Assembly: GCF_018219455.1 (NCBI RefSeq)
Contig: NZ_CP056122.1
Span: forward strand, 1,488,001-1,552,000
Length of the DNA: 64,000 nucleotides
Direction: 5' to 3'
Origin: Moritella sp. 5
GTDB taxonomy: Bacteria; Pseudomonadota; Gammaproteobacteria; Enterobacterales; Moritellaceae
How positions within the stretch are numbered: position 1 is the first letter of the stretch; each line of letters starts with the position of its first letter. The position numbers and the translations under genes were made by a program. The notes below the pieces were generated by a model. It worked only from the letters and a program-made list of their open reading frames with translations, did no database searches and was not told the DNA's origin. This document shows positions 1 through 64,000 of the stretch, piece by piece.

Positions 1-1
1 A

Positions 2-337
2 GGTTTTTATAACCTTGCGATGATATTCGTGGGCATCACCTTTGTGATTAACTCGCTGGATTCATTAATACGACTTTATACTGATAATTTAAACTTAACA
101 GTAGAACGTTTCGGTAAGGCTAAATACATTATTGGTAATCTTGTATTAATGAGTGCTTTGACGTTATTATTCAAATTGGATTTCTTACAAATTCAGTGGG
201 TTGGCGCATTAGCCATCGCACTGATTATCGGCTGTTTTGGTTATATTATGGCGAAGAAATCCAAGCCGGTTGCAGCGATTGAACGTTCACCTGAAGAAAA
301 TGAAATTGATTTTAATAAAATTGAGTTAGTGAACTAG
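2..337 (+). CDS. C-terminal part of a membrane transporter, probably BCCT family (betaine/choline carrier)
   Basis: The reading frame is open from the first bases of the window, so the gene starts upstream and only about 111 C-terminal residues are visible. They hold two or three hydrophobic segments and end in a charged cytoplasmic tail (KKSKP, then an acidic stretch). Sequence alone does not fix the family. Context does most of the work: the next gene is a CosR-like MarR regulator, and in Vibrio species cosR sits directly next to a BCCT-family compatible-solute carrier. The proXWV betaine importer follows. A Na+-coupled betaine or choline carrier is therefore the best inference. A strong terminator hairpin follows the stop codon. 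Confidence 0.6.
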   Translation, partial: GFYNLAMIFVGITFVINSLDSLIRLYTDNLNLTVERFGKAKYIIGNLVLMSALTLLFKLDFLQIQWVGALAIALIIGCFGYIMAKKSKPVAAIERSPEENEIDFNKIELVN

Positions 338-396
338 CATACTCACCACGCTCGTTTTAATACGTTAATTAGTTCGATAGTGGTTAGGAATACAAC

Positions 397-434
397 AAAA
401 GCAAAATAACGTATAGGCGTTATTTTGCTTTTTT
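397..434 (+). terminator. intrinsic terminator after the carrier gene
   Basis: Two 15-base arms (AAAAGCAAAATAACG and its complement) enclose a six-base loop, and the right arm runs into a T tract. It separates the carrier gene from the MarR regulator. Confidence 0.85.
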
Positions 435-508
435 CACATTTGCAGTATGAGTCTGGTGCTAATTTCTGTTATTGTTTCGAAAAATGAGGGGCGAATTATG
501 GAAGGGTT

Positions 509-985
509 ATGGAAAAGTACGAAGAATTATTAGTATCACTGCGTCAAGTGATCAGAGCCATTGATATACATTCTCGCCAGCTGAATAAACAGTCTGGTTT
601 AACAGGACCTCAGCTCATGGTGATGCAAAATATTGCCATGCTTGATGCGCCACTGGCGAAAGACATTGCGAAAGAGATAGCCTTAAGTGCAGCTACAGTC
701 ACGACGATTATTGACAGACTTGAGAGTCGGGCGTTGGTGATTAGGAAGCGAAGTGAAACAGATAAACGTAAAGTGCATCTGTCGCTGAGTGAATCAGGTA
801 AATTATTACTGAGTAGTTCACCCAAGCCGCTTCAAGACCATTTCATCAAGCGTTATCAAAATCTTGAAGAGTGGGAACAAAGTCAGCTATTGTCAGCTGT
901 CGAACGGATTGCCTCAATGATGGATGCAGAAAAATTAGATGCTGCGCCAGTATTATTTGTTGGTCAAATTCAGGCGGAAGAGTAA
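509..985 (+). CDS. cosR: MarR-family regulator of compatible-solute genes, CosR type
   Basis: A 158-residue winged-helix regulator. The N-terminal helix (KYEELLVSLRQVIRAID), the segment SGLTGPQLMVMQ, the recognition region LSAATVTTIIDRLE and the wing (DKRKVHL) follow the MarR pattern. The tail DAAPVLFVGQI resembles, as I recall it, Vibrio CosR, a repressor of ectoine synthesis and betaine uptake genes that is controlled by salinity. The neighbours fit: a carrier gene before it and proXWV after it. The chosen ATG has GAAGGG very close upstream (2-base spacing), so the start is somewhat uncertain; an earlier ATG at 498 is out of frame. It probably acts on the proX promoter just downstream and on distant osmolyte genes. 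The CosR assignment is from remembered similarity plus context. Confidence 0.8.
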   Translation: MEKYEELLVSLRQVIRAIDIHSRQLNKQSGLTGPQLMVMQNIAMLDAPLAKDIAKEIALSAATVTTIIDRLESRALVIRKRSETDKRKVHLSLSESGKLLLSSSPKPLQDHFIKRYQNLEEWEQSQLLSAVERIASMMDAEKLDAAPVLFVGQIQAEE

Positions 986-1149
986 CTCTTTTACTTAACT
1001 GATTTTATAACGTTTTTACCTGTTTCTAGTATTAATTACCGTGAGATGTTTTAACCATGTTTACGGTTTTTAGTACTTATTTAAGCTTTTAGTGGCGATT
1101 TCCTGTAGTGTTAGTGGTACTTCATTACAATAATAAGGATATTATTCAT

Positions 1150-2154
1150 ATGCGGAAGACTTTCGCTACCTCACTACTTCTTGCTTGTTCATCTCTTTCT
1201 ACCTTCGCTAATGCAAGTGAATGTGGCAGTGTTACCATTGCTGACATGAGCTGGAATTCAGCAACAATCATTGCTAATATTGATCGCTTTATTTTAGAGC
1301 ATGGTTTTGGGTGTGATGCCGAACTCGTACCTGGCGATACAATGGCAACCGGAACAGCTATGATCGAAAAAGGCCAGCCTGATATTGCACCTGAATTTTG
1401 GAGTAATTCCATGAAATCAGCCCTTGATAAAGGTGTTGAAGAAGGGCGAATTCGTTATGCTGGAGCCACACTGACAGATGGTGGTGAAGAAGGTTTTTGG
1501 GTTCCTGCCTATATGGTTGAAAAAGACCCGAGTTTAGCAACTATTGCAGGCATTAAAGCCAACGCAAAACTATTCAAGCACCCTGAAGACCCGGATAAAT
1601 CAGCATTTATGATTTGTCCATCAGGTTGGAATTGTCAAATTACAACAACGAATCTATACGAGGCACTGGATCTTGCCGATGACGGGTTCGATTTAATTGA
1701 TCCAGGTTCTGGTGCAGGCTTATCTGGCTCTATTGCTAAAGCCTATGAGCGTAAAGAAGCTTGGTTTGGCTATTATTGGGCGCCGACAGCTGTATTGGGT
1801 AAATACGATATGGTTAAGGTTGATTTTGGTTCAGGCATAGATGAAAAACATTTTAAAGAGTGCATTACTCAAGACGATTGTTTAGAACCTAAAGTAACTA
1901 TGTTCCCACCTTCTGCTGTGGATACTGTCGTGACTGAAACATTTGCGGCAAGAGCACCTGAAGCATTGGCTTACCTTACAGCCCGCTCATTCAAGAATGA
2001 TCAGATGAATGAACTACTTGCTTGGATGGAAGATGAGCAAGCTGATGGCGAATACAGTGTTGAGCACTTCTTAACAAACTATGAAGATACTTGGTCACAG
2101 TGGGTTGATTCAGCTACCGCGAAGAAAATTAAGAAAGCAGTCTCAGAACTATAG
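1150..2154 (+). CDS. proX: glycine betaine/proline ABC transporter, periplasmic binding protein
   Basis: This is the substrate-capture component of a ProU-type osmoprotectant importer, acting in the periplasm. The 334-residue product has a signal peptide ending near NAS-ECGS (about residues 1-20), followed by an OpuAC-type binding fold with conserved tryptophans (SWNSATI, EFWSNS, GYYWAPTA). Two close cysteine pairs are visible (CPSGWNC and CITQDDC), probably disulphides. The ATG at 1150 is preferred over an in-frame start at 1108 because AAGGAT lies just upstream and the protein then begins with a normal signal peptide. Gene order is X-W-V rather than the enteric V-W-X, as in the second pro operon of Vibrio. 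A repeat and a terminator-like hairpin follow before proW. Confidence 0.93.
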   Translation: MRKTFATSLLLACSSLSTFANASECGSVTIADMSWNSATIIANIDRFILEHGFGCDAELVPGDTMATGTAMIEKGQPDIAPEFWSNSMKSALDKGVEEGRIRYAGATLTDGGEEGFWVPAYMVEKDPSLATIAGIKANAKLFKHPEDPDKSAFMICPSGWNCQITTTNLYEALDLADDGFDLIDPGSGAGLSGSIAKAYERKEAWFGYYWAPTAVLGKYDMVKVDFGSGIDEKHFKECITQDDCLEPKVTMFPPSAVDTVVTETFAARAPEALAYLTARSFKNDQMNELLAWMEDEQADGEYSVEHFLTNYEDTWSQWVDSATAKKIKKAVSEL

Positions 2155-2162
2155 CCTTTCAC

Positions 2163-2217
2163 TATACCCAAACCACTTCAGTTGGCTGATTGTACTCCTT
2201 GAAGTAGCTTGGGTATA
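2163..2217. repeat. intergenic palindromic repeat, copy 1
   Basis: An imperfect inverted repeat with 18-base arms (TATACCCAAACCACTTCA and TGAAGTAGCTTGGGTATA) around GTTGGCTGATTGTACTCCT. The ends and the GCTGATTGT core recur at 6320-6426. Such TATACCCAAG-type palindromes are familiar from marine gammaproteobacterial intergenic regions, but I cannot count copies here. Confidence 0.6.
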
Positions 2218-2222
2218 AATAT

Positions 2223-2246
2223 AGCCCGACTTAATCGGGCTTTTTC
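2223..2246 (+). terminator. terminator-like hairpin between proX and proW
   Basis: AGCCCGA, a five-base loop, TCGGGCT, then TTTT. It sits inside the presumed proXWV operon, so it probably lowers proWV expression relative to proX rather than ending the operon. Confidence 0.75.
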
Positions 2247-2265
2247 ATTTTAGGAAATAAATAAT

Positions 2266-3156
2266 ATGTCAGACAGTTCATGGCTTTCGGAAATACCGCA
2301 GCTAGATCGTCGCCAATTACTTGATATTAGAAAGACATTGGATGGCGCTTATCGCAGTTTTTCGCGTGAATACGGTGATAGTATCGAAGCATTTTTTGAT
2401 CCCTTACTTAGTTTTCTTATTTGGTTCGAAAAATTATTACTTGGCAGCCCTTGGTGGCTGGTAATTGCTGTATTAGCTGTTTTTGCTTATATGGCAAGTC
2501 GTTCTTGGAAATTAACCTTAGGTGTCGTCTTAGCCTTCTTCCTCATCGGATTCTTTGGAATGTGGGACAATACCATGCGAACCATGAGTATTATTCTTGT
2601 CTCTACTTCACTCGCAGTGCTTATTGGTATTCCTATCGGGATTTCGATGGCTCGCTCTGATCGTGTTCAGTCCGTCGTTACACCTATCTTAGATATTATG
2701 CAAACAATGCCAGCCTTTGTGTATTTGATCCCTGTGGTGATGTTATTAGGCATCGGTAAAATCCCTGGTGTTATCGCTGTTATTATTTATGCTGTGCCGC
2801 CTGTTATTCGCTTAACGAACTTAGGTATCCGTCTTGTAGACAAAGAAGTGCTAGAGGCGGCAACTGCTTATGGTGCTAGTCCTATGCAACGTTTATTTGG
2901 TGTGCAGTTACCACTGGCAATGCCTAATATCATGGCCGGTATTAATCAGACTATTATGATGGCGCTCGCTATGGTTGTGATTGCTTCTATGATTGGCGTA
3001 AAAGGTTTAGGTCAACCTGTATTAAAGGCTATCACCAACCAATATTTCACACTTGGTTTATTGAATGGCTTAGCAATTGTTGTTCTCGCGATTATTTTTG
3101 ATCGGATTTCGCAAAGTTACGCAAAACGTACGTTACAAAATTTTGGAGGGCAGTAA
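2266..3156 (+). CDS. proW: glycine betaine/proline ABC transporter, permease
   Basis: This is the inner-membrane channel subunit of the ProXWV importer. The 296-residue product has a hydrophilic N-terminal region of about 60 residues, then six or so membrane segments. The binding-protein-dependent permease motif that contacts the ATPase is visible near residues 195-215 (EAATAYGASPMQRLFGVQLPL, with the EAA...G pattern). The length is close to the short form of ProW/OpuAB-type permeases. AGGAAAT precedes the ATG. It ends one base before the proV start codon, which indicates translational coupling. Confidence 0.93.
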   Translation: MSDSSWLSEIPQLDRRQLLDIRKTLDGAYRSFSREYGDSIEAFFDPLLSFLIWFEKLLLGSPWWLVIAVLAVFAYMASRSWKLTLGVVLAFFLIGFFGMWDNTMRTMSIILVSTSLAVLIGIPIGISMARSDRVQSVVTPILDIMQTMPAFVYLIPVVMLLGIGKIPGVIAVIIYAVPPVIRLTNLGIRLVDKEVLEAATAYGASPMQRLFGVQLPLAMPNIMAGINQTIMMALAMVVIASMIGVKGLGQPVLKAITNQYFTLGLLNGLAIVVLAIIFDRISQSYAKRTLQNFGGQ

Positions 3157-3157
3157 G

Positions 3158-4393
3158 ATGAGTTCGAATGATAAGAAAAGCCCGTTAATTCGTATTAAGA
3201 ATTTATACAAAATTTTTGGTAAAAATGAGAAAAAGGTGCTCGAGCTAGTCAAAGCGGGTAAATCAAAAGATGCTATTTTAGCTGAAACGGGTCATACCGT
3301 TGGTTTGTCGGATATTAACCTAGATATTTATCCGGGAGAAATATTCGTTATCATGGGGTTGTCAGGTTCGGGTAAATCAACCTTAATCCGCCATTTTAAC
3401 CGCTTAATTGAACCTACAGCCGGTGAAATCGAAATCGCGGGTAGTGATGTCATGCAATTGAAGAGCAAAGACCTGCAAGATTTTCGTCGTAATAAAATGT
3501 CGATGGTATTTCAACGTTTTGGGTTAATGCCACACCGCACTGTGTTAGACAATATTGGTTATGGCTTGCAAGTGCAGGGCGTCAAGAACGCTGAACGAAA
3601 GAAAAGTGCAACGCAGTGGTTGGAAACTGTGGGTTTGGATGGTTATGCCAATCAATACCCAAGACAGTTGTCCGGAGGTCAACAGCAACGCGTCGGTTTA
3701 GCACGTGCTTTGTGTACCGATGCCGATATTCTGTTAATGGATGAAGCATTTTCAGCATTGGATCCTTTGATCCGTAGCGAAATGCAAGACCAGTTGATTG
3801 AGCTGCAGGAAAAGTTACATAAAACCATTGTCTTTATTACCCATGACCTTGATGAAGCATTACGACTGGGTGATCGCATTGCTATTTTGCGTGATGGGGT
3901 ATTGGTACAACAAGGAACACCTGTTGATATTTTACTTAACCCGGTTGATGATTATGTTGAAGCCTTTGTCAAAGATGTAAATCGCGCGCGCGCATTGACG
4001 GTGGAAACGGTAATGCAACCGCAAATTTTCCGTATTTCGGCCGAGACCATCGGTGAAGCGGTATTGCAAATGCGCAAATCAAAACAAGATTATGGTTATG
4101 TTGTTAACGAGGATGGCTATCAAGGGGTGATTACACAAGATACCTTGGATAATGTTGAAAAAAGAGATTACAGTAATGCCCTTGATGCGTCTTTATTGGA
4201 CGCGGTGCCTGGCGTGCAAAGTGATGCGTTACTGGAAACTGTGATTCCTGAAATGCTGGATAATCAATTACCATTGCCGGTGTTAAATGTGGATGGTGAT
4301 GTTGAGGGGCATTTGTGTCGTTCTACACTTGCCGAAGTGTTAAGTGACCAGCCGTGTGTGGAAAAGGATAAAGATAAAGTCACTCACGCTTAA
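3158..4393 (+). CDS. proV: glycine betaine/proline ABC transporter, ATP-binding protein with CBS region
   Basis: This is the cytoplasmic ATPase of the ProXWV importer, 411 residues. Walker A is GLSGSGKST, the Q-loop lies in MVFQRFGLMPHRTV, the signature is LSGGQQQR, Walker B is DILLMDEAFSALDP and the switch histidine is in FITHDLDEA. The N-terminal insertion LVKAGKSKDAILAETG is typical of ProV/OpuAA. The C-terminal 130 residues match the CBS-domain tail that senses ionic strength in this family, though its second half looks divergent. The start at 3158 is preceded by GGAGGG and lies just after the proW stop. An upstream in-frame start at 3077 would overlap proW and is unlikely. Confidence 0.93.
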   Translation: MSSNDKKSPLIRIKNLYKIFGKNEKKVLELVKAGKSKDAILAETGHTVGLSDINLDIYPGEIFVIMGLSGSGKSTLIRHFNRLIEPTAGEIEIAGSDVMQLKSKDLQDFRRNKMSMVFQRFGLMPHRTVLDNIGYGLQVQGVKNAERKKSATQWLETVGLDGYANQYPRQLSGGQQQRVGLARALCTDADILLMDEAFSALDPLIRSEMQDQLIELQEKLHKTIVFITHDLDEALRLGDRIAILRDGVLVQQGTPVDILLNPVDDYVEAFVKDVNRARALTVETVMQPQIFRISAETIGEAVLQMRKSKQDYGYVVNEDGYQGVITQDTLDNVEKRDYSNALDASLLDAVPGVQSDALLETVIPEMLDNQLPLPVLNVDGDVEGHLCRSTLAEVLSDQPCVEKDKDKVTHA

Positions 4394-4426
4394 TTATCGT
4401 ATTTAAGTGAACTTGTGCAATGATGA

Positions 4427-4460
4427 ATGCCTATTACAGCAGGTCAGAGGTAATAGGCAT
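4427..4460. terminator. hairpin terminator between convergent proV and lipoprotein gene
   Basis: ATGCCTATTAC and GTAATAGGCAT form an 11-base stem around a 12-base loop. It lies between two convergent genes, and a T-rich tract follows after a short gap (ATTTTTT near 4469). Confidence 0.6.
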
Positions 4461-4487
4461 TAATTACGAATTTTTTAAAGAACGTGA

Positions 4488-5144
4488 TTAAGCGTCTTCG
4501 GGTTTATCTAATAACTCAGCAATGATCTTGTTCATTTCGATCGGCATTTGCGCAAGAATAGCATCTTGAGATAATGTCAGATCTTTTTCGATATAAGATA
4601 CGATTTTACGTGTTTCCATATCCATGACGCCACCGAAAGCTGTCACGTTAGTCATCATTGGGATGTTCATACCGCCTGATGAATCCACATGTAGCACAAC
4701 AACATATTTGAAGTTGTAATCTTTGTTCGTCAACACGCCAGACGCTTTTAACTTATTGGTCAGTGTTTTCATTTTCTTATCAAGTTCAATCGCATACTTC
4801 TCTGCAGAACCTGTCATTTCTAGTTTATCTAGGCTTGCTTGACGACGCATGTTTTCGCCAAGTGTCCATGACAAATTACCAACAACACTGTAAAGCTGTT
4901 GACCAGAGATCACCGATGCACCGTATTCAGATACTGCACCTGAAGAGATTGCTAAACCAACTTCAGCACTGTCCCCAGGAACGCCATGCAGGCTAATTGG
5001 GAAAATAAATGCAGGTGCACTCGCTGTCACTTCAAGGGGAAATTCTTGGTCTGCATTACGTTTTACTGATGAAGAGCTGCAGCCTGCAACAGAGAGGGCG
5101 ATAACGCCTGACAATAATAGTGAATAGATAGATTTTGCTTTCAT
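4488..5144 (-). CDS. predicted lipoprotein of unknown function
   Basis: A 218-residue protein with a lipoprotein signal: charged MKAK start, hydrophobic core and lipobox VAGC, with the lipidated cysteine at residue 22 followed by serines. I do not recognise the family. The mature part starts with a short linker, then a region rich in small residues (GLAISSGAVSEYGASVISG), a charged helix (LDKKMKTLTNKLKAS) and a beta-rich section (YKYVVVLHVDSSGG). The sequence around MDMETRKIVSYIEK suggests a compact globular periplasmic domain. AAGGATG lies upstream of the ATG. It is a single gene, convergent with proV. Confidence 0.8.
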   Translation of the reverse strand: MKAKSIYSLLLSGVIALSVAGCSSSSVKRNADQEFPLEVTASAPAFIFPISLHGVPGDSAEVGLAISSGAVSEYGASVISGQQLYSVVGNLSWTLGENMRRQASLDKLEMTGSAEKYAIELDKKMKTLTNKLKASGVLTNKDYNFKYVVVLHVDSSGGMNIPMMTNVTAFGGVMDMETRKIVSYIEKDLTLSQDAILAQMPIEMNKIIAELLDKPEDA

Positions 5145-5475
5145 TTTATTACATCCTTGTTTTAGTATTTATCTAGTTAATAGCATACGGAAGTACCATT
5201 TGTTAATTGCAATTTCACTTTAATAACAATGCATTACCTTGAAATTGGTGAGTTACTTTAGCCCATGATTTTATAGAACTCAATGCTGAATAAAGTATGT
5301 AAAATAATTTATGGTTTAATAAACTAAAGTAATGTTTTTGTCTGGCTTGATTATCGTGCGTAGGAATAGATTGCATAATAAAAATGCTATAACGAGGTTT
5401 ATTTTTAATTAGATTAGGTTTTTCTAATACTTACAATGGGTTGTTTTAGGGGGTAAAGCAAAAGGAGGGTAGATA
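5145..5475. other. gene-poor spacer
   Basis: About 330 bases of AT-rich DNA upstream of the lipoprotein gene. No open frame with a convincing ribosome binding site was seen on either strand. It should hold the lipoprotein promoter. Confidence 0.5.
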
Positions 5476-5500
5476 AAAACCTGCTTGGGAAAGCAGGTTT
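5476..5500 (-). terminator. terminator of the small minus-strand gene
   Basis: AAACCTGCTT and AAGCAGGTTT form a ten-base stem with a four-base loop. Read on the minus strand it is followed by TTT. Confidence 0.75.
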
Positions 5501-5510
5501 ACAGCATCAA

Positions 5511-5777
5511 TTAGGTAATAACGAATTGCTTTGCTTGTCTTGCTTCGACGATATATCTTCTTTTTAATTTTTTAGCCATATCAGGTGTTAAGTCTGAATG
5601 AAGTAGTTCTAACGTGCTTTGGCCTTTGCTTTTCAGGTAAGCTGCAACCAATGGACGTGTCGGGTCTGCGTGACCTTTAGCCCATTCATAGCTTTTTACT
5701 GCGTTTGCTGGTGGTGTTTTTTTCGATGCGATATAAACGCTACCATCAGGAAAAGATACACGGTAAATATTGATCAT
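5511..5777 (-). CDS. small conserved-looking protein, possibly GIY-YIG-related
   Basis: An 88-residue protein followed by its own terminator, which supports it being real. The start MINIYRVSFPDGSVYIASK resembles the first strand pair of GIY-YIG nuclease folds (IY...DGKVYIG). The helix RRYIVEARQ could be the region that carries the catalytic glutamate. The second signature half (YIG) is altered to YIA, so it may be an inactive relative or only coincidentally similar. No neighbour explains it. The upstream ribosome binding site is weak (GAGAAC). Confidence 0.6.
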   Translation of the reverse strand: MINIYRVSFPDGSVYIASKKTPPANAVKSYEWAKGHADPTRPLVAAYLKSKGQSTLELLHSDLTPDMAKKLKRRYIVEARQAKQFVIT

Positions 5778-5995
5778 TTTGTTCTCACTTTAATCTTAGT
5801 CATCAAAATACTAAATTTTATGGCGCTAGTATGACAGCTTTTCGAGTGTTAAACATAATTACTTGGGCCTAGCAACGAGCCGATTTGTTCAATTGACCAT
5901 TTATTAATGCAATTGGTAATAAATGCTGGTGGTTTAAGCAATTAAATACACGGCTATTACGGTATGGAGTTTATCAATTTCCAAGGCGTAGAAAT

Positions 5996-6263
5996 AAGCG
6001 ATATGGCAATGCAAAAGTAATCCATCAAAAAGATCTGAATGGGATAAATACTGCGTGCTATTCCCACAAAGTGTGGCTGCCCGAAAAATATTTATTTTAG
6101 ATATAGAAATGGTTCAAGCATCTTGTGGCAAGTCTGTACCTTACTTCAATTATAATGAAGTTCGCGATGACTTAGTTAAATGGTCAACTCGCCAAGGCAA
6201 AGAAGGAATTGAAAAATACAGGGTTAAAAAAATCAGCAAAGTATTGATGTTTTTTCAACTTAA
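5996..6263 (+). pseudogene. remnant of a pyridoxamine-phosphate-oxidase-like flavoprotein gene
   Basis: Joined across frames, the stretch reads RYGNAKVIHQKD, then SEWDKYCVLFP and IFILDIEMVQASCGKSVPYF, then KKNQQSIDVFST and stop. From memory this is the C-terminal third of a PPOX (FMN-binding split-barrel) family protein. Two single-base losses break it: one T missing at about 6034 (between QKD and SEW) and one A missing in the A run at 6226-6232. The N-terminal two thirds is not recognisable upstream. The open frame at 6055-6309 is only the middle piece running past the second lesion to a chance stop. The two frameshifts are direct readings; the family name is recall. Confidence 0.75.
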
Positions 6264-6319
6264 ACCGTTGAACGAACAGGGATTTATATCCATAAGTACG
6301 TCTAAATAAAAATGATGTC

Positions 6320-6426
6320 TATACCCAAGCGATATCAGAGAGGAGAAGGACAAGCCGACGAAGGCGTTATGAAGCCTTGAAGATACTCTTCATGCGGTTT
6401 GCTGATTGTGAATCTTGAAGTCGCAA
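6320..6426. repeat. intergenic palindromic repeat, copy 2 with inserted centre
   Basis: It begins TATACCCAAGCGATATCA and ends with GCTGATTGTGAATCTTGAAGT, matching both halves of the element at 2163-2217. About 60 extra bases lie in the middle. The right arm has lost the terminal GGGTATA. Confidence 0.5.
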
Positions 6427-6566
6427 CTATTAATTCTACTTAACTCTTAAATGCTTACATAAAAATATTTTTGATTAACGAACTATATTATTGTTGCATT
6501 TAAAATGCATCAATAATATAGTGATGACGAATTCACAAAATTCGTATTACAAAAAGGTATTTATAG

Positions 6567-6989
6567 ATGCAAACTTCAATTTCAGAACAAGTTTTAACAG
6601 CCCTCGATAAGGTTTTAGTCGTATCTAAAACAGATCTTCAAGGCAACATTACTTATGTTAATGATTTATTTTGTCAGTTAACTGGTTATAGCAGAGAAGA
6701 GTTAGTCGGTGCTCCACATAATTTAGTACGCCATAAATCAATCGAAAAAAGTGTCTATAAAGATATGTGGGATACTATCAAAAATGGTGAAATCTGGACG
6801 GGTATTATACCAAACGTAGGTAAAGGTGGCAGCTTGTATGTTGTAGATACAACAGTACAACCTATCTTTGATGATGCAGGTAACATCACAGAATATATCA
6901 GCATTCGTCGAGTTATTAATGATCTAATGAGTGATTTTGACAGCGTTGAATTATCTAAAGAAGTATTTGACGACTTCTACGGAGAGTAA
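6567..6989 (+). CDS. stand-alone PAS-domain protein, Aer-like
   Basis: A 140-residue protein that is essentially one PAS domain (about residues 15-118). ITYVNDLFCQLTGYSREELVG and the region MWDTIKNGEIWTGIIPN...G resemble the FAD-binding PAS of the aerotaxis receptor Aer. A short acidic tail follows (DSVELSKEVFDDFYGE). There is no output domain, so it must work through a partner. Its stop codon overlaps the start of the diflavin reductase gene (TAATG), which makes that enzyme the natural partner. A cofactor such as FAD is an inference from similarity to Aer. The 5' side has a long leader of about 250 bases. Confidence 0.85.
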   Translation: MQTSISEQVLTALDKVLVVSKTDLQGNITYVNDLFCQLTGYSREELVGAPHNLVRHKSIEKSVYKDMWDTIKNGEIWTGIIPNVGKGGSLYVVDTTVQPIFDDAGNITEYISIRRVINDLMSDFDSVELSKEVFDDFYGE

Positions 6990-8587
6990 TGATGAAAACT
7001 AATTTCGAACGGATTATTATAAGCTATGGCTCTGAATCTGGTAATGCAGAGCGCTTGGCCAGACAGTTTTGCGAGCTACCCTTTCTATCTTCCGTTAAAT
7101 TGGAATTAGTTACTCTCAACAATTTAGTGATAAATGATTTATCCACCAAAGATTTGTTACTGGTGATCACCAGTACCTTTGGTGATGGGGAGCCTCCAGG
7201 CAATGCCGATGACTTTGCGTTACAGTTGGCAAGCCTTAACACTTTGGCTCCCTTTCAATATGCTATTTTTGCTTTAGGTGATGTAGCATATACCAATTTT
7301 TGTCAATTCGGCCAACAACTCGATGCGCAGTTACACGATAAAGGTGCTATCCGAGCTATTAATAGAGTAGACGCTGACTTGGATTATCGTAATTTTTTCA
7401 CACAATGGGTCGATACAGTCAATGCAGTGGTGGCAGGTGACGATACGATTGGTCATCAGTTAATGCTCAGAGTCGAGCCTTATAGTGAAACTAAGCCACA
7501 TCAAGCTAAAATAATTAATGTCACTCGCTTAAATTCCAGTTCTGCCGGTGTCTATAAGATAGATCTCGATATTGATGGCAGTGGAATGAATTATCGGGCC
7601 GGTGATTTATTATATGTAGTACCAAACCATAAATCTGAGTTACTACAAGATATTACAGACTGGTTTGGTGATGAACAGGCGTCACAACAATTACAGGGCA
7701 AAGAATTACGTTTGTTAAGCAAAAGCTTACTACGCACGCTAGCCAATAAATCAAATAATGCTAACTTAAAAGAAAAACTAAAGATCCGTAACAAAAAAGC
7801 ACTTGCCGATTACCTTTACGGTCGTGATGTTTTAGATGTATTACAGGATTGCGGAGAAGTAGGGTATATCACATTAAGCGAATTATGTGATGCATTATCA
7901 GAGCAAACGGCACGCGCTTATTCCATAGCATCCAGCGATCAAAATAGTGACGGTAAAAGTGCTTCGCAAGTCAGTTTATGTGTAAGAGATATCGCTTATG
8001 AACATGAAAATAGAATGCATTTTGGTACGATGAGCAACTGGTTGAGTCGTTGTGAACCTGGTGATATCGTTGATATATTCACTCGGTCTAATAAAGAATT
8101 TCACTTAGCTGATGAAATAGATACACCCGTCATAATGATCGGTGCAGGTACTGGGATAGCACCTTATATTGGTTTCTTACAGCAATTAGAGCGACAACAG
8201 AAAGCTCAAACTGAATTACAAATAAAATCAGAAACATTACTCATATTTGGAGAACGATATTCCAAGAAGGATTTTTTATATAAATCTGAACTTGAACATT
8301 GGTTAAGCGAAGGTGTTTTAAGTCAACTGGTTACAGTGTTTTCACGAGATCAAGAACAAAAGCGCTATGTGCAACATGCGATAATAGAACAAGGTGCTTT
8401 GGTTTGGTCCCTACTCCAACGTGATGCAACATTATACCTTTGTGGTAGTAAAGATAATTTAGCAAAAGCCATAGATAATGCACTTATTGAAGTAGTACAG
8501 CAGCACGGTAAATTATCATTTGATCAAGCTCAGAGCTATATTAATCAACTCACTGACACCGGGTATTACCGTCGGGATTTATATTAA
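6989..8587 (+). CDS. diflavin reductase, CysJ-like (flavodoxin + FAD + NADPH domains)
   Basis: A 532-residue electron-transfer flavoprotein that should pass electrons from NADPH through FAD to FMN and on to a partner. The FMN domain starts with ISYGSESGNAERLA (residues 11-24). The FAD motif RAYSIASS is at about 309-316, the NADPH motif GAGTGIAPYIGF follows, then YLCGSKDNLAKAID. It ends in the aromatic tail GYYRRDLY seen in CysJ. It is shorter than CysJ (about 600 residues), and no sulfite reductase haemoprotein gene (cysI) lies nearby. Sulfite reduction is therefore not implied. Two adjacent ATGs (6989, 6992) are possible; the first overlaps the PAS stop codon. The PAS protein may be its electron acceptor or sensor. 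Confidence 0.88.
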   Translation: MMKTNFERIIISYGSESGNAERLARQFCELPFLSSVKLELVTLNNLVINDLSTKDLLLVITSTFGDGEPPGNADDFALQLASLNTLAPFQYAIFALGDVAYTNFCQFGQQLDAQLHDKGAIRAINRVDADLDYRNFFTQWVDTVNAVVAGDDTIGHQLMLRVEPYSETKPHQAKIINVTRLNSSSAGVYKIDLDIDGSGMNYRAGDLLYVVPNHKSELLQDITDWFGDEQASQQLQGKELRLLSKSLLRTLANKSNNANLKEKLKIRNKKALADYLYGRDVLDVLQDCGEVGYITLSELCDALSEQTARAYSIASSDQNSDGKSASQVSLCVRDIAYEHENRMHFGTMSNWLSRCEPGDIVDIFTRSNKEFHLADEIDTPVIMIGAGTGIAPYIGFLQQLERQQKAQTELQIKSETLLIFGERYSKKDFLYKSELEHWLSEGVLSQLVTVFSRDQEQKRYVQHAIIEQGALVWSLLQRDATLYLCGSKDNLAKAIDNALIEVVQQHGKLSFDQAQSYINQLTDTGYYRRDLY

Positions 8588-8640
8588 GAACATGTCAATT
8601 AAAAACTAATATTTAATTATTTCTAAACCATATTACACAA

Positions 8641-8665
8641 GGACATTGAGTATATGACAATGTCC
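8641..8665. other. hairpin between reductase gene and ribA
   Basis: GGACATTG and CAATGTCC form a perfect eight-base stem with a nine-base loop. There is no T tract, so it is a weak terminator or an attenuation or processing site. Confidence 0.4.
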
Positions 8666-8704
8666 TCCCTAAAATTAATGATAAGTACACCGTATTGAGG
8701 ATAT

Positions 8705-9298
8705 ATGCCTGTTCGTTTTATTGAAACCTGTCGTTTACCAACCCCATTTGTTACTTTTGATATGCATGGCTTTGAAGATTTAGAAACTGGACAGGAGCAC
8801 GTGGCCCTAACACTCGGTGATTTTTCTGATTGCAAGCCTGTTTTAGCGAGAGTTCATTCAGAGTGCCTTACTGGGGATGCGCTATTTAGTATGCGTTGCG
8901 ACTGTGGATATCAGCTGAATGAAGCCATGGGGATGATTGCTGAAGAGGGCCGCGGTATTTTACTTTACCTTAGGCAGGAAGGGCGTGGGATAGGCTTATT
9001 GAATAAAATCCGAGCTTATAGCCTACAAGATCTGGGTGCAGATACCGTTGAAGCCAATGAGCGACTGGGTTTTTCTGCTGACCTTCGAGATTATGGTATA
9101 TGTCAGGGAATATTAAGCCATCTAAATATCTCAAAGTTAAAACTAATGACTAACAATCCTAGAAAAATTGAAGCCTTAAGTGAGTTTGGTATTGAAATTG
9201 TTGAGCGTGTATCGATTCAAGTGGGAAAGAACCCCCACAATGAAGGTTATCTGACCACTAAGGCAGAGAAATTAGGGCACTGGCTGAATAACGCATAG
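8705..9298 (+). CDS. ribA: GTP cyclohydrolase II (riboflavin biosynthesis)
   Basis: It converts GTP to 2,5-diamino-6-ribosylamino-4(3H)-pyrimidinone 5'-phosphate, formate and pyrophosphate, the first step towards riboflavin. The 197-residue length equals that of typical RibA. The zinc cysteines are C54, C65 and C67 in [17 protein letters not shown], the GTP-binding region is [16 protein letters not shown], and [10 protein letters not shown] and the C-terminal [10 protein letters not shown] motif are intact. There is no fused RibB domain. GAGG precedes the ATG. It follows the flavoprotein pair in the same orientation, which suggests flavin supply for them. I see no FMN riboswitch in the 117-base gap. 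Confidence 0.95.
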
Positions 9299-9885
9299 GA
9301 TTATGGATCCAGTTCAATTACGGTAGGCTGTTCAGCGCCCAAAAGACATCGTTCAGCAGCCTTCATAACTGTATTTCAGGGACCTATGGTTTAACGATTA
9401 CATCCTTGTAAGCTACTTACAAGGAACTATGCCAATTTTGAAACTACGATCTTCCCTTACGCCTGAATACCAAATAAAACAATCATCTAACTTTAGAGAG
9501 TTTATTTGTGGATTTGAGGTGAAATTTACATTATCTCTCAAAGAAAATGTGCCCACCACATTAGTTCCAGATACTCTACCATTAGAATGATAGCCTGAAA
9601 AACGATGTCGTCATCTTGTCCAATACCAGCTCCTAAAGGTGGAAGCGGGTGTTCTAAAGGTTGGGCTGGCTTCAATACAGCGGTTTCAATAAACACCCAA
9701 CGATTCGTTAAGGTCGGATCCAAATTTCACTAGCAACCGGTCTCGAGTGAGAAATTATGATATGACAAGTAGCTCCCACGCCTTATATGAGAATAAAACA
9801 TGGGTGAGATCTAACTCACAAAGGGACAGCTTCGTGTCAGTAGAGATAATTTTGACACGAATATGGCCATGTAAACATTCCGATC
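9299..9885. other. gene-poor region with a perfect hairpin and a possible gene shard
   Basis: About 590 bases without a convincing gene. At 9404-9424 CCTTGTAAG and CTTACAAGG form a perfect nine-base stem with a three-base loop. On the minus strand 9538-9723 an open stretch of 61 codons (containing NRWVFIETAVLKPAQP) has no good ribosome binding site. It could be the end of a decayed gene that I cannot identify. Confidence 0.4.
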
Positions 9886-10065
9886 TTAGTTAACTTTGTT
9901 ACCCATTTTATAATATGAAAATACAAAGTGAAGAGCTTCAGCCTGACTTTTACCTTCAGACATTAACCGTTCGATGTCTTCAACTATATTCTTTTGTACT
10001 TCTATTGGAGGTAAGTTTTCGATATCTAGATCAATATTCATAACATCTTCAATACTAATTTCCAT
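9886..10065 (-). CDS. small UPF0181 (YoaH-like) protein
   Basis: A 59-residue protein with a strong ribosome binding site (GAGGA, seven bases before the ATG). The core LPPIEVQKNIVEDIERLMSE, followed by GKSQAEALHFV, parallels E. coli YoaH (LP...EQQ.[20 protein letters not shown]), the type member of UPF0181. Function is unknown. The N-terminal 17 residues are acidic and specific to this copy, and it lacks the long C-terminal tail of YoaH. It is divergent from the ABC exporter gene across a 260-base gap, so shared regulation is possible but not shown. Confidence 0.75.
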   Translation of the reverse strand: MEISIEDVMNIDLDIENLPPIEVQKNIVEDIERLMSEGKSQAEALHFVFSYYKMGNKVN

Positions 10066-10176
10066 CTTTATTCCTCATGATTTATTTATTTTTTTAAATA
10101 ATCTAAGTTTAACATTTTACACATAATAGAATCCAGTATCCTCCGTTTTATCCACAGGCATTTACATTAATGCTTA

Positions 10177-10197
10177 TTCTTAATGCGTAATTAAGAA
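10177..10197. promoter_or_regulatory. palindrome in the divergent region before the exporter operon
   Basis: TTCTTAAT, GCGTA, ATTAAGAA: perfect eight-base arms located 130 bases before the exporter start. It may be an operator. No regulator gene is adjacent to name. Confidence 0.3.
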
Positions 10198-10326
10198 AGC
10201 TTTGATTCATTTATAAAAAACAAACATGCAAACAAGAATGATTAGTGTTAACATCCTAATGCTTTTGTAAAGCACCAATATTTCAATGTGTTGTTATCAT
10301 AACTCTAACAAGCAGTGTTGTTTATC

Positions 10327-11979
10327 ATGAACGCGAAGTTAATTCTGTCTTTATTAAAAGGTGACTATTCAAAATTTATAGTCGCAATATTTCTCAGTGC
10401 TTTAAGTGCTGCAGCAGGTGTATCAGTTATCGCATTTATTAATGAAGCGATTAGTCGATTAAGTGTCGGTGCTGATTTTCCAATCACTTTATTTTTTGTT
10501 CTCATATTCCTATTATTTGGACTAAGTTATATTTCTCAATCTCAGATTACTCGGTTAGGTCATCGTGTTGTATATGAGCTAAGGCTGAGTATTAGTCGCC
10601 GATTAATGAATATGTCTGTTGAGCGGATTGATCAGTTAGGGCAGCCAACTATTCTTGCGACTTTAACCAAAGACATAACCGCTATCAGCCAAGCGTTTAA
10701 TAGTTTACCTTTTGTTGTTTTTGGCGCGTCGGTTGTACTATTTACGTACGCGTATTTGTTTTGGTTGTCTGCGACATTTTTTATCGCAACGCTTGTGATG
10801 AGTACTGTATCGATTCTTTTCGGTCGCCGGCTAATGATCGCATCTCGTGATTATAAAAAACGAGTACGAGAAAATGATGACGTATTATTTGACAGTTATG
10901 ATGCCATGCTACAAGGCCGTAATGAGCTTAAATTAAGTCAAGAACGCCGTGCGTCTTTTTATCATTCTCAATTACAGCCTTCAGTAGAACAAGCGAGAAT
11001 CTTAGATACAAAAGCAGACCGACTTAATGTTCTAAATGGCAGTTGGATAAATACATCGGTATTACTTTTGATTGCACTTGTTTTACTTATGCATACCCAA
11101 TTCCAGATTGGGACATCGGAACAAGTGACTGGTTATGCATTGGCAATTCTGTTCTTGCGTTCGCCTTTAGCGGGATTTGTTGGTTCATTACCTGCGCTTA
11201 TCATTGGTTCTGTCGCTTATGCCAAAGTATCATCATTAGATTTAGCTGAAGACAAAAATGAACTGAATTCATTGCCTGCACTTCAGACGTCATGGAAAAC
11301 ACTTAAGCTAGACCAAGTTGAATATAATTACCCGAGTGAAGATGGCGAATCAGGTTTTTCCGTTGGGCCAATTCATTTAACTATTAATCAAGGCGAGTTG
11401 ATTTTCTGGGTCGGTGGGAATGGCTGTGGTAAGTCAACTTGCGCACGCCTGCTTACCGGTTTATATAGTGCACACCGTGGAACCATCACATTTTCTGATA
11501 CTGTGATTAATGAGCATAATATGGATTGGTATCGTAATCATTTTTCTGTGGTATTTGCTGATTTTTATTTATTTAAAAAAATTATTAATGAAAATGGGGT
11601 TAAGCCCGATCCAGAACTGGTTGAACATTACCTAACGAAACTCGCTTTAAATAATAAAGTTGAAGTTGTTGATGGTCGTCTTAGCACAACAGAGTTATCT
11701 CAAGGGCAACGCAAGCGTTTGGCATTATTATTGGCATACCTTGAAGATCGCAGCATCATTGTACTTGATGAATGGGCTGCCGATCAGGATCCTACCTTCC
11801 GACGTATTTTTTATACCGAGTTACTGCCAGAGCTTAAAGCGCGCGGTAAAACGATTATCGCCATTACACATGACGATCATTACTTCCACCTTGCAGATCA
11901 ATTATACCGTGTTGATGCAGGGCAACTATCCCTCGTTAAAAATGATGTGAATGAACTAACTATGGAGCAAGCTAGCTAA
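10327..11979 (+). CDS. cyclic-peptide-type ABC exporter (SyrD/PvdE-like), fused membrane and ATPase domains
   Basis: A half-transporter of 550 residues. The N-terminal 290 residues form about six membrane segments (GDYSKFIVAIFLSALSAAAG onward). The ATPase follows, with Walker A GGNGCGKST near residue 365, signature LSQGQRKRLALL and Walker B IIVLDEWAADQDP. The DEWAADQDP.FRR.FY string is characteristic of the cyclic-peptide exporter family that includes SyrD and PvdE, which moves peptide siderophores or lipopeptides out of the cytoplasm. The ATG at 10327 (MNAKLI) is favoured over a GTG at 10315; neither has a good ribosome binding site. It overlaps the next gene (TAATG). No NRPS or RiPP gene is in the window, so the cargo is unknown. 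Confidence 0.88.
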   Translation: MNAKLILSLLKGDYSKFIVAIFLSALSAAAGVSVIAFINEAISRLSVGADFPITLFFVLIFLLFGLSYISQSQITRLGHRVVYELRLSISRRLMNMSVERIDQLGQPTILATLTKDITAISQAFNSLPFVVFGASVVLFTYAYLFWLSATFFIATLVMSTVSILFGRRLMIASRDYKKRVRENDDVLFDSYDAMLQGRNELKLSQERRASFYHSQLQPSVEQARILDTKADRLNVLNGSWINTSVLLLIALVLLMHTQFQIGTSEQVTGYALAILFLRSPLAGFVGSLPALIIGSVAYAKVSSLDLAEDKNELNSLPALQTSWKTLKLDQVEYNYPSEDGESGFSVGPIHLTINQGELIFWVGGNGCGKSTCARLLTGLYSAHRGTITFSDTVINEHNMDWYRNHFSVVFADFYLFKKIINENGVKPDPELVEHYLTKLALNNKVEVVDGRLSTTELSQGQRKRLALLLAYLEDRSIIVLDEWAADQDPTFRRIFYTELLPELKARGKTIIAITHDDHYFHLADQLYRVDAGQLSLVKNDVNELTMEQAS

Positions 11980-13790
11980 TGGACATACAACAATCTATTC
12001 GTGGGTTATTAGGGGGCGCGTTAGTTTTAATCGCAACATTTAGTCACCCTGTGTTGGCCGAATATACCAGTCATGGTATCAGCTTGTATGGTGAACCAAA
12101 GTATACCGAGAACTTTAGCAATTTTGATTACGCGAATCCTAATGCGCCCAAACAAGGTGAGTTGGTGATGGCGGAAATGGGAAGCTTTGATTCTTTACAT
12201 CAATTTATCGATTTAGGTAAAAAACCGAGAGGATTATTCTGGCTTTATGATCGCCTAACTGTTCGTGGTCACGATAAAGATGAGATTAAAACACGTTATG
12301 GTTGGTTAGCTGAAAAGATGACAATTGCTGATGATTATTCTTCGGTTATTTACTTTCTAAGAAAAGAAGCAAAGTTTAGTGACGGTTATCCTGTTACTGC
12401 TGAAGATGTGGCGTACTCGTTAAATCTGTATCGTGAAAGTGGTTTAAGTAATATTAAATCACGTTTTAAAATGGTTAAGTCGGTTGAAGTTATTGATCCT
12501 TTGACGGTAAAGATTAATTTTGGTGGTGATGGTAGCCGTTTACAAATCTTAAACTCGGGTAACTTACCTGTATTGCCAAAGCATATCTGGCAACATAAAG
12601 ACTTTACGCAGCCATCGCTTGATATACCTATTGGTTCAGGCCCTTATAAAGTAACCTCGGTGGATCCTGGTCGCAGGATTGTGTATGAACTAAGAGATGA
12701 TTACTGGGGTAAAAACTTACCTGTTAATAAGGGTAAATATAACTTTAAGAATATCAAAGTAGAGTATTTCCGCGATCGTAATGCAGCAGTGCAAGCGCTT
12801 AAAACCAATGATGTAAATTATATTGCTGAAACGAATTTATTACGCTGGAATAAGTTATATCAAGGTGACGTTTTTAGCGCTGGAACGGTTGTTAAAGATA
12901 AGATTAATTATGACGCACCTTCTTTTGTTACGGCGATGGTATTTAATTTAAGACAGGCTAAATTTGATGACCGCAGAACGCGAGAAGCCTTGGTCACCGC
13001 ATTTGATTTTGAGTGGTTAAATGAAAAAGCATTTAATAATCAATACACTCGCGCTACAAGCCTGTTTAACAATAGCTTTTTGGCTGCAGAGGGATTACCC
13101 TCTGCACAGGAAAAAGCAATATTAATACCATTGTCTGCGCAATTGCCGGAACAGGTATTATCAAGTGAATTTACACTACCAAGCACAGATGGTTCAGGTC
13201 GTAACCGTAAGAATTTATTAAAAGCACAAGCCTTATTAAAAGAGGCAGGTTGGAAAGTTAAAAATAATAAGTTGGTCCATAGTGTGACGGGCGAGGTGAT
13301 GACGATTAACTTCTTATTACCATCGCCAGCCATGAAACCTGCAATCGGCGCTTATATTCAAACATTGAAAAAATTGGGTATTAGCTCAAACATAACAATC
13401 AAAACAGGTACTGAATATTATAAATTATTAATGCAACGTCAGTTTGATATGACCCCAAGTCAATATAAGGTTCGAATTCCGCCAAATACTGAGTTACGTT
13501 CATCACTTAAATCTGAATTTGCGGGTGTTGCTTCAAGTTATAATATCAGTGGTATTAAAGATCCTGCTATTGATAACCTTGTTGAAGGACTTGTTCAGTC
13601 AGACCGTTATGTGGATACGCAAGCATACGGACGCGCATTAGATCGGGTATTGAAATGGAATTATTACTATTTACCATTGTGGGCGCGTAACTTTCAGTTA
13701 GTTGCTTATCAGAACTATATTGAAAAACCGTTACAAGCACCAAAATATGGTTATGAAGTTGAATTCTGGTGGGATGAGCGCTCGAAGTAA
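11979..13790 (+). CDS. periplasmic oligopeptide-binding protein, YejA-like
   Basis: A 603-residue family-5 solute-binding protein with a signal peptide (cleavage near VLA-EYTSHG). The mature N-terminus (GISLYGEPKYTENFSNFDYANPNAPKQG) and features such as FSDGYPVTAEDV, GSGPYKV, FRDRNAAVQALK, AFDFEWLNEKAF and the end WNYYYLPLWARN follow E. coli YejA closely from memory. YejA feeds the YejBEF importer, known for uptake of peptides and the peptide-nucleotide antibiotic microcin C. The start codon overlaps the stop of the exporter gene, so export and import parts are translationally coupled. Ligand specificity cannot be read from sequence. Confidence 0.9.
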   Translation: MDIQQSIRGLLGGALVLIATFSHPVLAEYTSHGISLYGEPKYTENFSNFDYANPNAPKQGELVMAEMGSFDSLHQFIDLGKKPRGLFWLYDRLTVRGHDKDEIKTRYGWLAEKMTIADDYSSVIYFLRKEAKFSDGYPVTAEDVAYSLNLYRESGLSNIKSRFKMVKSVEVIDPLTVKINFGGDGSRLQILNSGNLPVLPKHIWQHKDFTQPSLDIPIGSGPYKVTSVDPGRRIVYELRDDYWGKNLPVNKGKYNFKNIKVEYFRDRNAAVQALKTNDVNYIAETNLLRWNKLYQGDVFSAGTVVKDKINYDAPSFVTAMVFNLRQAKFDDRRTREALVTAFDFEWLNEKAFNNQYTRATSLFNNSFLAAEGLPSAQEKAILIPLSAQLPEQVLSSEFTLPSTDGSGRNRKNLLKAQALLKEAGWKVKNNKLVHSVTGEVMTINFLLPSPAMKPAIGAYIQTLKKLGISSNITIKTGTEYYKLLMQRQFDMTPSQYKVRIPPNTELRSSLKSEFAGVASSYNISGIKDPAIDNLVEGLVQSDRYVDTQAYGRALDRVLKWNYYYLPLWARNFQLVAYQNYIEKPLQAPKYGYEVEFWWDERSK

Positions 13791-13791
13791 T

Positions 13792-14844
13792 ATGCTTAAT
13801 TTTTATTTTATTCGTCGTTTGCTGTTAGTATTTCCGACGCTGTTTATTATTATCTCGTTAAATTTTTTCTTGCTTCAGTGGTTGCCTGGTGGGCCTGTAG
13901 AGGCTGCCTTCGCCAAGCAGCAAGGTATTGATAGTTCGGCAAACGCGCTTTTCGATGAGACTGACCAAATAACGAATGGTCAGCTTATTGATGACCAGTT
14001 GCGAGACAAAATTGCGCGAGAATATGGTTTTGATAAGCCTATATGGCAACGCTATACTGAAACGCTCAGTCGTTATTTATCATTCGAATTAGGAAGCAGT
14101 TATTTTAGTAAGCGCCCTGTTACTGAATTAATTTTTTCTAAGCTTCCAGTTTCTTTATCCTTGGGGTTTTGGACTTTGTTCCTAACCTATTTAATCGCAA
14201 TACCATTAGGGGTGATGAAGGCGAATAAACAAGGTGGTATGTTTGATTCGACATCAAGCTTACTGCTGTTTATCGCTTATGCAGTGCCGACTTTTATTAT
14301 TGCTATTATGTTATTGATTTTATTTGCTGGTGGTGTTTTTAGCTGGTTTCCGCTGCGGGGACTGGTTTCTGCAAATCATGCTGATTTATCCGTTACAGGG
14401 CAGATCCTCGATTACTTTTGGCATTTATGTTTACCTGTTGCAGCCTGTGTTGCCAGTGGATTGGCTTCGTTAACTGTCTTAACACGTAATTCTATTATTG
14501 ACCAAATGGCTCAACCTTATTTAGATACGGCTATTTGCATGGGGGAAAGTCGGACAAGCGCAATTTTCAATCATGTATTACCTAATAGTATCTTAGTGAT
14601 CGTAGCTCGCTTACCTTCAGATTTACTGTCTATTTTTATTGGTGGCACCTTGCTCGTTGAAATCGTATTTTCATTAGATGGTGTTGCATTGTTAGGTTTT
14701 GAGGCGTTATTGGAACGAGATTACCCAGTGGTATTAGGTATTCTATATTGTTATTCGTTACTGGGTCTTGTTTTGAATTTGGTTGGTGATTTAATATATC
14801 GTTGGGTTGATCCTCGCGTTGATTTTTCCGAGGTGAACGGATGA
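13792..14844 (+). CDS. peptide ABC importer permease, YejB-like
   Basis: A 350-residue inner-membrane permease starting MLNFYFIRRLLLVFPTLFII, the usual opening of DppB/YejB permeases. The large periplasmic loop after the first segment, the LSRYLSFELGSSYFSKRPVTE region and the EAA-like loop (YLDTAICMGESRTSAIFNHVLPNS) are present. An in-frame upstream ATG at 13702 would overlap the binding-protein gene. The ATG at 13792, two bases after its stop, gives the canonical N-terminus. It overlaps the next permease gene by four bases (ATGA). Confidence 0.9.
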   Translation: MLNFYFIRRLLLVFPTLFIIISLNFFLLQWLPGGPVEAAFAKQQGIDSSANALFDETDQITNGQLIDDQLRDKIAREYGFDKPIWQRYTETLSRYLSFELGSSYFSKRPVTELIFSKLPVSLSLGFWTLFLTYLIAIPLGVMKANKQGGMFDSTSSLLLFIAYAVPTFIIAIMLLILFAGGVFSWFPLRGLVSANHADLSVTGQILDYFWHLCLPVAACVASGLASLTVLTRNSIIDQMAQPYLDTAICMGESRTSAIFNHVLPNSILVIVARLPSDLLSIFIGGTLLVEIVFSLDGVALLGFEALLERDYPVVLGILYCYSLLGLVLNLVGDLIYRWVDPRVDFSEVNG

Positions 14845-15896
14845 TGGATATTAGCCAAGATGATGTAAATTTACCTGATAATTCAAAGAAGAACAGCCGT
14901 CGATTGAGTACACTAAAACGAGGTAAATACGCAGCGATTATCTTTTTAATATTGTTCTTTGTTAGTCTGTTTGCAGAATTAATCGCGAATGATAAACCGC
15001 TACTTATTAGCTATAAAGGAGAGTTGTTTTTTCCTATTTTAGTCAGTTATCCCGAAACTCAGTTTGGTGGCGATTTTGATTCAGAAGCGGACTATACCGA
15101 TCCTTTTTTGAGTGAACAGATTGCAAAGCAAGGCTGGGCGTTATGGCCATTTGTGCATTACAGCTACAGTACCATTAATTATGAGCTTAGTTATCCGTCA
15201 CCTCCAACATCCGAAAACTGGTTAGGATTGGATGATCAGGGACGAGATGTTTTTGCTCGGCTTCTTTATGGTATACGTATTAGCCTTGGATTCTCCTTCT
15301 TTATTACTGTCAATATTGCCTTGTTAGCGTTAGTTGCAGGTACGTTACAAGGGTATTTTGGTGGGGTAGTTGATCTGTTTGGTCAGCGTGTTAGCGAAAT
15401 TTGGGGCTCGGTTCCCGTGATGTTTGTTGTGATGATTGTATCGAGTCTTATTCAGCCTAGTTTCTTCACCTTAAGTATGATTCTGGCCTTGTTTGGTTGG
15501 CATTATTTAGCGCAGTTAGTTCGAGCCGAAGTATTAAGAACACGTCAGTTGGAATATATCCAGTCGGCGCTTATTGTTGGTGTTCCTGATTGGCGAGTAA
15601 TTTGGCGACACATTATGCCAAATGCACTTATTGCTACATTAAGTAGTTTGCCGTTTGTATTTTCTGGGGCTTTAGGTTCGCTAATTACGTTAGATTTTTT
15701 GGGGTTCGGATTACCTGTCGGTTACCCTTCTTTGGGGGAGTTGATTTCGCAAGGTAAAAACAACTTGCACGCCCCTTGGTTAGGGTTAACGGGCTGTGGT
15801 GCTATTTTACTCATTGTGACATTAGTCGTGCTGATGAGTGAAGCAATACAAGAATGGTTGAGCCCTTATAAGGATAAAGATCATGCTGAAGGTTGA
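14841..15896 (+). CDS. peptide ABC importer permease, YejE-like
   Basis: A 351-residue second permease. It has a charged 25-residue N-terminus, a first membrane segment (YAAIIFLILFFVSLFAELIA), then the large periplasmic region typical of YejE (KPLLISYKGELFFPILVSYPETQFGG). WLGLDDQGRDVFARLLYGIRISLGF begins the conserved permease core. The ATPase-contact loop is SALIVGVPDWRVIWRHIMPNA. It overlaps the ATPase gene by 14 bases. With the YejB-like subunit it should form the heterodimeric channel. Confidence 0.92.
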   Translation: MMDISQDDVNLPDNSKKNSRRLSTLKRGKYAAIIFLILFFVSLFAELIANDKPLLISYKGELFFPILVSYPETQFGGDFDSEADYTDPFLSEQIAKQGWALWPFVHYSYSTINYELSYPSPPTSENWLGLDDQGRDVFARLLYGIRISLGFSFFITVNIALLALVAGTLQGYFGGVVDLFGQRVSEIWGSVPVMFVVMIVSSLIQPSFFTLSMILALFGWHYLAQLVRAEVLRTRQLEYIQSALIVGVPDWRVIWRHIMPNALIATLSSLPFVFSGALGSLITLDFLGFGLPVGYPSLGELISQGKNNLHAPWLGLTGCGAILLIVTLVVLMSEAIQEWLSPYKDKDHAEG

Positions 15897-17451
15897 AGGA
15901 CTAAGTTATTCTATTGGAAAAGCTAAGCTGCTAGATAACATTAGTTTTCAAGTTGATAGGGGACAAACTTTAGCTGTGGTTGGCGAAAGTGGTGCTGGAA
16001 AAACCCTATTAGCCAAGTTATTACTTGGTATTGAACCTACAGCGGGAGTGGCGAGTGGATCTGTTAATATCAATGGGCATAATAGCCGCACTTTTTCTGA
16101 ACTGCAGTGGCAGAAGGTGAGAGGAAAGCAGATTGGAATGGTGTCGCAAGAACCCTTATCAGCACTCAACCCTGTTAAACGTGTCGATTGGCTGCTTAAA
16201 CGAGCAATTGCATTACATTATAAATCGGGTACGCCATTTAGAGCGGGTAATACTGCGTTATTAAATCAACGTATTGATGGGTTGCTTGAACAAGTCGGTT
16301 TATCTTCAGACTTAAAAACACGTTACCCACATCAACTGTCTGGAGGGCAGAGGCAAAGATTGCTTATTGCGCAGGCGATTGTGAATAATCCTACGTTACT
16401 TGTTGCAGATGAGCCGTCGACGGCACTTGATCCCGAGGTGCGTCAGCAAATTTTGCTGTTGCTAAAGCAGATCCAAGCTCGAACAGGCATGGCTATCGTT
16501 CTCATCTCGCATGATTTACACATGGTAAGACAAGTTGCAGATCAAGTGATGGTATTACAACAGGGTAAGGTTATCGAGCATAACCAAGCCTTACTTTTAT
16601 TCAACACGCCTAAGCATGAATATACGCAAGCCTTGTTGAGAGCTATGCATTTTGATCCCCCTGTTTCTCCGAGTAAGCGAACCTTGCTTAATGTAAATAA
16701 CTTAACTGTTGATGTTAAGTCTACAGGCTGGTGGAGTGCACCGCAGAGGTTATTGGATAACATTAATTTTTCGTTGAATGAAGGCGAAAGTATTGGAATT
16801 ATAGGTCAGAGTGGTTCAGGAAAGTCCACGTTAGCGAAAGCGTTATTAAGACTTGTCCATGCGACAGGCTCTATCCATTTTGATGGTCATGATTGGCTTA
16901 ATGAAAAGCGTCGAATGTTACGACTCCATCGGCATAAAATACAATTCGTATTTCAAGATACCGCCTCTAGCTTAAATCCTAGGCTAACGATTGCCCAAAC
17001 ACTCACAGAAGGATGTTTGGCTCAATTACAAACAGAAAATATATCATCTCGACTCGATACGATCATGGCTGATGTGGGTTTACCTACAGCGTTTTTAAAC
17101 CGTTATCCACATCAATTATCAGGCGGACAACGTCAGCGTATTATGATCGCGAGAGCCTTAATTCTGTCACCTAAGTTATTAATTTTAGACGAACCCACTA
17201 CAGCGTTAGATCAGGAAAATCGATACCGAATGATAACGTTACTTAAGTCGATTCAGGAAAAACGTCAAATCAGCCTAGTATTGATTACCCATGACTTAAC
17301 CTTACTTCAAGCACTATGCCATCAAGTATTAATATTAGATCTGGGTAGACAGGTACAGTGTCAGTCTGTTGGTCATTGGCTGTCAGCTGAAAATATATAT
17401 GATAAACAAGAAAAGGAATTTAATAATGAATCCATTGGAATCGTTGCTTGA
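15883..17451 (+). CDS. peptide ABC importer ATPase, YejF-like tandem-domain protein
   Basis: A 522-residue protein with two complete ATPase domains, the DppD and DppF equivalents fused as in YejF. Domain 1 has Walker A GESGAGKT, signature LSGGQRQR and Walker B LLVADEPSTALDP. Domain 2 starts near residue 270 with GQSGSGKST, then LSGGQRQR and LLILDEPTTALD. Each has its switch histidine (LISHDLHM, LITHDLTL). The gene overlaps both neighbours, and the nitroreductase start lies inside its last 26 bases, so all six genes from 10327 to 18022 look like one transcription unit. Confidence 0.93.
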   Translation: MLKVEGLSYSIGKAKLLDNISFQVDRGQTLAVVGESGAGKTLLAKLLLGIEPTAGVASGSVNINGHNSRTFSELQWQKVRGKQIGMVSQEPLSALNPVKRVDWLLKRAIALHYKSGTPFRAGNTALLNQRIDGLLEQVGLSSDLKTRYPHQLSGGQRQRLLIAQAIVNNPTLLVADEPSTALDPEVRQQILLLLKQIQARTGMAIVLISHDLHMVRQVADQVMVLQQGKVIEHNQALLLFNTPKHEYTQALLRAMHFDPPVSPSKRTLLNVNNLTVDVKSTGWWSAPQRLLDNINFSLNEGESIGIIGQSGSGKSTLAKALLRLVHATGSIHFDGHDWLNEKRRMLRLHRHKIQFVFQDTASSLNPRLTIAQTLTEGCLAQLQTENISSRLDTIMADVGLPTAFLNRYPHQLSGGQRQRIMIARALILSPKLLILDEPTTALDQENRYRMITLLKSIQEKRQISLVLITHDLTLLQALCHQVLILDLGRQVQCQSVGHWLSAENIYDKQEKEFNNESIGIVA

Positions 17452-18022
17452 TCGCCGTTCATATAGCTTATCTAAGTTAGGCCATCCTGCGCCATCTGAA
17501 GAAGAGCTTCGGAATTTGTTTGACTTAGTGATGACAACACCAGATCACGGTAATGTGAAGCCTTGGCGTTTTATTGTTGCCCGTGGTGATAACATGCAAA
17601 AACTAGGTGATCTGACGTTGGAGTTATACAAACGCCAAAGTGATAATGGTGAGCTTAAAGATAAAGCGTACCGTTCTGCAAGAGAAATTGCAGAAGTCCC
17701 TATGATGATTATGGTGGTAACGGATCTTGATCCTGAGCATAAAGTATCATTGTGGGACCAACGCTTGTGCGTCGGAGCCGCTGCTCAGAATATCATGAAT
17801 GGTCTGCATTTAATGGGTTATGGCGGTCTTTGGTATACATTTTTGGCTAATGATAATACTAAACCTATGTTTGGCATGAAACCTGATGATCAGGTCGTGG
17901 CTGCTATCGCTGTCGGTACTCCGAAACCTCATTTTGTGAAGAAGATTAAACGGCAGTCGCCAGAACGGTATTGTTTTGAATGGCAGGGGTTAGGCGTGAC
18001 GCCAACCCCACTTTTTAAGTAA
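17426..18022 (+). CDS. nitroreductase-family FMN oxidoreductase, YdjA-like
   Basis: A 198-residue flavoenzyme of the small nitroreductase group. RRSYSLSKLGHPAPSEEELRN, then TTPDHGNVKPWRFIV is the FMN-binding opening, and GYGGLWYTFLAN with a C-terminal VGTPKPH parallels E. coli YdjA. The ATG at 17426, preceded by AAAAGGAA, gives the canonical N-terminus; an upstream in-frame GTG at 17369 lies deep in the ATPase gene. The gene begins inside the end of the YejF-like gene, so its product is probably made with the importer. It may reduce an imported ligand (for example to release iron or inactivate a drug), but that is inference. Confidence 0.85.
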   Translation: MNPLESLLDRRSYSLSKLGHPAPSEEELRNLFDLVMTTPDHGNVKPWRFIVARGDNMQKLGDLTLELYKRQSDNGELKDKAYRSAREIAEVPMMIMVVTDLDPEHKVSLWDQRLCVGAAAQNIMNGLHLMGYGGLWYTFLANDNTKPMFGMKPDDQVVAAIAVGTPKPHFVKKIKRQSPERYCFEWQGLGVTPTPLFK

Positions 18023-18045
18023 CCTTAAAAATCAATCGTGTTAAG

Positions 18046-18073
18046 CTAAAAAAGGGACTCATTGAATCCCTTT
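18046..18073 (-). terminator. terminator of the TonB receptor gene (convergent region)
   Basis: AAAGGGA, a nine-base loop, TCCCTTT. On the minus strand the stem is followed by six T residues, which suits termination of the receptor gene. It may also serve the operon arriving from the other side. Confidence 0.75.
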
Positions 18074-18099
18074 GTCTTAATCATTCATATTCTACAATA

Positions 18100-20415
18100 T
18101 TAAAAGTTATATGCTGCACTCAATGAAATTGTTCTTGGTGAACCTAAGTACACTGCGTTTTGCGTCGAATCTGAGCCAGCTGTGTAATAGTCCTTATCAA
18201 ATAAGTTTTTCACATTTAATTGAAGTTTAAGGTCATTATCTGCAAAGTCTGGTGCATACCAAACAGCTGCATCGATTAGCGTGTAAGCATCTAGGGTATA
18301 GTCATAATCTTTACGACGGTTACCTGCACGATCATCAACATAACGAACGCCACTGCCAACACCCCATTCATGGCTTGCTTGATATGTTAACCAAAGACTT
18401 GCATTATTTTTAGGCACGTTTACTGGTTTACTTACGCTATCTGGAGCGTCTACGAACTCAACATCAGTATAGCCATATGAGAATAGGGCGATTAGATCAT
18501 CTGTGATCGCATAATCACCATCAATCTCGAACCCTTGGCTTTTCTGTTTGTATACGTCGTAGCTGCCTTTTATATCACCAGCGTAGGCAACATTCTTAAG
18601 GTCGGTACGGAAGACTGAAGTAGTCAAGTTGAGTCTGTGACCTAATAACGATAATTTACTACCGACTTCAAATTGTCTGCCGTTTTGGGCTTTAACCCAT
18701 TCTTTTGCAACGCTGTCAAATTTTTGATTCGGTAGGTAAGAGTCAGTAAAGTTACCAAACAAGGATACTTGGCGGTTTAATTTATACAAAACACCCGCTT
18801 GTACACTGATGTTTTTTTCTTTAGGACTTTCTGATGAAGAATTCTTCAGTGGGACACCAATTGCCTTCGCTTTTGCCATGAAGGTTTTATCCCAAGTTTC
18901 CGTATTCTCGGCTTCAAATACGTCATAGCGTGCACCAAGTACGAAACTCCAGTCGTCGTATTTAATTAAGTCCTGAGCAAAGACGCTATATTCAGTTAGC
19001 TCCAGATTAACTTCTTTAATGTTATACATATCGCCGGGATGAGCCGCTTGAGAAGGATCATCGGTATAATAATTATATCTTCCACTATGTGCATTAGGTG
19101 TTCGGAGTGCATATGTCGCGTAGGGTGCAAGGTCTACTTTACTCCAACTCGCTGAAGCAGACTGTTGTTCTTCTTCTTTATAGTGAGTGTAATCAGCCCC
19201 TATGATTGCACGATGTTCGATTTCACCCGTGTTAAATTCAATGTTATTTTCCAAAGAGTATAATTGAGTATTACTGGACTGGTGACTACCGTTAATATAG
19301 CGGTTGATATTACCATCAAAAGCATAATTGTTTTTATCTTCTTGGTAAAGTGGAACGGCAAATGGTGCACCACGTGGTTTATAAGGCGTCATGGCTGCAT
19401 TTGAAGATGCATAAAAATGTACACGTTCAGCTGAGGCTTTTCGCTCATAATTACGTGCTTTAAAGCGTATAGACCAGTAGTCGTTGATGGTATGATCAAC
19501 GTCGAAACCAAACTTATGGACTTCACGTTCCTGGCGTGAGAAATCAGTGCCCAGACGTTTATTATCAATATCTAGGAACTCCCAACCAGTATTTGTACTG
19601 TTACGAACAGCTAGCGTACCACGATCGAAAGGAAGTTCTTCATTGTTGTATTTATAAGAGAACGTGAGTGTCGTATCGTCAGTGACTAACCAACTAAGGC
19701 TTGGTGCAATAAATACTTGTTTGCTGTCAGAAGCATCACGCCAGCTTTCAGAATCGTCAAATACACCGACAAGACGATAAAGCAGGGTTCCACTGTCATT
19801 GGCTGCACCAGTAAAATCAACACTAAGTCGTTGCTTACCGTGCTCATCCATTGTTGCTTTAACTTGATTTTTCGAGATTGGCATTGGACGTTTACTGATT
19901 AAATTAATCAAGCCACCAGGGCTCATATTTCCATATAGAACGGATTCAGGGCCTTTTACTACTTCAACAGATTGGAGGTCTTCAATCACAGCTTTGTCTT
20001 GAGCTAGCCCATAAACTCGAGTCCCATCTTCATAAACATTGGCTTCAAAACCACGGATTTTGAATAAATCGCGTGTACCACCAAAGTTATTGTGCTCTGT
20101 CACGTTACTTACGTTATGCACGACGTCACTCAAGCTTGAAGCATCTTGTTGCTCGATTACTTCGGCGTTAATCACTTGTACCGAGCGGGGGACAGTAGAC
20201 AAGTCTGCTTCTGAACGCATGGTTGATTGGGCTATATTACTGGTTAAAGTCTGTTTAATTCCGACTACTCTCGTAACCTGTTCGTCTTCTGTTACGGCTT
20301 TATTTACATCTTGTTCTGATGAAAAGACAGACGTTGAGGTTGCGAGAAGAGTCATCATTAGATATTGCGGTTTTAATGACAAGCTAATGGCTTTAGCTAG
20401 TTTAGATTTGAGCAT
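18100..20415 (-). CDS. TonB-dependent ferric-siderophore receptor
   Basis: A 771-residue outer-membrane receptor of the siderophore type (FhuE/FpvA-like group). It has a signal peptide (about residues 1-32), a plug with STVPRSVQVINAEVIEQQ, FKIRGFEANVYEDGTR and VEVVKGPESVLYGNMSPGG, then a long beta barrel ending in the usual aromatic residue (SAAYNF). The candidate TonB box is in the region EDEQVTRVVG. AGGAT precedes the ATG. A good Fur box lies about 165 bases upstream, so iron repression is likely. It converges on the exporter/Yej/nitroreductase operon, which suggests a common ligand. The ligand itself cannot be named. Confidence 0.93.
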   Translation of the reverse strand: MLKSKLAKAISLSLKPQYLMMTLLATSTSVFSSEQDVNKAVTEDEQVTRVVGIKQTLTSNIAQSTMRSEADLSTVPRSVQVINAEVIEQQDASSLSDVVHNVSNVTEHNNFGGTRDLFKIRGFEANVYEDGTRVYGLAQDKAVIEDLQSVEVVKGPESVLYGNMSPGGLINLISKRPMPISKNQVKATMDEHGKQRLSVDFTGAANDSGTLLYRLVGVFDDSESWRDASDSKQVFIAPSLSWLVTDDTTLTFSYKYNNEELPFDRGTLAVRNSTNTGWEFLDIDNKRLGTDFSRQEREVHKFGFDVDHTINDYWSIRFKARNYERKASAERVHFYASSNAAMTPYKPRGAPFAVPLYQEDKNNYAFDGNINRYINGSHQSSNTQLYSLENNIEFNTGEIEHRAIIGADYTHYKEEEQQSASASWSKVDLAPYATYALRTPNAHSGRYNYYTDDPSQAAHPGDMYNIKEVNLELTEYSVFAQDLIKYDDWSFVLGARYDVFEAENTETWDKTFMAKAKAIGVPLKNSSSESPKEKNISVQAGVLYKLNRQVSLFGNFTDSYLPNQKFDSVAKEWVKAQNGRQFEVGSKLSLLGHRLNLTTSVFRTDLKNVAYAGDIKGSYDVYKQKSQGFEIDGDYAITDDLIALFSYGYTDVEFVDAPDSVSKPVNVPKNNASLWLTYQASHEWGVGSGVRYVDDRAGNRRKDYDYTLDAYTLIDAAVWYAPDFADNDLKLQLNVKNLFDKDYYTAGSDSTQNAVYLGSPRTISLSAAYNF

Positions 20416-20577
20416 ACTACATCCTATATTAATGCTGATTTATAATAATTAAAATTATGCTAGTGGGTTATTCAGTGTTAATTACCACGTTAGAAAACAC
20501 GCCTAGTTGTTTCATCCTTAGACTATATCTCGCTTTAATGTTTAATATTTGTTTCAGGATGTGACGCATGTGCATAT

Positions 20578-20596
20578 GATACTGATAATTGTTATC
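20578..20596 (-). promoter_or_regulatory. Fur box upstream of the TonB receptor gene
   Basis: GATACTGATAATTGTTATC matches the 19-base Fur consensus GATAATGATAATCATTATC at 16 positions. It lies in the leader region of the receptor gene, 163 bases from the start codon. The rest of the interval 20416-20826 shows no gene. Confidence 0.8.
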
Positions 20597-20826
20597 ATTA
20601 CCATTTAAAGTTCAGTTTATTTTATGATTATTTATAAGATGTGGAGAAGTTATCGAAGAAGAATGATTGCGAACTGATAGGTGAGCTTTCAGTATTAAGA
20701 CGTGTTTGAGCAATACATTCCTGTTTTAATGTGTTGAGTACAGTATTGGCAATATTTGTATTACAATTGACGAATAACACTAAATACATATAAATGGTAG
20801 TGCACCATCACCCGTTATTAATATAA

Positions 20827-21408
20827 TTAATCCCTAAAAATAGCAATGACGCGTCCGGTTTCTGAGTCATAATTAATCAAGATTTTAGCATCCGCAGGAT
20901 TATTCGTCGTATCTCCGAGCGTTCTCAAAATATAGCTGCACTGGCTTTTTCCACTACCGTTATCAGCACGATGGCGATAGGCGGTAAAATCAGTATCATC
21001 ATTTTTATTTAGGGATACTGAAGGTGGATCTAATAACAAGATATTCCATAATGAAACACAACCTTGATTACCTTTCCCAATATTTTTAGTATTTTTTATA
21101 AAACCTTGGCGATTACCTTTATTAATACCCAATGGAAAACCGTTTGGGTTTACATCGATAGTCCCATCGGCATAGCCTGGTATATTTGTCATATCCGAGC
21201 TTAAACCTAAAATTTGGTAGCGAATTTGTACAAAACTAACCGCTTCTTGGTAAGCGGCTGCCACGGCTTTAACACGGCTTATTTCTGCATCTTCACGGAA
21301 ATTTAAGAATTTTGGGACCGCAATTACAGCTAGTGTCGCCAAAATGATAATCGTGATAGCAAGTTCAATAAGGGTAAAACCCTGTGCTGGTTTTAATCGA
21401 GAAGTCAT
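20827..21408 (-). CDS. type IV pilin-like (prepilin) protein
   Basis: A 193-residue protein with a class III signal: short positive leader MTSRLKPAQG, cleavage before FTLIEL, glutamate at position +5 and a hydrophobic helix (AITIIILATLAVIAVPKFL). The C-terminal domain has two cysteines (NQGCVSL and KSQCSYI) that could form a D-loop. The opening and the PKFLNFREDAEISRVKA segment resemble MSHA minor pilins such as MshB, from memory. It is an orphan here, with no assembly ATPase or peptidase nearby, so it would depend on machinery elsewhere. Confidence 0.85.
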   Translation of the reverse strand: MTSRLKPAQGFTLIELAITIIILATLAVIAVPKFLNFREDAEISRVKAVAAAYQEAVSFVQIRYQILGLSSDMTNIPGYADGTIDVNPNGFPLGINKGNRQGFIKNTKNIGKGNQGCVSLWNILLLDPPSVSLNKNDDTDFTAYRHRADNGSGKSQCSYILRTLGDTTNNPADAKILINYDSETGRVIAIFRD

Positions 21409-21718
21409 AGTTTGCCTATTTATACCGCAAGTCTTAATTATAACTGATTAGTGGTTTTTTGTTCATTTATTGATCTTCAGTTCTAGGTTTAGTTATTCAA
21501 TAGTATTGTATGGTATTGATTCGATCTGCGTGAATATATTAAACTGCATAATTATATTATTTCGTTATATACGACCTGTCTATCTGCGCGCTGGCAGTTA
21601 AAAGTAATGCTTCTGTGTTTATTTTTGCGATCTTAACCTCTAACTGGATACTCCTTAAGTGTTAATATCTCGTCGAGTTTACCTTTCTTTACTTATCCAT
21701 AATAAAAGAGATTAAGTT
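21409..21718. other. divergent promoter region, pilin-like gene and POT-like carrier
   Basis: About 310 AT-rich bases between divergent genes. They hold both promoters, but no operator stood out. Confidence 0.4.
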
Positions 21719-23188
21719 ATGTGGAATCGACTGAATAAATCTATGATGTGTTGCCAAATGCTCTTTGGCTTATCTTTTTACGGCGTAATGATTATTTTAA
21801 CCCGCTTCTTTTTAGAAGATTTGGGGTATAGCGAAGCTGACACCATGATGGTTGTTGGTGCATTTTCAGCTATTGGTCCGTTGTTTGCTATTGCTGGTGG
21901 TTTCATTGCTGATAAGTTTTTAGGTGCTTATCGCTCGTTAACGATTGCTTATCTTGCCTTTGCTATAGGTTATGGCTTACTTGTTTTCGGTGCATCGGCA
22001 GGTAATGTACAATTGTGTCTGGTTGGTATTGCGCTAGCAAGTTACGGCCGTGGTCTTATGTCGCCTTCATATCCAAGTCTGTACAAGCGTACATTTGCAA
22101 GTGAAGAAGACTTTGAAAACGGTTACCCTGTTAACTATTCAGTTAACAATATAGGTGCCTTTTTAGGTCAATATTTATTCCCAATGTTCGTACTTGCAAT
22201 TGGTTTTAATGGCAGCTTCATGTTATCTGCTGCGATGGCTTTCATTGCTTTTGCTATTCTCGTCGTTTCACGTAAACCGTTATTAACAGTTGGTACTGAA
22301 ATTGAGCAAGCGCCGGTAAGCCCCAAAAACTGGATTGCATTCACAGCGTTGTCTGTTGCAATGATTGGTTTAGTATTCTTTATGTTTTCAAATATGGATA
22401 TTGGCCAGAATATTATCTACGCAATTGGTGCATCAGCGATCCTTTACTTCATCTCATTAATGCTGAAATCAGAACGTGCAGATGCATTAAAGATGGGGAC
22501 TATCCTTATCATGACTGTATTAACAACGGCTTTCTTTGTTTATTACGGCCAAATGATGACTTCAATGACCATGGTAACAATTAATACTATGCGCGGTGAC
22601 CTGTTCGGGTTTATTCCAATTGCACCTGAAGCGGCAATGGCAATGAATTCACTTTGGTGTATCGTTGGTGGTCCGGTGATCGTATATGTCTTCTTATCAC
22701 TTGAAAAACGAAATATTAACTTTACGACAGCAACGAAAATCGGTTTCGCATTTATCTTAACGGCAATCGCGTTTGGTATTCTTACTATGGCAGTGTTGAA
22801 TGTCGGTGAAGATGCTGTGATTCGTCCTGAAATATTTATGTTGATTCATTTTTTCCAAGCATTTGCTGAAGTGATTGTTGGTAGTATGGTTGTGGCATTC
22901 ATCTTGTCTGTTTCACCGAAACACATTGAGAATTTCTCGGTAAGTTTATATTCAGTCGCTATGGCAATGAGTGGTATCGTTGGTGCGGTATTCTCTACTT
23001 CAATTGCGATGGAGAAGGGTCAAGAGATCACGCAAGAAGTGGTGCAAACAGTTTACGGTGACTACTTTAGCCTATTAACAGGTTTAGCAGTTGTGATGGT
23101 ATTTGTCGCATTCCTAGCCTCATTTGTTATTCGTAAGATGCTTGAGAAGAGTAAAGAAGCTGAAGGTATGACACCCGCTCAAGCGTAA
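21719..23188 (+). CDS. major-facilitator carrier, POT/PTR peptide-transporter-like
   Basis: A 489-residue membrane protein with 12-14 predicted segments. The motif AGGFIADKFLGAYRSLTIAY between segments 2 and 3 matches the POT-family G.(I/L)AD..LG pattern, and NGYPVNYSVNNIGAFLGQYL resembles the second POT signature (F...INIG). The expected function is proton-driven uptake of di- or tripeptides, but the ExxERFxYY motif of classical POT members is not evident (the N-terminus reads MMCCQMLFGLSFYGVMIIL), so it is a divergent member. It is monocistronic with its own terminator. AAGAGA lies upstream of the ATG. Confidence 0.75.
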   Translation: MWNRLNKSMMCCQMLFGLSFYGVMIILTRFFLEDLGYSEADTMMVVGAFSAIGPLFAIAGGFIADKFLGAYRSLTIAYLAFAIGYGLLVFGASAGNVQLCLVGIALASYGRGLMSPSYPSLYKRTFASEEDFENGYPVNYSVNNIGAFLGQYLFPMFVLAIGFNGSFMLSAAMAFIAFAILVVSRKPLLTVGTEIEQAPVSPKNWIAFTALSVAMIGLVFFMFSNMDIGQNIIYAIGASAILYFISLMLKSERADALKMGTILIMTVLTTAFFVYYGQMMTSMTMVTINTMRGDLFGFIPIAPEAAMAMNSLWCIVGGPVIVYVFLSLEKRNINFTTATKIGFAFILTAIAFGILTMAVLNVGEDAVIRPEIFMLIHFFQAFAEVIVGSMVVAFILSVSPKHIENFSVSLYSVAMAMSGIVGAVFSTSIAMEKGQEITQEVVQTVYGDYFSLLTGLAVVMVFVAFLASFVIRKMLEKSKEAEGMTPAQA

Positions 23189-23263
23189 TTACACATTGTT
23201 TTAAATTATACGAGTAGGCTATGACCTAAAATATAAGTTATAGACCTACGCATTTACTTACGA

Positions 23264-23307
23264 AAATAAGGCTTCTAAATTGATATTGGAAGCCTTATTT
23301 ATTTTTT
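23264..23307 (+). terminator. terminator of the POT-like gene
   Basis: AAATAAGGCTTC and GAAGCCTTATTT form a perfect 12-base stem with a 13-base loop, followed by a T-rich tract. Confidence 0.85.
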
Positions 23308-23339
23308 CACCGCTAATTTGGCCAGATCCAGATCTGGCC

Positions 23340-23385
23340 AGTGCAATAACGCTAAGCCGAATTTGCTCCAAAGTAGCTTAGAGCA
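23340..23385. repeat. 46-base repeat, copy 1 (left of lipoprotein gene)
   Basis: It shares about 37 of 46 positions with 24483-24528, including GCTAAGCC, AATTTGC and CCAAAGT blocks. The two copies flank the lipoprotein gene. A separate perfect hairpin (TGGCCAGAT, four-base loop, ATCTGGCCA) sits just before it at 23319-23340. Confidence 0.6.
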
Positions 23386-23421
23386 GTTATCCATCCAGAA
23401 TTACGGTTTTATCCCAAGATC

Positions 23422-23446
23422 TAAAAAGCCTCCAATTAGGAGGCTA
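23422..23446 (-). terminator. terminator of the minus-strand lipoprotein gene
   Basis: AGCCTCC, five-base loop, GGAGGCT. On the minus strand it is followed by five T residues. Confidence 0.8.
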
Positions 23447-23499
23447 ATTTCAATAAACGACTACAGCTTAATTGCTTGTAGTTAGTTACTGAATGGCAT

Positions 23500-24231
23500 T
23501 TATAAAGGTCGAAGTATCGTAAAGTTAATGTGTGTAGAATCAGCCTTTTCAACAATAAATTGCGCACCTTTATATGTATAAGTCCCACCAGGCTTATAAT
23601 CAAGAATGACCTCTTGAGTAAATGCTGGTGTCGCGATCCCTTTTTCAGAAAATTCTTTATAGGCGAAACGGATTTGATCAGCAGCGACTCCAACATACGT
23701 CAATGTTGCGCCCGGACCTGAAATTTCTTGGCCATTTATTATCGGTGATGTCAATTTAGCCTGGTATACGTTACTTTTATTAGGAGTCCAATGCCAATAA
23801 AGCTCTGTGGCCTCTGAAGTTTCGTTTGGTACAAACAAGCCTCCGTACCCTGCTGGAGTTCCCTCTAAGCCAGCGAAAGGCACTGGTGCTGAATAATAGC
23901 TGCCTTCAAGGGTTTTACTGCGCAGAAGATAATCTCCTGCTGGAATAGAGAATTTAAACGTACTCATTTTATGCTCTACGCTTGTTGTCGTACTCTTTTT
24001 AACACGGAACATTTCATACTGGAGATCCGAAGCATCTTTTAAGTATTCTCCTTCAGTAAGTATTACATCACCAACATTAGCAGTAGAGTGACTGATAAAG
24101 AAAAACTTTCCGGAAATTGCTTTAGGAGCTACTGGTTCACCCAATCGCACAGTACGTAGTTGTGTACTGCATGCGGAGAGTAACAGTGCCGAAGCTATTA
24201 AAGCAAGACGAGGAATAACAGTCTTAATCAT
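23500..24231 (-). CDS. predicted lipoprotein of unknown function
   Basis: A 243-residue protein with lipobox LSAC (cysteine 21). The mature part is beta-rich. It contains KFFFISHSTANVGDVIL, a segment that looks like a carbohydrate-binding or immunoglobulin-like sandwich (FKFSIPAGDYLLRSKTLEGSYYSAP), and a tail ILDYKPGGTYTYKGAQFIVEK. I do not recognise the family. AGGTAC precedes the ATG and a terminator follows the stop, so it is a stand-alone gene. It is bracketed by two copies of a 46-base repeat, which hints that the gene and its flanks may have moved as a unit. Confidence 0.8.
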   Translation of the reverse strand: MIKTVIPRLALIASALLLSACSTQLRTVRLGEPVAPKAISGKFFFISHSTANVGDVILTEGEYLKDASDLQYEMFRVKKSTTTSVEHKMSTFKFSIPAGDYLLRSKTLEGSYYSAPVPFAGLEGTPAGYGGLFVPNETSEATELYWHWTPNKSNVYQAKLTSPIINGQEISGPGATLTYVGVAADQIRFAYKEFSEKGIATPAFTQEVILDYKPGGTYTYKGAQFIVEKADSTHINFTILRPL

Positions 24232-24482
24232 TTTTGTACCTACCTGTAAATTTTTTGAATATCTAAGTGAAAAAAAAACGGTAATATAGCACTTTCCTTA
24301 TCAAAAAGTACAACATTTGATATCTTTGAAACTAATCATATCGAAATATAATCGAGAGCAACCTTACTATCTTCATAATCTCCCAACAACTCAGCTAAGC
24401 TAAGCGGAGAAGAGCCCCTGAAGTAATTCGTTGATTGCTAAAATTCGATTTTCCGAAACCTATTTCTGTCCAGTTTTGGCTT

Positions 24483-24528
24483 AGTGCAATTGAGCTAAGC
24501 CAAATTTGCCCCAAAGTGAGTTAGTGCA
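24483..24528. repeat. 46-base repeat, copy 2 (right of lipoprotein gene)
   Basis: Partner of 23340-23385 in the same orientation. A near-palindrome, GCTTAG..CAATTG..CTAAGC, overlaps its left end. The surrounding 24232-24858 interval otherwise shows no gene. Confidence 0.6.
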
Positions 24529-24858
24529 TCTACTCATTTAGTGTCATTCTCTACTTCCGTTCCACTGCGCATAACGCTCGTTTAAGATTAAGCACAGAAA
24601 AATAGTTCGCTACGTGAAAAACTCCCTTCAATCATTATTTCAGGCACGTAGTTGCCGACCATCAAACATCCCAATGAGATATTCCATATGATTATTTACT
24701 TATAAAAAAATTCTATAAATAAATATTTGAAAAAAGATCGCTTTATTATATAAAATAATTCCTAAGAAGAGCGTTTCATTGAAAGGAAGAATGTTTCACT
24801 GAAAGTCTCTCTTTCAACACCCTGGTTTATTTTATATTACTTCTTTGGAGGATATATT

Positions 24859-25332
24859 ATGAATACTATCGATTTAACTCCTATTTATCGCAGCACTATT
24901 GGCTTTGACAGATTTGTTCCTTTATTTAGTAGTCTATTAGGTGACGATAACAAAGTACCAAATTATCCACCTTATAACATTGAAATTCATGGCGAAGATA
25001 AATATTCAATTACTATAGCTGTCGCAGGATTTTCTGAGCATGAACTAGATATTAATGTAGCAAAAGGTGTCCTTACTGTTTCTGGAGATAAAGGATACAC
25101 AGACGATAATGATAAAGATAAACACAAATTCCTTTATCAAGGCATTGCTAATCGGATGTTTAAACGTAAGTTTAACCTTACCGAAAATATAGAAGTAACC
25201 GGTGCGAGTCTTAATCATGGGTTATTAACGATAAATCTGGTTAAAGAGATACCAGAAGCGATTAAGCCTAAGAAAATAGCCATAAATCAGGAGGTAGAAC
25301 TTATTAATGATAAAACTAAAAAGGTCGTTTGA
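24859..25332 (+). CDS. ibpA: small heat-shock protein, Hsp20/IbpA type
   Basis: An ATP-independent chaperone of 157 residues that binds aggregating proteins in the cytoplasm. The alpha-crystallin domain spans about residues 35-130: PYNIEIHGEDKYSITIAVAG, LTVSGDKG, FLYQGIANRMFKRKF, NIEVTGASLNHGLLTINL. The I-X-I anchor appears as KKIAIN near residue 139. This matches IbpA rather than longer Hsp20 forms. A strong site (GGAGGA) precedes the ATG. The 5' leader is very AT-rich, but I could not find a convincing sigma-32 promoter or thermometer fold by eye. Two hairpins follow the gene. Confidence 0.92.
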   Translation: MNTIDLTPIYRSTIGFDRFVPLFSSLLGDDNKVPNYPPYNIEIHGEDKYSITIAVAGFSEHELDINVAKGVLTVSGDKGYTDDNDKDKHKFLYQGIANRMFKRKFNLTENIEVTGASLNHGLLTINLVKEIPEAIKPKKIAINQEVELINDKTKKVV

Positions 25333-25436
25333 TTTAGTATAAGGGCAGCTAAGCAGCCCTGTTTATCTAAGATGTTTCGTAAAGCATATGTTCGCTACGT
25401 GAAATCTAGCGAACATATACCCATCAAAAACATGTA

Positions 25437-25477
25437 TTGGCTAGTAGCGTGACGCTACTAGCCAAATTTTTTCTTTA
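25437..25477 (+). terminator. strong terminator after ibpA
   Basis: TTGGCTAGTAGCG and CGCTACTAGCCAA form a perfect 13-base stem with a TGA loop, then ATTTTTTCTTT. A second hairpin without T tract (ATATGTTCGCTA and TAGCGAACATAT) lies before it at 25387-25418. Confidence 0.92.
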
Positions 25478-25560
25478 GGAAGTTATCTAACGCGAATCTG
25501 CCCTGACAGGAAGATAAGAGTAACAGATCATAATACTGTGGAAGGTTGTTTTCATTATAT

Positions 25561-25599
25561 AAAAAAAGCACTGAACGTATTCACGAACAGTGCTTTTTT
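25561..25599 (-). terminator. terminator of the minus-strand peptide importer operon
   Basis: AAAAAAGCACTG and CAGTGCTTTTTT form a stem that works on either strand. Confidence 0.85.
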
Positions 25600-25638
25600 A
25601 TTACTATTACTTACATATAAACAATGACGCTTATTTAC

Positions 25639-26583
25639 TTAACCTTTATAAATTTTCGGGTTAAATGCATCACGTAACCAGTCACCAAGTAGGTTGATTA
25701 CAAGTACAAGTGTTACTAGTAATACACCTGGGAAGGCTGTTATCCACCAAGCGCCAGAGAAGATATACTTAAAGCCTGTACTGATTAACGCACCTAATGA
25801 AGGTTGGTCAACCGGTAAACCTAAGCCTAAGAAAGACAATGCTGCTTCTGACATAATGGCATTGGCAATCTGCACTGTTGAAATCACTAGGATAGGGGAC
25901 AAGCAGTTTGGCAGTATGTGTCTAAACATAATGCGCATTGATTTTAAGCCCATCACTTGCGCTGCTTCAACGTATTCTTTTTGCTTCTCGGCCAATACCG
26001 ATGCTCGAATAGTACGTGCATACTGAGGCCATTCAGCCACACCAATGATCACCACGAGCATGACGACGGCATATTGGCTAAAGAACTCAGCACCAAAGCT
26101 GGCTTTAAAGATAGCCGAGACAATGATCGCCACCATCATCGTTGAGAATGACAGTTGTACGTCAGCAAAGCGCATCAGGAAGCTATCAACACGGCCACCG
26201 AAGTAACCTGCAGACAGACCAATCACAATACCTAAGACTAACTGGACCGCAACGGCTAAGAAACCAATGGTTAGTGATAAACGTGAACCATAAAGCATGG
26301 TTGATAAAATATCACGACCTTGGTCATCGGTACCTAACAGGAAGCGTTCGTCACCGTCTTCTAACCAAGAAGGTGGTAGCTCAGAATCCATGATATCGAT
26401 ACTGGTAATATCATACGGGTTTGTTGGTGAAATTAATGGCGCAGCTAACGCTGTGATCAAGAACGTCAAGAAGATCGCAAAACTGAGCATTGCCACCTTA
26501 TCTCTTAAAAAATAATAGATAAGGTCTGAGTTTTTAAAGCGTTCCCAGCGAGTAGGAACATGAGATGAAGTTATTGTGTTCAT
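25639..26583 (-). CDS. peptide ABC importer permease, DppC/GsiD-like
   Basis: A 314-residue permease and last gene of a four-gene operon. It has the N-terminal segment KVAMLSFAIFLTFLITALAAP, then LLGTDDQGRDILSTMLYGSRLSLTIG, which is the usual start of the DppC permease core. The coupling loop is EAAQVMGLKSMRIMFRHILPNC. It lies five bases after the DppB-like gene. Substrate is a di- or oligopeptide or a related compound; gene order points to the GsiABCD (glutathione) layout, but that is not decisive. Confidence 0.92.
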   Translation of the reverse strand: MNTITSSHVPTRWERFKNSDLIYYFLRDKVAMLSFAIFLTFLITALAAPLISPTNPYDITSIDIMDSELPPSWLEDGDERFLLGTDDQGRDILSTMLYGSRLSLTIGFLAVAVQLVLGIVIGLSAGYFGGRVDSFLMRFADVQLSFSTMMVAIIVSAIFKASFGAEFFSQYAVVMLVVIIGVAEWPQYARTIRASVLAEKQKEYVEAAQVMGLKSMRIMFRHILPNCLSPILVISTVQIANAIMSEAALSFLGLGLPVDQPSLGALISTGFKYIFSGAWWITAFPGVLLVTLVLVINLLGDWLRDAFNPKIYKG

Positions 26584-26588
26584 ACCTA

Positions 26589-27563
26589 TTATCCTTTACC
26601 TGTAATGTTTACGGTAGGGTTTATTACCCCATATAACAGGTCAACTAGGGTATTTGTTACCACAAAGATTAAACCAACGAAGATGACATAAGCAGTAATT
26701 AAAGGTGTATCTACACGGTTAATCGCTTCTAAGAATAGGAAACCTGTCCCTGGCCACTGAAATACTGTTTCGGTCAAAATTGTGTAAGCAATCATAGTAC
26801 CGATTTGTACACCACCAACTGTGATAACTGGCAGCATGGTATTTTTAAGGGCATGTACGTAATAAATTTTGTTTAATGCTAAGCCTTTTGCTTTTGCAAA
26901 CTTGATGTATTCCGAGCTTAATGCTTCGAGCATTTCTGAACGAACCAAGCGGATGAAAAGTGGCAGCATAATAGAAGCAAGTGATATACTTGGTAAGACT
27001 AAATGCAATAAACCATCTTTAGTCAGGAAACCTGTTTCCCAGCCCATGATATTGACCGTTTCACCTCGTCCATAAGAGGGGAACCAACCTAGTTCGATGG
27101 AAAAAATATACATCAGTATGATCGCAGTAAGGAATACCGGTACAGAGATGCCAATGCTACTTACAGCCATAATTATTTTAGTGAGTGTACTCTTGGGATG
27201 AATAGCTGAGTAAACTCCTAAAGGAATTGACACAAAAACGATTATTAATGCTGCGCCAAACACCAATTCAAGTGTCGCTTGAAGTTTATCTAAGATAACT
27301 TCTGCTGCAGGTCTTTTAAAGAAATATGAAGTCCCGAGGTCGCCTTGCACTGCATTAACAAGAAAACGGCTATATTTAGTCATGTAAGGATCATTAAGGC
27401 CTAGGTCATCACGAAGTGCTTGTCGCTCTGCTTCAGATACAGATTGACCAACTAATTCACGTAATGGATCGCCTAGATTATCTTGAATAGAAAATGCTAC
27501 CAAACTGATCACGAACATTACTATCAAGGCTTGAAACAGGCGTTTGATCAGAAATGTGAACAT
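26589..27563 (-). CDS. peptide ABC importer permease, DppB/GsiC-like
   Basis: A 324-residue permease opening with MFTFLIKRLFQALIVMFVIS. It has the conserved LGLNDPYMTKYSRFLVNAVQ and GDLGTSYFFKRPAAEVI regions and the coupling loop IKFAKAKGLALNKIYYVHALKN. It pairs with the DppC-like subunit directly downstream. A gap of about 117 bases separates it from the binding-protein gene, which may contain an expression-balancing site. Confidence 0.92.
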   Translation of the reverse strand: MFTFLIKRLFQALIVMFVISLVAFSIQDNLGDPLRELVGQSVSEAERQALRDDLGLNDPYMTKYSRFLVNAVQGDLGTSYFFKRPAAEVILDKLQATLELVFGAALIIVFVSIPLGVYSAIHPKSTLTKIIMAVSSIGISVPVFLTAIILMYIFSIELGWFPSYGRGETVNIMGWETGFLTKDGLLHLVLPSISLASIMLPLFIRLVRSEMLEALSSEYIKFAKAKGLALNKIYYVHALKNTMLPVITVGGVQIGTMIAYTILTETVFQWPGTGFLFLEAINRVDTPLITAYVIFVGLIFVVTNTLVDLLYGVINPTVNITGKG

Positions 27564-27680
27564 TCCTTGTCTCCCAAAGTATTATTAAATCTATAGCGTT
27601 TATTGCTATATTTTTTGTAAAAATAATCGGTGTTTTTATCAGAGTTTTGATAAAAACACCGCATAGTGAAGTGTACTTAG

Positions 27681-29231
27681 TTATTTAACGACTAGGTCAC
27701 CGAAGTACGGGAAGTTTAGTGCGTTTACAATCGGATCAATTTGTAGAGTCGATTTTGCGCCCCAAGCTAGATCTTGCCAATGTAGTGGCACGAAAGCAGC
27801 TTCGTCATATAAGATTTTTTCAACACGTTGCAGCATCACGCCACGTTTTGCTGTGTCAGTTTCAGCGTTTGCACTGTTTACTAACTTATCAACTTCAGCG
27901 TTTGAGTAGTAGCCACAGTTATAAGCACCACGACCAGTCTCTTTATCACGCGTCATTGTTAAAAATTCAGAGAAGTTCGCTGAATCTTCAGTATCTGAAT
28001 GCCAGCCAACCATCATCATGTCAGCTGAACAAAGATCAAATTCAGGCCAGTATTGTGCTTTTGGCATTGTTTTTAGATCAACTTTAATACCAATTTTAGA
28101 TAGCATTGACGCTGTTGCTTGTGCGATCTTAGCATCGTTAACATAGCGGTTATTTGGTGCCATCATTGAAAGTTTAAAGCCATTTTCATAACCCGCATCT
28201 TTCATTAACTGTTTGGCTTTTTTCAAGTCATAACGTGGCACTAGGTCAGCGTCATAGCCTGAATAACCTGCAGGGCCCTGTTGGCCTGCTGTTGTGCCGA
28301 AGCCTTTCATGATCTTCTTCACAATCGCTTCGTTATTGATTGCATGTACGATAGCTTGACGTACGCGCACATCTTTAAGCGCAGGGTTGCTGTTTTGGTT
28401 CATTTGGAACGTAATGATTCGAGTTCCAGATACGGTTACTAGATCGATATCTTTCGCGTTTTTCACACGGCGTTGATCATTTGGTGCCACCGGGTGGATC
28501 ATGTCAACGTCGCCAGAAAGAAGTGCAGCAACACGTGTCGCATCTTCTTTAATTGGTACAAGCGTTAACTTGTCTACGTTACCGGGGGATTTCTTATCCC
28601 AGTAACCGTCAAAACGTTCGAATACAACTTTTACACCTTGCTCACGAGAAGTGACAGTGAAAGGGCCTGTACCAGATACGTGTGTTGACGCATAAGAGCT
28701 ACCGTGTTTAACGATTTCAGATTTGTCTTTACCGTTTTCTTTACCAGAATAGAACTTCTTATCCATTGGGAAGATATAAGTTGCTGTCTGTAGTACAAGT
28801 GGATACGGTTCTGAAGAGACGATTTCTACCGTGTAGTCATCAATCTTCGTCATTTTTTCGTATGGAGAGAAAACGTTTTTGAAATCAACTGATAATTTTA
28901 GACGGTCGAATGTCCATACAACGTCATCAGCAGTTAGTTGGTTACCAGAGTGGAATTTTACGCCTTTACGTAGGTGAAAACGGAAAGTTGTATCATTTAC
29001 ACGTTCCCATTTTTCAGCGATACGGCCTTCAAAATCGAAATCTTTGGTAAAACGAACCAAGGGATCAAACAACATGTGCGACATCTGTAGTGTACCACCA
29101 GATAGTTGCTCATGCGGGTCAAGCGATACTGGATCTGCATCATAAGCAACAGTGATATCTGCTGCAGCAGCGCTAAAGCTTAGGCCTGCGGCCATTAAGG
29201 CAATGGCGAGTTTGGTCTTTAAGGTTTTCAT
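27681..29231 (-). CDS. periplasmic peptide-binding protein of the second importer
   Basis: A 516-residue family-5 solute-binding protein. The signal peptide is MKTLKTKLAIALMAAGLSFSAAAA. Then ITVAYDADPVSLDPHE, GRIAEKWERVNDTTFRFHLRKGVKFHSGN and HVSGTGPFTVTS, characteristic of DppA/GsiB-like proteins. Two ATGs lie close together; the second (29231) stands eight bases from AAGGAG while the first (29237) is only two bases away, so the second is chosen. The ligand cannot be predicted with confidence. Confidence 0.92.
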   Translation of the reverse strand: MKTLKTKLAIALMAAGLSFSAAAADITVAYDADPVSLDPHEQLSGGTLQMSHMLFDPLVRFTKDFDFEGRIAEKWERVNDTTFRFHLRKGVKFHSGNQLTADDVVWTFDRLKLSVDFKNVFSPYEKMTKIDDYTVEIVSSEPYPLVLQTATYIFPMDKKFYSGKENGKDKSEIVKHGSSYASTHVSGTGPFTVTSREQGVKVVFERFDGYWDKKSPGNVDKLTLVPIKEDATRVAALLSGDVDMIHPVAPNDQRRVKNAKDIDLVTVSGTRIITFQMNQNSNPALKDVRVRQAIVHAINNEAIVKKIMKGFGTTAGQQGPAGYSGYDADLVPRYDLKKAKQLMKDAGYENGFKLSMMAPNNRYVNDAKIAQATASMLSKIGIKVDLKTMPKAQYWPEFDLCSADMMMVGWHSDTEDSANFSEFLTMTRDKETGRGAYNCGYYSNAEVDKLVNSANAETDTAKRGVMLQRVEKILYDEAAFVPLHWQDLAWGAKSTLQIDPIVNALNFPYFGDLVVK

Positions 29232-29326
29232 TTGCATAACTCCTTCATGCAGGGACGTTACTCCCGATGTGTTGTGTTTGTTTTTTTTATTATGTAACGG
29301 TTGTTTTTTCGTTTAATTCATAGGAT

Positions 29327-31039
29327 TTAGCTTGCCAGTTTGTCACGTAAACCTTTAAATTCAGGCATTAACGAAACAAGGTGCTGACTGTATTCATGTT
29401 GTGGATTGGTAAATAGCGCTTCCGTCGGTGCTACTTCAAGCAGTGCCCCTTTTTGCATTACGCCAACACGGTCACTTACTTGACGAATAACCGGTAAATC
29501 ATGACTAATGAACAACATAGTTAGATTAAGTTCGTCTTGTAAATCTTTAAGTAGGTTAAGAATTTGAGCCTGTACTGATACATCAAGTGCTGATGTAGGT
29601 TCATCACAAATTAATAAACGTGGACGTGTAGCGAGTGCACGGGCAATTGAAATACGTTGACGTTGACCACCAGAGAACTCGTGTGGGTATTTAACCCCTG
29701 CCATTCTGCCTAGCCCTACGTGATCCAGTAGATCATGTACGATTTGACGGATTTCAGCTTCAGATGATGCTAATTTGTGGAAACGAATTGGTTCTGAAAT
29801 GATATCAAAAACCTTCATTCTCGGATTCATCGACGTATATGGATTTTGGAACACCATCTGCATTTGACGACGAATAGGGCGACGTTCTTTTTCAGATTTC
29901 AAGGCGGTTAAATCAATGCCTTCAAATGTGATGTTACCTTCATTAGGTGCATAAAGACCCGCAATTACACGTGCAATCGTTGATTTACCCGAACCTGACT
30001 CACCCACAAGACCAAAGGTTTCACCTTCGTTAATATGGAAGCTTACTTTGTTCGATGCTTGTACGTATTCCCGTTTACTTTCAAAAAATGAATCTTTAGT
30101 CACAAAGCGAAGACTTACATCATTCACTGTCAGCAGTGGACCCGTGTATTCACGTTGATCTTCACTTTGACCTAACCAATGATTTTTAATATCGATTTGC
30201 TTCATTTCTTCGGCTTCTTCGATATAGCTTACCAGCGGAAAACGATCTAACTTGATATCAGAGCGAGGTACCGCAGAAATAAGGCTACGAGTATACTCAT
30301 GCGAAGGATCGCTAAGTACTTGCTTGGTTGGACCGAATTCAACAAGATCACCACGGTACATCACGGCAATTTTATCTGTTACATTTGATACCACACCCAT
30401 GTCATGCGTAACGAGCATACAGCCTACGTTTTTCTTGATACACAATTCACGGATCAACGTTAGAATTTGGTCTTGAATTGAAACATCAAGTGCGGTTGTT
30501 GGTTCATCCGCAATAATTAAATCGGGTTCACAAGACAATGCGATAGCGATAACCACACGTTGTCTCATACCGCCTGAAAATTGATGCGGGTATTGTTTAA
30601 TGCGTAATTCAGGTTCAGGAATACCTACCTGTTCCATTAAGGTCAGTGCCCGAGAGAAAGCTTCTTCTTTGCTTACATCAAGATTGGCTAGAATAGTTTC
30701 TGTAATTTGGCGTTCGATAGTAAAAAGTGGATTTAGTGATGTCATTGGATCTTGGAAGATGAAACCAATTTTTGAGCCACGTACTTTACGCATCTCTTCA
30801 GGTGTTAAACCTGATATTTTTTCACCTTCAAGATATACTTCACCGCTAGCAATAACACCCGGTGGGCTTAGTAAATCAATAACGGCATTACCCACTGTTG
30901 ACTTACCTGCGCCAGATTCACCTACTACACCAACGATTTCACCGCGTTCGATAGATAAAGACAATGATTTCACTGCTGCGTGCACACCATGTCGAGATGG
31001 ATATTCGATGCGAAGATTTTTTACTTCTAATAAAGACAT
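29327..31039 (-). CDS. peptide ABC importer ATPase, fused two-domain GsiA-like
   Basis: A 570-residue protein with two ATPase domains. Domain 1 has GESGAGKST, FSGGMRQR and LIIADEPTTALDV; domain 2 has GESGSGKST, FSGGQRQR and LLICDEPTSALDV. Each ends with the oligopeptide-transporter C-terminal motif (HEYTRSLISAVP and HEYSQHLVSLMP). It is the first gene of the operon ATPase - binding protein - permease - permease, the order found in gsiABCD. The ATG at 31039 is preceded by AAGGG and gives the usual MSLLEVKNL opening; an upstream start at 31093 adds an unlikely extension. Confidence 0.92.
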   Translation of the reverse strand: MSLLEVKNLRIEYPSRHGVHAAVKSLSLSIERGEIVGVVGESGAGKSTVGNAVIDLLSPPGVIASGEVYLEGEKISGLTPEEMRKVRGSKIGFIFQDPMTSLNPLFTIERQITETILANLDVSKEEAFSRALTLMEQVGIPEPELRIKQYPHQFSGGMRQRVVIAIALSCEPDLIIADEPTTALDVSIQDQILTLIRELCIKKNVGCMLVTHDMGVVSNVTDKIAVMYRGDLVEFGPTKQVLSDPSHEYTRSLISAVPRSDIKLDRFPLVSYIEEAEEMKQIDIKNHWLGQSEDQREYTGPLLTVNDVSLRFVTKDSFFESKREYVQASNKVSFHINEGETFGLVGESGSGKSTIARVIAGLYAPNEGNITFEGIDLTALKSEKERRPIRRQMQMVFQNPYTSMNPRMKVFDIISEPIRFHKLASSEAEIRQIVHDLLDHVGLGRMAGVKYPHEFSGGQRQRISIARALATRPRLLICDEPTSALDVSVQAQILNLLKDLQDELNLTMLFISHDLPVIRQVSDRVGVMQKGALLEVAPTEALFTNPQHEYSQHLVSLMPEFKGLRDKLAS

Positions 31040-31305
31040 TACCAGACCCTTATAACTCGATGATTCCCATCCAGTCTGAAAAATTGATTCCATTCACTAT
31101 CAGTAAATGTCACTGATATGTTACGTGCTTATTAATCTGACAAATAAACTGCGATAAATCAATAAAAATGATATAAAAATCTAGATTATGTTATTTTTTT
31201 GCACTAAAACGCAGGTATTCTATAGTTTTTTTAGATTTTTAAAAAAAATTTAATTGAATAATTATAGACTTTTTACGTAAAAATAACCAAAAAGTAATAC
31301 TTTAA

Positions 31306-32184
31306 CTATTTTGTAACACCTTTGTCTAGCGCTTGATATATCCAGTTTATAACGGGACCACATGCTTGATCTCGACGTTTTACAATGCCCATTTCAATGA
31401 GCAATGGATCGGTAATATGCTTAGTAGATAATTCAATTAATGCGCCTTTATACCAGTGTATATTGGCGACATGTTCAGGTACTAATGCCCAACCTATGCC
31501 ACGAATAACTAATTCCGTTATGTAGTAATAACTGTCGATATGCCAATGATTCGGTGAGGTGGCTTTGGCTTGCGTAATCCCCATGCGGTCACGGATGACT
31601 AACTCCCTAAATTGATTCAACTGTTCTATTTTTGGCTCAGGGATTTTAGCTAAAGGGTGTTCGGGAGCCACAATCAAAGTTTGGGTAAATTTACCGATAG
31701 ACATGAACTCGAGTGAGTCTAATAGTGCCTTTAAGTGGAATAAGATACCAAGGTCGGCTTTTTTCTCATCGACCCATTTAGGAATGTCAGCTTGAGAACC
31801 ACTGATTATGTTGATTTTTAATAGGGGGAATTGCTTGGCGATATCTTCAAATAAATGCTGAAAAATCATAATCGGAGCCGCTTCATCCATGGCTATCGTT
31901 AAACAAATTTCTTCACCACCCGAAACGGTTAATGCACGAGACTGTAGGCGTTGGCATTGTTGTAGAACCGCTTCTGCTTCTGCATACATATCTTCACCTG
32001 CCAGTGTCAGTATCGGTAATCGAGCACTGCGATCAAATAAGGTTATATCAAGATCGGTTTCTAAATTGGCTATCGCAGTACTGATTCTCGATTGTGCTTT
32101 ACCTAAATGGCGAGCGGCGGCTGAAAATGAACCGAGTTTTACAGCGGTTACAAATGCTTCTAATTGATCAACTGTCCAATTCAT
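31306..32184 (-). CDS. LysR-family transcriptional regulator
   Basis: A 292-residue regulator with an N-terminal winged helix (MNWTVDQLEAFVTAVKLGSFSAAARHLGKAQSRIS...) and a periplasmic-binding-like effector domain. It lies upstream of the peptide importer operon in the same direction (266-base gap) and is divergent from the MATE pump gene (about 150 bases). LysR proteins usually act on the divergent neighbour, so the pump is the first candidate target and the importer the second. The effector cannot be told from sequence. Confidence 0.9.
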   Translation of the reverse strand: MNWTVDQLEAFVTAVKLGSFSAAARHLGKAQSRISTAIANLETDLDITLFDRSARLPILTLAGEDMYAEAEAVLQQCQRLQSRALTVSGGEEICLTIAMDEAAPIMIFQHLFEDIAKQFPLLKINIISGSQADIPKWVDEKKADLGILFHLKALLDSLEFMSIGKFTQTLIVAPEHPLAKIPEPKIEQLNQFRELVIRDRMGITQAKATSPNHWHIDSYYYITELVIRGIGWALVPEHVANIHWYKGALIELSTKHITDPLLIEMGIVKRRDQACGPVINWIYQALDKGVTK

Positions 32185-32332
32185 CTTGTTTTCTCACTTT
32201 ATTTGAGTGACTGGGGGGCTGGCATAAATGGATCTAACTATCCGAAAATCGGATGGATGCTAACTTTCATCAATATCAAAAACAAGCATAATGCATAAAA
32301 ATAAACGTATTCAATATTAAATAGAGGTTTTT

Positions 32333-33733
32333 GTGAGTGCATCGCCGTTACAACCAAGATCATTAGATCAAAACAAGACTGAGCTAGCATCGGATGCAGA
32401 GATTAAACGTTCTTTTTGGCGTTATGCGATCCCATCTATTGCCGCGATGTTGGTGAGTGGACTTTATCAAATTATCGATGGTATTTTTGTCGGCCACTAT
32501 GTGGGTGTAGAAGGACTTGCTGCGATTAATATGGCGTGGCCGATCACCTTTGTGGTGTCTGGACTAGGCATCATGATTGGTATGGGCGGTGGCACTTTAA
32601 TTTCGATGAATCGTGGTGAACAAGATCAAACGTCAGCTCAGAAAGCGTTTAATGCCAGCTTTTTCTTGATGGTTGTATTAGCGATTATTTCCGCGGCTGG
32701 TTTGTTCTTATGGGGTGCTGATTTACTGCGAGCGCAAGGTGGTGAAGGCGTTATTTTTACCCTAGGTTTTGGTTATGTGAATATCTTTGCCTACGGGACT
32801 ATTGCCACTATTATGGCTGCGGCTATCCCTATGTTAGTGCGTAACGATGAAAGTCCAAATGTAGCGACTGCATTAATGATCTTTGGCGCGCTGTTAAACA
32901 TAGTGCTCGATTATGTGTTTATTGGCTTGTGGCAATGGCAACTTGAAGGTGCTGCACTAGCGACCATCATTGCTCAGTTCTTAGTGACTATCATTGGCAT
33001 TGTTTACTTTGTTTCCAAGCACTCAAGTTTAAAATTAGATAGTAGCTTGATTAAAGTTAACCCACGAATGATGAGTACGATTATTAGCTTAGGTGCTTCA
33101 TCATTAGTGATGTATTTGTATACCAGTTTTGTGTTTGCACTGCATAACCGTTTATTCATGCAATATGGTACGCCTGTGACTGTGGGAGCGTTTGCTATTG
33201 TCGGTTACATCATGACACTTTATTACTTGGTGGCAGAGGGTATTGCGGAAGGCATGCAACCACCAGTGAGTTATTATTTTGGTGCTCAGCAGTTTGAAAA
33301 TATCAAGAAAATGCTACTAATGTCGATAAAAGTAACGGTTATTGCAGGTATTGGCTTTATCGTGATTTTAAATGTTATGCCGAACTTAATGATAAGTTTA
33401 TTCACCAGTGAGAGTGCAGAACTGATTGCAGAAGCAAAAAATGGTATTCATTTACATTTATTCGCGATGTTTTTAGATGGCATTATTGTGTTGGCATCGG
33501 TGTATTTTATGGCGATCGGTAAGGGCGGTAAAGCTTTGGCGATATCGGTAGGTAATATGCTAATTCAATTACCATTTCTGTATTTCTTGCCACAATGGTT
33601 AGGGGTTGATGGGATCTGGTTAGCCTTGCCTTTATCTAATATTGTGCTGTTTGTTATTGTCGCGCCGTTGGTATGGCACGACATAAAACAAAGAGAGCAA
33701 GAGCCTGAAGTTACTCTTTGCCAGCAATCTTAG
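32333..33733 (+). CDS. MATE-family multidrug/toxin efflux pump
   Basis: A 466-residue cation-coupled exporter with about 12 membrane segments in two related halves. Typical MATE features are IPSIAAMLVSGLYQIIDGIFVGHYVGVEGLAAINMAWP split over segments 1 and 2, then GMGGGTLISMNRGEQ. The second half has AEGIAEGMQPPVSYYFGA, as in the NorM/VcmN-like and MepA branches (closer to MepA). It starts with GTG, eight bases after AGAGG. It is divergent from a LysR gene. Its stop overlaps the end of the convergent RNase Z gene by four bases. Confidence 0.9.
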   Translation: MSASPLQPRSLDQNKTELASDAEIKRSFWRYAIPSIAAMLVSGLYQIIDGIFVGHYVGVEGLAAINMAWPITFVVSGLGIMIGMGGGTLISMNRGEQDQTSAQKAFNASFFLMVVLAIISAAGLFLWGADLLRAQGGEGVIFTLGFGYVNIFAYGTIATIMAAAIPMLVRNDESPNVATALMIFGALLNIVLDYVFIGLWQWQLEGAALATIIAQFLVTIIGIVYFVSKHSSLKLDSSLIKVNPRMMSTIISLGASSLVMYLYTSFVFALHNRLFMQYGTPVTVGAFAIVGYIMTLYYLVAEGIAEGMQPPVSYYFGAQQFENIKKMLLMSIKVTVIAGIGFIVILNVMPNLMISLFTSESAELIAEAKNGIHLHLFAMFLDGIIVLASVYFMAIGKGGKALAISVGNMLIQLPFLYFLPQWLGVDGIWLALPLSNIVLFVIVAPLVWHDIKQREQEPEVTLCQQS

Positions 33734-34704
33734 CTAGTGCTTTTTGTTAGGACGCCTTGGTTGTTTAGGGTATAACGATCAAGGTCTTTGGCTAAGAATA
33801 GCTTTTTGTTATAAACAGTACGTGCTTCGTTTTCTATATCGAAGATAGAAGGGCTGCTGTTTATTGCGTCTTGATAGCGCGGACTAAAGTGGGTTAACAC
33901 TAAATTGTCCAGTTCCATATCACTGGCAAACTGCGCGACGAGTTTTGCGTAACTGTGCTGTGGTCCTTTACCTACTTTGATGGCAATGTCTTGAGTATAT
34001 GTTGCTTCGTGCACTAATACGTTTGCGGTCTTGGCTGCTTGAGTGAGCAGTGATGGGTCATCATTATCACCTGAGATGATAATTTTTCGAGGCTCTTGAA
34101 TCGGTAATAAATAGTCTTGTGCGCATATAATGCGACCATCATCGAGTTGCACATCTAACCCTTGTTGCAAATCGCCCCAAAGCTTGCCGCGCGTGACTTT
34201 GTCTTGTTCTAACTTCTTAACATCGAGCTTATTACTTAGTCTATTTTCACTGAAGCTATAGGCACAAGAAGGCAAGCGGTGAGAGAGTTCAGTCGTCTCA
34301 ACATCAAATTCAATGGCTAGGTCGTCGAGTGTATTATTTGGCTCATCAATACACTTATACTTTAATTCATAGTTTAAATTGAGGTGCACAGCAGTTTGCA
34401 TCAACTCGATGAAGGTTTTAATTTCTGATGGCCCTACAATCCAAAGTGGGTCAGTCCTGCCTTGCATTGCTGCACTGGCTAATAGTCCAGGTAGACCATA
34501 GCAATGATCACCATGGATGTGAGTTATAAAGATTGCCTGTAATTGCGTTAAAGACAATTTGGTATGCAGTAATTGATGTTGAGTTCCTTCGCCACAATCA
34601 ACTAAGCACCATTGTTTTGAATTAACCCGATGAATAGCCAAGCCCGATACATTACGGGTTTTGGTTGGTGTACCTGCCGATGTACCTAAAAATACGATTT
34701 CCAT
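33730..34704 (-). CDS. rnz: ribonuclease Z (tRNA 3' processing endonuclease)
   Basis: A 324-residue metallo-beta-lactamase-fold nuclease that trims tRNA 3' trailers. The zinc motif HIHGDH is at residues 62-67 (THIHGDHCYGLPGLL), the opening is EIVFLGTSAGTPT, and later ligands lie in ISGDNDDPSLL, LVHEATY and LTHFSPRY. The length is slightly above that of the E. coli enzyme. It is the convergent neighbour of the MATE gene with a four-base overlap of 3' ends. Confidence 0.93.
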   Translation of the reverse strand: MEIVFLGTSAGTPTKTRNVSGLAIHRVNSKQWCLVDCGEGTQHQLLHTKLSLTQLQAIFITHIHGDHCYGLPGLLASAAMQGRTDPLWIVGPSEIKTFIELMQTAVHLNLNYELKYKCIDEPNNTLDDLAIEFDVETTELSHRLPSCAYSFSENRLSNKLDVKKLEQDKVTRGKLWGDLQQGLDVQLDDGRIICAQDYLLPIQEPRKIIISGDNDDPSLLTQAAKTANVLVHEATYTQDIAIKVGKGPQHSYAKLVAQFASDMELDNLVLTHFSPRYQDAINSSPSIFDIENEARTVYNKKLFLAKDLDRYTLNNQGVLTKSTS

Positions 34705-34743
34705 GATGTACTTCTTTTATGTTGTTATCGAGATTTCAAATGA

Positions 34744-35658
34744 TTATTTTTGTAACCAAGGTTGCTGTGCAAAACGTTCTTTTAGTAATTTTAAAAAATG
34801 TGATGTTCTGGCAGAACGGGCACGGGAATCGGTACCTAGCAAGGCCACAATATCAGCACTCGGTAAGCTGTAGTCTGGTAGTAACCGCACCAATACACCA
34901 CTGTTTAATTCTGGTTGCACATCCCATTCTGAGCGCATGATGATTCCATGACCTGCGATTGCCCAGTTTTTAACAACGTTGCCTTCATTGCTGGTAAAGG
35001 TTGGGGTAATACGAATCGATTCCTGTTCTTCACTGTGAGTATGGGTGAAACGCCATAACGTCACATCCTCACTGTTTTCTCGTAACGCAATACAGGTATG
35101 GTTTTTTAACTCTCGCGGTGACTCTGGTGAACTATGGCGCTTTAAATAATCCGGAGAGGCACACAAAAAGCGTTGGTTAGGGGCAAGTGTCGCGAGCTTT
35201 AATGTTGAATCCCTTAATTCACCAATATAGATGATAATGTCCCATTTATGGCTTTCTGCCCAACTTGGCTTGTCCGAGAGTTCCAATTCGACGGTGAGGT
35301 TTGTATGTTGCTGCTGAAACTCACCAACCAAGGGGGCAATGTAATCATTACCAAATCCCAAAGGGGCTAATATTTTGAGTGTGCCATTGATTAGATTCTT
35401 TTTACTGGCCATTAATGTTTGTAGTTGGTCCATTTCTGCGAGAATGAATCGGGCTTTATTTTGCAGTAAATAACCTTCTTCGGTCAGGCTTATGCCACGC
35501 GCTTGGCGTTGTACCAGTTTTACGCTCACTTTAGCTTCAATTGCTTGCAGGCGTTGAGTCACTGTCGGTGGCGTCACATTAAGCTTACGTGCCGCCGCAG
35601 TTAAAGAGGGTTGAGTTGAGATAGCATAAAAAAAACGCAAGTCTTCGCTGGTTAGCAT
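34744..35658 (-). CDS. LysR-family regulator, divergent from the aldolase operon
   Basis: A 304-residue LysR protein (MLTSEDLRFFYAISTQPSLTAAARKLNVTPPTVTQRL helix-turn-helix, split here only by my reading). The effector domain begins near residue 90 (GTLKILAPLGFGNDYIAPL). It is transcribed away from the aldolase gene with a 119-base divergent promoter region. It is the probable regulator of the aldolase / imino-acid reductase / nitrilase operon. Confidence 0.9.
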   Translation of the reverse strand: MLTSEDLRFFYAISTQPSLTAAARKLNVTPPTVTQRLQAIEAKVSVKLVQRQARGISLTEEGYLLQNKARFILAEMDQLQTLMASKKNLINGTLKILAPLGFGNDYIAPLVGEFQQQHTNLTVELELSDKPSWAESHKWDIIIYIGELRDSTLKLATLAPNQRFLCASPDYLKRHSSPESPRELKNHTCIALRENSEDVTLWRFTHTHSEEQESIRITPTFTSNEGNVVKNWAIAGHGIIMRSEWDVQPELNSGVLVRLLPDYSLPSADIVALLGTDSRARSARTSHFLKLLKERFAQQPWLQK

Positions 35659-35777
35659 TAAGTTAAAGCCTAATATGATAGTTAGTAATCGTTAATATTA
35701 TTCTAATTCTTGATATATCACAATATGTGCATTACCAAGCAGGTAACTGAATAAAGTGAGTATAAGGAGCGATTACT

Positions 35778-36974
35778 GTGTCAATTATAAAAACGATGTC
35801 AATTGGAAAGTCTACGTTAATAACAGCAAGCTTAGCAAAGATAGACACGCCTTTTTTGTTGGTCGATAAAGTCAAATTTGATACCAACGTGGCTTTCTTA
35901 AGAGCGAAGTTAGCCCCGCATCATGTGGTATTAAGACCGCATTTAAAAACCGTTAAATCCATTGCAGGTGCCAAACATGTACTAGAGGGTTTTGATTCGC
36001 CAGCCACTGTCTCGACTGTTAAAGAAGCGGAAGCATTTGCAGATGCGGGTTATACCAATCTACTCTATGCCGTTGGTATCGCTCCGCAAAAATTACCGCG
36101 TATTCAAGCGCTACTTAATAAAGGAATCAATATTAGCATTTTACTTGATAGCGCAGTGCAAGCCAAAGCGGTCGCTGAATTTTGTCAGACGCAAAATATC
36201 AAGATCCCGACGCTATTGGAAATTGATTGCGATGGTCATCGCGGGGGGATCCAGCCTGACGATAGTCGTTTAGTCGAGATCGCAAGGATCCTTTATCAAG
36301 GTGGCGCAGAGCTACTAGGTGTACTGACACATGCGGGAGAATCTTATGATTGTATCAGTAAAGCGGCGTTAGTCGATGCTGCTGAAGGTGAACGTCATGC
36401 TGCGGTGATTGCTGCCACTCAGCTAATTGAAAGTGGATTGCCTTGTCCTGTGGTGAGTGTTGGTTCGACACCGACTGCACATTTTGCTGAGAACTTGGAT
36501 GGTGTGACAGAAGTAAGAGCGGGCGTGTATACCTTTTTTGATTTAGTCATGGCTGGTATTGGCGTTTGTAAGCCAAGTGATATCGCGTTATCGGTTGTCA
36601 CCACTGTGATAGGTCATAACAAAGAGAAAAACTGGCTATTTATCGATGCGGGTTGGATGTCATTGTCACAAGACCGGGGTACGCAGTCGCAACGACAGGA
36701 TTGTGGCTATGGATTAGTTTGCGATAGCGATGGCAATATTATTCCCGGTTTTCAAGTCATCGGCGCCAATCAAGAACATGGCATTATTGCTGCGGCTGGT
36801 AGCGATATTGATGGCGCGAATGATGGCAAAAAGCTATCCGATATAGTGGTTGGCACGCAGTTACGCATTTTGCCCAATCATGCTTGCGCCACCGCAGCCA
36901 TGCATGCGGGTTATTACGTAGCAGACCCTGAGCAGGTTGAACTTGATTACTGGGCTCGAATTCAGGGTTGGTAG
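35778..36974 (+). CDS. PLP-dependent D-threonine-aldolase / D-serine-dehydratase-like enzyme (DSD1 group)
   Basis: A 398-residue fold-type III PLP enzyme. TPFLLVDKVKFDTNV is the conserved start, and the PLP lysine is K57 in RPHLKTVKS. Later EIDCDGHRGG and a metal-binding H-x-C near the C-terminus (LPNHACATAA) are present, as in D-threonine aldolases, D-serine dehydratases and beta-hydroxyaspartate aldolases. The GTG start is well placed, eight bases after GGAG. The next gene (ornithine-cyclodeaminase-like) follows after 32 bases. The combination resembles the BhcC/BhcD pair of the beta-hydroxyaspartate cycle. The exact substrate is uncertain. Confidence 0.85.
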   Translation: MSIIKTMSIGKSTLITASLAKIDTPFLLVDKVKFDTNVAFLRAKLAPHHVVLRPHLKTVKSIAGAKHVLEGFDSPATVSTVKEAEAFADAGYTNLLYAVGIAPQKLPRIQALLNKGINISILLDSAVQAKAVAEFCQTQNIKIPTLLEIDCDGHRGGIQPDDSRLVEIARILYQGGAELLGVLTHAGESYDCISKAALVDAAEGERHAAVIAATQLIESGLPCPVVSVGSTPTAHFAENLDGVTEVRAGVYTFFDLVMAGIGVCKPSDIALSVVTTVIGHNKEKNWLFIDAGWMSLSQDRGTQSQRQDCGYGLVCDSDGNIIPGFQVIGANQEHGIIAAAGSDIDGANDGKKLSDIVVGTQLRILPNHACATAAMHAGYYVADPEQVELDYWARIQGW

Positions 36975-37006
36975 TAATACTAATCATACAAGGAAGATAA
37001 AAGAAT

Positions 37007-37951
37007 ATGAAATACATAAGTGAAGTATTGTCGAGTCAATTAATTAGCCATAAGCTGGCATTCAACGCGGTCTCTGCTGCATTTATTGCGGCAAGTGAAC
37101 AAGCAAAATTATTTCCTGTTGTGATTGCAGAAGGGTATGCTGAAAATACTATTTTTTCACTTAAATCGGCTAACACAGCAGAACTAGTGGGTTGGAAAGC
37201 GGGGAGTTATTGGCCGGGTAATATCGCCAAGAATATACCTTGTCATGCATCGACTATCTTTTTATTAGATCAAGACTCTGGGCGTTTGGATGCCGTGATT
37301 GAAGGCAGTACAGTTAATGCTTACCGCACGGCGGCAGCAGATGCGGTTGCCGTATCGGTATTAGCACGTGAAGACGCTAGTTGTGTCGCTATTTTTGGCA
37401 CTGGTCATCAGGCGTTTTATGAATGCGTTTCCGTTTGTCGAATACGTGATATCTACAGTGTACTGGTGGTTGGCCGTAATCATGATAAAGCACAGGCTAT
37501 GGTTGATAAACTAGCGGGTGTCGGCATCGATGCTCAAGTTTCAGTGGCTGAAGAAGCATGTCGTGCAGCGGATATTATCATTACTGCGACGACTGCGCGT
37601 GAAGCACTATTTTCTGCTGAATGGGTGAAAGCGGGCACGCATATCTCGGCAATGGGGGTCGATACCAAAGGTAAGCAAGAATTACCTCCAAGCTTGTTTG
37701 ATAAAGCTGATTTATATTGTGATTTTACGTCACAGTCGGTAGTGATTGGTGAATTTCAGCACGGTATTAAAGAGGTGGTTACAAACAAATTAACCATGAT
37801 TGGTGAGGTATTATCTGGACGCGCACAAGGGCGTGTCAATAATACGGATATTACTATTTTTGATAGTTCGGGTATTGCAGTGCAGGACTTGTTTATAGGT
37901 CAGTACTTATTGAATGCTGCGTTAGATGCTGGGCATGCTATCGAGTGTTGA
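37007..37951 (+). CDS. ornithine cyclodeaminase / mu-crystallin family NAD(P)-dependent enzyme
   Basis: A 314-residue protein with the family layout. The N-terminal region binds substrate (KSANTAELVGWKAGSYWPGN). STVNAYRTAAADAVAVSVLA and the dinucleotide motif VAIFGTGHQA (near residue 130) follow, then IITATTAREALF and ISAMGVDTKGKQEL. Members include ornithine cyclodeaminase, alanine dehydrogenase, ketimine reductase and iminosuccinate reductase (BhcD). Next to a DSD1-type aldolase, an imino-acid reductase is more likely than ornithine cyclodeaminase. It lies in one operon with the preceding gene. Confidence 0.85.
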   Translation: MKYISEVLSSQLISHKLAFNAVSAAFIAASEQAKLFPVVIAEGYAENTIFSLKSANTAELVGWKAGSYWPGNIAKNIPCHASTIFLLDQDSGRLDAVIEGSTVNAYRTAAADAVAVSVLAREDASCVAIFGTGHQAFYECVSVCRIRDIYSVLVVGRNHDKAQAMVDKLAGVGIDAQVSVAEEACRAADIIITATTAREALFSAEWVKAGTHISAMGVDTKGKQELPPSLFDKADLYCDFTSQSVVIGEFQHGIKEVVTNKLTMIGEVLSGRAQGRVNNTDITIFDSSGIAVQDLFIGQYLLNAALDAGHAIEC

Positions 37952-38077
37952 TTTTAATATAGTCATTATTTCTATACTTCTCTGTACATAAGCAGAATTA
38001 ATCCTCATCTTAGTGGTCTATTAACTTAACGTTAATGATGTTGCTAAGTCGTATTTTAACATAGGGTTATAACTAGG

Positions 38078-38893
38078 ATGATGAATAAGAGAAGTAGCGT
38101 GAAGATCACGACAGTGCAAATGAATGTGAGTTATAAGAATAGAGCTGAGAACATAGCAACAGTGAGGGCATTACTTAATGGGGCTGATTCATTGGGGGAT
38201 GTCGTCCTGTTACCTGAGCTTTTCAGCACTGGGTATTTGTTTAATGAAGCAGTTGAGATCCATCTATTATCTGAATCGTTAGATGATAGCCAGACATTAC
38301 GGGAATTACAGGCTACCGCTGCGCAATATGATGTATTGATTGTTGCTGGGATTGCAGAAATAGCGGGGGACTGTTTTTATAATATGGTTGTTTTGGTGGA
38401 TAAAAATGGCCTGTAAGATAGATACAGAAAAGTTTCGCAAACGAATATCGATAAACAATATTTTTCACGTGGCAGTGACATAGTCACGTTCGAGCATTTA
38501 GGGGTGAAGTTTGGTTTAGCTATTTGTTTTGATTTGTGGTTTCCCGAAATCATTCGGCAGTATGCCGAACAAGGTGTCGATGTTCTGCTCCATCCTGCAA
38601 ATTTTGGTGGAGAACAAAGTTTGCATATTTCTCGTGCTCGAGCGATTGAAAACAGCATGTTTGTCTTCACTTGTAATCGTATCGGTAGTGAAAAAACAGA
38701 CACGATAAACGGAACTTACTGTGGTAAAAGTCAGGCTATTTCACCGCAGGGGGATCTCTTAATGATGTGTGGAACTGATACTGAAGTGCAAACGGTGACT
38801 GTCGAGATTGAAGCGCAACAAGATAAGAAGGTTATTGGTGTTAACTTGCTCGACGAAATGACCGAGATTATGAATAATACCGTCAGCTCATGA
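38078..38893 (+). pseudogene. nitrilase-family carbon-nitrogen hydrolase broken by an in-frame stop
   Basis: Both halves read in one frame: 112 codons, TAA at 38414-38416, then DRYRKVSQTNIDKQYFSRG and on to 38893. The catalytic glutamate (E47 in LLPELFS) lies before the stop. The lysine (K118 in DRYRKV) and cysteine (C150 in AICFDLWFPE) lie after it, so the truncated product cannot work. Apart from that one codon the gene is full length (271 codons) and undamaged, so the mutation is recent or is a sequencing error. It follows the imino-acid reductase gene by 126 bases and probably belonged to the same pathway as an omega-amidase-like hydrolase. Confidence 0.88.
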
Positions 38894-38940
38894 TATGAGT
38901 ATAAGAGTTTGATATGAAAAGTGTAGAGGTAGTGAATTGT

Positions 38941-38970
38941 AAGGCGGGTTGTGAACCCCGCCTTTTATTT
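38941..38970 (+). terminator. terminator after the nitrilase pseudogene
   Basis: AAGGCGGG and CCCGCCTT form an eight-base stem followed by TTATTT. It ends the aldolase operon. Confidence 0.85.
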
Positions 38971-38993
38971 AGCTGTTTATTGATTTGCTGTCG

Positions 38994-39989
38994 TTATTCA
39001 ACAAACGTCGATAAATGCTGTTTTACAGAATCAGATGCGAACGCATGTTCAATGCTGATCTTGTAAATCTTGAAGTAGTCTTCACGGCTTAAGCTAAACT
39101 CTTCCATTACTTTACGTACTTCATCTGTCATTGTGGTATTTGACACAGTACGGTTATCGGTATTGATAGTGATTTGAATACCGTCTTGGTAGAAAGCTTT
39201 AACTGGATGGCTTGCTAAGTTGTCAACCGCTTTGGTTTGTACATTACTGCTTGGGCAGGTTTCTAATGCAATGTTTTGTGTTTTAACAAGGTCGTATGCA
39301 TCTTCATGGCCAGTAATATGAATACCATGACCAACACGTTCTGCACCTAATAATGACACAGCATCAAATACGTTTTGACCCACACCTTGCTCGCCAGCAT
39401 GAATGGTTACACGGTAACCTTTCTTAATGGCATATTCTGCATAAGGAACAAACTCAGCACAGAAGCCTGGTGCTTCACCACCTGCTAAATCGAATGCAAC
39501 AATACCGTCGTTTAAGTATTTAGCTGCCGTATCCAGTACTTCTTTGATTCTGTCTTTTGGCATATGACGTAAGATAGATAAAATGTAGTTACCCTTGATG
39601 TCATACATTGCTTCGGCACGTTTCATACCTGCAACAACACTATCAAATACTTGCTCAAGGGTTAGACCCTTCTCAAGGTGTAGCATTGGACCAAAACGTA
39701 CTTCTAGGTATTTTACGTTTTCTTGTGCTGCGTCTTCAAATACTTCAAAAGAGATGCGCTCAATACCTTCCGCTGTTTGCATTACTGATAATGGCAGGTC
39801 AAAACGCTGTAGATATTCACCAAGATCTGTACATGTTTCAGGTGCGATCATTAAAGTTCTGATTTCTTCAATGTCGTTACTTGGTAGGGTAATGCTTTGT
39901 TCAGCTGCAAGCGCAATGATTGTTTCTGGGCGAACACTGCCGTCTAGGTGGCAATGTAGGTCAATCTTCGGTAAGTCAAAGTAATTCAT
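38994..39989 (-). CDS. add: adenosine deaminase
   Basis: It deaminates adenosine and deoxyadenosine to inosine forms in purine salvage. The 331-residue length matches bacterial Add. Zinc ligands are H12 and H14 ([10 protein letters not shown]). HAGE (in [11 protein letters not shown]) provides the catalytic glutamate, and GHGIHITG and [10 protein letters not shown] complete the active site. It is a stand-alone gene, convergent with the aldolase operon. Confidence 0.95.
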
Positions 39990-40178
39990 GAGTCTCTACC
40001 TTTATATGTTTTTTTAGGTTTTAAAGTTACAGACTTCATAATCAAGAGTTTAAGGATCTTGGTAGAAACTCCCAAACCATATTATTGGGATTATACGAAG
40101 TTATTTAACCGCGTAGTTTAGCAGTCTGAAAACGACTCTGCAATTCGCTTAGACTCGTGCCTTAATCAATTTTGCTTA

Positions 40179-40277
40179 TTATCGACGCGTATAGTTAATA
40201 ATGGCCATGAAAAAACAATTAGATTGACCTCGATGACAGGCGTGAATTTGAGTACGATGAAATAACAGAAAAGTTGT
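40179..40277 (-). pseudogene. shard of an EamA permease gene
   Basis: The minus-strand translation FCYFIVLKFTPVIEVNLIVF, then SWPLLTIRVDNKQ, parallels FCYFMALKFAPVIEVSLIVY, then LWPLLLATLVANKQ of the intact EamA gene at 43172-44035. About three quarters of the bases agree over roughly 100 bases, and similarity fades on both sides. It lies in the 650-base gap between add and the chitinase gene. The open frame 40166-40393 that contains it is not a real gene. Confidence 0.75.
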
Positions 40278-40641
40278 CTCATCGCTTCTTGTTTTGGTTT
40301 ACTTGCTATAGATGATGGCGGTATGTGTTTTAAGTTGCTGTTTTTAAAGTGTAAAATTGCATTTTTGTAGAGGTGGGTATTCGGGATTAACATAACCCAT
40401 TATCTCACTGTTTCAATAATTAAAAATATACTGGTCTGACCGTATTGTTTGATAGAACTCTAACTTTGTTGTTTTTATGTTCTTTTTTCGTTGCGCAAAT
40501 TAACAATTAAGAATAGTTTTTATATAAGCCTCTGGAGAGGTTTGATCTTGACTGGCATGATTACTGTTTGAATATCCGTCAATACATGTTGTATGTAATT
40601 ACGCCTATTTTCGACTTTCTAATTTATTACATGGAGTTCTT
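40278..40641. other. chitinase upstream region
   Basis: About 360 bases with no gene. It should carry the chitinase promoter. No clear operator was recognised by eye. Confidence 0.4.
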
Positions 40642-43041
40642 GTGAAATCAATATTTTTAAAAAGTACCCTTAAGTTAGCGATGGTAGCGGCAATTAGTGC
40701 ACCTGTACTTGCGGCAGCACCTCAAGCACCCTCAATCGCGTGGGCCGATTATTCAAAACTAGGTTTTGTAACAATTAATACTGATGCAATCGTTAGCTAT
40801 AAAGACATGTATACACGTGTTGACGTTGTTGAAGTACCTGTTTCTTGGGATGTTTGGTCTGGTGATCAAGCGACAAAATGGGAGGTAGAAGTTAACGGTG
40901 AAATAATGATGTCTGGTTCAGGTACAGGGAAAAATACTGTTTTATCTTTCACTGAAGGTGGTTTAAAAAACATGGTTGTGCGTTTATGTAACGCCGATGG
41001 TTGTAGCGAAAGCGCAACAACTGAACTATTAATCTCGGATACAGACGGTTCGCATTTAAAAACTGACCTACCAATGACGACTGATCCCGCTAATACTCCT
41101 TACGCACAACAAAAAGAGAATATTGTCGGTACTTACTTTGTTGAATGGGGGGTGTACGGTCGTAAATACAATGTTAACGATATTCCTGTTAATAACCTAA
41201 CGCACATAATTTACGGCTTCATTCCAATTTGTGGTGGCACAGGTGATAACAAATCTTTATTAGATCCAAATCCATCGGGTCACCAGTTATTAAAAAAAAT
41301 GTGCGCAGGCCTGCCTGATTACTCTGTTGTTGTTCATGACACATGGGCGGCACTGAACTCTTCTTACGGTCAACCTGCAACACGTTTAGACGGTAAAAAA
41401 GTAGGTTCATTAGAAATAGGTAAAGGTACTTACGGTGGCTTAATGGCGCTTAAAAAAGCGAATCCACACATTAAAATTCTTCCATCTATTGGTGGTTGGA
41501 CATTATCTGACCCATTCTTCGGTTTCACTGAAAAAGCAAACCGTGATGTATTTGTCGCCTCTACAAAAGAATTCTTAAAAACGTGGAAATTCTACGATGG
41601 TATCGATATTGATTGGGAATTCCCAGGTGGTGACGGTGCAAATGCAAGCTTAGGAGATCCAGAAAAAGACGGCCCGGCTTACATCGCATTAATGCAAGAA
41701 TTACGTGCAATGTTGGATGAGCTTGAAGCGGAATATGGTCGTAAATATGAACTTACATCTGCAATCGGTACCGGTTACGACAAGATCGAAGATGTTGATT
41801 ATGGTGTTGCTTCACAGTACATGGATAATATCTTCATGATGTCTTACGACTTCTACGGTGCATGGGGTCCAAATACGGGTCACCAAGCAGGTATTTATTG
41901 TGGTGCTCACATTTCAGCTGATAAATGTAATGGTACTGGCGAGTTTGCTGGGAAACCTGAATATACATTAGATAACGCAACTAAACTTTTACTCGCGCAA
42001 GGAGTGCCAGCTAAGAAATTAGTTGTTGGTGCTGCAATGTATGCTCGTGGGTGGCAAGATGTTGTAGCTGAAAATGGTAACCCAATCGGCGCTATCGGTT
42101 CACACATCGATTCTTCTGACGGTAGTCCATTTAACGGTAGTCTTGGTGGCGATGGTACAGACGTAAACGAAGCGGCTTGGGCTTGGGAAGCTGGCATTAT
42201 GGATTATCGTGGTGTCCTTAAATTCCTCGAGTCAAACCCAAATGCAATCATAGGTTGGGATGAAATAGCTAAAGCATCATTTGTTTGGGATGAAGTGAGT
42301 CGTACATTGTTGACATATGATACGCCTCGTTCAGTACTTGCTAAAGGTGAATACCTTAAGAGTCTAGGTCTTGGTGGTATCTTCTCATGGGAAATCGATG
42401 GTGATGGTAACGGCGATATCTTGAACGCAATGAACCAAGCCGTAAATAACCCACAAGGTCAAACAGATTGGTCTGGTAACATCATCACGAATGAAGCTCC
42501 GAGCATTAGTATTGTATCTCCATCTGGTTCAGTGGTTCATACTGAAGGTGATACAGCTCAATTCTCTGCATTAATTACTGATGATAAATCAATTGCAGCT
42601 GTTGAAGTCACTGTTAATGGTGTCACTAAAACTGTGACACAAGATGCTACAACTTACTCTGGCAGCTTTGTGGTAAGGGTTGGTAGCAACACTGTTATAT
42701 TCAAAGCAACAGATAACGAAGGCGTTTTATCTCAGAAAACAATCACCATCATAGGTAACGCTAAAGGTTTAGTTTGTGAAGATGGTTCTTCTGTTGTAAA
42801 CGGTGAATGTGTTGTAGACCCAATCGTTTGTGAAGATGGCTCTTCGCTTGTCGACGGTAAATGTGTTGCAGATGAGGTTGTTAGTGAAACACCATTTGTT
42901 GCTGGTTCGACTAAAGCATCTAACGGTGAAGTATACTCGTATCAAGGCTTGTGTTACCAAGCTAAAAATAGCCCTGGTATTTGGGAAGTACCAACCGCAA
43001 CATCTTGGTTCTGGACTGCTGTGACATGCTCTGGATCTTAA
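40642..43041 (+). CDS. secreted multidomain chitinase, GH18 (ChiA-like)
   Basis: A 799-residue extracellular enzyme that cleaves chitin. It has a signal peptide (about 1-24) and a ChiA-type N-terminal fibronectin/PKD-like domain (about 25-135: APSIAWADYSKLGFVTI). The GH18 barrel spans about 155-600, with the catalytic motif DGIDIDWE at 319-326 (acid E326). An immunoglobulin-like domain follows (about 615-705), then two CEDGSS.V.G.CV repeats (about 711-746). A C-terminal chitin-binding domain (about 755-799) contains GEVYSYQGLCYQAKNSPG and two tryptophans. The start is GTG, five to six bases after GGAG. Secretion is probably by the type II system. Single gene with two hairpins after it. Confidence 0.93.
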   Translation: MKSIFLKSTLKLAMVAAISAPVLAAAPQAPSIAWADYSKLGFVTINTDAIVSYKDMYTRVDVVEVPVSWDVWSGDQATKWEVEVNGEIMMSGSGTGKNTVLSFTEGGLKNMVVRLCNADGCSESATTELLISDTDGSHLKTDLPMTTDPANTPYAQQKENIVGTYFVEWGVYGRKYNVNDIPVNNLTHIIYGFIPICGGTGDNKSLLDPNPSGHQLLKKMCAGLPDYSVVVHDTWAALNSSYGQPATRLDGKKVGSLEIGKGTYGGLMALKKANPHIKILPSIGGWTLSDPFFGFTEKANRDVFVASTKEFLKTWKFYDGIDIDWEFPGGDGANASLGDPEKDGPAYIALMQELRAMLDELEAEYGRKYELTSAIGTGYDKIEDVDYGVASQYMDNIFMMSYDFYGAWGPNTGHQAGIYCGAHISADKCNGTGEFAGKPEYTLDNATKLLLAQGVPAKKLVVGAAMYARGWQDVVAENGNPIGAIGSHIDSSDGSPFNGSLGGDGTDVNEAAWAWEAGIMDYRGVLKFLESNPNAIIGWDEIAKASFVWDEVSRTLLTYDTPRSVLAKGEYLKSLGLGGIFSWEIDGDGNGDILNAMNQAVNNPQGQTDWSGNIITNEAPSISIVSPSGSVVHTEGDTAQFSALITDDKSIAAVEVTVNGVTKTVTQDATTYSGSFVVRVGSNTVIFKATDNEGVLSQKTITIIGNAKGLVCEDGSSVVNGECVVDPIVCEDGSSLVDGKCVADEVVSETPFVAGSTKASNGEVYSYQGLCYQAKNSPGIWEVPTATSWFWTAVTCSGS

Positions 43042-43050
43042 GTTGACCAG

Positions 43051-43148
43051 TTAACGAGTGATGAAGAGTCTTCACTCGTTAACGATGAGTTGTACTGATA
43101 CTAAATAACGCATTAATATTTTGCTGAAAGGAAATATTAATGCGTTTA
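43051..43148. terminator. two hairpins between convergent chitinase and EamA genes
   Basis: Hairpin 1 is TTAACGAGTGA and TCACTCGTTAA (43051-43083). Hairpin 2 is CGCATTAATATTT and AAATATTAATGCG (43109-43144), followed by TTT. Both stems are perfect; the second is the better terminator. Confidence 0.7.
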
Positions 43149-43171
43149 TCAACTTGAAGGGTGATGTTTTC

Positions 43172-44035
43172 CTATATAGGGTTATCACCAAACGCTAATT
43201 TTTTCTTCGTATTAGCAATAATCGCACCAGATAATATTAACGCGAGTGCAATGATAATGTTAGTAGACCAAGCATTAAGACCTGCAATGGCCAAAATGAC
43301 AGATGAAATGAGTGGTGTACTAAAACTTAATGATGCTAGCAATTGCTGATTACCTTTTTTTAGGGCTATGTCCCATAAGTAAAAAGCGCCCCCGACAGGC
43401 CCTAATCCGAGTAATAATATCCCGCCCCATTCCGATAGGCTAAAACTCCAATTACTGGTTTCAAATTGCCAATGCGCGATTAATGCCAATAATGCAACGG
43501 CAGCAGATAACCAAGCGATATCTTCAACGTCGTTGTTTGATGTGGATAAGAACCATGAATAGCTGCCCCAAATAACAGCGCAAATAGCAGCAAGCAAATA
43601 ACCAATCCGATAGTCGTTATTTATCGTTAGCTCACCATTACCAACAATAATGAAGGCGATGCCGATAAAGCCTAAGCTACCCCCGATAAGTGCTCTTAAC
43701 CGACTTTGTTTGTTGGCGACGAGTGTTGCTAGTAATAATGGCCATAGATACACAATTAAACTGACTTCGATAACGGGAGCGAATTTAAGCGCCATGAAAT
43801 AACAGAAGTGGAACCCAAACAGTCCGATTATGCCAAGCAGCCACTGAGTTAGGGTTAACGATGGTTTGGTAAAGACGGTTTTTTTTATCGCTATTCGCTT
43901 GATGATGATAATGATAGCGGAGATGGAAAAACAAAGTGAGAGTAATTGAAATGCAGGAATATTCGCGGTTATTGTCCCTAACAGCGCTAAAGTCCCCCAT
44001 AATCCGATTGCGATAAACCCGTATAATGTAGCCAT
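43172..44035 (-). CDS. EamA/DMT-family permease
   Basis: A 287-residue inner-membrane carrier with about ten segments in two EamA repeats (GLWGTLALLGTITANIPAFQ ... and YLLAAICAVIWGSYSWFL ...). The family exports amino acids or other metabolites. A shard of a second copy lies at 40179-40277. An AraC-family regulator follows upstream in the same orientation and probably controls it. Confidence 0.88.
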   Translation of the reverse strand: MATLYGFIAIGLWGTLALLGTITANIPAFQLLSLCFSISAIIIIIKRIAIKKTVFTKPSLTLTQWLLGIIGLFGFHFCYFMALKFAPVIEVSLIVYLWPLLLATLVANKQSRLRALIGGSLGFIGIAFIIVGNGELTINNDYRIGYLLAAICAVIWGSYSWFLSTSNNDVEDIAWLSAAVALLALIAHWQFETSNWSFSLSEWGGILLLGLGPVGGAFYLWDIALKKGNQQLLASLSFSTPLISSVILAIAGLNAWSTNIIIALALILSGAIIANTKKKLAFGDNPI

Positions 44036-44180
44036 AATTTATGATCCTTAAGTAATTTTAATGACCGAATTATAAGGTGTTCATAAATTAGCGTGTTTGC
44101 TGAAAGGACGTTTTTATTGGCTAATACGCTACTGTTGTATTGCTATGGGATAGGATAGATAAACTGTCATCGCTGATGAG

Positions 44181-44888
44181 TTAGTAGCTAAACGCTTTAG
44201 GCGATTGACCAAAATATCTCGAAAAGCGCCGACTAAATGCTGATAGGTCTTGGTAGCCAACTTGTTCTGCGACAATACGAATAGGTAAGTCGGTATGAGC
44301 GAGCAGTGCTGAAGCCTTTTCCATCCGCAGTTGGGTGATGTATTTGTGGGTGGTCATGCCCATATTTGTCTTGAATAATTTTTTGTATTGGCTTGTGCTT
44401 AAACACGAAATTTTAGCTAACTGCTCGATGCTAAATAGCACACTGATGTCTTGTTTTATGAAGTGGATAACCTCAGCAATTCGAGGGTCGATACGTTCAT
44501 GACATGTTTGTTGAGCAAGGAGCTGATAGAACAATTCAAACGCAGTCGATTCAAGCTGTTTATTTACTTGATGTGCCAGCTGCTTATCGATGAACTGTAT
44601 ATAAGCAAGCAGGGGAGGATTTATCGAGAATTTTTCAATACCTGATTCGGTAATGTTATCTGGATAACTTTCCATATCAACGACAATAAAACGGGCTGCA
44701 TCATCTGCCCGAAAGTCATGTTGTTGCCCAGCTTTAATTATCACACAATCACCAATGCTAACTTTACCTGTGTAATCACCAACCTTAATATCAATCGCGC
44801 CATGTAATGGCAACACCAGCTGGTGGAACTCATGATAATGACTGCGTATTTGGCTGGTATAAGCGCGAATTGAAAGGTTGTTAGGCAT
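44181..44888 (-). CDS. AraC-family regulator with cupin sensor domain
   Basis: A 235-residue regulator. The N-terminal cupin has HYHEFHQLVLPLHGAIDIKV and KAGQQHDFRADDAARF (metal- or ligand-binding histidines). A linker and two helix-turn-helix motifs follow (FSIEQLAKISCLSTSQYKKLF and LPIRIVAEQVGYQDLSAFSRRF), with the GQSPKAF ending. The ATG at 44888 is chosen; an upstream TTG at 44918 is less likely. It is upstream of the EamA gene (145-base gap) on the same strand, a pairing common for efflux permeases and their regulators. Confidence 0.88.
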   Translation of the reverse strand: MPNNLSIRAYTSQIRSHYHEFHQLVLPLHGAIDIKVGDYTGKVSIGDCVIIKAGQQHDFRADDAARFIVVDMESYPDNITESGIEKFSINPPLLAYIQFIDKQLAHQVNKQLESTAFELFYQLLAQQTCHERIDPRIAEVIHFIKQDISVLFSIEQLAKISCLSTSQYKKLFKTNMGMTTHKYITQLRMEKASALLAHTDLPIRIVAEQVGYQDLSAFSRRFSRYFGQSPKAFSY

Positions 44889-44996
44889 GTGAATCCGCTT
44901 TTCCTTAGCGATGAGCAATGTTTAATAGCTTAAAGGGTAAGTGTTTATTTTGATAGGTAAAGCTATTTTTAGTATTGAACTATCAAAAAATAATGA

Positions 44997-46085
44997 TCAA
45001 AACGACTGCGCTAATTCACTCTCAGTCATGCTTACGCCTTTGATCTGAGCATATACACTTTGCCCAACTGTTAGTGCTAAATCATCACATGCCCACGGGG
45101 TGATGTTCGCCCATATGTGGTCATCGCCAAACGCCAATTTAACCTGCACATTATCACTTGATTCTGAATGTATAATCTCGGTAATCGTCGTCGGTAGAAT
45201 ATTACGAATACTACTGTCTTGTGGACGTGTTTTACACAGAGATACGTGGTTAGCATGAATACGTACACGTAGTTTACTGCTCACAGGTAAAGGTAAACCA
45301 TTGATCCACAGGTAGGTACCATCAGTGAGTGATAACTTACTCATGCGATAGCCTTCATTAAGCGCTGTTACTGTCGCCATTAACAGTGAGCTTTGTTCTT
45401 TTGCAGGCAACCAAGGGCGCATTTCTGCACTGTCCCAAACAGCTTGTAAGTGACCGTTAACTAACACTTTACCCTTATCTAATACTAGCATGGTATCAGC
45501 CAGCTGTAAGATCTCATCTAAGCTGTGGCTTACATAAATAATGGGTAAATTAAGGGTTTTCGCGAGCTGTAACAAATAAGGAATAAGCTCGCGCTTACGG
45601 GGTAAATCCAACGCTGCTAATGGCTCATCCATTAATAACATTTGAGGTCTTGTAAGCAAGGCGCGACCAATCGCAACGCGCTGTTTTTCACCGCCAGACA
45701 GGGTTGATGGATAACGCTTTAATAACTCACCTAAACCAAGTAACTTCACCACAGAATCAAAATGAACTTGGTCTTTATCTTTATTGCCATAATTGAGATT
45801 ACCGCGCACACTGTAGTGGGGGAATAAACGCGCTTCTTGAAAGACATAACCAATACGGCGACGTTCAGGCGGTAAATTAACTCGCAGTTGCTGGTGGTAA
45901 AGATGCGTATCGCCTAAAGTTAGCTGACCCTTATCTGGTGTTGATAACCCGCCAAGAATATTCACCAACGATGATTTACCTGCACCAGAACGACCAAACA
46001 CAGCACAGATACCTTGCATCGGAATTTGTGCATTCACCTGTAAGTCCAAATCACCCAGTTTTTTCTTTATATCAATAGTTAACAT
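44997..46085 (-). CDS. modC: molybdate ABC transporter, ATP-binding protein
   Basis: The cytoplasmic ATPase of the molybdate importer, 362 residues. Walker A is GRSGAGKSS, signature LSGGEKQR and Walker B LLMDEPLAALD. The C-terminal MOP (TOBE) domain (about 285-355) binds oxyanion and is typical of ModC. The ATG at 46085 overlaps the modB stop (TAATG); a longer in-frame start at 46172 lies inside modB and is rejected. Last gene of modABC. Confidence 0.95.
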   Translation of the reverse strand: MLTIDIKKKLGDLDLQVNAQIPMQGICAVFGRSGAGKSSLVNILGGLSTPDKGQLTLGDTHLYHQQLRVNLPPERRRIGYVFQEARLFPHYSVRGNLNYGNKDKDQVHFDSVVKLLGLGELLKRYPSTLSGGEKQRVAIGRALLTRPQMLLMDEPLAALDLPRKRELIPYLLQLAKTLNLPIIYVSHSLDEILQLADTMLVLDKGKVLVNGHLQAVWDSAEMRPWLPAKEQSSLLMATVTALNEGYRMSKLSLTDGTYLWINGLPLPVSSKLRVRIHANHVSLCKTRPQDSSIRNILPTTITEIIHSESSDNVQVKLAFGDDHIWANITPWACDDLALTVGQSVYAQIKGVSMTESELAQSF

Positions 46086-46777
46086 TATGACGCGACTCGC
46101 TGTTGGGCTTTTTTGGCTAGCCATTGCGATGCCGTTAACGATAATACGGCAATAACAATAGCAATCACACACAGGCGTGCGGCTTCATGCTCAGCACCTG
46201 GGGTTTGAATAAAAGAGTACATGGCGAGTGGAATAGTACGCGTCTCACCAGGGATATTAGACACAAAGGTAATCGTTGAACCAAACTCACCTAAACTGCG
46301 AGCAAAGGCCAGTACCATACCAGAAACAATACCGGGTAAGGTTAACGGCAGGGTAATGGTAAAAAACACGCGTAAGCGATTACTACCTAGGGTTCGCGCG
46401 GCTTGCTCTAAACGTATATCAACACTTTCAAATGACAAACGGATCGCACGTACCATTAACGGAAACGAGACGATCGCAGCCGCTAATGCTGCACCACGCC
46501 AACTAAAGCTAAAGCTCCAGCCAAACCAGTCATAAAGTATCGCACCAATGCTGCCTTGACGACCCATAGAGATTAATAAAATATAACCAATCACCACGGG
46601 CGGTAAGACCAAAGGTAAGTGAATTAGGCTGTCAAACAGCGACTTACCAGGAAACTCACAACGGGCTAATATCCACGCGCAAGCGATACCAAAGGGTAGG
46701 CTGAATAACACCGCCACACTCGATACTTTTAAACTCAGCAGCAAGGCTGCAATTTCATAATCACTTAACAAATTCAA
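46085..46777 (-). CDS. modB: molybdate ABC transporter, permease
   Basis: A 230-residue permease with five or six membrane segments and the coupling loop EQAARTLGSNRLRVFFTITLPL. Length and sequence fit ModB. It starts with TTG, seven to eight bases after AAGGT, because no ATG is placed to give the normal N-terminus (LSDYEIAALLLSLKVSS). It lies 11 bases after modA. Confidence 0.93.
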   Translation of the reverse strand: MNLLSDYEIAALLLSLKVSSVAVLFSLPFGIACAWILARCEFPGKSLFDSLIHLPLVLPPVVIGYILLISMGRQGSIGAILYDWFGWSFSFSWRGAALAAAIVSFPLMVRAIRLSFESVDIRLEQAARTLGSNRLRVFFTITLPLTLPGIVSGMVLAFARSLGEFGSTITFVSNIPGETRTIPLAMYSFIQTPGAEHEAARLCVIAIVIAVLSLTASQWLAKKAQQRVAS

Positions 46778-46788
46778 CGTTATTGACC

Positions 46789-47586
46789 TTAAATAGAGTG
46801 TACCTTAAAACCGTATTTAACAAATATTGCTTGTGCAGTTTTTGTTTGCAAGTATCGGTAGAATATTCTGGTGGCGGAATTAGTATCATGACCGACAATG
46901 ACCAGAGGATATTCAATGGCTTTGTGGCTATTTTCAGGGAAGGTCGCAACCGTTTTTACTTTTTTGGATATCTGTGCGTCAGTCGCATACACAATACCAA
47001 GTGGTGACTCACCACGCTCGACTAGCGCTAATGCACCGCGAACATTACTTGTACGGGCTAATAACGGCATCGCTTTTTGCCATAAATCTAAACTTTTTAA
47101 TGCTTGTTTAGCATAGCGACCAGCTGGTACATGATCGGGATCGCCAACTGCGATTCGACTATCACCCACTGCATGCGTGATATTCCAGTGTTTATTTAAT
47201 ACGACGTTATTTAATGGACTTGTACTAGGGGCGATGAGCACCAGTGAGTTACGTAACAAAGTCACACGAGAGTCTGCCGCAACCGCTTTTTGTTTCACTA
47301 AGTAATCCATCCACTTTTGATTTGCGGATAAATAGATTTGAGCGGGTGCCCCTTGGGCAATTTGTCTTGCTAAAGTTGAAGATGAAGCAAAAGAGAATAC
47401 CGGATTTATTTTTGTTGGGTTTGCTATTGAGTCAGCTCTAAACGTATCACCGATTTCTGTTAAGGCGTTAGTTAATGAGGCCGCTGCAAAGATAGTCAAA
47501 CGCTCTTTAGCCATAACATGGCTGCTGAAAATAACTAAAAGAATGGAAATGAGCTGTTTTAACCTGCTGCGATATCTCTGTGCCAT
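46789..47586 (-). CDS. modA: molybdate ABC transporter, periplasmic binding protein
   Basis: A 265-residue protein with a signal peptide ending SSHVMA-KERL. The oxyanion-binding folds appear in LTIFAAASLTNALTEIGD and FASSSTLARQIAQGAPAQIY. GDPDHVPAGRYAKQAL and GALALVERGESPLGIVYATDA are standard ModA blocks. The ATG at 47586 lies six bases after AAGGA; a TTG six bases earlier is not needed. A ModE box 48 bases upstream indicates molybdate repression. Confidence 0.95.
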   Translation of the reverse strand: MAQRYRSRLKQLISILLVIFSSHVMAKERLTIFAAASLTNALTEIGDTFRADSIANPTKINPVFSFASSSTLARQIAQGAPAQIYLSANQKWMDYLVKQKAVAADSRVTLLRNSLVLIAPSTSPLNNVVLNKHWNITHAVGDSRIAVGDPDHVPAGRYAKQALKSLDLWQKAMPLLARTSNVRGALALVERGESPLGIVYATDAQISKKVKTVATFPENSHKAIEYPLVIVGHDTNSATRIFYRYLQTKTAQAIFVKYGFKVHSI

Positions 47587-47633
47587 GAACAATCCTTATG
47601 TATATTTTCTTGAATGCGAGGTAAATATGCAAC

Positions 47634-47657
47634 CGTTATATACCTATCTATATATCG
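47634..47657 (-). promoter_or_regulatory. ModE operator upstream of modABC
   Basis: CGTTATATA, six bases, TATATATCG: an inverted repeat with eight of nine arm positions matched, in agreement with the known ModE box (CG.TATAT...ATATA.CG). ModE bound to molybdate would repress modABC here. A modE gene is present at 52031. Confidence 0.9.
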
Positions 47658-47722
47658 ATTGGTAAATTTTAGCCCTGTTAACGTAAATTAACAAGGCAAA
47701 ATTTTATTCGTTTGATTTAGCG

Positions 47723-48883
47723 CTAGATAACAACGCAGTTACGCCCAGCTGTTTTTGCCTCGTACAATTTCATATCCGCGTCGTTTAACGTTTCATCAAA
47801 TGAGGATTTGGCGTGATCATGTAGGGCTATACCTGCACTTAAGGTGATGCTAAACGCTGTACCATCGTGCGTGAATACTAAGTTTGATACTTGTTTTCTT
47901 ATACGTTCTGCGACAGCAATGACATTTTTACTATTATCACAGGGGCCGATAATAACAAACTCTTCACCACCATAACGAATACAGTAATCGCCAGCACGTG
48001 TACACTCCATCATAACACGAGCTACTTTTTGCAGTACTTTATCGCCACAATTATGACCATAAGTATCATTGATATTTTTAAAATGATCGATATCTAAAAA
48101 TATGGCGGCTAGCGCTCGATTATGACGTTTTTCGTTTTCTAACATGCCTGGAATCACTTCTTCTAGAAAACGCTTGGAATAGAGCCTTGTCAACGAGTCT
48201 CGGACGGACTGTTTAGAGAGTATATTTATAAAATAGTTGATAGTAAGGATTGATGCGCCAATGAATAGTAGAAAGCCAAAAAGTAGAATGCCTGTCGCTT
48301 TTGAGACAGTCCAAAATACATTTTCTTCCATATCATCAAGATAAATACCGGTGCCAATTAACCAGTCCCAAGGAGCGAAGTAACTCACGTAGGCTATCTT
48401 AGGGTATTGTTCTAGTGAATTATTTTTAGACCAAAGATAGGTGATCCAGCCACCTGCTTTACGCCTTTCTCTGTTAACATCGCGAAAAGGGTGGGTTCCA
48501 TCTGTGTATTGCCAATCTAATAAACTCATACCAACCAGTTCTGGTTTATATGGCTGTAATAAGATTTCACCATCGAGAGAACTTATCCAGAAGTAGCCAT
48601 GATCGCCGTAGCTCGAATTTTTTAGTGAATCCATGGCATAGTTTTTTGCATCCTCATCAGATAACTGACCAGCCAAGCTAAGGCCATGAAAATAGCTGAT
48701 CACGCCGACTGCTGATTCGGTAAGGTGCTTTGATTGTGCCTTTTTTTCATTTTCTAAGCTCGTCGAAAAAGAGTTATAAAAAAACAATAGGAAAGCAATC
48801 AGTACCGAAAATATAAGAACGGATAAAGCAATTAATTTATTCTGAATCGGTAATCGATGCGAATAGGCTGAAAAGTTAGGCAT
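47723..48883 (-). CDS. diguanylate cyclase with Cache sensor domain, copy 1
   Basis: A 386-residue inner-membrane enzyme making c-di-GMP from two GTP. TM1 is near residues 17-38, a periplasmic single-Cache domain spans about 40-195 (YFWISSLDGEILLQPYKPEL, WDWLIGTGIYLDD), TM2 about 200-225 and the cyclase domain 226-386. The active motif is GGEEF at 305-309, with FLDIDHFKNINDTYGH for metal. The inhibitory site RxxD is present as RAGD five residues before GGEEF. Paralogue of the next gene upstream at 49007-50170, from a tandem duplication. Confidence 0.93.
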   Translation of the reverse strand: MPNFSAYSHRLPIQNKLIALSVLIFSVLIAFLLFFYNSFSTSLENEKKAQSKHLTESAVGVISYFHGLSLAGQLSDEDAKNYAMDSLKNSSYGDHGYFWISSLDGEILLQPYKPELVGMSLLDWQYTDGTHPFRDVNRERRKAGGWITYLWSKNNSLEQYPKIAYVSYFAPWDWLIGTGIYLDDMEENVFWTVSKATGILLFGFLLFIGASILTINYFINILSKQSVRDSLTRLYSKRFLEEVIPGMLENEKRHNRALAAIFLDIDHFKNINDTYGHNCGDKVLQKVARVMMECTRAGDYCIRYGGEEFVIIGPCDNSKNVIAVAERIRKQVSNLVFTHDGTAFSITLSAGIALHDHAKSSFDETLNDADMKLYEAKTAGRNCVVI

Positions 48884-49006
48884 AGTGACATAGTTTATAA
48901 TGTAATCTGTTGATATTGTAGAATATAAATTATGTGTAAATATACCTTTTTAAGAAGAAAAGCAGAGAATTAATAAATTTTTAATAAAATAACGCTATTA
49001 ATGAAA

Positions 49007-50170
49007 TTAAATTGATACACGATTACGCCCTGCGGTTTTTGCTTCATACAATTTCATATCCGCGCGCTTTAACGTGTGCTCAAAGCTATGGTTGCTATGA
49101 CAATGGTGTAGTGCAATACCTGCACTTAACGTGACATTAAAAGTGGATTCGTCACTGGTGAAGCGTAATTCAGATACTTGATGACGGATCATTTCTGCCA
49201 TATCAACAGCAGACATTTCACTATCGAAGAAGCCGATAAGGACGAATTCTTCACCACCGTAACGCATGCAGTAATCATTCTGTTTAGCGTTGTCATTCAT
49301 TATTTTAGCGACATGTTTAAGGACATTGTCACCGTTATCATGGCCATGCTTGTCGTTGACGGATTTGAAGTGGTCCAGGTCCATAAATATGGCTGCAAGA
49401 TGATGATTTGTCATTTTATTATGATTCAGTAATGTCGGTATAATCTCTTTTAAAAAACGTTTCGTATACAAATTAGTCAGGGAATCACGTACCGATAGCT
49501 CACTTAATTGATGTACAAAATAGTTAATAATGACAACGATAGTGATAATGAAAATGAGAAAGCCAAGTAGCAAGACACCGGATGTTCGAAATACCGCCCA
49601 GAAAATATTGGATTTCATATCGTCAAGATAAAGCCCTGTACCAATAAGCCAATCCCAAGCTGGGTAATGTGCAACATAAGATATTTTAGGGAATTCTTTA
49701 GATGTGTTTAATTTAGGCCAAGTATAAGAAACCCAACCTCCGCCTTTTCTGGCTTCTCGATCAAATTCTTGGAAAATATATTTACCAGTACTGTCTGCCC
49801 AATTCGTCATATTTAAGCCGACTAAATTAGGCATGTAAGGCTGTATGAGGATCTTGCCTTTACTGTCGTTGATCCAAAAATAGCCATCATCACCATATGT
49901 TGCCGACTCTAGTGTCCGCATCGCCATTTGTTGAGCTTCGACAGTGGTTAGCTTTTCAGATAATTCGAGCTGATGAAAGTGTTGAATAATACCGAGGGCT
50001 GATTCAATAAAGTTTTTGGATTGGGCTTTTTTTTCTTCTTCTAAACTAGTTGAAAAAGAATAATAGAAGAATAATACAAAGGCAACTATCCCAATAATAA
50101 TCATAATTGACAGACCAACCAATTTATTTTGGAGTGGTAGTCGATACGACTTTGAGGATAGGTTGTCCAT
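49007..50170 (-). CDS. diguanylate cyclase with Cache sensor domain, copy 2
   Basis: A 387-residue paralogue with the same layout: TM1, Cache (YFWINDSKGKILIQPYMPNL, WDWLIGTGLYLDD), TM2 and cyclase domain with GGEEF at 305-309. The inhibitory-site arginine is replaced by lysine (KQND in place of RxxD), so product inhibition may be weaker than in copy 1. The ligand-facing Cache sequence also differs. Both copies lie on the same strand, about 120 bases apart, each probably with its own promoter. Confidence 0.93.
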   Translation of the reverse strand: MDNLSSKSYRLPLQNKLVGLSIMIIIGIVAFVLFFYYSFSTSLEEEKKAQSKNFIESALGIIQHFHQLELSEKLTTVEAQQMAMRTLESATYGDDGYFWINDSKGKILIQPYMPNLVGLNMTNWADSTGKYIFQEFDREARKGGGWVSYTWPKLNTSKEFPKISYVAHYPAWDWLIGTGLYLDDMKSNIFWAVFRTSGVLLLGFLIFIITIVVIINYFVHQLSELSVRDSLTNLYTKRFLKEIIPTLLNHNKMTNHHLAAIFMDLDHFKSVNDKHGHDNGDNVLKHVAKIMNDNAKQNDYCMRYGGEEFVLIGFFDSEMSAVDMAEMIRHQVSELRFTSDESTFNVTLSAGIALHHCHSNHSFEHTLKRADMKLYEAKTAGRNRVSI

Positions 50171-50348
50171 TGTTACTCCTAATAACGTTAAATTCCATTA
50201 ATGAGGTCGTGCATCTTTATGCACATACGGAATGTGACATAGCGTGTGATTATATACGTTAATGGTCAAGTTAGCGCTATCATTTGTCATTAATCTACTT
50301 ATTCCCCCCCAATCAATGTAAATCTAGGTGTGATTATTCAAAATGGCA

Positions 50349-50383
50349 TAAGCACTATAATATGGTATATATTACAGTGCTTA
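50349..50383 (-). terminator. hairpin after the cysteine desulfidase gene
   Basis: TAAGCACT and AGTGCTTA form an eight-base outer stem, extended inwards by TAATAT/ATATTA pairing. It has no T tract, so it is a weak terminator. Confidence 0.4.
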
Positions 50384-50388
50384 GTCGA

Positions 50389-51663
50389 TCATGCTGACAT
50401 GATATTAATGATGGTTGCGTCGGTATTACTCATACCATTTGTCACTAACGTACCAATATTACGGATACTAGTTTCAATATCATGTGCAATAATGCCTTGG
50501 TCAAACGCTTGTGTATCATCCATCGCTAACATAAAGGCGGTGATGGCACTACTCGTGGATGTTTTGACTTTCATTGCGCATGTCGATTTTGCACCATCAC
50601 ATACCATACCTGAGCAATCACTTAATACATTTTGGATGGCGTAACATGATTGTTCATAGCTACCGCCCGCAAGGTAGACCATGGCCATCGCCGCTGATGC
50701 ACTGGTTACCGTGTTACCACAGAATGCTGATAATGGTGGATAATGCTGCTTAATATAAATTGCGCCTAAGTGACTTAACACAAGCGCACGTGCAAGTTGT
50801 TCATCACTTGCATGATAATGCTGGGCAATCATAGCGACAGGAACCGTTGCCGCAATACCTTGGTTACCACTACCGTAATTACTCATCGCGGGTAATGTCG
50901 CACCTCCCATTCTTGCATCGGATGCGGCTGACGTTCGCATGATAATCGTATTATTAAGATCGGCCGTCATAAAACCGCTTTTGATATTTTTGTCCATGGT
51001 TCGACCTACTTGTAGCCCATACGCATGGTTTAAGCCTTCATCGGCTAAATTCGAGTTTAATGTAGCGGCTTCGAGAATAAAGTCGATATCAGCCAAATCA
51101 GTGCCCATTGCGTAGTCATAAATTCCTTGGATGGTAATATCGAGGTCATCACAGATATTACCCGTGCTTTGAGCTGAGCAGCTGTTATTACTGAATACGA
51201 TTTTACCATTGAGTGTTTTTTTTGTTATTTGGGTATGACCGCCACTGATTACGACTACTGCAGTGCTACCTTGAGATTGTGCTTCTACACGGCAGTAAAT
51301 AAACTCGCTTGCATCGGTACGCTTAACAATGATGTTACCCGTATCGATTAACGCTTGTGCTTGTGTTACTTGGGTTGGTGTTATTTGTGCGAGGACTTCT
51401 AATCCTGCTTCAGGGTCACCAGCAATCCCCCCAACGGCAGCTGCAATGGCTAAACCAATTTTGCCAGTACCGGGTACAAATACACCCATGGAATTTTTGT
51501 ATAGGTTATCTGATACTTGAATTGTAATGCGTTCTGGCGTTGCAGGTAGCATACTTGCCGCCACTGCGGAGGCATATGCAGCAGAGATGGGTTCGGTACA
51601 ACCTAATGCGGGTTTAACAAAGGTGTTTAGTAGGTGTTTGTATTGCTGCCATTGATTATTCAT
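50389..51663 (-). CDS. cyuA: L-cysteine desulfidase, UPF0597 family (CyuA/CdsB-like)
   Basis: A 424-residue iron-sulfur enzyme expected to break L-cysteine to pyruvate, ammonia and sulfide. [13 protein letters not shown] (C22) carries the first conserved cysteine. The others lie in the C-terminal part ([18 protein letters not shown] and nearby). [21 protein letters not shown] and [15 protein letters not shown] are further family blocks. The E. coli relative is CyuA (YhaM). A cystine carrier gene lies about 7 kb away. The gene is divergent from modE across a 367-base gap. Confidence 0.88.
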
Positions 51664-52030
51664 GAATATACCTTCTTTATTTACTGAAGAGTATCTTCAG
51701 TAATTCAATTTATCTGACGTTAACGTGCTTACACTTGCTTACCCTCCCTTACATTTCTATTCTTACTCTACGCCTATAAATGGGAAATATTTTTTCTTAT
51801 TTAAGAGCATTAGTATCATTAAAGAGAATAATTTTTCCCATACTGATTAGCTGAACCCCGAGTTGTGGAGTTGTGCATATTTGTAGATGGCGTTTATTTT
51901 TTATTTAGGTTTATAGCAAGCTTAAATTGATTTTATGAGATGATAATGGCGGAGATGTATTCGATGGTAGTTGTTATTGTGTTACTGATAACGCACAATA
52001 TGTACTTAATTTTCAAGGTGATAATATATC
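51664..52030. other. divergent promoter region between cyuA and modE
   Basis: AT-rich, with no second ModE-like dyad noticed and no gene with a credible ribosome binding site. Confidence 0.4.
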
Positions 52031-52861
52031 GTGGATTTAAAAGCATTACTGACGATCTCCGTTGCAGATAAAGTGTTTGCTAACCCTAAACGGATCGCGT
52101 TGTTACAGCAGATACAAGCCTGTGGTTCGATTAGTCAGGGTGCTAAACTAGCAGGGATGAGTTATAAAACAGCGTGGGATTCGGTTAAAGATATGAATAC
52201 CCGTTTATCAGAACCTGTTGTAAATAGTGAAAAAGGCGGTAAAGGAGGGGGCGGTGCTAAATTAACGCCTTTTGGTGAGCGCCTACTGCAAATGTATGCA
52301 TTGACTGGTCAAATGCAAAATATGGTATTAGAAGCCTTACAAGATCAAGCTATCCCAATGAATAGTTTACTGGATGTAATGGGTCATTTTTCCTTAAAAA
52401 CCAGTGCTCGTAATCAATTATCGGGCACTATTTTATCATTAGATAATCAAACAGACTCCCACCAAGATAATTTAAATGCACGCCTTCAAGTCGAACTCGC
52501 TAGTGGCTTATTACTCAATGCTTGTGTCACACAAAGTAGTTGCGCGCGTTTGTCATTAGACGTTGGTAAGCCCATTTTATTGTTATTCAAAGCCCCATCG
52601 GTCAGTATTTCGCTTGAAAAATCAGCGGGTGAAAGCAGTAATCAAGTCTTAAGCATCGTTCATGAGATCTACAGTAATAGTCAGACAACTGAAGTGAGCT
52701 TAGTGATTCTTAACGAGCAGGACATGGCTAAAAGCACTGCGCCACAAATGATTTATGCGTCGATTGATACACAGTTGGCGAATCAACTTAACCTTACTGT
52801 TGGCGGTCAGTGTTATGCGGTATTTTCATCAAGCCAAACAATTGTGGCTTGTATGAGTTAA
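52031..52861 (+). CDS. modE: molybdate-responsive regulator ModE
   Basis: A 276-residue regulator. The N-terminal winged helix (ISQGAKLAGMSYKTAWDSVKD) and wing (GGKGGGGAKLTPFGERLL) are the diagnostic ModE blocks. Two MOP domains follow (SARNQLSGTILSLDNQ ... and SLEKSAGES ... LTVGGQCYAVFSSSQ), which bind molybdate. It represses modABC through the box at 47634. It starts with GTG after AAGGTG. It is separated from modABC by three unrelated genes. A hairpin terminator follows at 53049. Confidence 0.94.
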   Translation: MDLKALLTISVADKVFANPKRIALLQQIQACGSISQGAKLAGMSYKTAWDSVKDMNTRLSEPVVNSEKGGKGGGGAKLTPFGERLLQMYALTGQMQNMVLEALQDQAIPMNSLLDVMGHFSLKTSARNQLSGTILSLDNQTDSHQDNLNARLQVELASGLLLNACVTQSSCARLSLDVGKPILLLFKAPSVSISLEKSAGESSNQVLSIVHEIYSNSQTTEVSLVILNEQDMAKSTAPQMIYASIDTQLANQLNLTVGGQCYAVFSSSQTIVACMS

Positions 52862-53048
52862 GTTACTTACCTTTACTACTGATTGTCTAAGTTACAATTT
52901 GTTACATTCCTGAGCGTTTATGGGGTTTGCTGACATTTACTTACAATTAACTGTTGGTTACACCTATATAATGAGTAGATATTTGATGTATGTTTATGCT
53001 TGTAGCGCGCGAAAATCACGAGGTTTTATTGATGATATGTTTGTAAAT

Positions 53049-53080
53049 AATATAAACCATTGATGATGGTTTATATTTTT
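53049..53080 (+). terminator. terminator after modE
   Basis: AATATAAACCAT, five-base loop, ATGGTTTATATT, then TTT. Confidence 0.75.
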
Positions 53081-53150
53081 AGAACTGTATGACACCGCTA
53101 ACATTAGTACATATTATTGATATAAATCACTTGTTATTATCGAGATTTTT

Positions 53151-53885
53151 ATGAACCTATTTTTAATTACACTGACGTTACTATTATCAGTGAATGTTAA
53201 TGCGCAACAGTCTCAAACGCCTAGGCCGTTAACGGTACAGTCGATAGAGCTGAATACGGTTGAGTTCAAAGCCATTGAAACATCGATTGCAGAATTTGTA
53301 AATTATACGGCGACGGGACCTGAATCTGAGCAAATTATGGCTTTAGGTAAAGAAATCATTCGTGTTATTGACGCTGGACTTGTGGAGTTACACAAAGTAA
53401 ACCCAAAGCAAGTAAAAGCAATTCATCATTTGATGGAATATGTTGAAAGTGACCATCAACGTTATATGAAACCGTATCACTTTGCTGTAGTAGCTACTAA
53501 AAACAGTAAATCGTTATATGCAACGCATGATACGGTTTTTAAAGCTGCAGGGTTATGGTTGAAAGATTTATCTTACCAGTATACGAATGATACTTTTACC
53601 TATCAGGTTGCTACGGATGCTCAAGCGGACTTGTACCTTTCTTATCGGTTAACGGTTAATTTATCTGGTGCTATCACGTTATGTAAAAGTGATGGAATCG
53701 AAGAACGTTGTTTGAGTGAAAACTTGAAAGAAGAACGTGTAACTTACACTGATTGCCTAACCACAATTATAGGCGTGGTTGATTTTAACGGTTTTGAGGG
53801 CGAATCATTTATTCATTTTTATAGTAAAGAAGCGAATGAAACAAGCATGATTAATTTAGATAAAGTGGATATTGAGGTTCAGTAA
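53151..53885 (+). CDS. exported protein of unknown function
   Basis: A 244-residue protein with a signal peptide (MNLFLITLTLLLSVNVNA, cleavage before QQSQT). The first half of the mature part is helical (NYTATGPESEQIMALGKEII, HHLMEYVESDHQRYMKPYHF). The second half is beta-rich with two cysteines about 10 residues apart (LCKSDGIEERCLS) and a third at DCLTT. I do not recognise the family. No obvious operon partner; the next gene is convergent. Confidence 0.75.
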   Translation: MNLFLITLTLLLSVNVNAQQSQTPRPLTVQSIELNTVEFKAIETSIAEFVNYTATGPESEQIMALGKEIIRVIDAGLVELHKVNPKQVKAIHHLMEYVESDHQRYMKPYHFAVVATKNSKSLYATHDTVFKAAGLWLKDLSYQYTNDTFTYQVATDAQADLYLSYRLTVNLSGAITLCKSDGIEERCLSENLKEERVTYTDCLTTIIGVVDFNGFEGESFIHFYSKEANETSMINLDKVDIEVQ

Positions 53886-53915
53886 AAATACGAAATGAAC
53901 CTCAATATTAACTGT

Positions 53916-54185
53916 TTAAGCTGTATTTTTGAAAGGCTGGATATTTAACAGCGCGCCATTAATATCGAGCTTTAACAATGTGCCGTTTATTAAATTAATA
54001 GTGTACCCAACGGTGTGGGTCTGATACATACCATTGACATCAAAACATTGCTCTACAGGTTTAAATGCCGTTACTTTGTGCTGCTTAATCCCATCATCAA
54101 AAAACAACGCTGTTGGGTGAATTACAGCGTCATTCTTTAATAGCGTACAGATCGGACTGACAGAGTCTATTGTGAAAACAATCAT
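53916..54185 (-). CDS. small protein of unknown function
   Basis: An 89-residue beta-rich protein (MIVFTIDSVSPICTLLKNDA ...) without signal peptide or membrane segment. GGAAA lies upstream of the ATG. It is possibly real, but I do not recognise it. It is convergent with the exported protein gene, with a 30-base gap between the ends. Confidence 0.55.
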   Translation of the reverse strand: MIVFTIDSVSPICTLLKNDAVIHPTALFFDDGIKQHKVTAFKPVEQCFDVNGMYQTHTVGYTINLINGTLLKLDINGALLNIQPFKNTA

Positions 54186-54407
54186 TTTATTTCCATTCTT
54201 TGTGGCTATCTCAGGTTTTTATTATTACTGAAATTTCGATGTATATTCGTCTACTTATTTAGGATTGACCTATATTAACAATACAATGTCGTAAAATAAC
54301 ATGGCCTATATTATCAAGGTGGATTTTTTTACGTAGCCTTACAAAAAACAAACCTGTTAAGTCACCTTGTCTCCTTAAGTGGTTATTAAATAAGTTTATT
54401 TGTTGGT

Positions 54408-56174
54408 TCATGGTATGGTCTTTGTTTTTAAATCCATATACGAGGATAATTCAATACCTTGTTCATTTATTTGTAATCCAGTGTTAATACGTAGATTGTA
54501 ATTTTTTAGCGCTTCCAATTCGGGCGGAACGGCTTGGCCACTGAGCTCTGCTGCGGTAACCAATGGTGTAAATGCTTTACTGTAATCGATTGAGATACTG
54601 TATATCCCTGTTGCAGTTATGAGTTTATCGCCAAGTGCATTAGCAATTTTTTCGGTTTTAGCCCCGTTGAAAATAACCATATGTTCTTTATGCATGATTA
54701 ACTTAGGGTTCAGTCCTGGCAAGGGTGAAAATGGCACCAGCGATGATAATTCAACAATATTACCGTTGGCAGGTAATTTTACATCGGTTAATTCAGGTCT
54801 GAAAGTCGAAATAATATTAAACAATGCTCTTGGATCGTTGGCTGATAAGCTAATTATTGCGTCTAAACTTTTGATGGTCAGTTCACTTTTATTTTCATCT
54901 AAGCTGTAATCAATGATTGCCGCGGAAATTCCTTTAATACTATTGGCCATTGCAGTCATCACACTTAGCATCGCAGGGTTGTTTTGTTGAATAGCGGATT
55001 GCATCTGTCGTAAAGGTGGGCAGATATAAGCGGGTTGCTGTAGTTCATTCCAAATATTATTGATTGCGGGAGATAAACTACCGACATTCAACCCAATACC
55101 AAATGATAAAACAGTATTATTGAGGTCGTTTACGTATTCAGGAATGAACCCTGTTAGTTGTGTTAAAGCGGATAATATTGTTTGATTATTGCTTTCGATG
55201 ACTATCGACATATCGAACGTTGTTTTATCGTTATTAATGTCAAATTGGTGAAAGCCAAATACCGTGCGTGGCCAACTGTTGGCAATGCTATTGAGTTCTA
55301 TTTTACATTGGGGTTGTTGATATATTTGTAGTTGGCTTTGATCTTTTGTCTGCATAAATTTCGCAATATGTTGACCAAGTAAATTTTCATTTGGTGAGGT
55401 AATTGCTTGGGTAATTGCTTTGTGGCTTATGTAACCAATTGATTGAGATTTAAAATTGTGTTTTTCGATGATCTCGTCGAGTATGTTTGAGTTAGCCATC
55501 GATTGTTCGAAAGGTGTTATACCTAATGCATTTTCTAATAGTAATGATTCGTTTAACCCTATATTAAAGGTAATGGTCAATAGATTGTCATGTTGGCTAA
55601 TAATTAATTCTAGCTGTTCTGGGTCTGTTTCGTCAGTGAGCGTGTAAGCACGATACTCGCGTTGTTTTATTTGCCGTTGTGCATGGGTAAACCCACTTTT
55701 AGCTTCTGCTTTATCTAACAGTGCCCATATTGCATCTGGATTGATTACATCCACTTTGAATACTGGAATAATGCCGAGTGTATAGAAGTAACCTTGTATT
55801 TCTTCTGCAATACCAAACGTAGTCATAAAAGTATCTGCATCTTGCATATTTTCCAGATAACGTTGTGCCAAATTTAGAAAAAAGTTTAGTTTGGTATTTG
55901 TCGGATCATAATCGTCATCTTCATATATAGTGGTAATAATATCGGTCGGTGAGTCACTGTAAGTATTCGCCATTGAATTGATATAGCGTTTTACGGGAAA
56001 TGGCGTTAATTGACCATAGAAGATGACTGTATTTTCTGGGATATAATTTAATACTGCGTGTTTATCTAATATCGTTTTTTTATTTGATACGTTGTTTTGC
56101 GTCAGTAAATAACCCCCAGCTGCGGCTGCTATAATTAAAATACCTGCAATTAAAATCCGTTTCATTGTACTCAT
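54408..56174 (-). CDS. membrane-anchored protein of unknown function
   Basis: A 588-residue protein with one N-terminal membrane anchor (MKRILIAGILIIAAAAGGYLL) and a long periplasmic part. No family is recognised with confidence. Features are YIPENTVIFYGQLTPFPVKR near residue 45, repeated hydrophobic beta-strand pairs, and two cysteines (PQCKIELNS, PAYICPPLR). The layout, an anchor followed by a long region starting 'the time/energy-like' IPENTV..., recalls exported surface proteins but this is weak. A second in-frame ATG three codons later is equally possible as start. Single gene, with a terminator-free gap on both sides. Confidence 0.75.
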   Translation of the reverse strand: MSTMKRILIAGILIIAAAAGGYLLTQNNVSNKKTILDKHAVLNYIPENTVIFYGQLTPFPVKRYINSMANTYSDSPTDIITTIYEDDDYDPTNTKLNFFLNLAQRYLENMQDADTFMTTFGIAEEIQGYFYTLGIIPVFKVDVINPDAIWALLDKAEAKSGFTHAQRQIKQREYRAYTLTDETDPEQLELIISQHDNLLTITFNIGLNESLLLENALGITPFEQSMANSNILDEIIEKHNFKSQSIGYISHKAITQAITSPNENLLGQHIAKFMQTKDQSQLQIYQQPQCKIELNSIANSWPRTVFGFHQFDINNDKTTFDMSIVIESNNQTILSALTQLTGFIPEYVNDLNNTVLSFGIGLNVGSLSPAINNIWNELQQPAYICPPLRQMQSAIQQNNPAMLSVMTAMANSIKGISAAIIDYSLDENKSELTIKSLDAIISLSANDPRALFNIISTFRPELTDVKLPANGNIVELSSLVPFSPLPGLNPKLIMHKEHMVIFNGAKTEKIANALGDKLITATGIYSISIDYSKAFTPLVTAAELSGQAVPPELEALKNYNLRINTGLQINEQGIELSSYMDLKTKTIP

Positions 56175-56456
56175 CCATCTTATACTTTGTTATTTGTAGT
56201 ATGGTATATTTATTCTAGTTAGTTAAAGGACGTGGTTTTAATCTAAAATCTTAATCATTAACGCATGATTATTATGAATGAGTGATCACAGAGCTGTGAT
56301 CTGCATACGTATGATGGATTAGTTCGCTTAATGAGCGTTGCAGTATATCCAGATGACTTATTTGATAAATATTGTTTTAAATACTGTTTTTTTCTAATCG
56401 ATTATATTATAACGATAGCCTAACGGTAGAAAGGTATATAATTTAGTTGACATTGG

Positions 56457-58331
56457 ATGAATAATTTAGTCATGGAAAATGAAAGTTACAGTAAGCTCGA
56501 AATACCAGCTGAGATCCGGAATAATTGGCAGGGTTTGATTGAGCATATTTCCGAAATATCATCGATTCCTACATCGCTTATAATGCGACTACAGTCAGAT
56601 AATATAGAAGTTTGTGCTACTAATAAACATCAAGATAACCCTTACCGTGTTGGTAGTAAAGAAGCGTTGAATGGTAACTTACTGTGTAAAGAAGTTATTC
56701 ATACGCAACAACCGCTTATTGTTGAAAATGTATTGAAGTCTCGAATCTGGCGTGATAATCCAGATGCTAAACTCGGCTTAATTTCTTATTATGGTTTACC
56801 AGTAAATTGGCCCACAGGGAAATCGTTTGGTACGATCTGTATGCTCAATATTAAAGAGCATAGTTATACCGATTCACAACTTAGATCATTATCATTATTC
56901 AAAACTATGGTCGAGAATAGCCTCACTATTTTATATCAACAACATGTATTAGAAGAGAAAGTTGCACTACGTACATCGGAACTTGAGCAAGTTAATAGGC
57001 GATTAGCGAAAGCATTGAATAAGCATGCTGCAGCAACACAAGTTATTCATCATCAAAAATACCGAAATGGATTAACAGGCCTGCCAAACATTCATGAGTT
57101 AGAGAAATACTTTCATGAAAAGATCTTGCCGTCTGAAAATAAAGCAGCATTGATACATTTACGCATTACTAATTTAACGAAAATTCGTGATAATGTAGGT
57201 TTATTATGCTCGCAGCATATAACTTGTTATGTGGCCGATAGGCTAAAAGCGTTATCTCTGCCAGGGGTTTATTTTGCACTCTTGTCGGATGATGATTTTG
57301 CCCTTGTTTATCAGCAAGGTGATGACGATTTAGCAATCACATTGACGGCGATTATCGATAGTTTATTTATAGCGTTAAGCGAAACTATTCATTTTCAAGG
57401 TAATTATATTAGTTTAATGCGTAGCATGGGTATTTCTATTTATCCCCAAGATGGTAAAAACTTCTTAGATCTTATGCACTGTGCGAGTGTCGCTGCATCA
57501 GAGTGCCAGACACATCAGCGAGATTATCAAATTTTTGATAACACGTTAAAAGCAGAATTAATGGACCGATTTCAATTGGAATCACAATTAACCCATGCTT
57601 TAGTTAACGATGAACTTAGTTTGCATTATCAACCGCTATTTGACGTAGAAAATGAAAAATTAATCGGTGCTGAAGCATTATTACGTTGGCATAATCCATT
57701 ATTGGGTGTTGTTGGGCCTGATAAGTTTATTCCTATTGCTGAAGAGTTGGGAATGATGATCGAAATCGGCTATTTTGTTTTACGTTCAGCCATTAAGCAG
57801 TTGGCTTGTTGGCAAAAAAGCCATCATGATGACTTTTTTGTGGCCGTAAACCTATCGCCTTTACAGTTAGAAGATTTAGCCTTAGTGGACAAAATTGAAG
57901 AATTATTAAAGACATATAAGGTTAGTGCCAAATCGCTTGAAATAGAAATTACTGAGAATGTGTTTTTAGGCGAGCAAGAAGATACACTAAAAGTCTTAAA
58001 GCGTATTAATGCATTAGGTATTCGTATCGCATTGGATGATTTTGGAACGGGATATTCATCGTTAAGTTATATTCATCGTTTCCCGTTTAGTACCGTGAAG
58101 ATTGATCGTAGCTTTATCTCTAGCTTAAACTCGTCGTCAGTTAATCGGCATTTGGTGACGGCTATTATTTCAATGGCGACGGCCTTTGATTTGAAAGTTG
58201 TCGCAGAAGGTATTGAAGATAAAGAACAAGCTAATTTTGTACGAGATGCTGGTGGGCATATTTATCAAGGCTACCATTTTGGTCGACCTGTGAGTGTTAC
58301 AGCGTTTTCACGTCAATATATTCAATCATGA
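56457..58331 (+). CDS. GAF - degenerate GGDEF - EAL protein, probable c-di-GMP phosphodiesterase
   Basis: A 624-residue cytoplasmic protein. The GAF domain (about 25-170) holds GNLLCKEVIHTQQPLIVENV. A coiled-coil linker follows (about 165-205), then a GGDEF domain whose motif is SDDDF at 277-281, so no cyclase activity is expected. The EAL domain (about 375-620) has EAL at 406-408, then NLSPLQLED, EITEN, DDFGTGYSSL, KIDRSFI and VVAEGIE. All expected catalytic residues appear present, so it should hydrolyse c-di-GMP. It opposes the two cyclases encoded 7-9 kb away. The ribosome binding site is weak. Confidence 0.92.
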   Translation: MNNLVMENESYSKLEIPAEIRNNWQGLIEHISEISSIPTSLIMRLQSDNIEVCATNKHQDNPYRVGSKEALNGNLLCKEVIHTQQPLIVENVLKSRIWRDNPDAKLGLISYYGLPVNWPTGKSFGTICMLNIKEHSYTDSQLRSLSLFKTMVENSLTILYQQHVLEEKVALRTSELEQVNRRLAKALNKHAAATQVIHHQKYRNGLTGLPNIHELEKYFHEKILPSENKAALIHLRITNLTKIRDNVGLLCSQHITCYVADRLKALSLPGVYFALLSDDDFALVYQQGDDDLAITLTAIIDSLFIALSETIHFQGNYISLMRSMGISIYPQDGKNFLDLMHCASVAASECQTHQRDYQIFDNTLKAELMDRFQLESQLTHALVNDELSLHYQPLFDVENEKLIGAEALLRWHNPLLGVVGPDKFIPIAEELGMMIEIGYFVLRSAIKQLACWQKSHHDDFFVAVNLSPLQLEDLALVDKIEELLKTYKVSAKSLEIEITENVFLGEQEDTLKVLKRINALGIRIALDDFGTGYSSLSYIHRFPFSTVKIDRSFISSLNSSSVNRHLVTAIISMATAFDLKVVAEGIEDKEQANFVRDAGGHIYQGYHFGRPVSVTAFSRQYIQS

Positions 58332-58342
58332 ATACTGGTTTT

Positions 58343-58372
58343 GTAGATGTAGATGTAGATGTAGATGTAGAT
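58343..58372. repeat. hexanucleotide repeat, five units of GTAGAT
   Basis: Five perfect units directly after the EAL gene stop and before its terminator. It is outside coding sequence. Confidence 0.95.
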
Positions 58373-58373
58373 G

Positions 58374-58407
58374 AAAATGCCTATTAGCGATAACTAATAG
58401 GCATTTT
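58374..58407. terminator. terminator between convergent EAL and cystine carrier genes
   Basis: AAAATGCCTATTAG and CTAATAGGCATTTT form a perfect 14-base stem around six bases, useful on both strands. Confidence 0.9.
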
Positions 58408-58426
58408 GTATTTTTAGTCTTGTAAA

Positions 58427-59812
58427 TTAAGCCGTTGCTTGCTCTGTTTGGCTGTCTATTGTTTCAGATTTTGATTTAAGCAGTCGGCTGGTGATTGTGC
58501 CGGCTGCCATAGAGCCACTTACATTCAATGCGGTACGCGCCATATCGATTAATGGTTCAATCGAAATAAGTAATGCTGCGATAGTCACAGGTAATCCCAT
58601 TGCAGGTAATACGATAAGCGCGGCGAACGTAGCACCACCACCTACACCGGCAATACCAAATGAACTCACAATGATAATAGCGACAAGCGATAAGATGAAG
58701 CTAAAGTCCATTGGGTCAATACCGACACTTGGCGCTACCATGACAGCTAACATCGCAGGGTAGATACCCGCACAGCCGTTTTGACCAATCGTTGCACCAA
58801 ATGATGCTGACAGGTTCGCAATTGCTGGTGGTACGTTTAGCTTGTTGATTTGCGCTTCTACGTTTAATGGTATTGTTGCTGCACTGCTGCGTGAGCTAAA
58901 GGCAAAAGTCAGTACTGGCCAGATTTTCTTGAAGTATTCTGTTGGTTTAACGCCAACAAATGAAACTAAGATACCATGTACAACAAACATCAGTAAGATC
59001 GCTACGTAAGATGCGATGATGAAACCAAGCAAGTTAAGAATATCACCGGCACTTGATGTTGCCACCACTTTCATCATTAACGCTAAGATACCGTAAGGTG
59101 TGATCGCCATGATCATTTTCACTAAACGCATGACAATAGCTTGTGCCACATCAACAAAGGTATTGATTGGTTTTGCTAATTCGGCATTTTCAGCACTTAC
59201 TTTAAGAGCCGCAATACCCACTAGAATACCAAAGATAACGACAGCAATAATTGACGTTGAACGTGCGCCTGTTAAATCTGCAAACGGGTTCGTTGGAATA
59301 AAGCTAACTAACATTTGTGGAATGCTTAAATCGCTTACTTGTCCTGCACGTGATTCGATAACGGTTACACGCGCGACTTCACGAGCTCCTTCGGTTAGAC
59401 CTTCAGCAGATAAGCCAAATAGTTGCGCGATACCAATACCAATAAGTGCAGAGATCATGGTGGTAAAGAGTAATACACAAATGGTTAAACCACTGATTTT
59501 ACCGAGTGACCCTGAGCGGTCTAATTTAACTACCGCTGAGATCATTGATATTAATACTAATGGCATGATCACCATTTTTAGCAAGCCAACGTAGCCTTTA
59601 CCGACAATATCAACCCAAGCTAGGGTCTCTTGAATGACATGACTACCTTCGCCATAACCAAGTTGCAGCAGTAAACCGAATACACTACCAGAAACAAGAC
59701 CGAGTAAAACGAGACGTGAAAGAGTGTGGCCCTTTCGTTGCTGACCATTTAATAAATAAATGAGGATACCAAATACCGCTAAGTTAGCGATAACAACTAA
59801 TGACATGATCAA
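58427..59812 (-). CDS. tcyP: L-cystine/dicarboxylate-type symporter, TcyP (YdjN)-like
   Basis: A 461-residue member of the dicarboxylate/amino acid:cation symporter family. YVGLLKMVIMPLVLISMISA, IPTNPFADLTGARSTSIIAV and SFGATIGQNGCAGIYPAML are family blocks. The PTNPFADLTGA string and the length match E. coli YdjN, the sodium- or proton-coupled cystine carrier. A substrate-binding ending (SIEPLIDMARTALNVSGSMAAG) is present. It is probably partnered in function with the cysteine desulfidase at 50389. Divergent from ackA. Confidence 0.88.
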   Translation of the reverse strand: MIMSLVVIANLAVFGILIYLLNGQQRKGHTLSRLVLLGLVSGSVFGLLLQLGYGEGSHVIQETLAWVDIVGKGYVGLLKMVIMPLVLISMISAVVKLDRSGSLGKISGLTICVLLFTTMISALIGIGIAQLFGLSAEGLTEGAREVARVTVIESRAGQVSDLSIPQMLVSFIPTNPFADLTGARSTSIIAVVIFGILVGIAALKVSAENAELAKPINTFVDVAQAIVMRLVKMIMAITPYGILALMMKVVATSSAGDILNLLGFIIASYVAILLMFVVHGILVSFVGVKPTEYFKKIWPVLTFAFSSRSSAATIPLNVEAQINKLNVPPAIANLSASFGATIGQNGCAGIYPAMLAVMVAPSVGIDPMDFSFILSLVAIIIVSSFGIAGVGGGATFAALIVLPAMGLPVTIAALLISIEPLIDMARTALNVSGSMAAGTITSRLLKSKSETIDSQTEQATA

Positions 59813-60212
59813 TTCCTGTGGGTGATTTTAGCTTAAGGAACCAGAGAGTACTGCCTTGTGCGGTTTTTTTAAGCTATTTAATAACAATTGGTTGGATTTA
59901 TATCAGCAGATTACACTAGTGATCTTATTACCTAAAAGAATAAAAATTCATTAGATATTACATTTGGTAATATAAAAAGTTGTGAGGGGAGGTGGAAGTA
60001 TAAATCTGAGGTTATAAGATTAGTTTTTGTGGATAACTACCTCATTGGGAGAAACTTTAGCCGCTGCATAACTGTTTCAGATCAACGAAATGTTGGCTGT
60101 TAATCAACTTGATGTAAAATTAAGTTGAATTATTCAAAGAATGTTGAATAATAGGGGCACAATATAAGTGACTCAAGTCACAACAATAGTCTGAAACAGG
60201 AATCATATTCAC
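59813..60212. other. divergent promoter region between tcyP and ackA
   Basis: 400 bases without a gene. AAGTTGAATTATTC and GTTGAATAAT repeat shortly before ackA (60122-60151), a possible operator, not assigned. Confidence 0.4.
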
Positions 60213-61403
60213 ATGTCTAACTCATTTGTACTCGTGATCAACTCTGGTAGCTCATCGTTAAAATTTGCTCTTATCGATTCAAACACTGGAGATGCTATTC
60301 TTAATGGATTAGGAGAGTGTTTTGGCCTTCCTGAAGCGGCTGTTAGCTGGAAGTACGAAGGGCAGAAGTTTGAAGAAGCAATTACAGCTGAAGGTGATCA
60401 CCATGAGCTTGCGATTAACCGCATTGTTGTCTTAATCGAAAGTTTAGGTTTAACTTCACAAATTGTTGCCGTTGGTCATCGTATTGTTCATGGTGGAGAG
60501 AAGTTTACCAGCACAGTACAAATTGATGAATCTGTATTAAACGAAATTCGTAACCTGTCAGATCTTGCGCCATTGCATAACCCTGCTGGTGCAAAAGGCA
60601 TTGAAGCTGCAATGCATGCTTTCCCATCATTGCCACAGTTTGCAGTATTTGATACTGCATTCCACCAGACTATGCCTGCAAAAGCATTTACTGGTGCTAT
60701 CTCGAACAAGCTTTACAAAGACTACGGTATTCGTCGTTATGGTTTCCATGGTACAAGTCATTATTTTGTTAGTCGTGAAGCCGCTAAAATGATTAATAAG
60801 CCTGTTGAAGAAAGCAGCTTTATTTCTGTTCACTTAGGTAATGGTGCGTCTGTATGTGCCATCCGTGATGGTCAAAGTGTTGATACAAGCATGGGCTTTA
60901 CACCACTAGCTGGCCTTATGATGGGAACGCGTTGTGGTGACTTAGATCCAGGTATCATTGAGTTCTTACTTAAAAAAGGCTGGTCACAAGACGAAGTTTA
61001 TAAAGAGCTGAATACTAACTCAGGCTTTATGGGTGTATCTGGTTTAACAAGTGACTGTCGTGGTATCGTTGAAGCAATGGAGAAAGGCCATAAAGGCGCG
61101 ACATTGGCATTCCAAGTATTTACTTACCGTGTGGCGAAATATATTGCTTCATACATGGTATCGCTTGAATCACTTGACGGTATAATCTTTACTGGTGGCA
61201 TTGGTGAAAACTCATTACCGATCCGTCGTGAAGTACTAAATTACCTTAAAATATTTGGTTATCAAGAAGATAAACAAGCGAATGAAGACGCTCGATTTGG
61301 TAATTGCGGTATTATTACTAAAACGGATACAGCAGTTGTAATGGTAATACCAACGAATGAAGAATTCGTTATCGCACAGCAGTCTGTAGAACTGTTGTCA
61401 TAA
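60213..61403 (+). CDS. ackA: acetate kinase
   Basis: It interconverts acetyl phosphate and acetate with ADP/ATP. The 396-residue product has VINSGSSSLKFALID, GHRIVHGGEKF, FDTAFHQTMP, YGFHGTSHYFVS and VHLGNGASVCAIRDGQSVDTSMGFTPLAGLMMGTRCGDLDPG, split across the standard AckA blocks, plus FTGGIGENS. The gene stands alone: pta, usually its neighbour, does not follow before a strong terminator. Confidence 0.96.
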   Translation: MSNSFVLVINSGSSSLKFALIDSNTGDAILNGLGECFGLPEAAVSWKYEGQKFEEAITAEGDHHELAINRIVVLIESLGLTSQIVAVGHRIVHGGEKFTSTVQIDESVLNEIRNLSDLAPLHNPAGAKGIEAAMHAFPSLPQFAVFDTAFHQTMPAKAFTGAISNKLYKDYGIRRYGFHGTSHYFVSREAAKMINKPVEESSFISVHLGNGASVCAIRDGQSVDTSMGFTPLAGLMMGTRCGDLDPGIIEFLLKKGWSQDEVYKELNTNSGFMGVSGLTSDCRGIVEAMEKGHKGATLAFQVFTYRVAKYIASYMVSLESLDGIIFTGGIGENSLPIRREVLNYLKIFGYQEDKQANEDARFGNCGIITKTDTAVVMVIPTNEEFVIAQQSVELLS

Positions 61404-61425
61404 ATAATTTTTAATTTAAATTATT

Positions 61426-61453
61426 AAGCCCGCTTTTTTAGCGGGTTTTTTTT
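61426..61453 (+). terminator. terminator after ackA
   Basis: GCCCGC, loop, GCGGGT with a run of eight T residues. Confidence 0.92.
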
Positions 61454-61747
61454 ATGTTTTTTTAACTTATTTATTATTAAAGATCTTAGAAAATCACCAA
61501 TAAGTTTGATGTTGTTAAATATAACAAATTCAACAGCAGTAACATTGTATTAACCTGTCTGTTAACTATTGGTTAACTTTAAATCCCGTTTTCCATGTCT
61601 TTTCATTGCTAATATCTTGTGCGGTGAGCTATATCCGTGTCTAGTATAGTAATTATGTGTTGATGGTATGTTCCTTTAATGTTGTACGTATTTACCATCT
61701 TCTTGTTTGCATTTGACTCTTGTTATTGAAGTGTTAAGGATAAAAAC
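61454..61747. other. spacer before the calcium-repeat lipoprotein gene
   Basis: About 290 AT-rich bases with no gene seen; holds the lipoprotein promoter. Confidence 0.4.
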
Positions 61748-63628
61748 ATGAAGAAAAAACTATTATTTGTAGCGTTAGCCTTATCCAGTTCAATCACGCT
61801 GGTTGGCTGTGGTGGCGGTGGTGATGATGATAAAAACACGGGGAAGGTAACTACACCCACAGTTCCAGTTCCAGTTGTCACAGCTCCTGCACCTGTAGTT
61901 ATACCTCCGGTGGTCACAGTTCCTACATCCGTTTTTTATAACGTAAAAGTAATCAATAGGTATTTAAAAAATGCGCAAGTTTGGCTCGATATTGACGGTG
62001 ATAAACAACGTGGTGATGATGAACCTTCAATATTATCGGGTGATGGGGGCGTAGCTCAATTAGATGTTACTAATACCGTTAACCCAGAGAAATACTCCGC
62101 TTTTGCAAAAATAATTTTTGATCAAACCGTTGATGAAGACACTGGCTCAGCCGCCAATAATTATGTCATGTCAGCACCACCTGGTGAAATGGAAATAACC
62201 CCACTATCAACCCTAGTCGATATTGAGATCGCGCACAATACAGATGGCAGTGAAAGTGAAGAGCAATTAGCTGTGGTAAAACAAGAGGCAGTTGTTAAGG
62301 TTGCTAATGATTTTGGTATACCTGAAGATTATGTATTAAGTGATTTTATCGCGGGTAGTCGCCCTAATATTGCTTACGTAGCCGAGAATATAGTTAGTTC
62401 TAAGATACTGCCTGATGATGAAAATGAATTCATTGCTGTGATTACCGATGACACTGATGATGCCGTGTTTAATAAACTGACGACGGCTGTTAGTGGAATG
62501 ATTAAAAGTAGAATGGCTGAAGACACTTTCGATATTGAAATTGCTGTATTTGATAACGCAGCTGATTTAGACAGCGATAATGATGCCGATGGTGTACCTA
62601 ATGCGTTAGATGCATTACCAAACAATGCGGATGAGTGGTTAGACAGTGATGGTGATAATATCGGTAATAATGCCGATCCTGATGATGATAATGATAATGT
62701 TGCTGATATTGACGATAAAGACCCACTTGATCCGGAAGTCGGAGAGTATGCTGACTGTGAAGTGCGTTATACGTCCGGGGATGCTTCAATTGAGAGTTTT
62801 AATGCCCAATTAGAGGCGTGTGAACGGATTCCTGACATGGATTTAGCTGGTAACTCTATTTTACGGGTCACAGGTTCTCTTCAAACTCGTTCTTATGTAT
62901 TTAATGTTGATAATACCGCATTTTATTATCGTAACGGTGTTAAGTACAATCGTATATGGTCAATCAATGATGATGGTAATTTAGAACTTTATAACGGTGA
63001 AGAGCAACCTCTTAATTACGTCATGCGACTTGTTGATGACTCAAACGGCAACCTAACGTTTGCAGTGTATGATAACGGTCGTCAATCGATATGGAGTACA
63101 ACTTATAAAAGTGTCGATCTATCTGTTGATATACTCGCTTGTGAAGACCTTGATTCAGGATGGGACGAAGTGAATGATGTGCCTTTCACGTATCGTAGTC
63201 TCGATGAGTTTAAACAAGTTGTTACATCTTGTCAGGATGGTAAATTACTCGCGGCATTCAGTGATGGTTTGATTGACCGAGGGATTACGCTCACGACAGG
63301 TGATGCATTAAATCAAGCGGATGACATTGATATATATCAGTTTAACCAAGATGGTAGTGGTGTGTTTACTCATAACAACGGCACTGGTGATGTCAGTATT
63401 CCAATGACTTGGATGATTTACGAAGAGGGTATCGTTAAGGTTGTTATGGAGTATACAGATGGGAATGATGTCGCTCAAACTACCCATGATTACCTTGCAA
63501 TAGTTGAAACTAACGGCATTGATTTTAGTGTTAAAGTCTTTAGTCGAAGCACTGCGTTACAAGGTATTGATGATATAGATCTCGGTGAGTTAGGGAGTCG
63601 TGTATTGAAAGTTCCTGATGTTGAATAA
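61748..63628 (+). CDS. lipoprotein with acidic thrombospondin-type-3-like calcium repeats
   Basis: A 626-residue protein with lipobox LVGC (cysteine 21) followed by GGGG and an acidic run, then a proline/valine/threonine-rich spacer (TTPTVPVPVVTAPAPVV). A domain with NYVMSAPPGEMEITPLSTLVD follows. At about 275-335 there are D-x-D-x-D-G repeats (DSDNDADGVPNALDALP, DSDGDNIGNNADPDDDNDN) like thrombospondin type 3 calcium repeats. The C-terminal half is beta-rich with cysteine pairs. Such proteins are surface lipoproteins of marine bacteria. Function is unknown. A terminator follows. Confidence 0.88.
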   Translation: MKKKLLFVALALSSSITLVGCGGGGDDDKNTGKVTTPTVPVPVVTAPAPVVIPPVVTVPTSVFYNVKVINRYLKNAQVWLDIDGDKQRGDDEPSILSGDGGVAQLDVTNTVNPEKYSAFAKIIFDQTVDEDTGSAANNYVMSAPPGEMEITPLSTLVDIEIAHNTDGSESEEQLAVVKQEAVVKVANDFGIPEDYVLSDFIAGSRPNIAYVAENIVSSKILPDDENEFIAVITDDTDDAVFNKLTTAVSGMIKSRMAEDTFDIEIAVFDNAADLDSDNDADGVPNALDALPNNADEWLDSDGDNIGNNADPDDDNDNVADIDDKDPLDPEVGEYADCEVRYTSGDASIESFNAQLEACERIPDMDLAGNSILRVTGSLQTRSYVFNVDNTAFYYRNGVKYNRIWSINDDGNLELYNGEEQPLNYVMRLVDDSNGNLTFAVYDNGRQSIWSTTYKSVDLSVDILACEDLDSGWDEVNDVPFTYRSLDEFKQVVTSCQDGKLLAAFSDGLIDRGITLTTGDALNQADDIDIYQFNQDGSGVFTHNNGTGDVSIPMTWMIYEEGIVKVVMEYTDGNDVAQTTHDYLAIVETNGIDFSVKVFSRSTALQGIDDIDLGELGSRVLKVPDVE

Positions 63629-63667
63629 CTAAAGTTTTCAAATTTAAGTATCGCTATTTTCCATGTA

Positions 63668-63698
63668 ATACCCATCAGTCTTGCTGATGGGTATTTTT
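63668..63698 (+). terminator. terminator after the calcium-repeat lipoprotein gene
   Basis: ATACCCATCAG, five-base loop, CTGATGGGTAT, then TTTT. Confidence 0.9.
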
Positions 63699-63815
63699 GA
63701 CTGAACTCGATTAGCGTAATTGATAGTTAATTACCTATTGAACATAAGGTTAGGTTATGGTCTTTTTCATTGGTGAGAAATAGGCCACAACCATTTTACA
63801 GATCCTGAAATTAAG

Positions 63816-63851
63816 ACTTTGGTACTTTAGCGTGACTCACTTTGGTACTTT
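63816..63851. repeat. direct repeat upstream of the last gene
   Basis: ACTTTGGTACTTT occurs twice, 23 bases apart (63816 and 63839), about 60 to 90 bases before the next start codon. The spacing of about two helical turns would suit an activator or repressor site. Confidence 0.5.
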
Positions 63852-63907
63852 GTGAGCCGTTAATCATGTTTTACTGATACTTCACATACTTAATTTGAGG
63901 TATCAAT

Positions 63908-64000
63908 ATGATGGCGAATAAGAAGTTTATACTTTCTGCAGTTGCGTTTAGTCTCCTTAGTTCTGTAAATACAATTGCGGCAGAAAGAGTTAATTTACGT
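63908..64000 (+). CDS. start of an exported protein (runs off the window)
   Basis: Only 31 codons are visible: a typical signal peptide with two adjacent ATGs, basic MMANKK, a hydrophobic core and a probable cleavage site AA-ERVNLR. GAGG stands upstream. The identity cannot be told from this piece. Confidence 0.8.
   Translation, partial: MMANKKFILSAVAFSLLSSVNTIAAERVNLR

Follow-up and report, generated by a model that had tools for sequence, protein, structure and literature searches.

A free-standing PAS protein and a diflavin reductase encoded as a conserved pair in Moritella: a possible electron-transfer unit linked to nitrogen oxides

The Moritella locus and its proteins

The window analyzed here is a 64-kb stretch of DNA (C1:1488001-1552000) from a 4.99-Mb Moritella genome. 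It contains a gene for a small PAS protein, a gene for a probable NADPH diflavin reductase and ribA, preceded by an operator-like dyad (Table 1). The PAS and reductase open reading frames share a single base at 6989. The initial annotation had described a lone Aer-like PAS protein overlapping a CysJ-like diflavin reductase, with ribA behind them, and the reading frames together with the concordant Pfam and NCBIfam matches bear this description out. Scans for promoters and terminators found no more sites than in shuffled sequences.

Table 1. Features of the locus, in window positions
Feature	Position	Strand	Description
NsrR-type operator-like dyad GTTGCATTTAAAATGCATC	6493..6511	.	55 bp before the PAS start codon
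PAS gene	6567-6989	+	140 aa; Pfam PAS_3/PAS_9/PAS; without output domain
Reductase gene	6989-8587	+	532 aa; Pfam Flavodoxin_1 + FAD_binding_1 + NAD_binding_1; probable NADPH diflavin reductase
ribA	8705-9298	+	197 aa; Pfam GTP_cyclohydro2; GTP cyclohydrolase II

The reductase carries FMN (flavodoxin), FAD and NADP domains in a single chain, as NADPH diflavin reductases in the broad sense do. Its closest solved chains are the sulfite reductase flavoproteins 6efv and 9c91, and it shares with the CysJ of the source genome the FMN-FAD-NADP order, a C-terminal Tyr and 31-34% identity. Unlike CysJ, however, it has a PAS partner, falls into a separate clade and has no CysI found nearby. It scores 365 bits with the NCBIfam cysJ model, below the cut-off of 668, and the profile is matched only from position 59; the window reductase begins at the FMN domain and lacks the N-terminal stretch of CysJ. 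The same holds for the other called PAS-associated reductase frames, whereas in 52 CysJ-like open frames the match is preceded by 47-117 residues, with the reservation that their starts are unverified and that some frames of family f8 (see below) likewise extend upstream. In a tree of 91 rows, built by a quick maximum-likelihood method, 40 PAS-associated reductases split from 51 CysJ-like ones with an SH-aLRT of 100; this tree was midpoint-rooted, drew a long-branch warning from the program and includes many rows of unusual composition from family f39. As the initial annotation had remarked, no sulfite reductase gene lies beside the pair in the window; the source genome holds a separate CysJ-CysI-type pair at C1:4322063-4325547, with Pfam NIR_SIR domains. 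Used as a query, its CysI matched only its own locus among the context loci, a search that covered at least 3.6 kb of flank on each side in 25 of the 38 carriers outside Moritella and, in the other 13 (all f39), about 1.5 kb upstream plus the reductase itself.

The best solved chains for the PAS protein are 3ewk and 8dik, which are MmoS and Aer, respectively (PMC9668731). The residues of Aer that contact FAD (H53, R57, M69, W70, N85 and R115; PMC9668731) align with H51, R55, M67, W68, N83 and R114 of the window protein. In addition, T22 and G26 align with Aer T24 and S28 (the latter a Gly in MmoS), and both are kept; T27, named in the text of PMC9668731, could not be mapped, and T24 was taken instead through its stated match to MmoS T103. 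Among 30 distinct PAS sequences, representing 39 loci, the mapped contact residues are invariant except for M67 and R114, each present in 29 of the 30. The position of Aer D60, by comparison, is variable in this set (A 13, D 12, S 4, G 1). From mutant work we take D60 to be needed for FAD in Aer, a point that counts against FAD binding here. On the alignment as a whole, the PAS protein likely binds FAD; domains of the Aer/MmoS type are known for holding FAD at a potential of about -290 mV.

Several better-known classes do not accommodate the protein. The position of Aer H53, equivalent to the reactive C450 of AsLOV2 (PMC9668731), holds His in 30/30 sequences, which sets the family apart from LOV domains. 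The membrane anchor, HAMP and signaling domains of the Aer receptor are absent from a protein that, at 140 aa, comprises a PAS domain only. The window protein thus belongs to the same PAS family as the FAD-binding domains of Aer and MmoS and keeps the Aer contacts, but it is free-standing, has a tail of its own in place of signaling domains and is genetically linked to a reductase. NifL gives the top NCBIfam score (76.7 bits, cut-off 242), yet the match is confined to the PAS region (residues 17-121), and the other domains of NifL are missing. MmoS, Aer and NifL, the nearest characterized relatives, are redox sensors (PMC9668731, PMC12540587), and the reductant of Aer is called unknown in a figure legend of PMC9668731. 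Past the PAS fold, the C-terminal tail is partly conserved; in the Rhizobium homolog described below, the last codons of the PAS gene are out of frame. An AlphaFold model of the PAS protein alone was poor (pLDDT 45).

Distribution and co-occurrence of the pair

Among 11 Moritella genomes, the reductase was found in two (E up to 1e-90), the window genome and that of Moritella sp. JT01 (G005). The same two genomes contain the PAS protein at 100% identity, and the remaining PAS matches in the genus reach at most 48%. The JT01 reductase is near-identical to that of the window, and the two strains, being close relatives, count as one observation. A survey of 394 genomes of the order returned 19 reductase matches (E up to 1e-77), 14 of which score as CysJ does; the other five belong to the reductase family of the pair (G000, G005, G264, G331 and G358).

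Family f8, to which G358 belongs, proved most informative for co-occurrence. The reductase alignment matched 54 of its 140 genomes at E up to 1e-100, and these fall into 19 reductases with at least 626 bits and frames of 516-565 aa, the rest scoring at most 377 bits in frames of at least 594 aa. A separate PAS search of the 140 genomes (E up to 1e-35) was positive in 19, all at 1e-61 or better. The two sets are identical: 19 genomes hold both genes and 121 hold neither, a co-occurrence far beyond chance, in counts that ignore kinship and with carriers spread over 8 genera. In 18 of the 19, the PAS gene lies directly upstream of the reductase; the exception, G481, keeps both genes about 48 kb apart on one contig. 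Some listed members of genera g46 and g66 possess both genes and others neither, a pattern indicating that the two genes are gained and lost together.

Beyond the order, surveys were positive in 2 of 369 genomes of the class and 4 of 398 of the phylum, each count including the source genome, and they revealed a further family, f39. In 395 f39 genomes, the PAS gene was found in 18 (17 in genus g300, one in g573), with the reductase just downstream in 18/18. From gene content, we suspect that f8 is Pasteurellaceae and that f39 is Xanthomonadaceae (Stenotrophomonas). In 72,556 plasmid records, the reductase had 218 matches, of which the best, at 41.5% identity, comes from Rhizobium sp. CC-CFT758; this record also holds the best plasmid match to the PAS protein (68%), its gene adjoining that of the reductase. 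The other 19 of the best 20 plasmid reductase matches reach at most 34%.

Overall, the genes are adjacent in 39 of 40 carriers (18/19 in f8, 18/18 in f39, 2/2 in Moritella and 1/1 in Rhizobium). The pair is rare, yet carriers occur in at least four families and two classes. The co-conservation that had been proposed as a check on the PAS-reductase association therefore holds well outside the source strain. Between the window and five other loci, identity is 64-69% for the PAS protein and 40-45% for the reductase. Across 741 pairs, the identity of the PAS proteins correlates with that of the reductases (r = 0.93), for which shared ancestry alone could suffice. No third gene common to the f8, f39, Moritella and Rhizobium loci was recognized by eye, 13 of the f39 loci being without flanks. 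Literature searches in a collection with few subscription journals, judged by titles and abstract openings, turned up no description of the pair.

Regulatory sites and gene neighborhoods

The dyad GTTGCATTTAAAATGCATC upstream of the Moritella PAS gene has one mismatch to the published NsrR consensus, gATGyAT-N5-ATrCATc (PMC1274295). In mononucleotide shuffles of the 300-bp region upstream of the gene, 0 of 100 contained a site as good, and 20 simulated sequences of window length gave on average 0 places at up to one mismatch and 1.4 at up to two; the window itself has one further two-mismatch place, at 27096. A tighter pattern, allowing up to three mismatches, had one match in the 64 kb against 0.13 expected, with at least one match in 13 of 100 shuffles. 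In JT01, two bases of the dyad differ, yielding two mismatches to the consensus and a perfect palindrome.

Across the source genome, a pattern derived from the dyad produced 51 strand matches at up to three mismatches, compared with 33 for the reversed pattern, so most of these matches are attributable to chance. At up to two mismatches there are four other places; two lie inside open reading frames, and two sit side by side between a gene for an Rrf2 protein, whose best model is NsrR (122 bits, cut-off 182), and an oxidase gene identified by Pfam as AOX. In Vibrio fischeri, aox is NsrR-controlled and NO-induced (PMC5156696, PMC1274295). On account of these like sites at an NsrR-like gene and aox, and of the control of V. 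fischeri aox by NsrR, the dyad upstream of the PAS gene is taken as a putative NsrR operator. The Moritella pair would thus resemble the known NsrR regulon (hmp, hcp-hcr, aox) in having an operator-like dyad of the published form, and hcp-hcr likewise combines an enzyme with its own reductase (PMC1274295). It differs in that the sections of PMC1274295 consulted do not mention the pair, and neither flavodoxin nor sulfite appears as a word anywhere in that paper.

Putative NsrR operators of the published form also stand upstream of the pair elsewhere, with two mismatches in JT01, one in Rhizobium and two in the f8 genome G401; like the Moritella dyad, each was matched by 0 of 100 shuffles. The best model for four NsrR-like proteins is NsrR, at 106-141 bits, all below the 182-bit cut-off; one NsrR-like protein is encoded at G000:C1:1263148-1263600. 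In Rhizobium, the dyad lies 74 bp before the PAS start. Directly behind the pair comes a gene for a group III truncated hemoglobin (Bac_globin in Pfam, at 21.3 bits with a cut-off of 21), followed by genes for the ferredoxin FdxA and for an Rrf2 regulator, whose scores of 136 bits with NsrR and 132 bits with RirA both fall below cut-off. Also in the vicinity are genes for AraC-type and LysR-type regulators and for a further PAS protein. In f8, one of the 18 adjacent loci has an NsrR-type dyad, that of G401, where the PAS gene and an Rrf2 gene (best model NsrR, 106 bits) are divergently oriented and flank the dyad. The other 17 have no NsrR-type site by the shuffle test, and their neighbors are, by eye, mostly housekeeping genes; NsrR has been reported absent from Pasteurellaceae (PMC1274295).

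In f39, a different site recurs. An FNR-type box with up to two mismatches is present in 16 of the 18 loci, perfect in G1467, and lies 77-80 bp before the called start codon in 14 of these 16. Shuffle controls on three of these loci found equally good sites in 1, 3 and 0 of 100 shuffles; the genomes of g300 are closely related. In the shuffle survey as a whole (216 tests, from 24 regions and 9 motifs), 27 tests came in at 10% or less, near the approximately 22 expected by chance, and single FNR matches are therefore weak. What stands out from this survey is the NsrR column, with four regions at 0/100, together with the position of the f39 FNR box. Matches to NnrR, CRP, Fur, NarP, OxyR and IscR sites were weak, scattered and about as numerous as chance predicts. 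Genes for nitrate reductase were sought in two of the 18 f39 genomes, one per genus. Close to the pair in G1349 are molybdate-transport-like genes, with NarI, NarH and NarG 7-14 kb away on the other strand and genes of the Lrp/AsnC and ECF-sigma types 1-4 kb away; in G1467, NarG is about 7 kb from the pair. MoeA and ABC-transport genes are found at loci L172 and L174.

NsrR- or FNR-type sites, or neighborhoods with nitrate or NO genes, thus occur in four lineages: Moritella, Rhizobium, G401 and f39. Such sites and neighborhoods did not figure in the initial annotation, and the link of the pair to nitrogen oxides that they suggest is new in this analysis.

Proposed function and alternatives

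Taken together, these observations are consistent with the PAS protein and the reductase forming one unit, an NADPH-driven electron system induced by nitrogen oxides or low oxygen, at a rough probability of 0.5. The triggers for its production would be nitrogen oxides (NO, nitrate or nitrite) or low oxygen. Judging from the protein families, electrons would pass from NADPH to FAD and on to FMN within the reductase. In the central step of the proposal, the FMN domain would then reduce the FAD of the PAS protein, its dedicated acceptor, and the conserved C-terminal tail could be a docking element. That the PAS protein is the flavin partner of the reductase is the leading reading on account of the co-conservation of the genes and the kept Aer FAD contacts. 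In the least certain step, a nitrogen-oxide species or a heme protein may receive electrons from the reduced PAS protein, which would then not serve solely as a signal. Such onward transfer is preferred because the PAS protein lacks an output domain and exceeds the reductase in conservation, and because the inspected neighbors include no signaling partner common to the groups. A more specific and distinctly more tentative version is that the PAS-FAD protein and its own NADPH diflavin reductase constitute a nitrogen-oxide-induced redox enzyme, with the PAS domain as its terminal electron carrier, for example one reducing NO or related species or feeding a globin.

Alternatively, the PAS protein might not be the acceptor but a redox-sensitive regulator that binds the reductase, perhaps through its tail, and gates the flow of electrons to some other acceptor, such as a globin or another heme protein. 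Diflavin reductases are known electron donors to heme proteins, and both the truncated globin directly after the Rhizobium pair and the partial conservation of the tail fit such a role. However, no third gene common to the four groups was recognized by eye, and a mere regulator need not exceed its partner in conservation; this possibility is considered rather unlikely, if a serious one. Less likely again is that the PAS protein, set by the reductase, acts as a redox-to-signal switch by docking an unlinked kinase, chemoreceptor or transcription factor and thereby controlling how the cell responds to nitrogen oxides or oxygen. Such a switch was the core idea of the initial annotation. It stays alive through the redox-sensing relatives of the protein (MmoS, Aer and NifL; PMC9668731, PMC12540587) and the regulators near some copies, namely those at the Rhizobium pair, the NsrR-like gene at G401 and the Lrp/AsnC-type and ECF-sigma-type genes at G1349, and a conserved tail would suit it as well. 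On the other hand, none of these regulators is common to the groups, some may control the pair instead, and the protein offers no output domain.

The ribA gene invites a third possibility, in which RibA is a working member of a three-gene flavin set and supplies both flavoproteins. It starts 117 bp after the reductase on the same strand and is the third full-length copy in the source genome. Both pair-carrying Moritella have three strong ribA matches (98-100% or approximately 64-65% identity, about 190 aa), whereas the other nine of the 11 have at most two, so that a third match occurs in exactly the two carriers; in G358, moreover, a gene for DHBP synthase (ribB) is located 3.7 kb beyond the pair, with other genes between. 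Nevertheless, RibA adjoins the pair only in the two Moritella, which are close relatives and amount to one observation, and in 0 of the 25 other carriers with at least 3.6 kb of flank covered on both sides. Each of these Moritella also owns two other full-length ribA matches, and no riboswitch was found near ribA with Rfam. RibA was accordingly rejected as a core member, against its earlier casting as the flavin supplier of the unit: it is an accessory neighbor outside the conserved unit, although it may help to supply flavin in Moritella, and the three-gene set is very improbable. A RibA fragment in G003, considered as a trace of the cassette, was also dropped. A nucleotide comparison of its locus (L194) with the opening 20 kb of the window yielded no match. 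Most congeners hold two strong full-length ribA matches and G003 a single one, so the fragment may derive from the ordinary second copy.

Finally, the idea that the reductase is a spare CysJ, a flavoprotein subunit serving sulfite reductase or some other protein of the CysI type, was rejected as exceedingly improbable despite the sulfite reductase flavoproteins being its closest solved relatives, given its own clade, the sub-cut-off cysJ score, the absent N-terminal stretch, the lack of a CysI match at the context loci and the complete CysJ-CysI-type pair elsewhere in the genome.

If the more tentative version, a nitrogen-oxide-induced redox enzyme, is correct, it would give a PAS domain a role outside signaling, with the electron donor of a flavin-PAS protein encoded alongside it. 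How flavin PAS sensors obtain their electrons is an open point, and a donor and an acceptor that are genetically linked and of a size suited to expression would make the question directly testable. Should the nitrogen-oxide link hold, the pair would be an added member of the bacterial responses to NO and nitrate.

Separation and sequence variation of the pair genes

The PAS gene and the diflavin reductase gene are naturally split in one genome of family f8 (G481), where the reductase gene at locus L171 lacks a PAS gene directly upstream and a PAS gene is found about 48 kb away in the same genome. On the plasmid locus of Rhizobium sp. CC-CFT758 (L108, near 8950), the final codons of the PAS gene are out of frame relative to those of its relatives, and the gene is absent from the gene table shown. 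In another genome with pair genes (G400, locus L185), one PAS sequence carries Cys at the position where Aer has the Arg that faces flavin N5.

The reductase–ribA gap and the sequence beyond ribA

Within the gap between the reductase gene and ribA, the window contains an 8-bp perfect inverted repeat at 8640-8664 (GGACATTG...CAATGTCC), which is not accompanied by a T run. Following ribA, approximately 1 kb (9299-10314) is devoid of any ORF of 80 amino acids. In the stretch compared, collinearity with Moritella sp. JT01, the only other genome of the genus with a near-identical reductase, stops near 10087.

NsrR-like genes, ribB and a riboswitch

NsrR-like genes were located both in another genome carrying pair genes (G401) and in the window's own Moritella genome, which includes the aox locus L190. 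These are listed below together with a ribB gene from a further genome of family f8 (G358) and a riboswitch in the window.

Coordinates of NsrR-like genes, a ribB gene and a riboswitch aptamer
Feature	Location	Strand	Remarks
NsrR-like Rrf2 gene, G401	L189 8155-8646		In divergent orientation to the PAS gene; an operator-like dyad separates the two
NsrR-like Rrf2 gene and alternative oxidase gene	L190 5149-6529		Divergent, separated by operator-like dyads
Second NsrR-like gene, adjoining a NorB-like gene	L191 39-2411		Same genome as L190
DHBP synthase (ribB) gene, G358	L111 12952-13596		3.7 kb downstream of the pair, with other genes intervening
Purine riboswitch aptamer	window 40019-40118	(-)	77.8 bits
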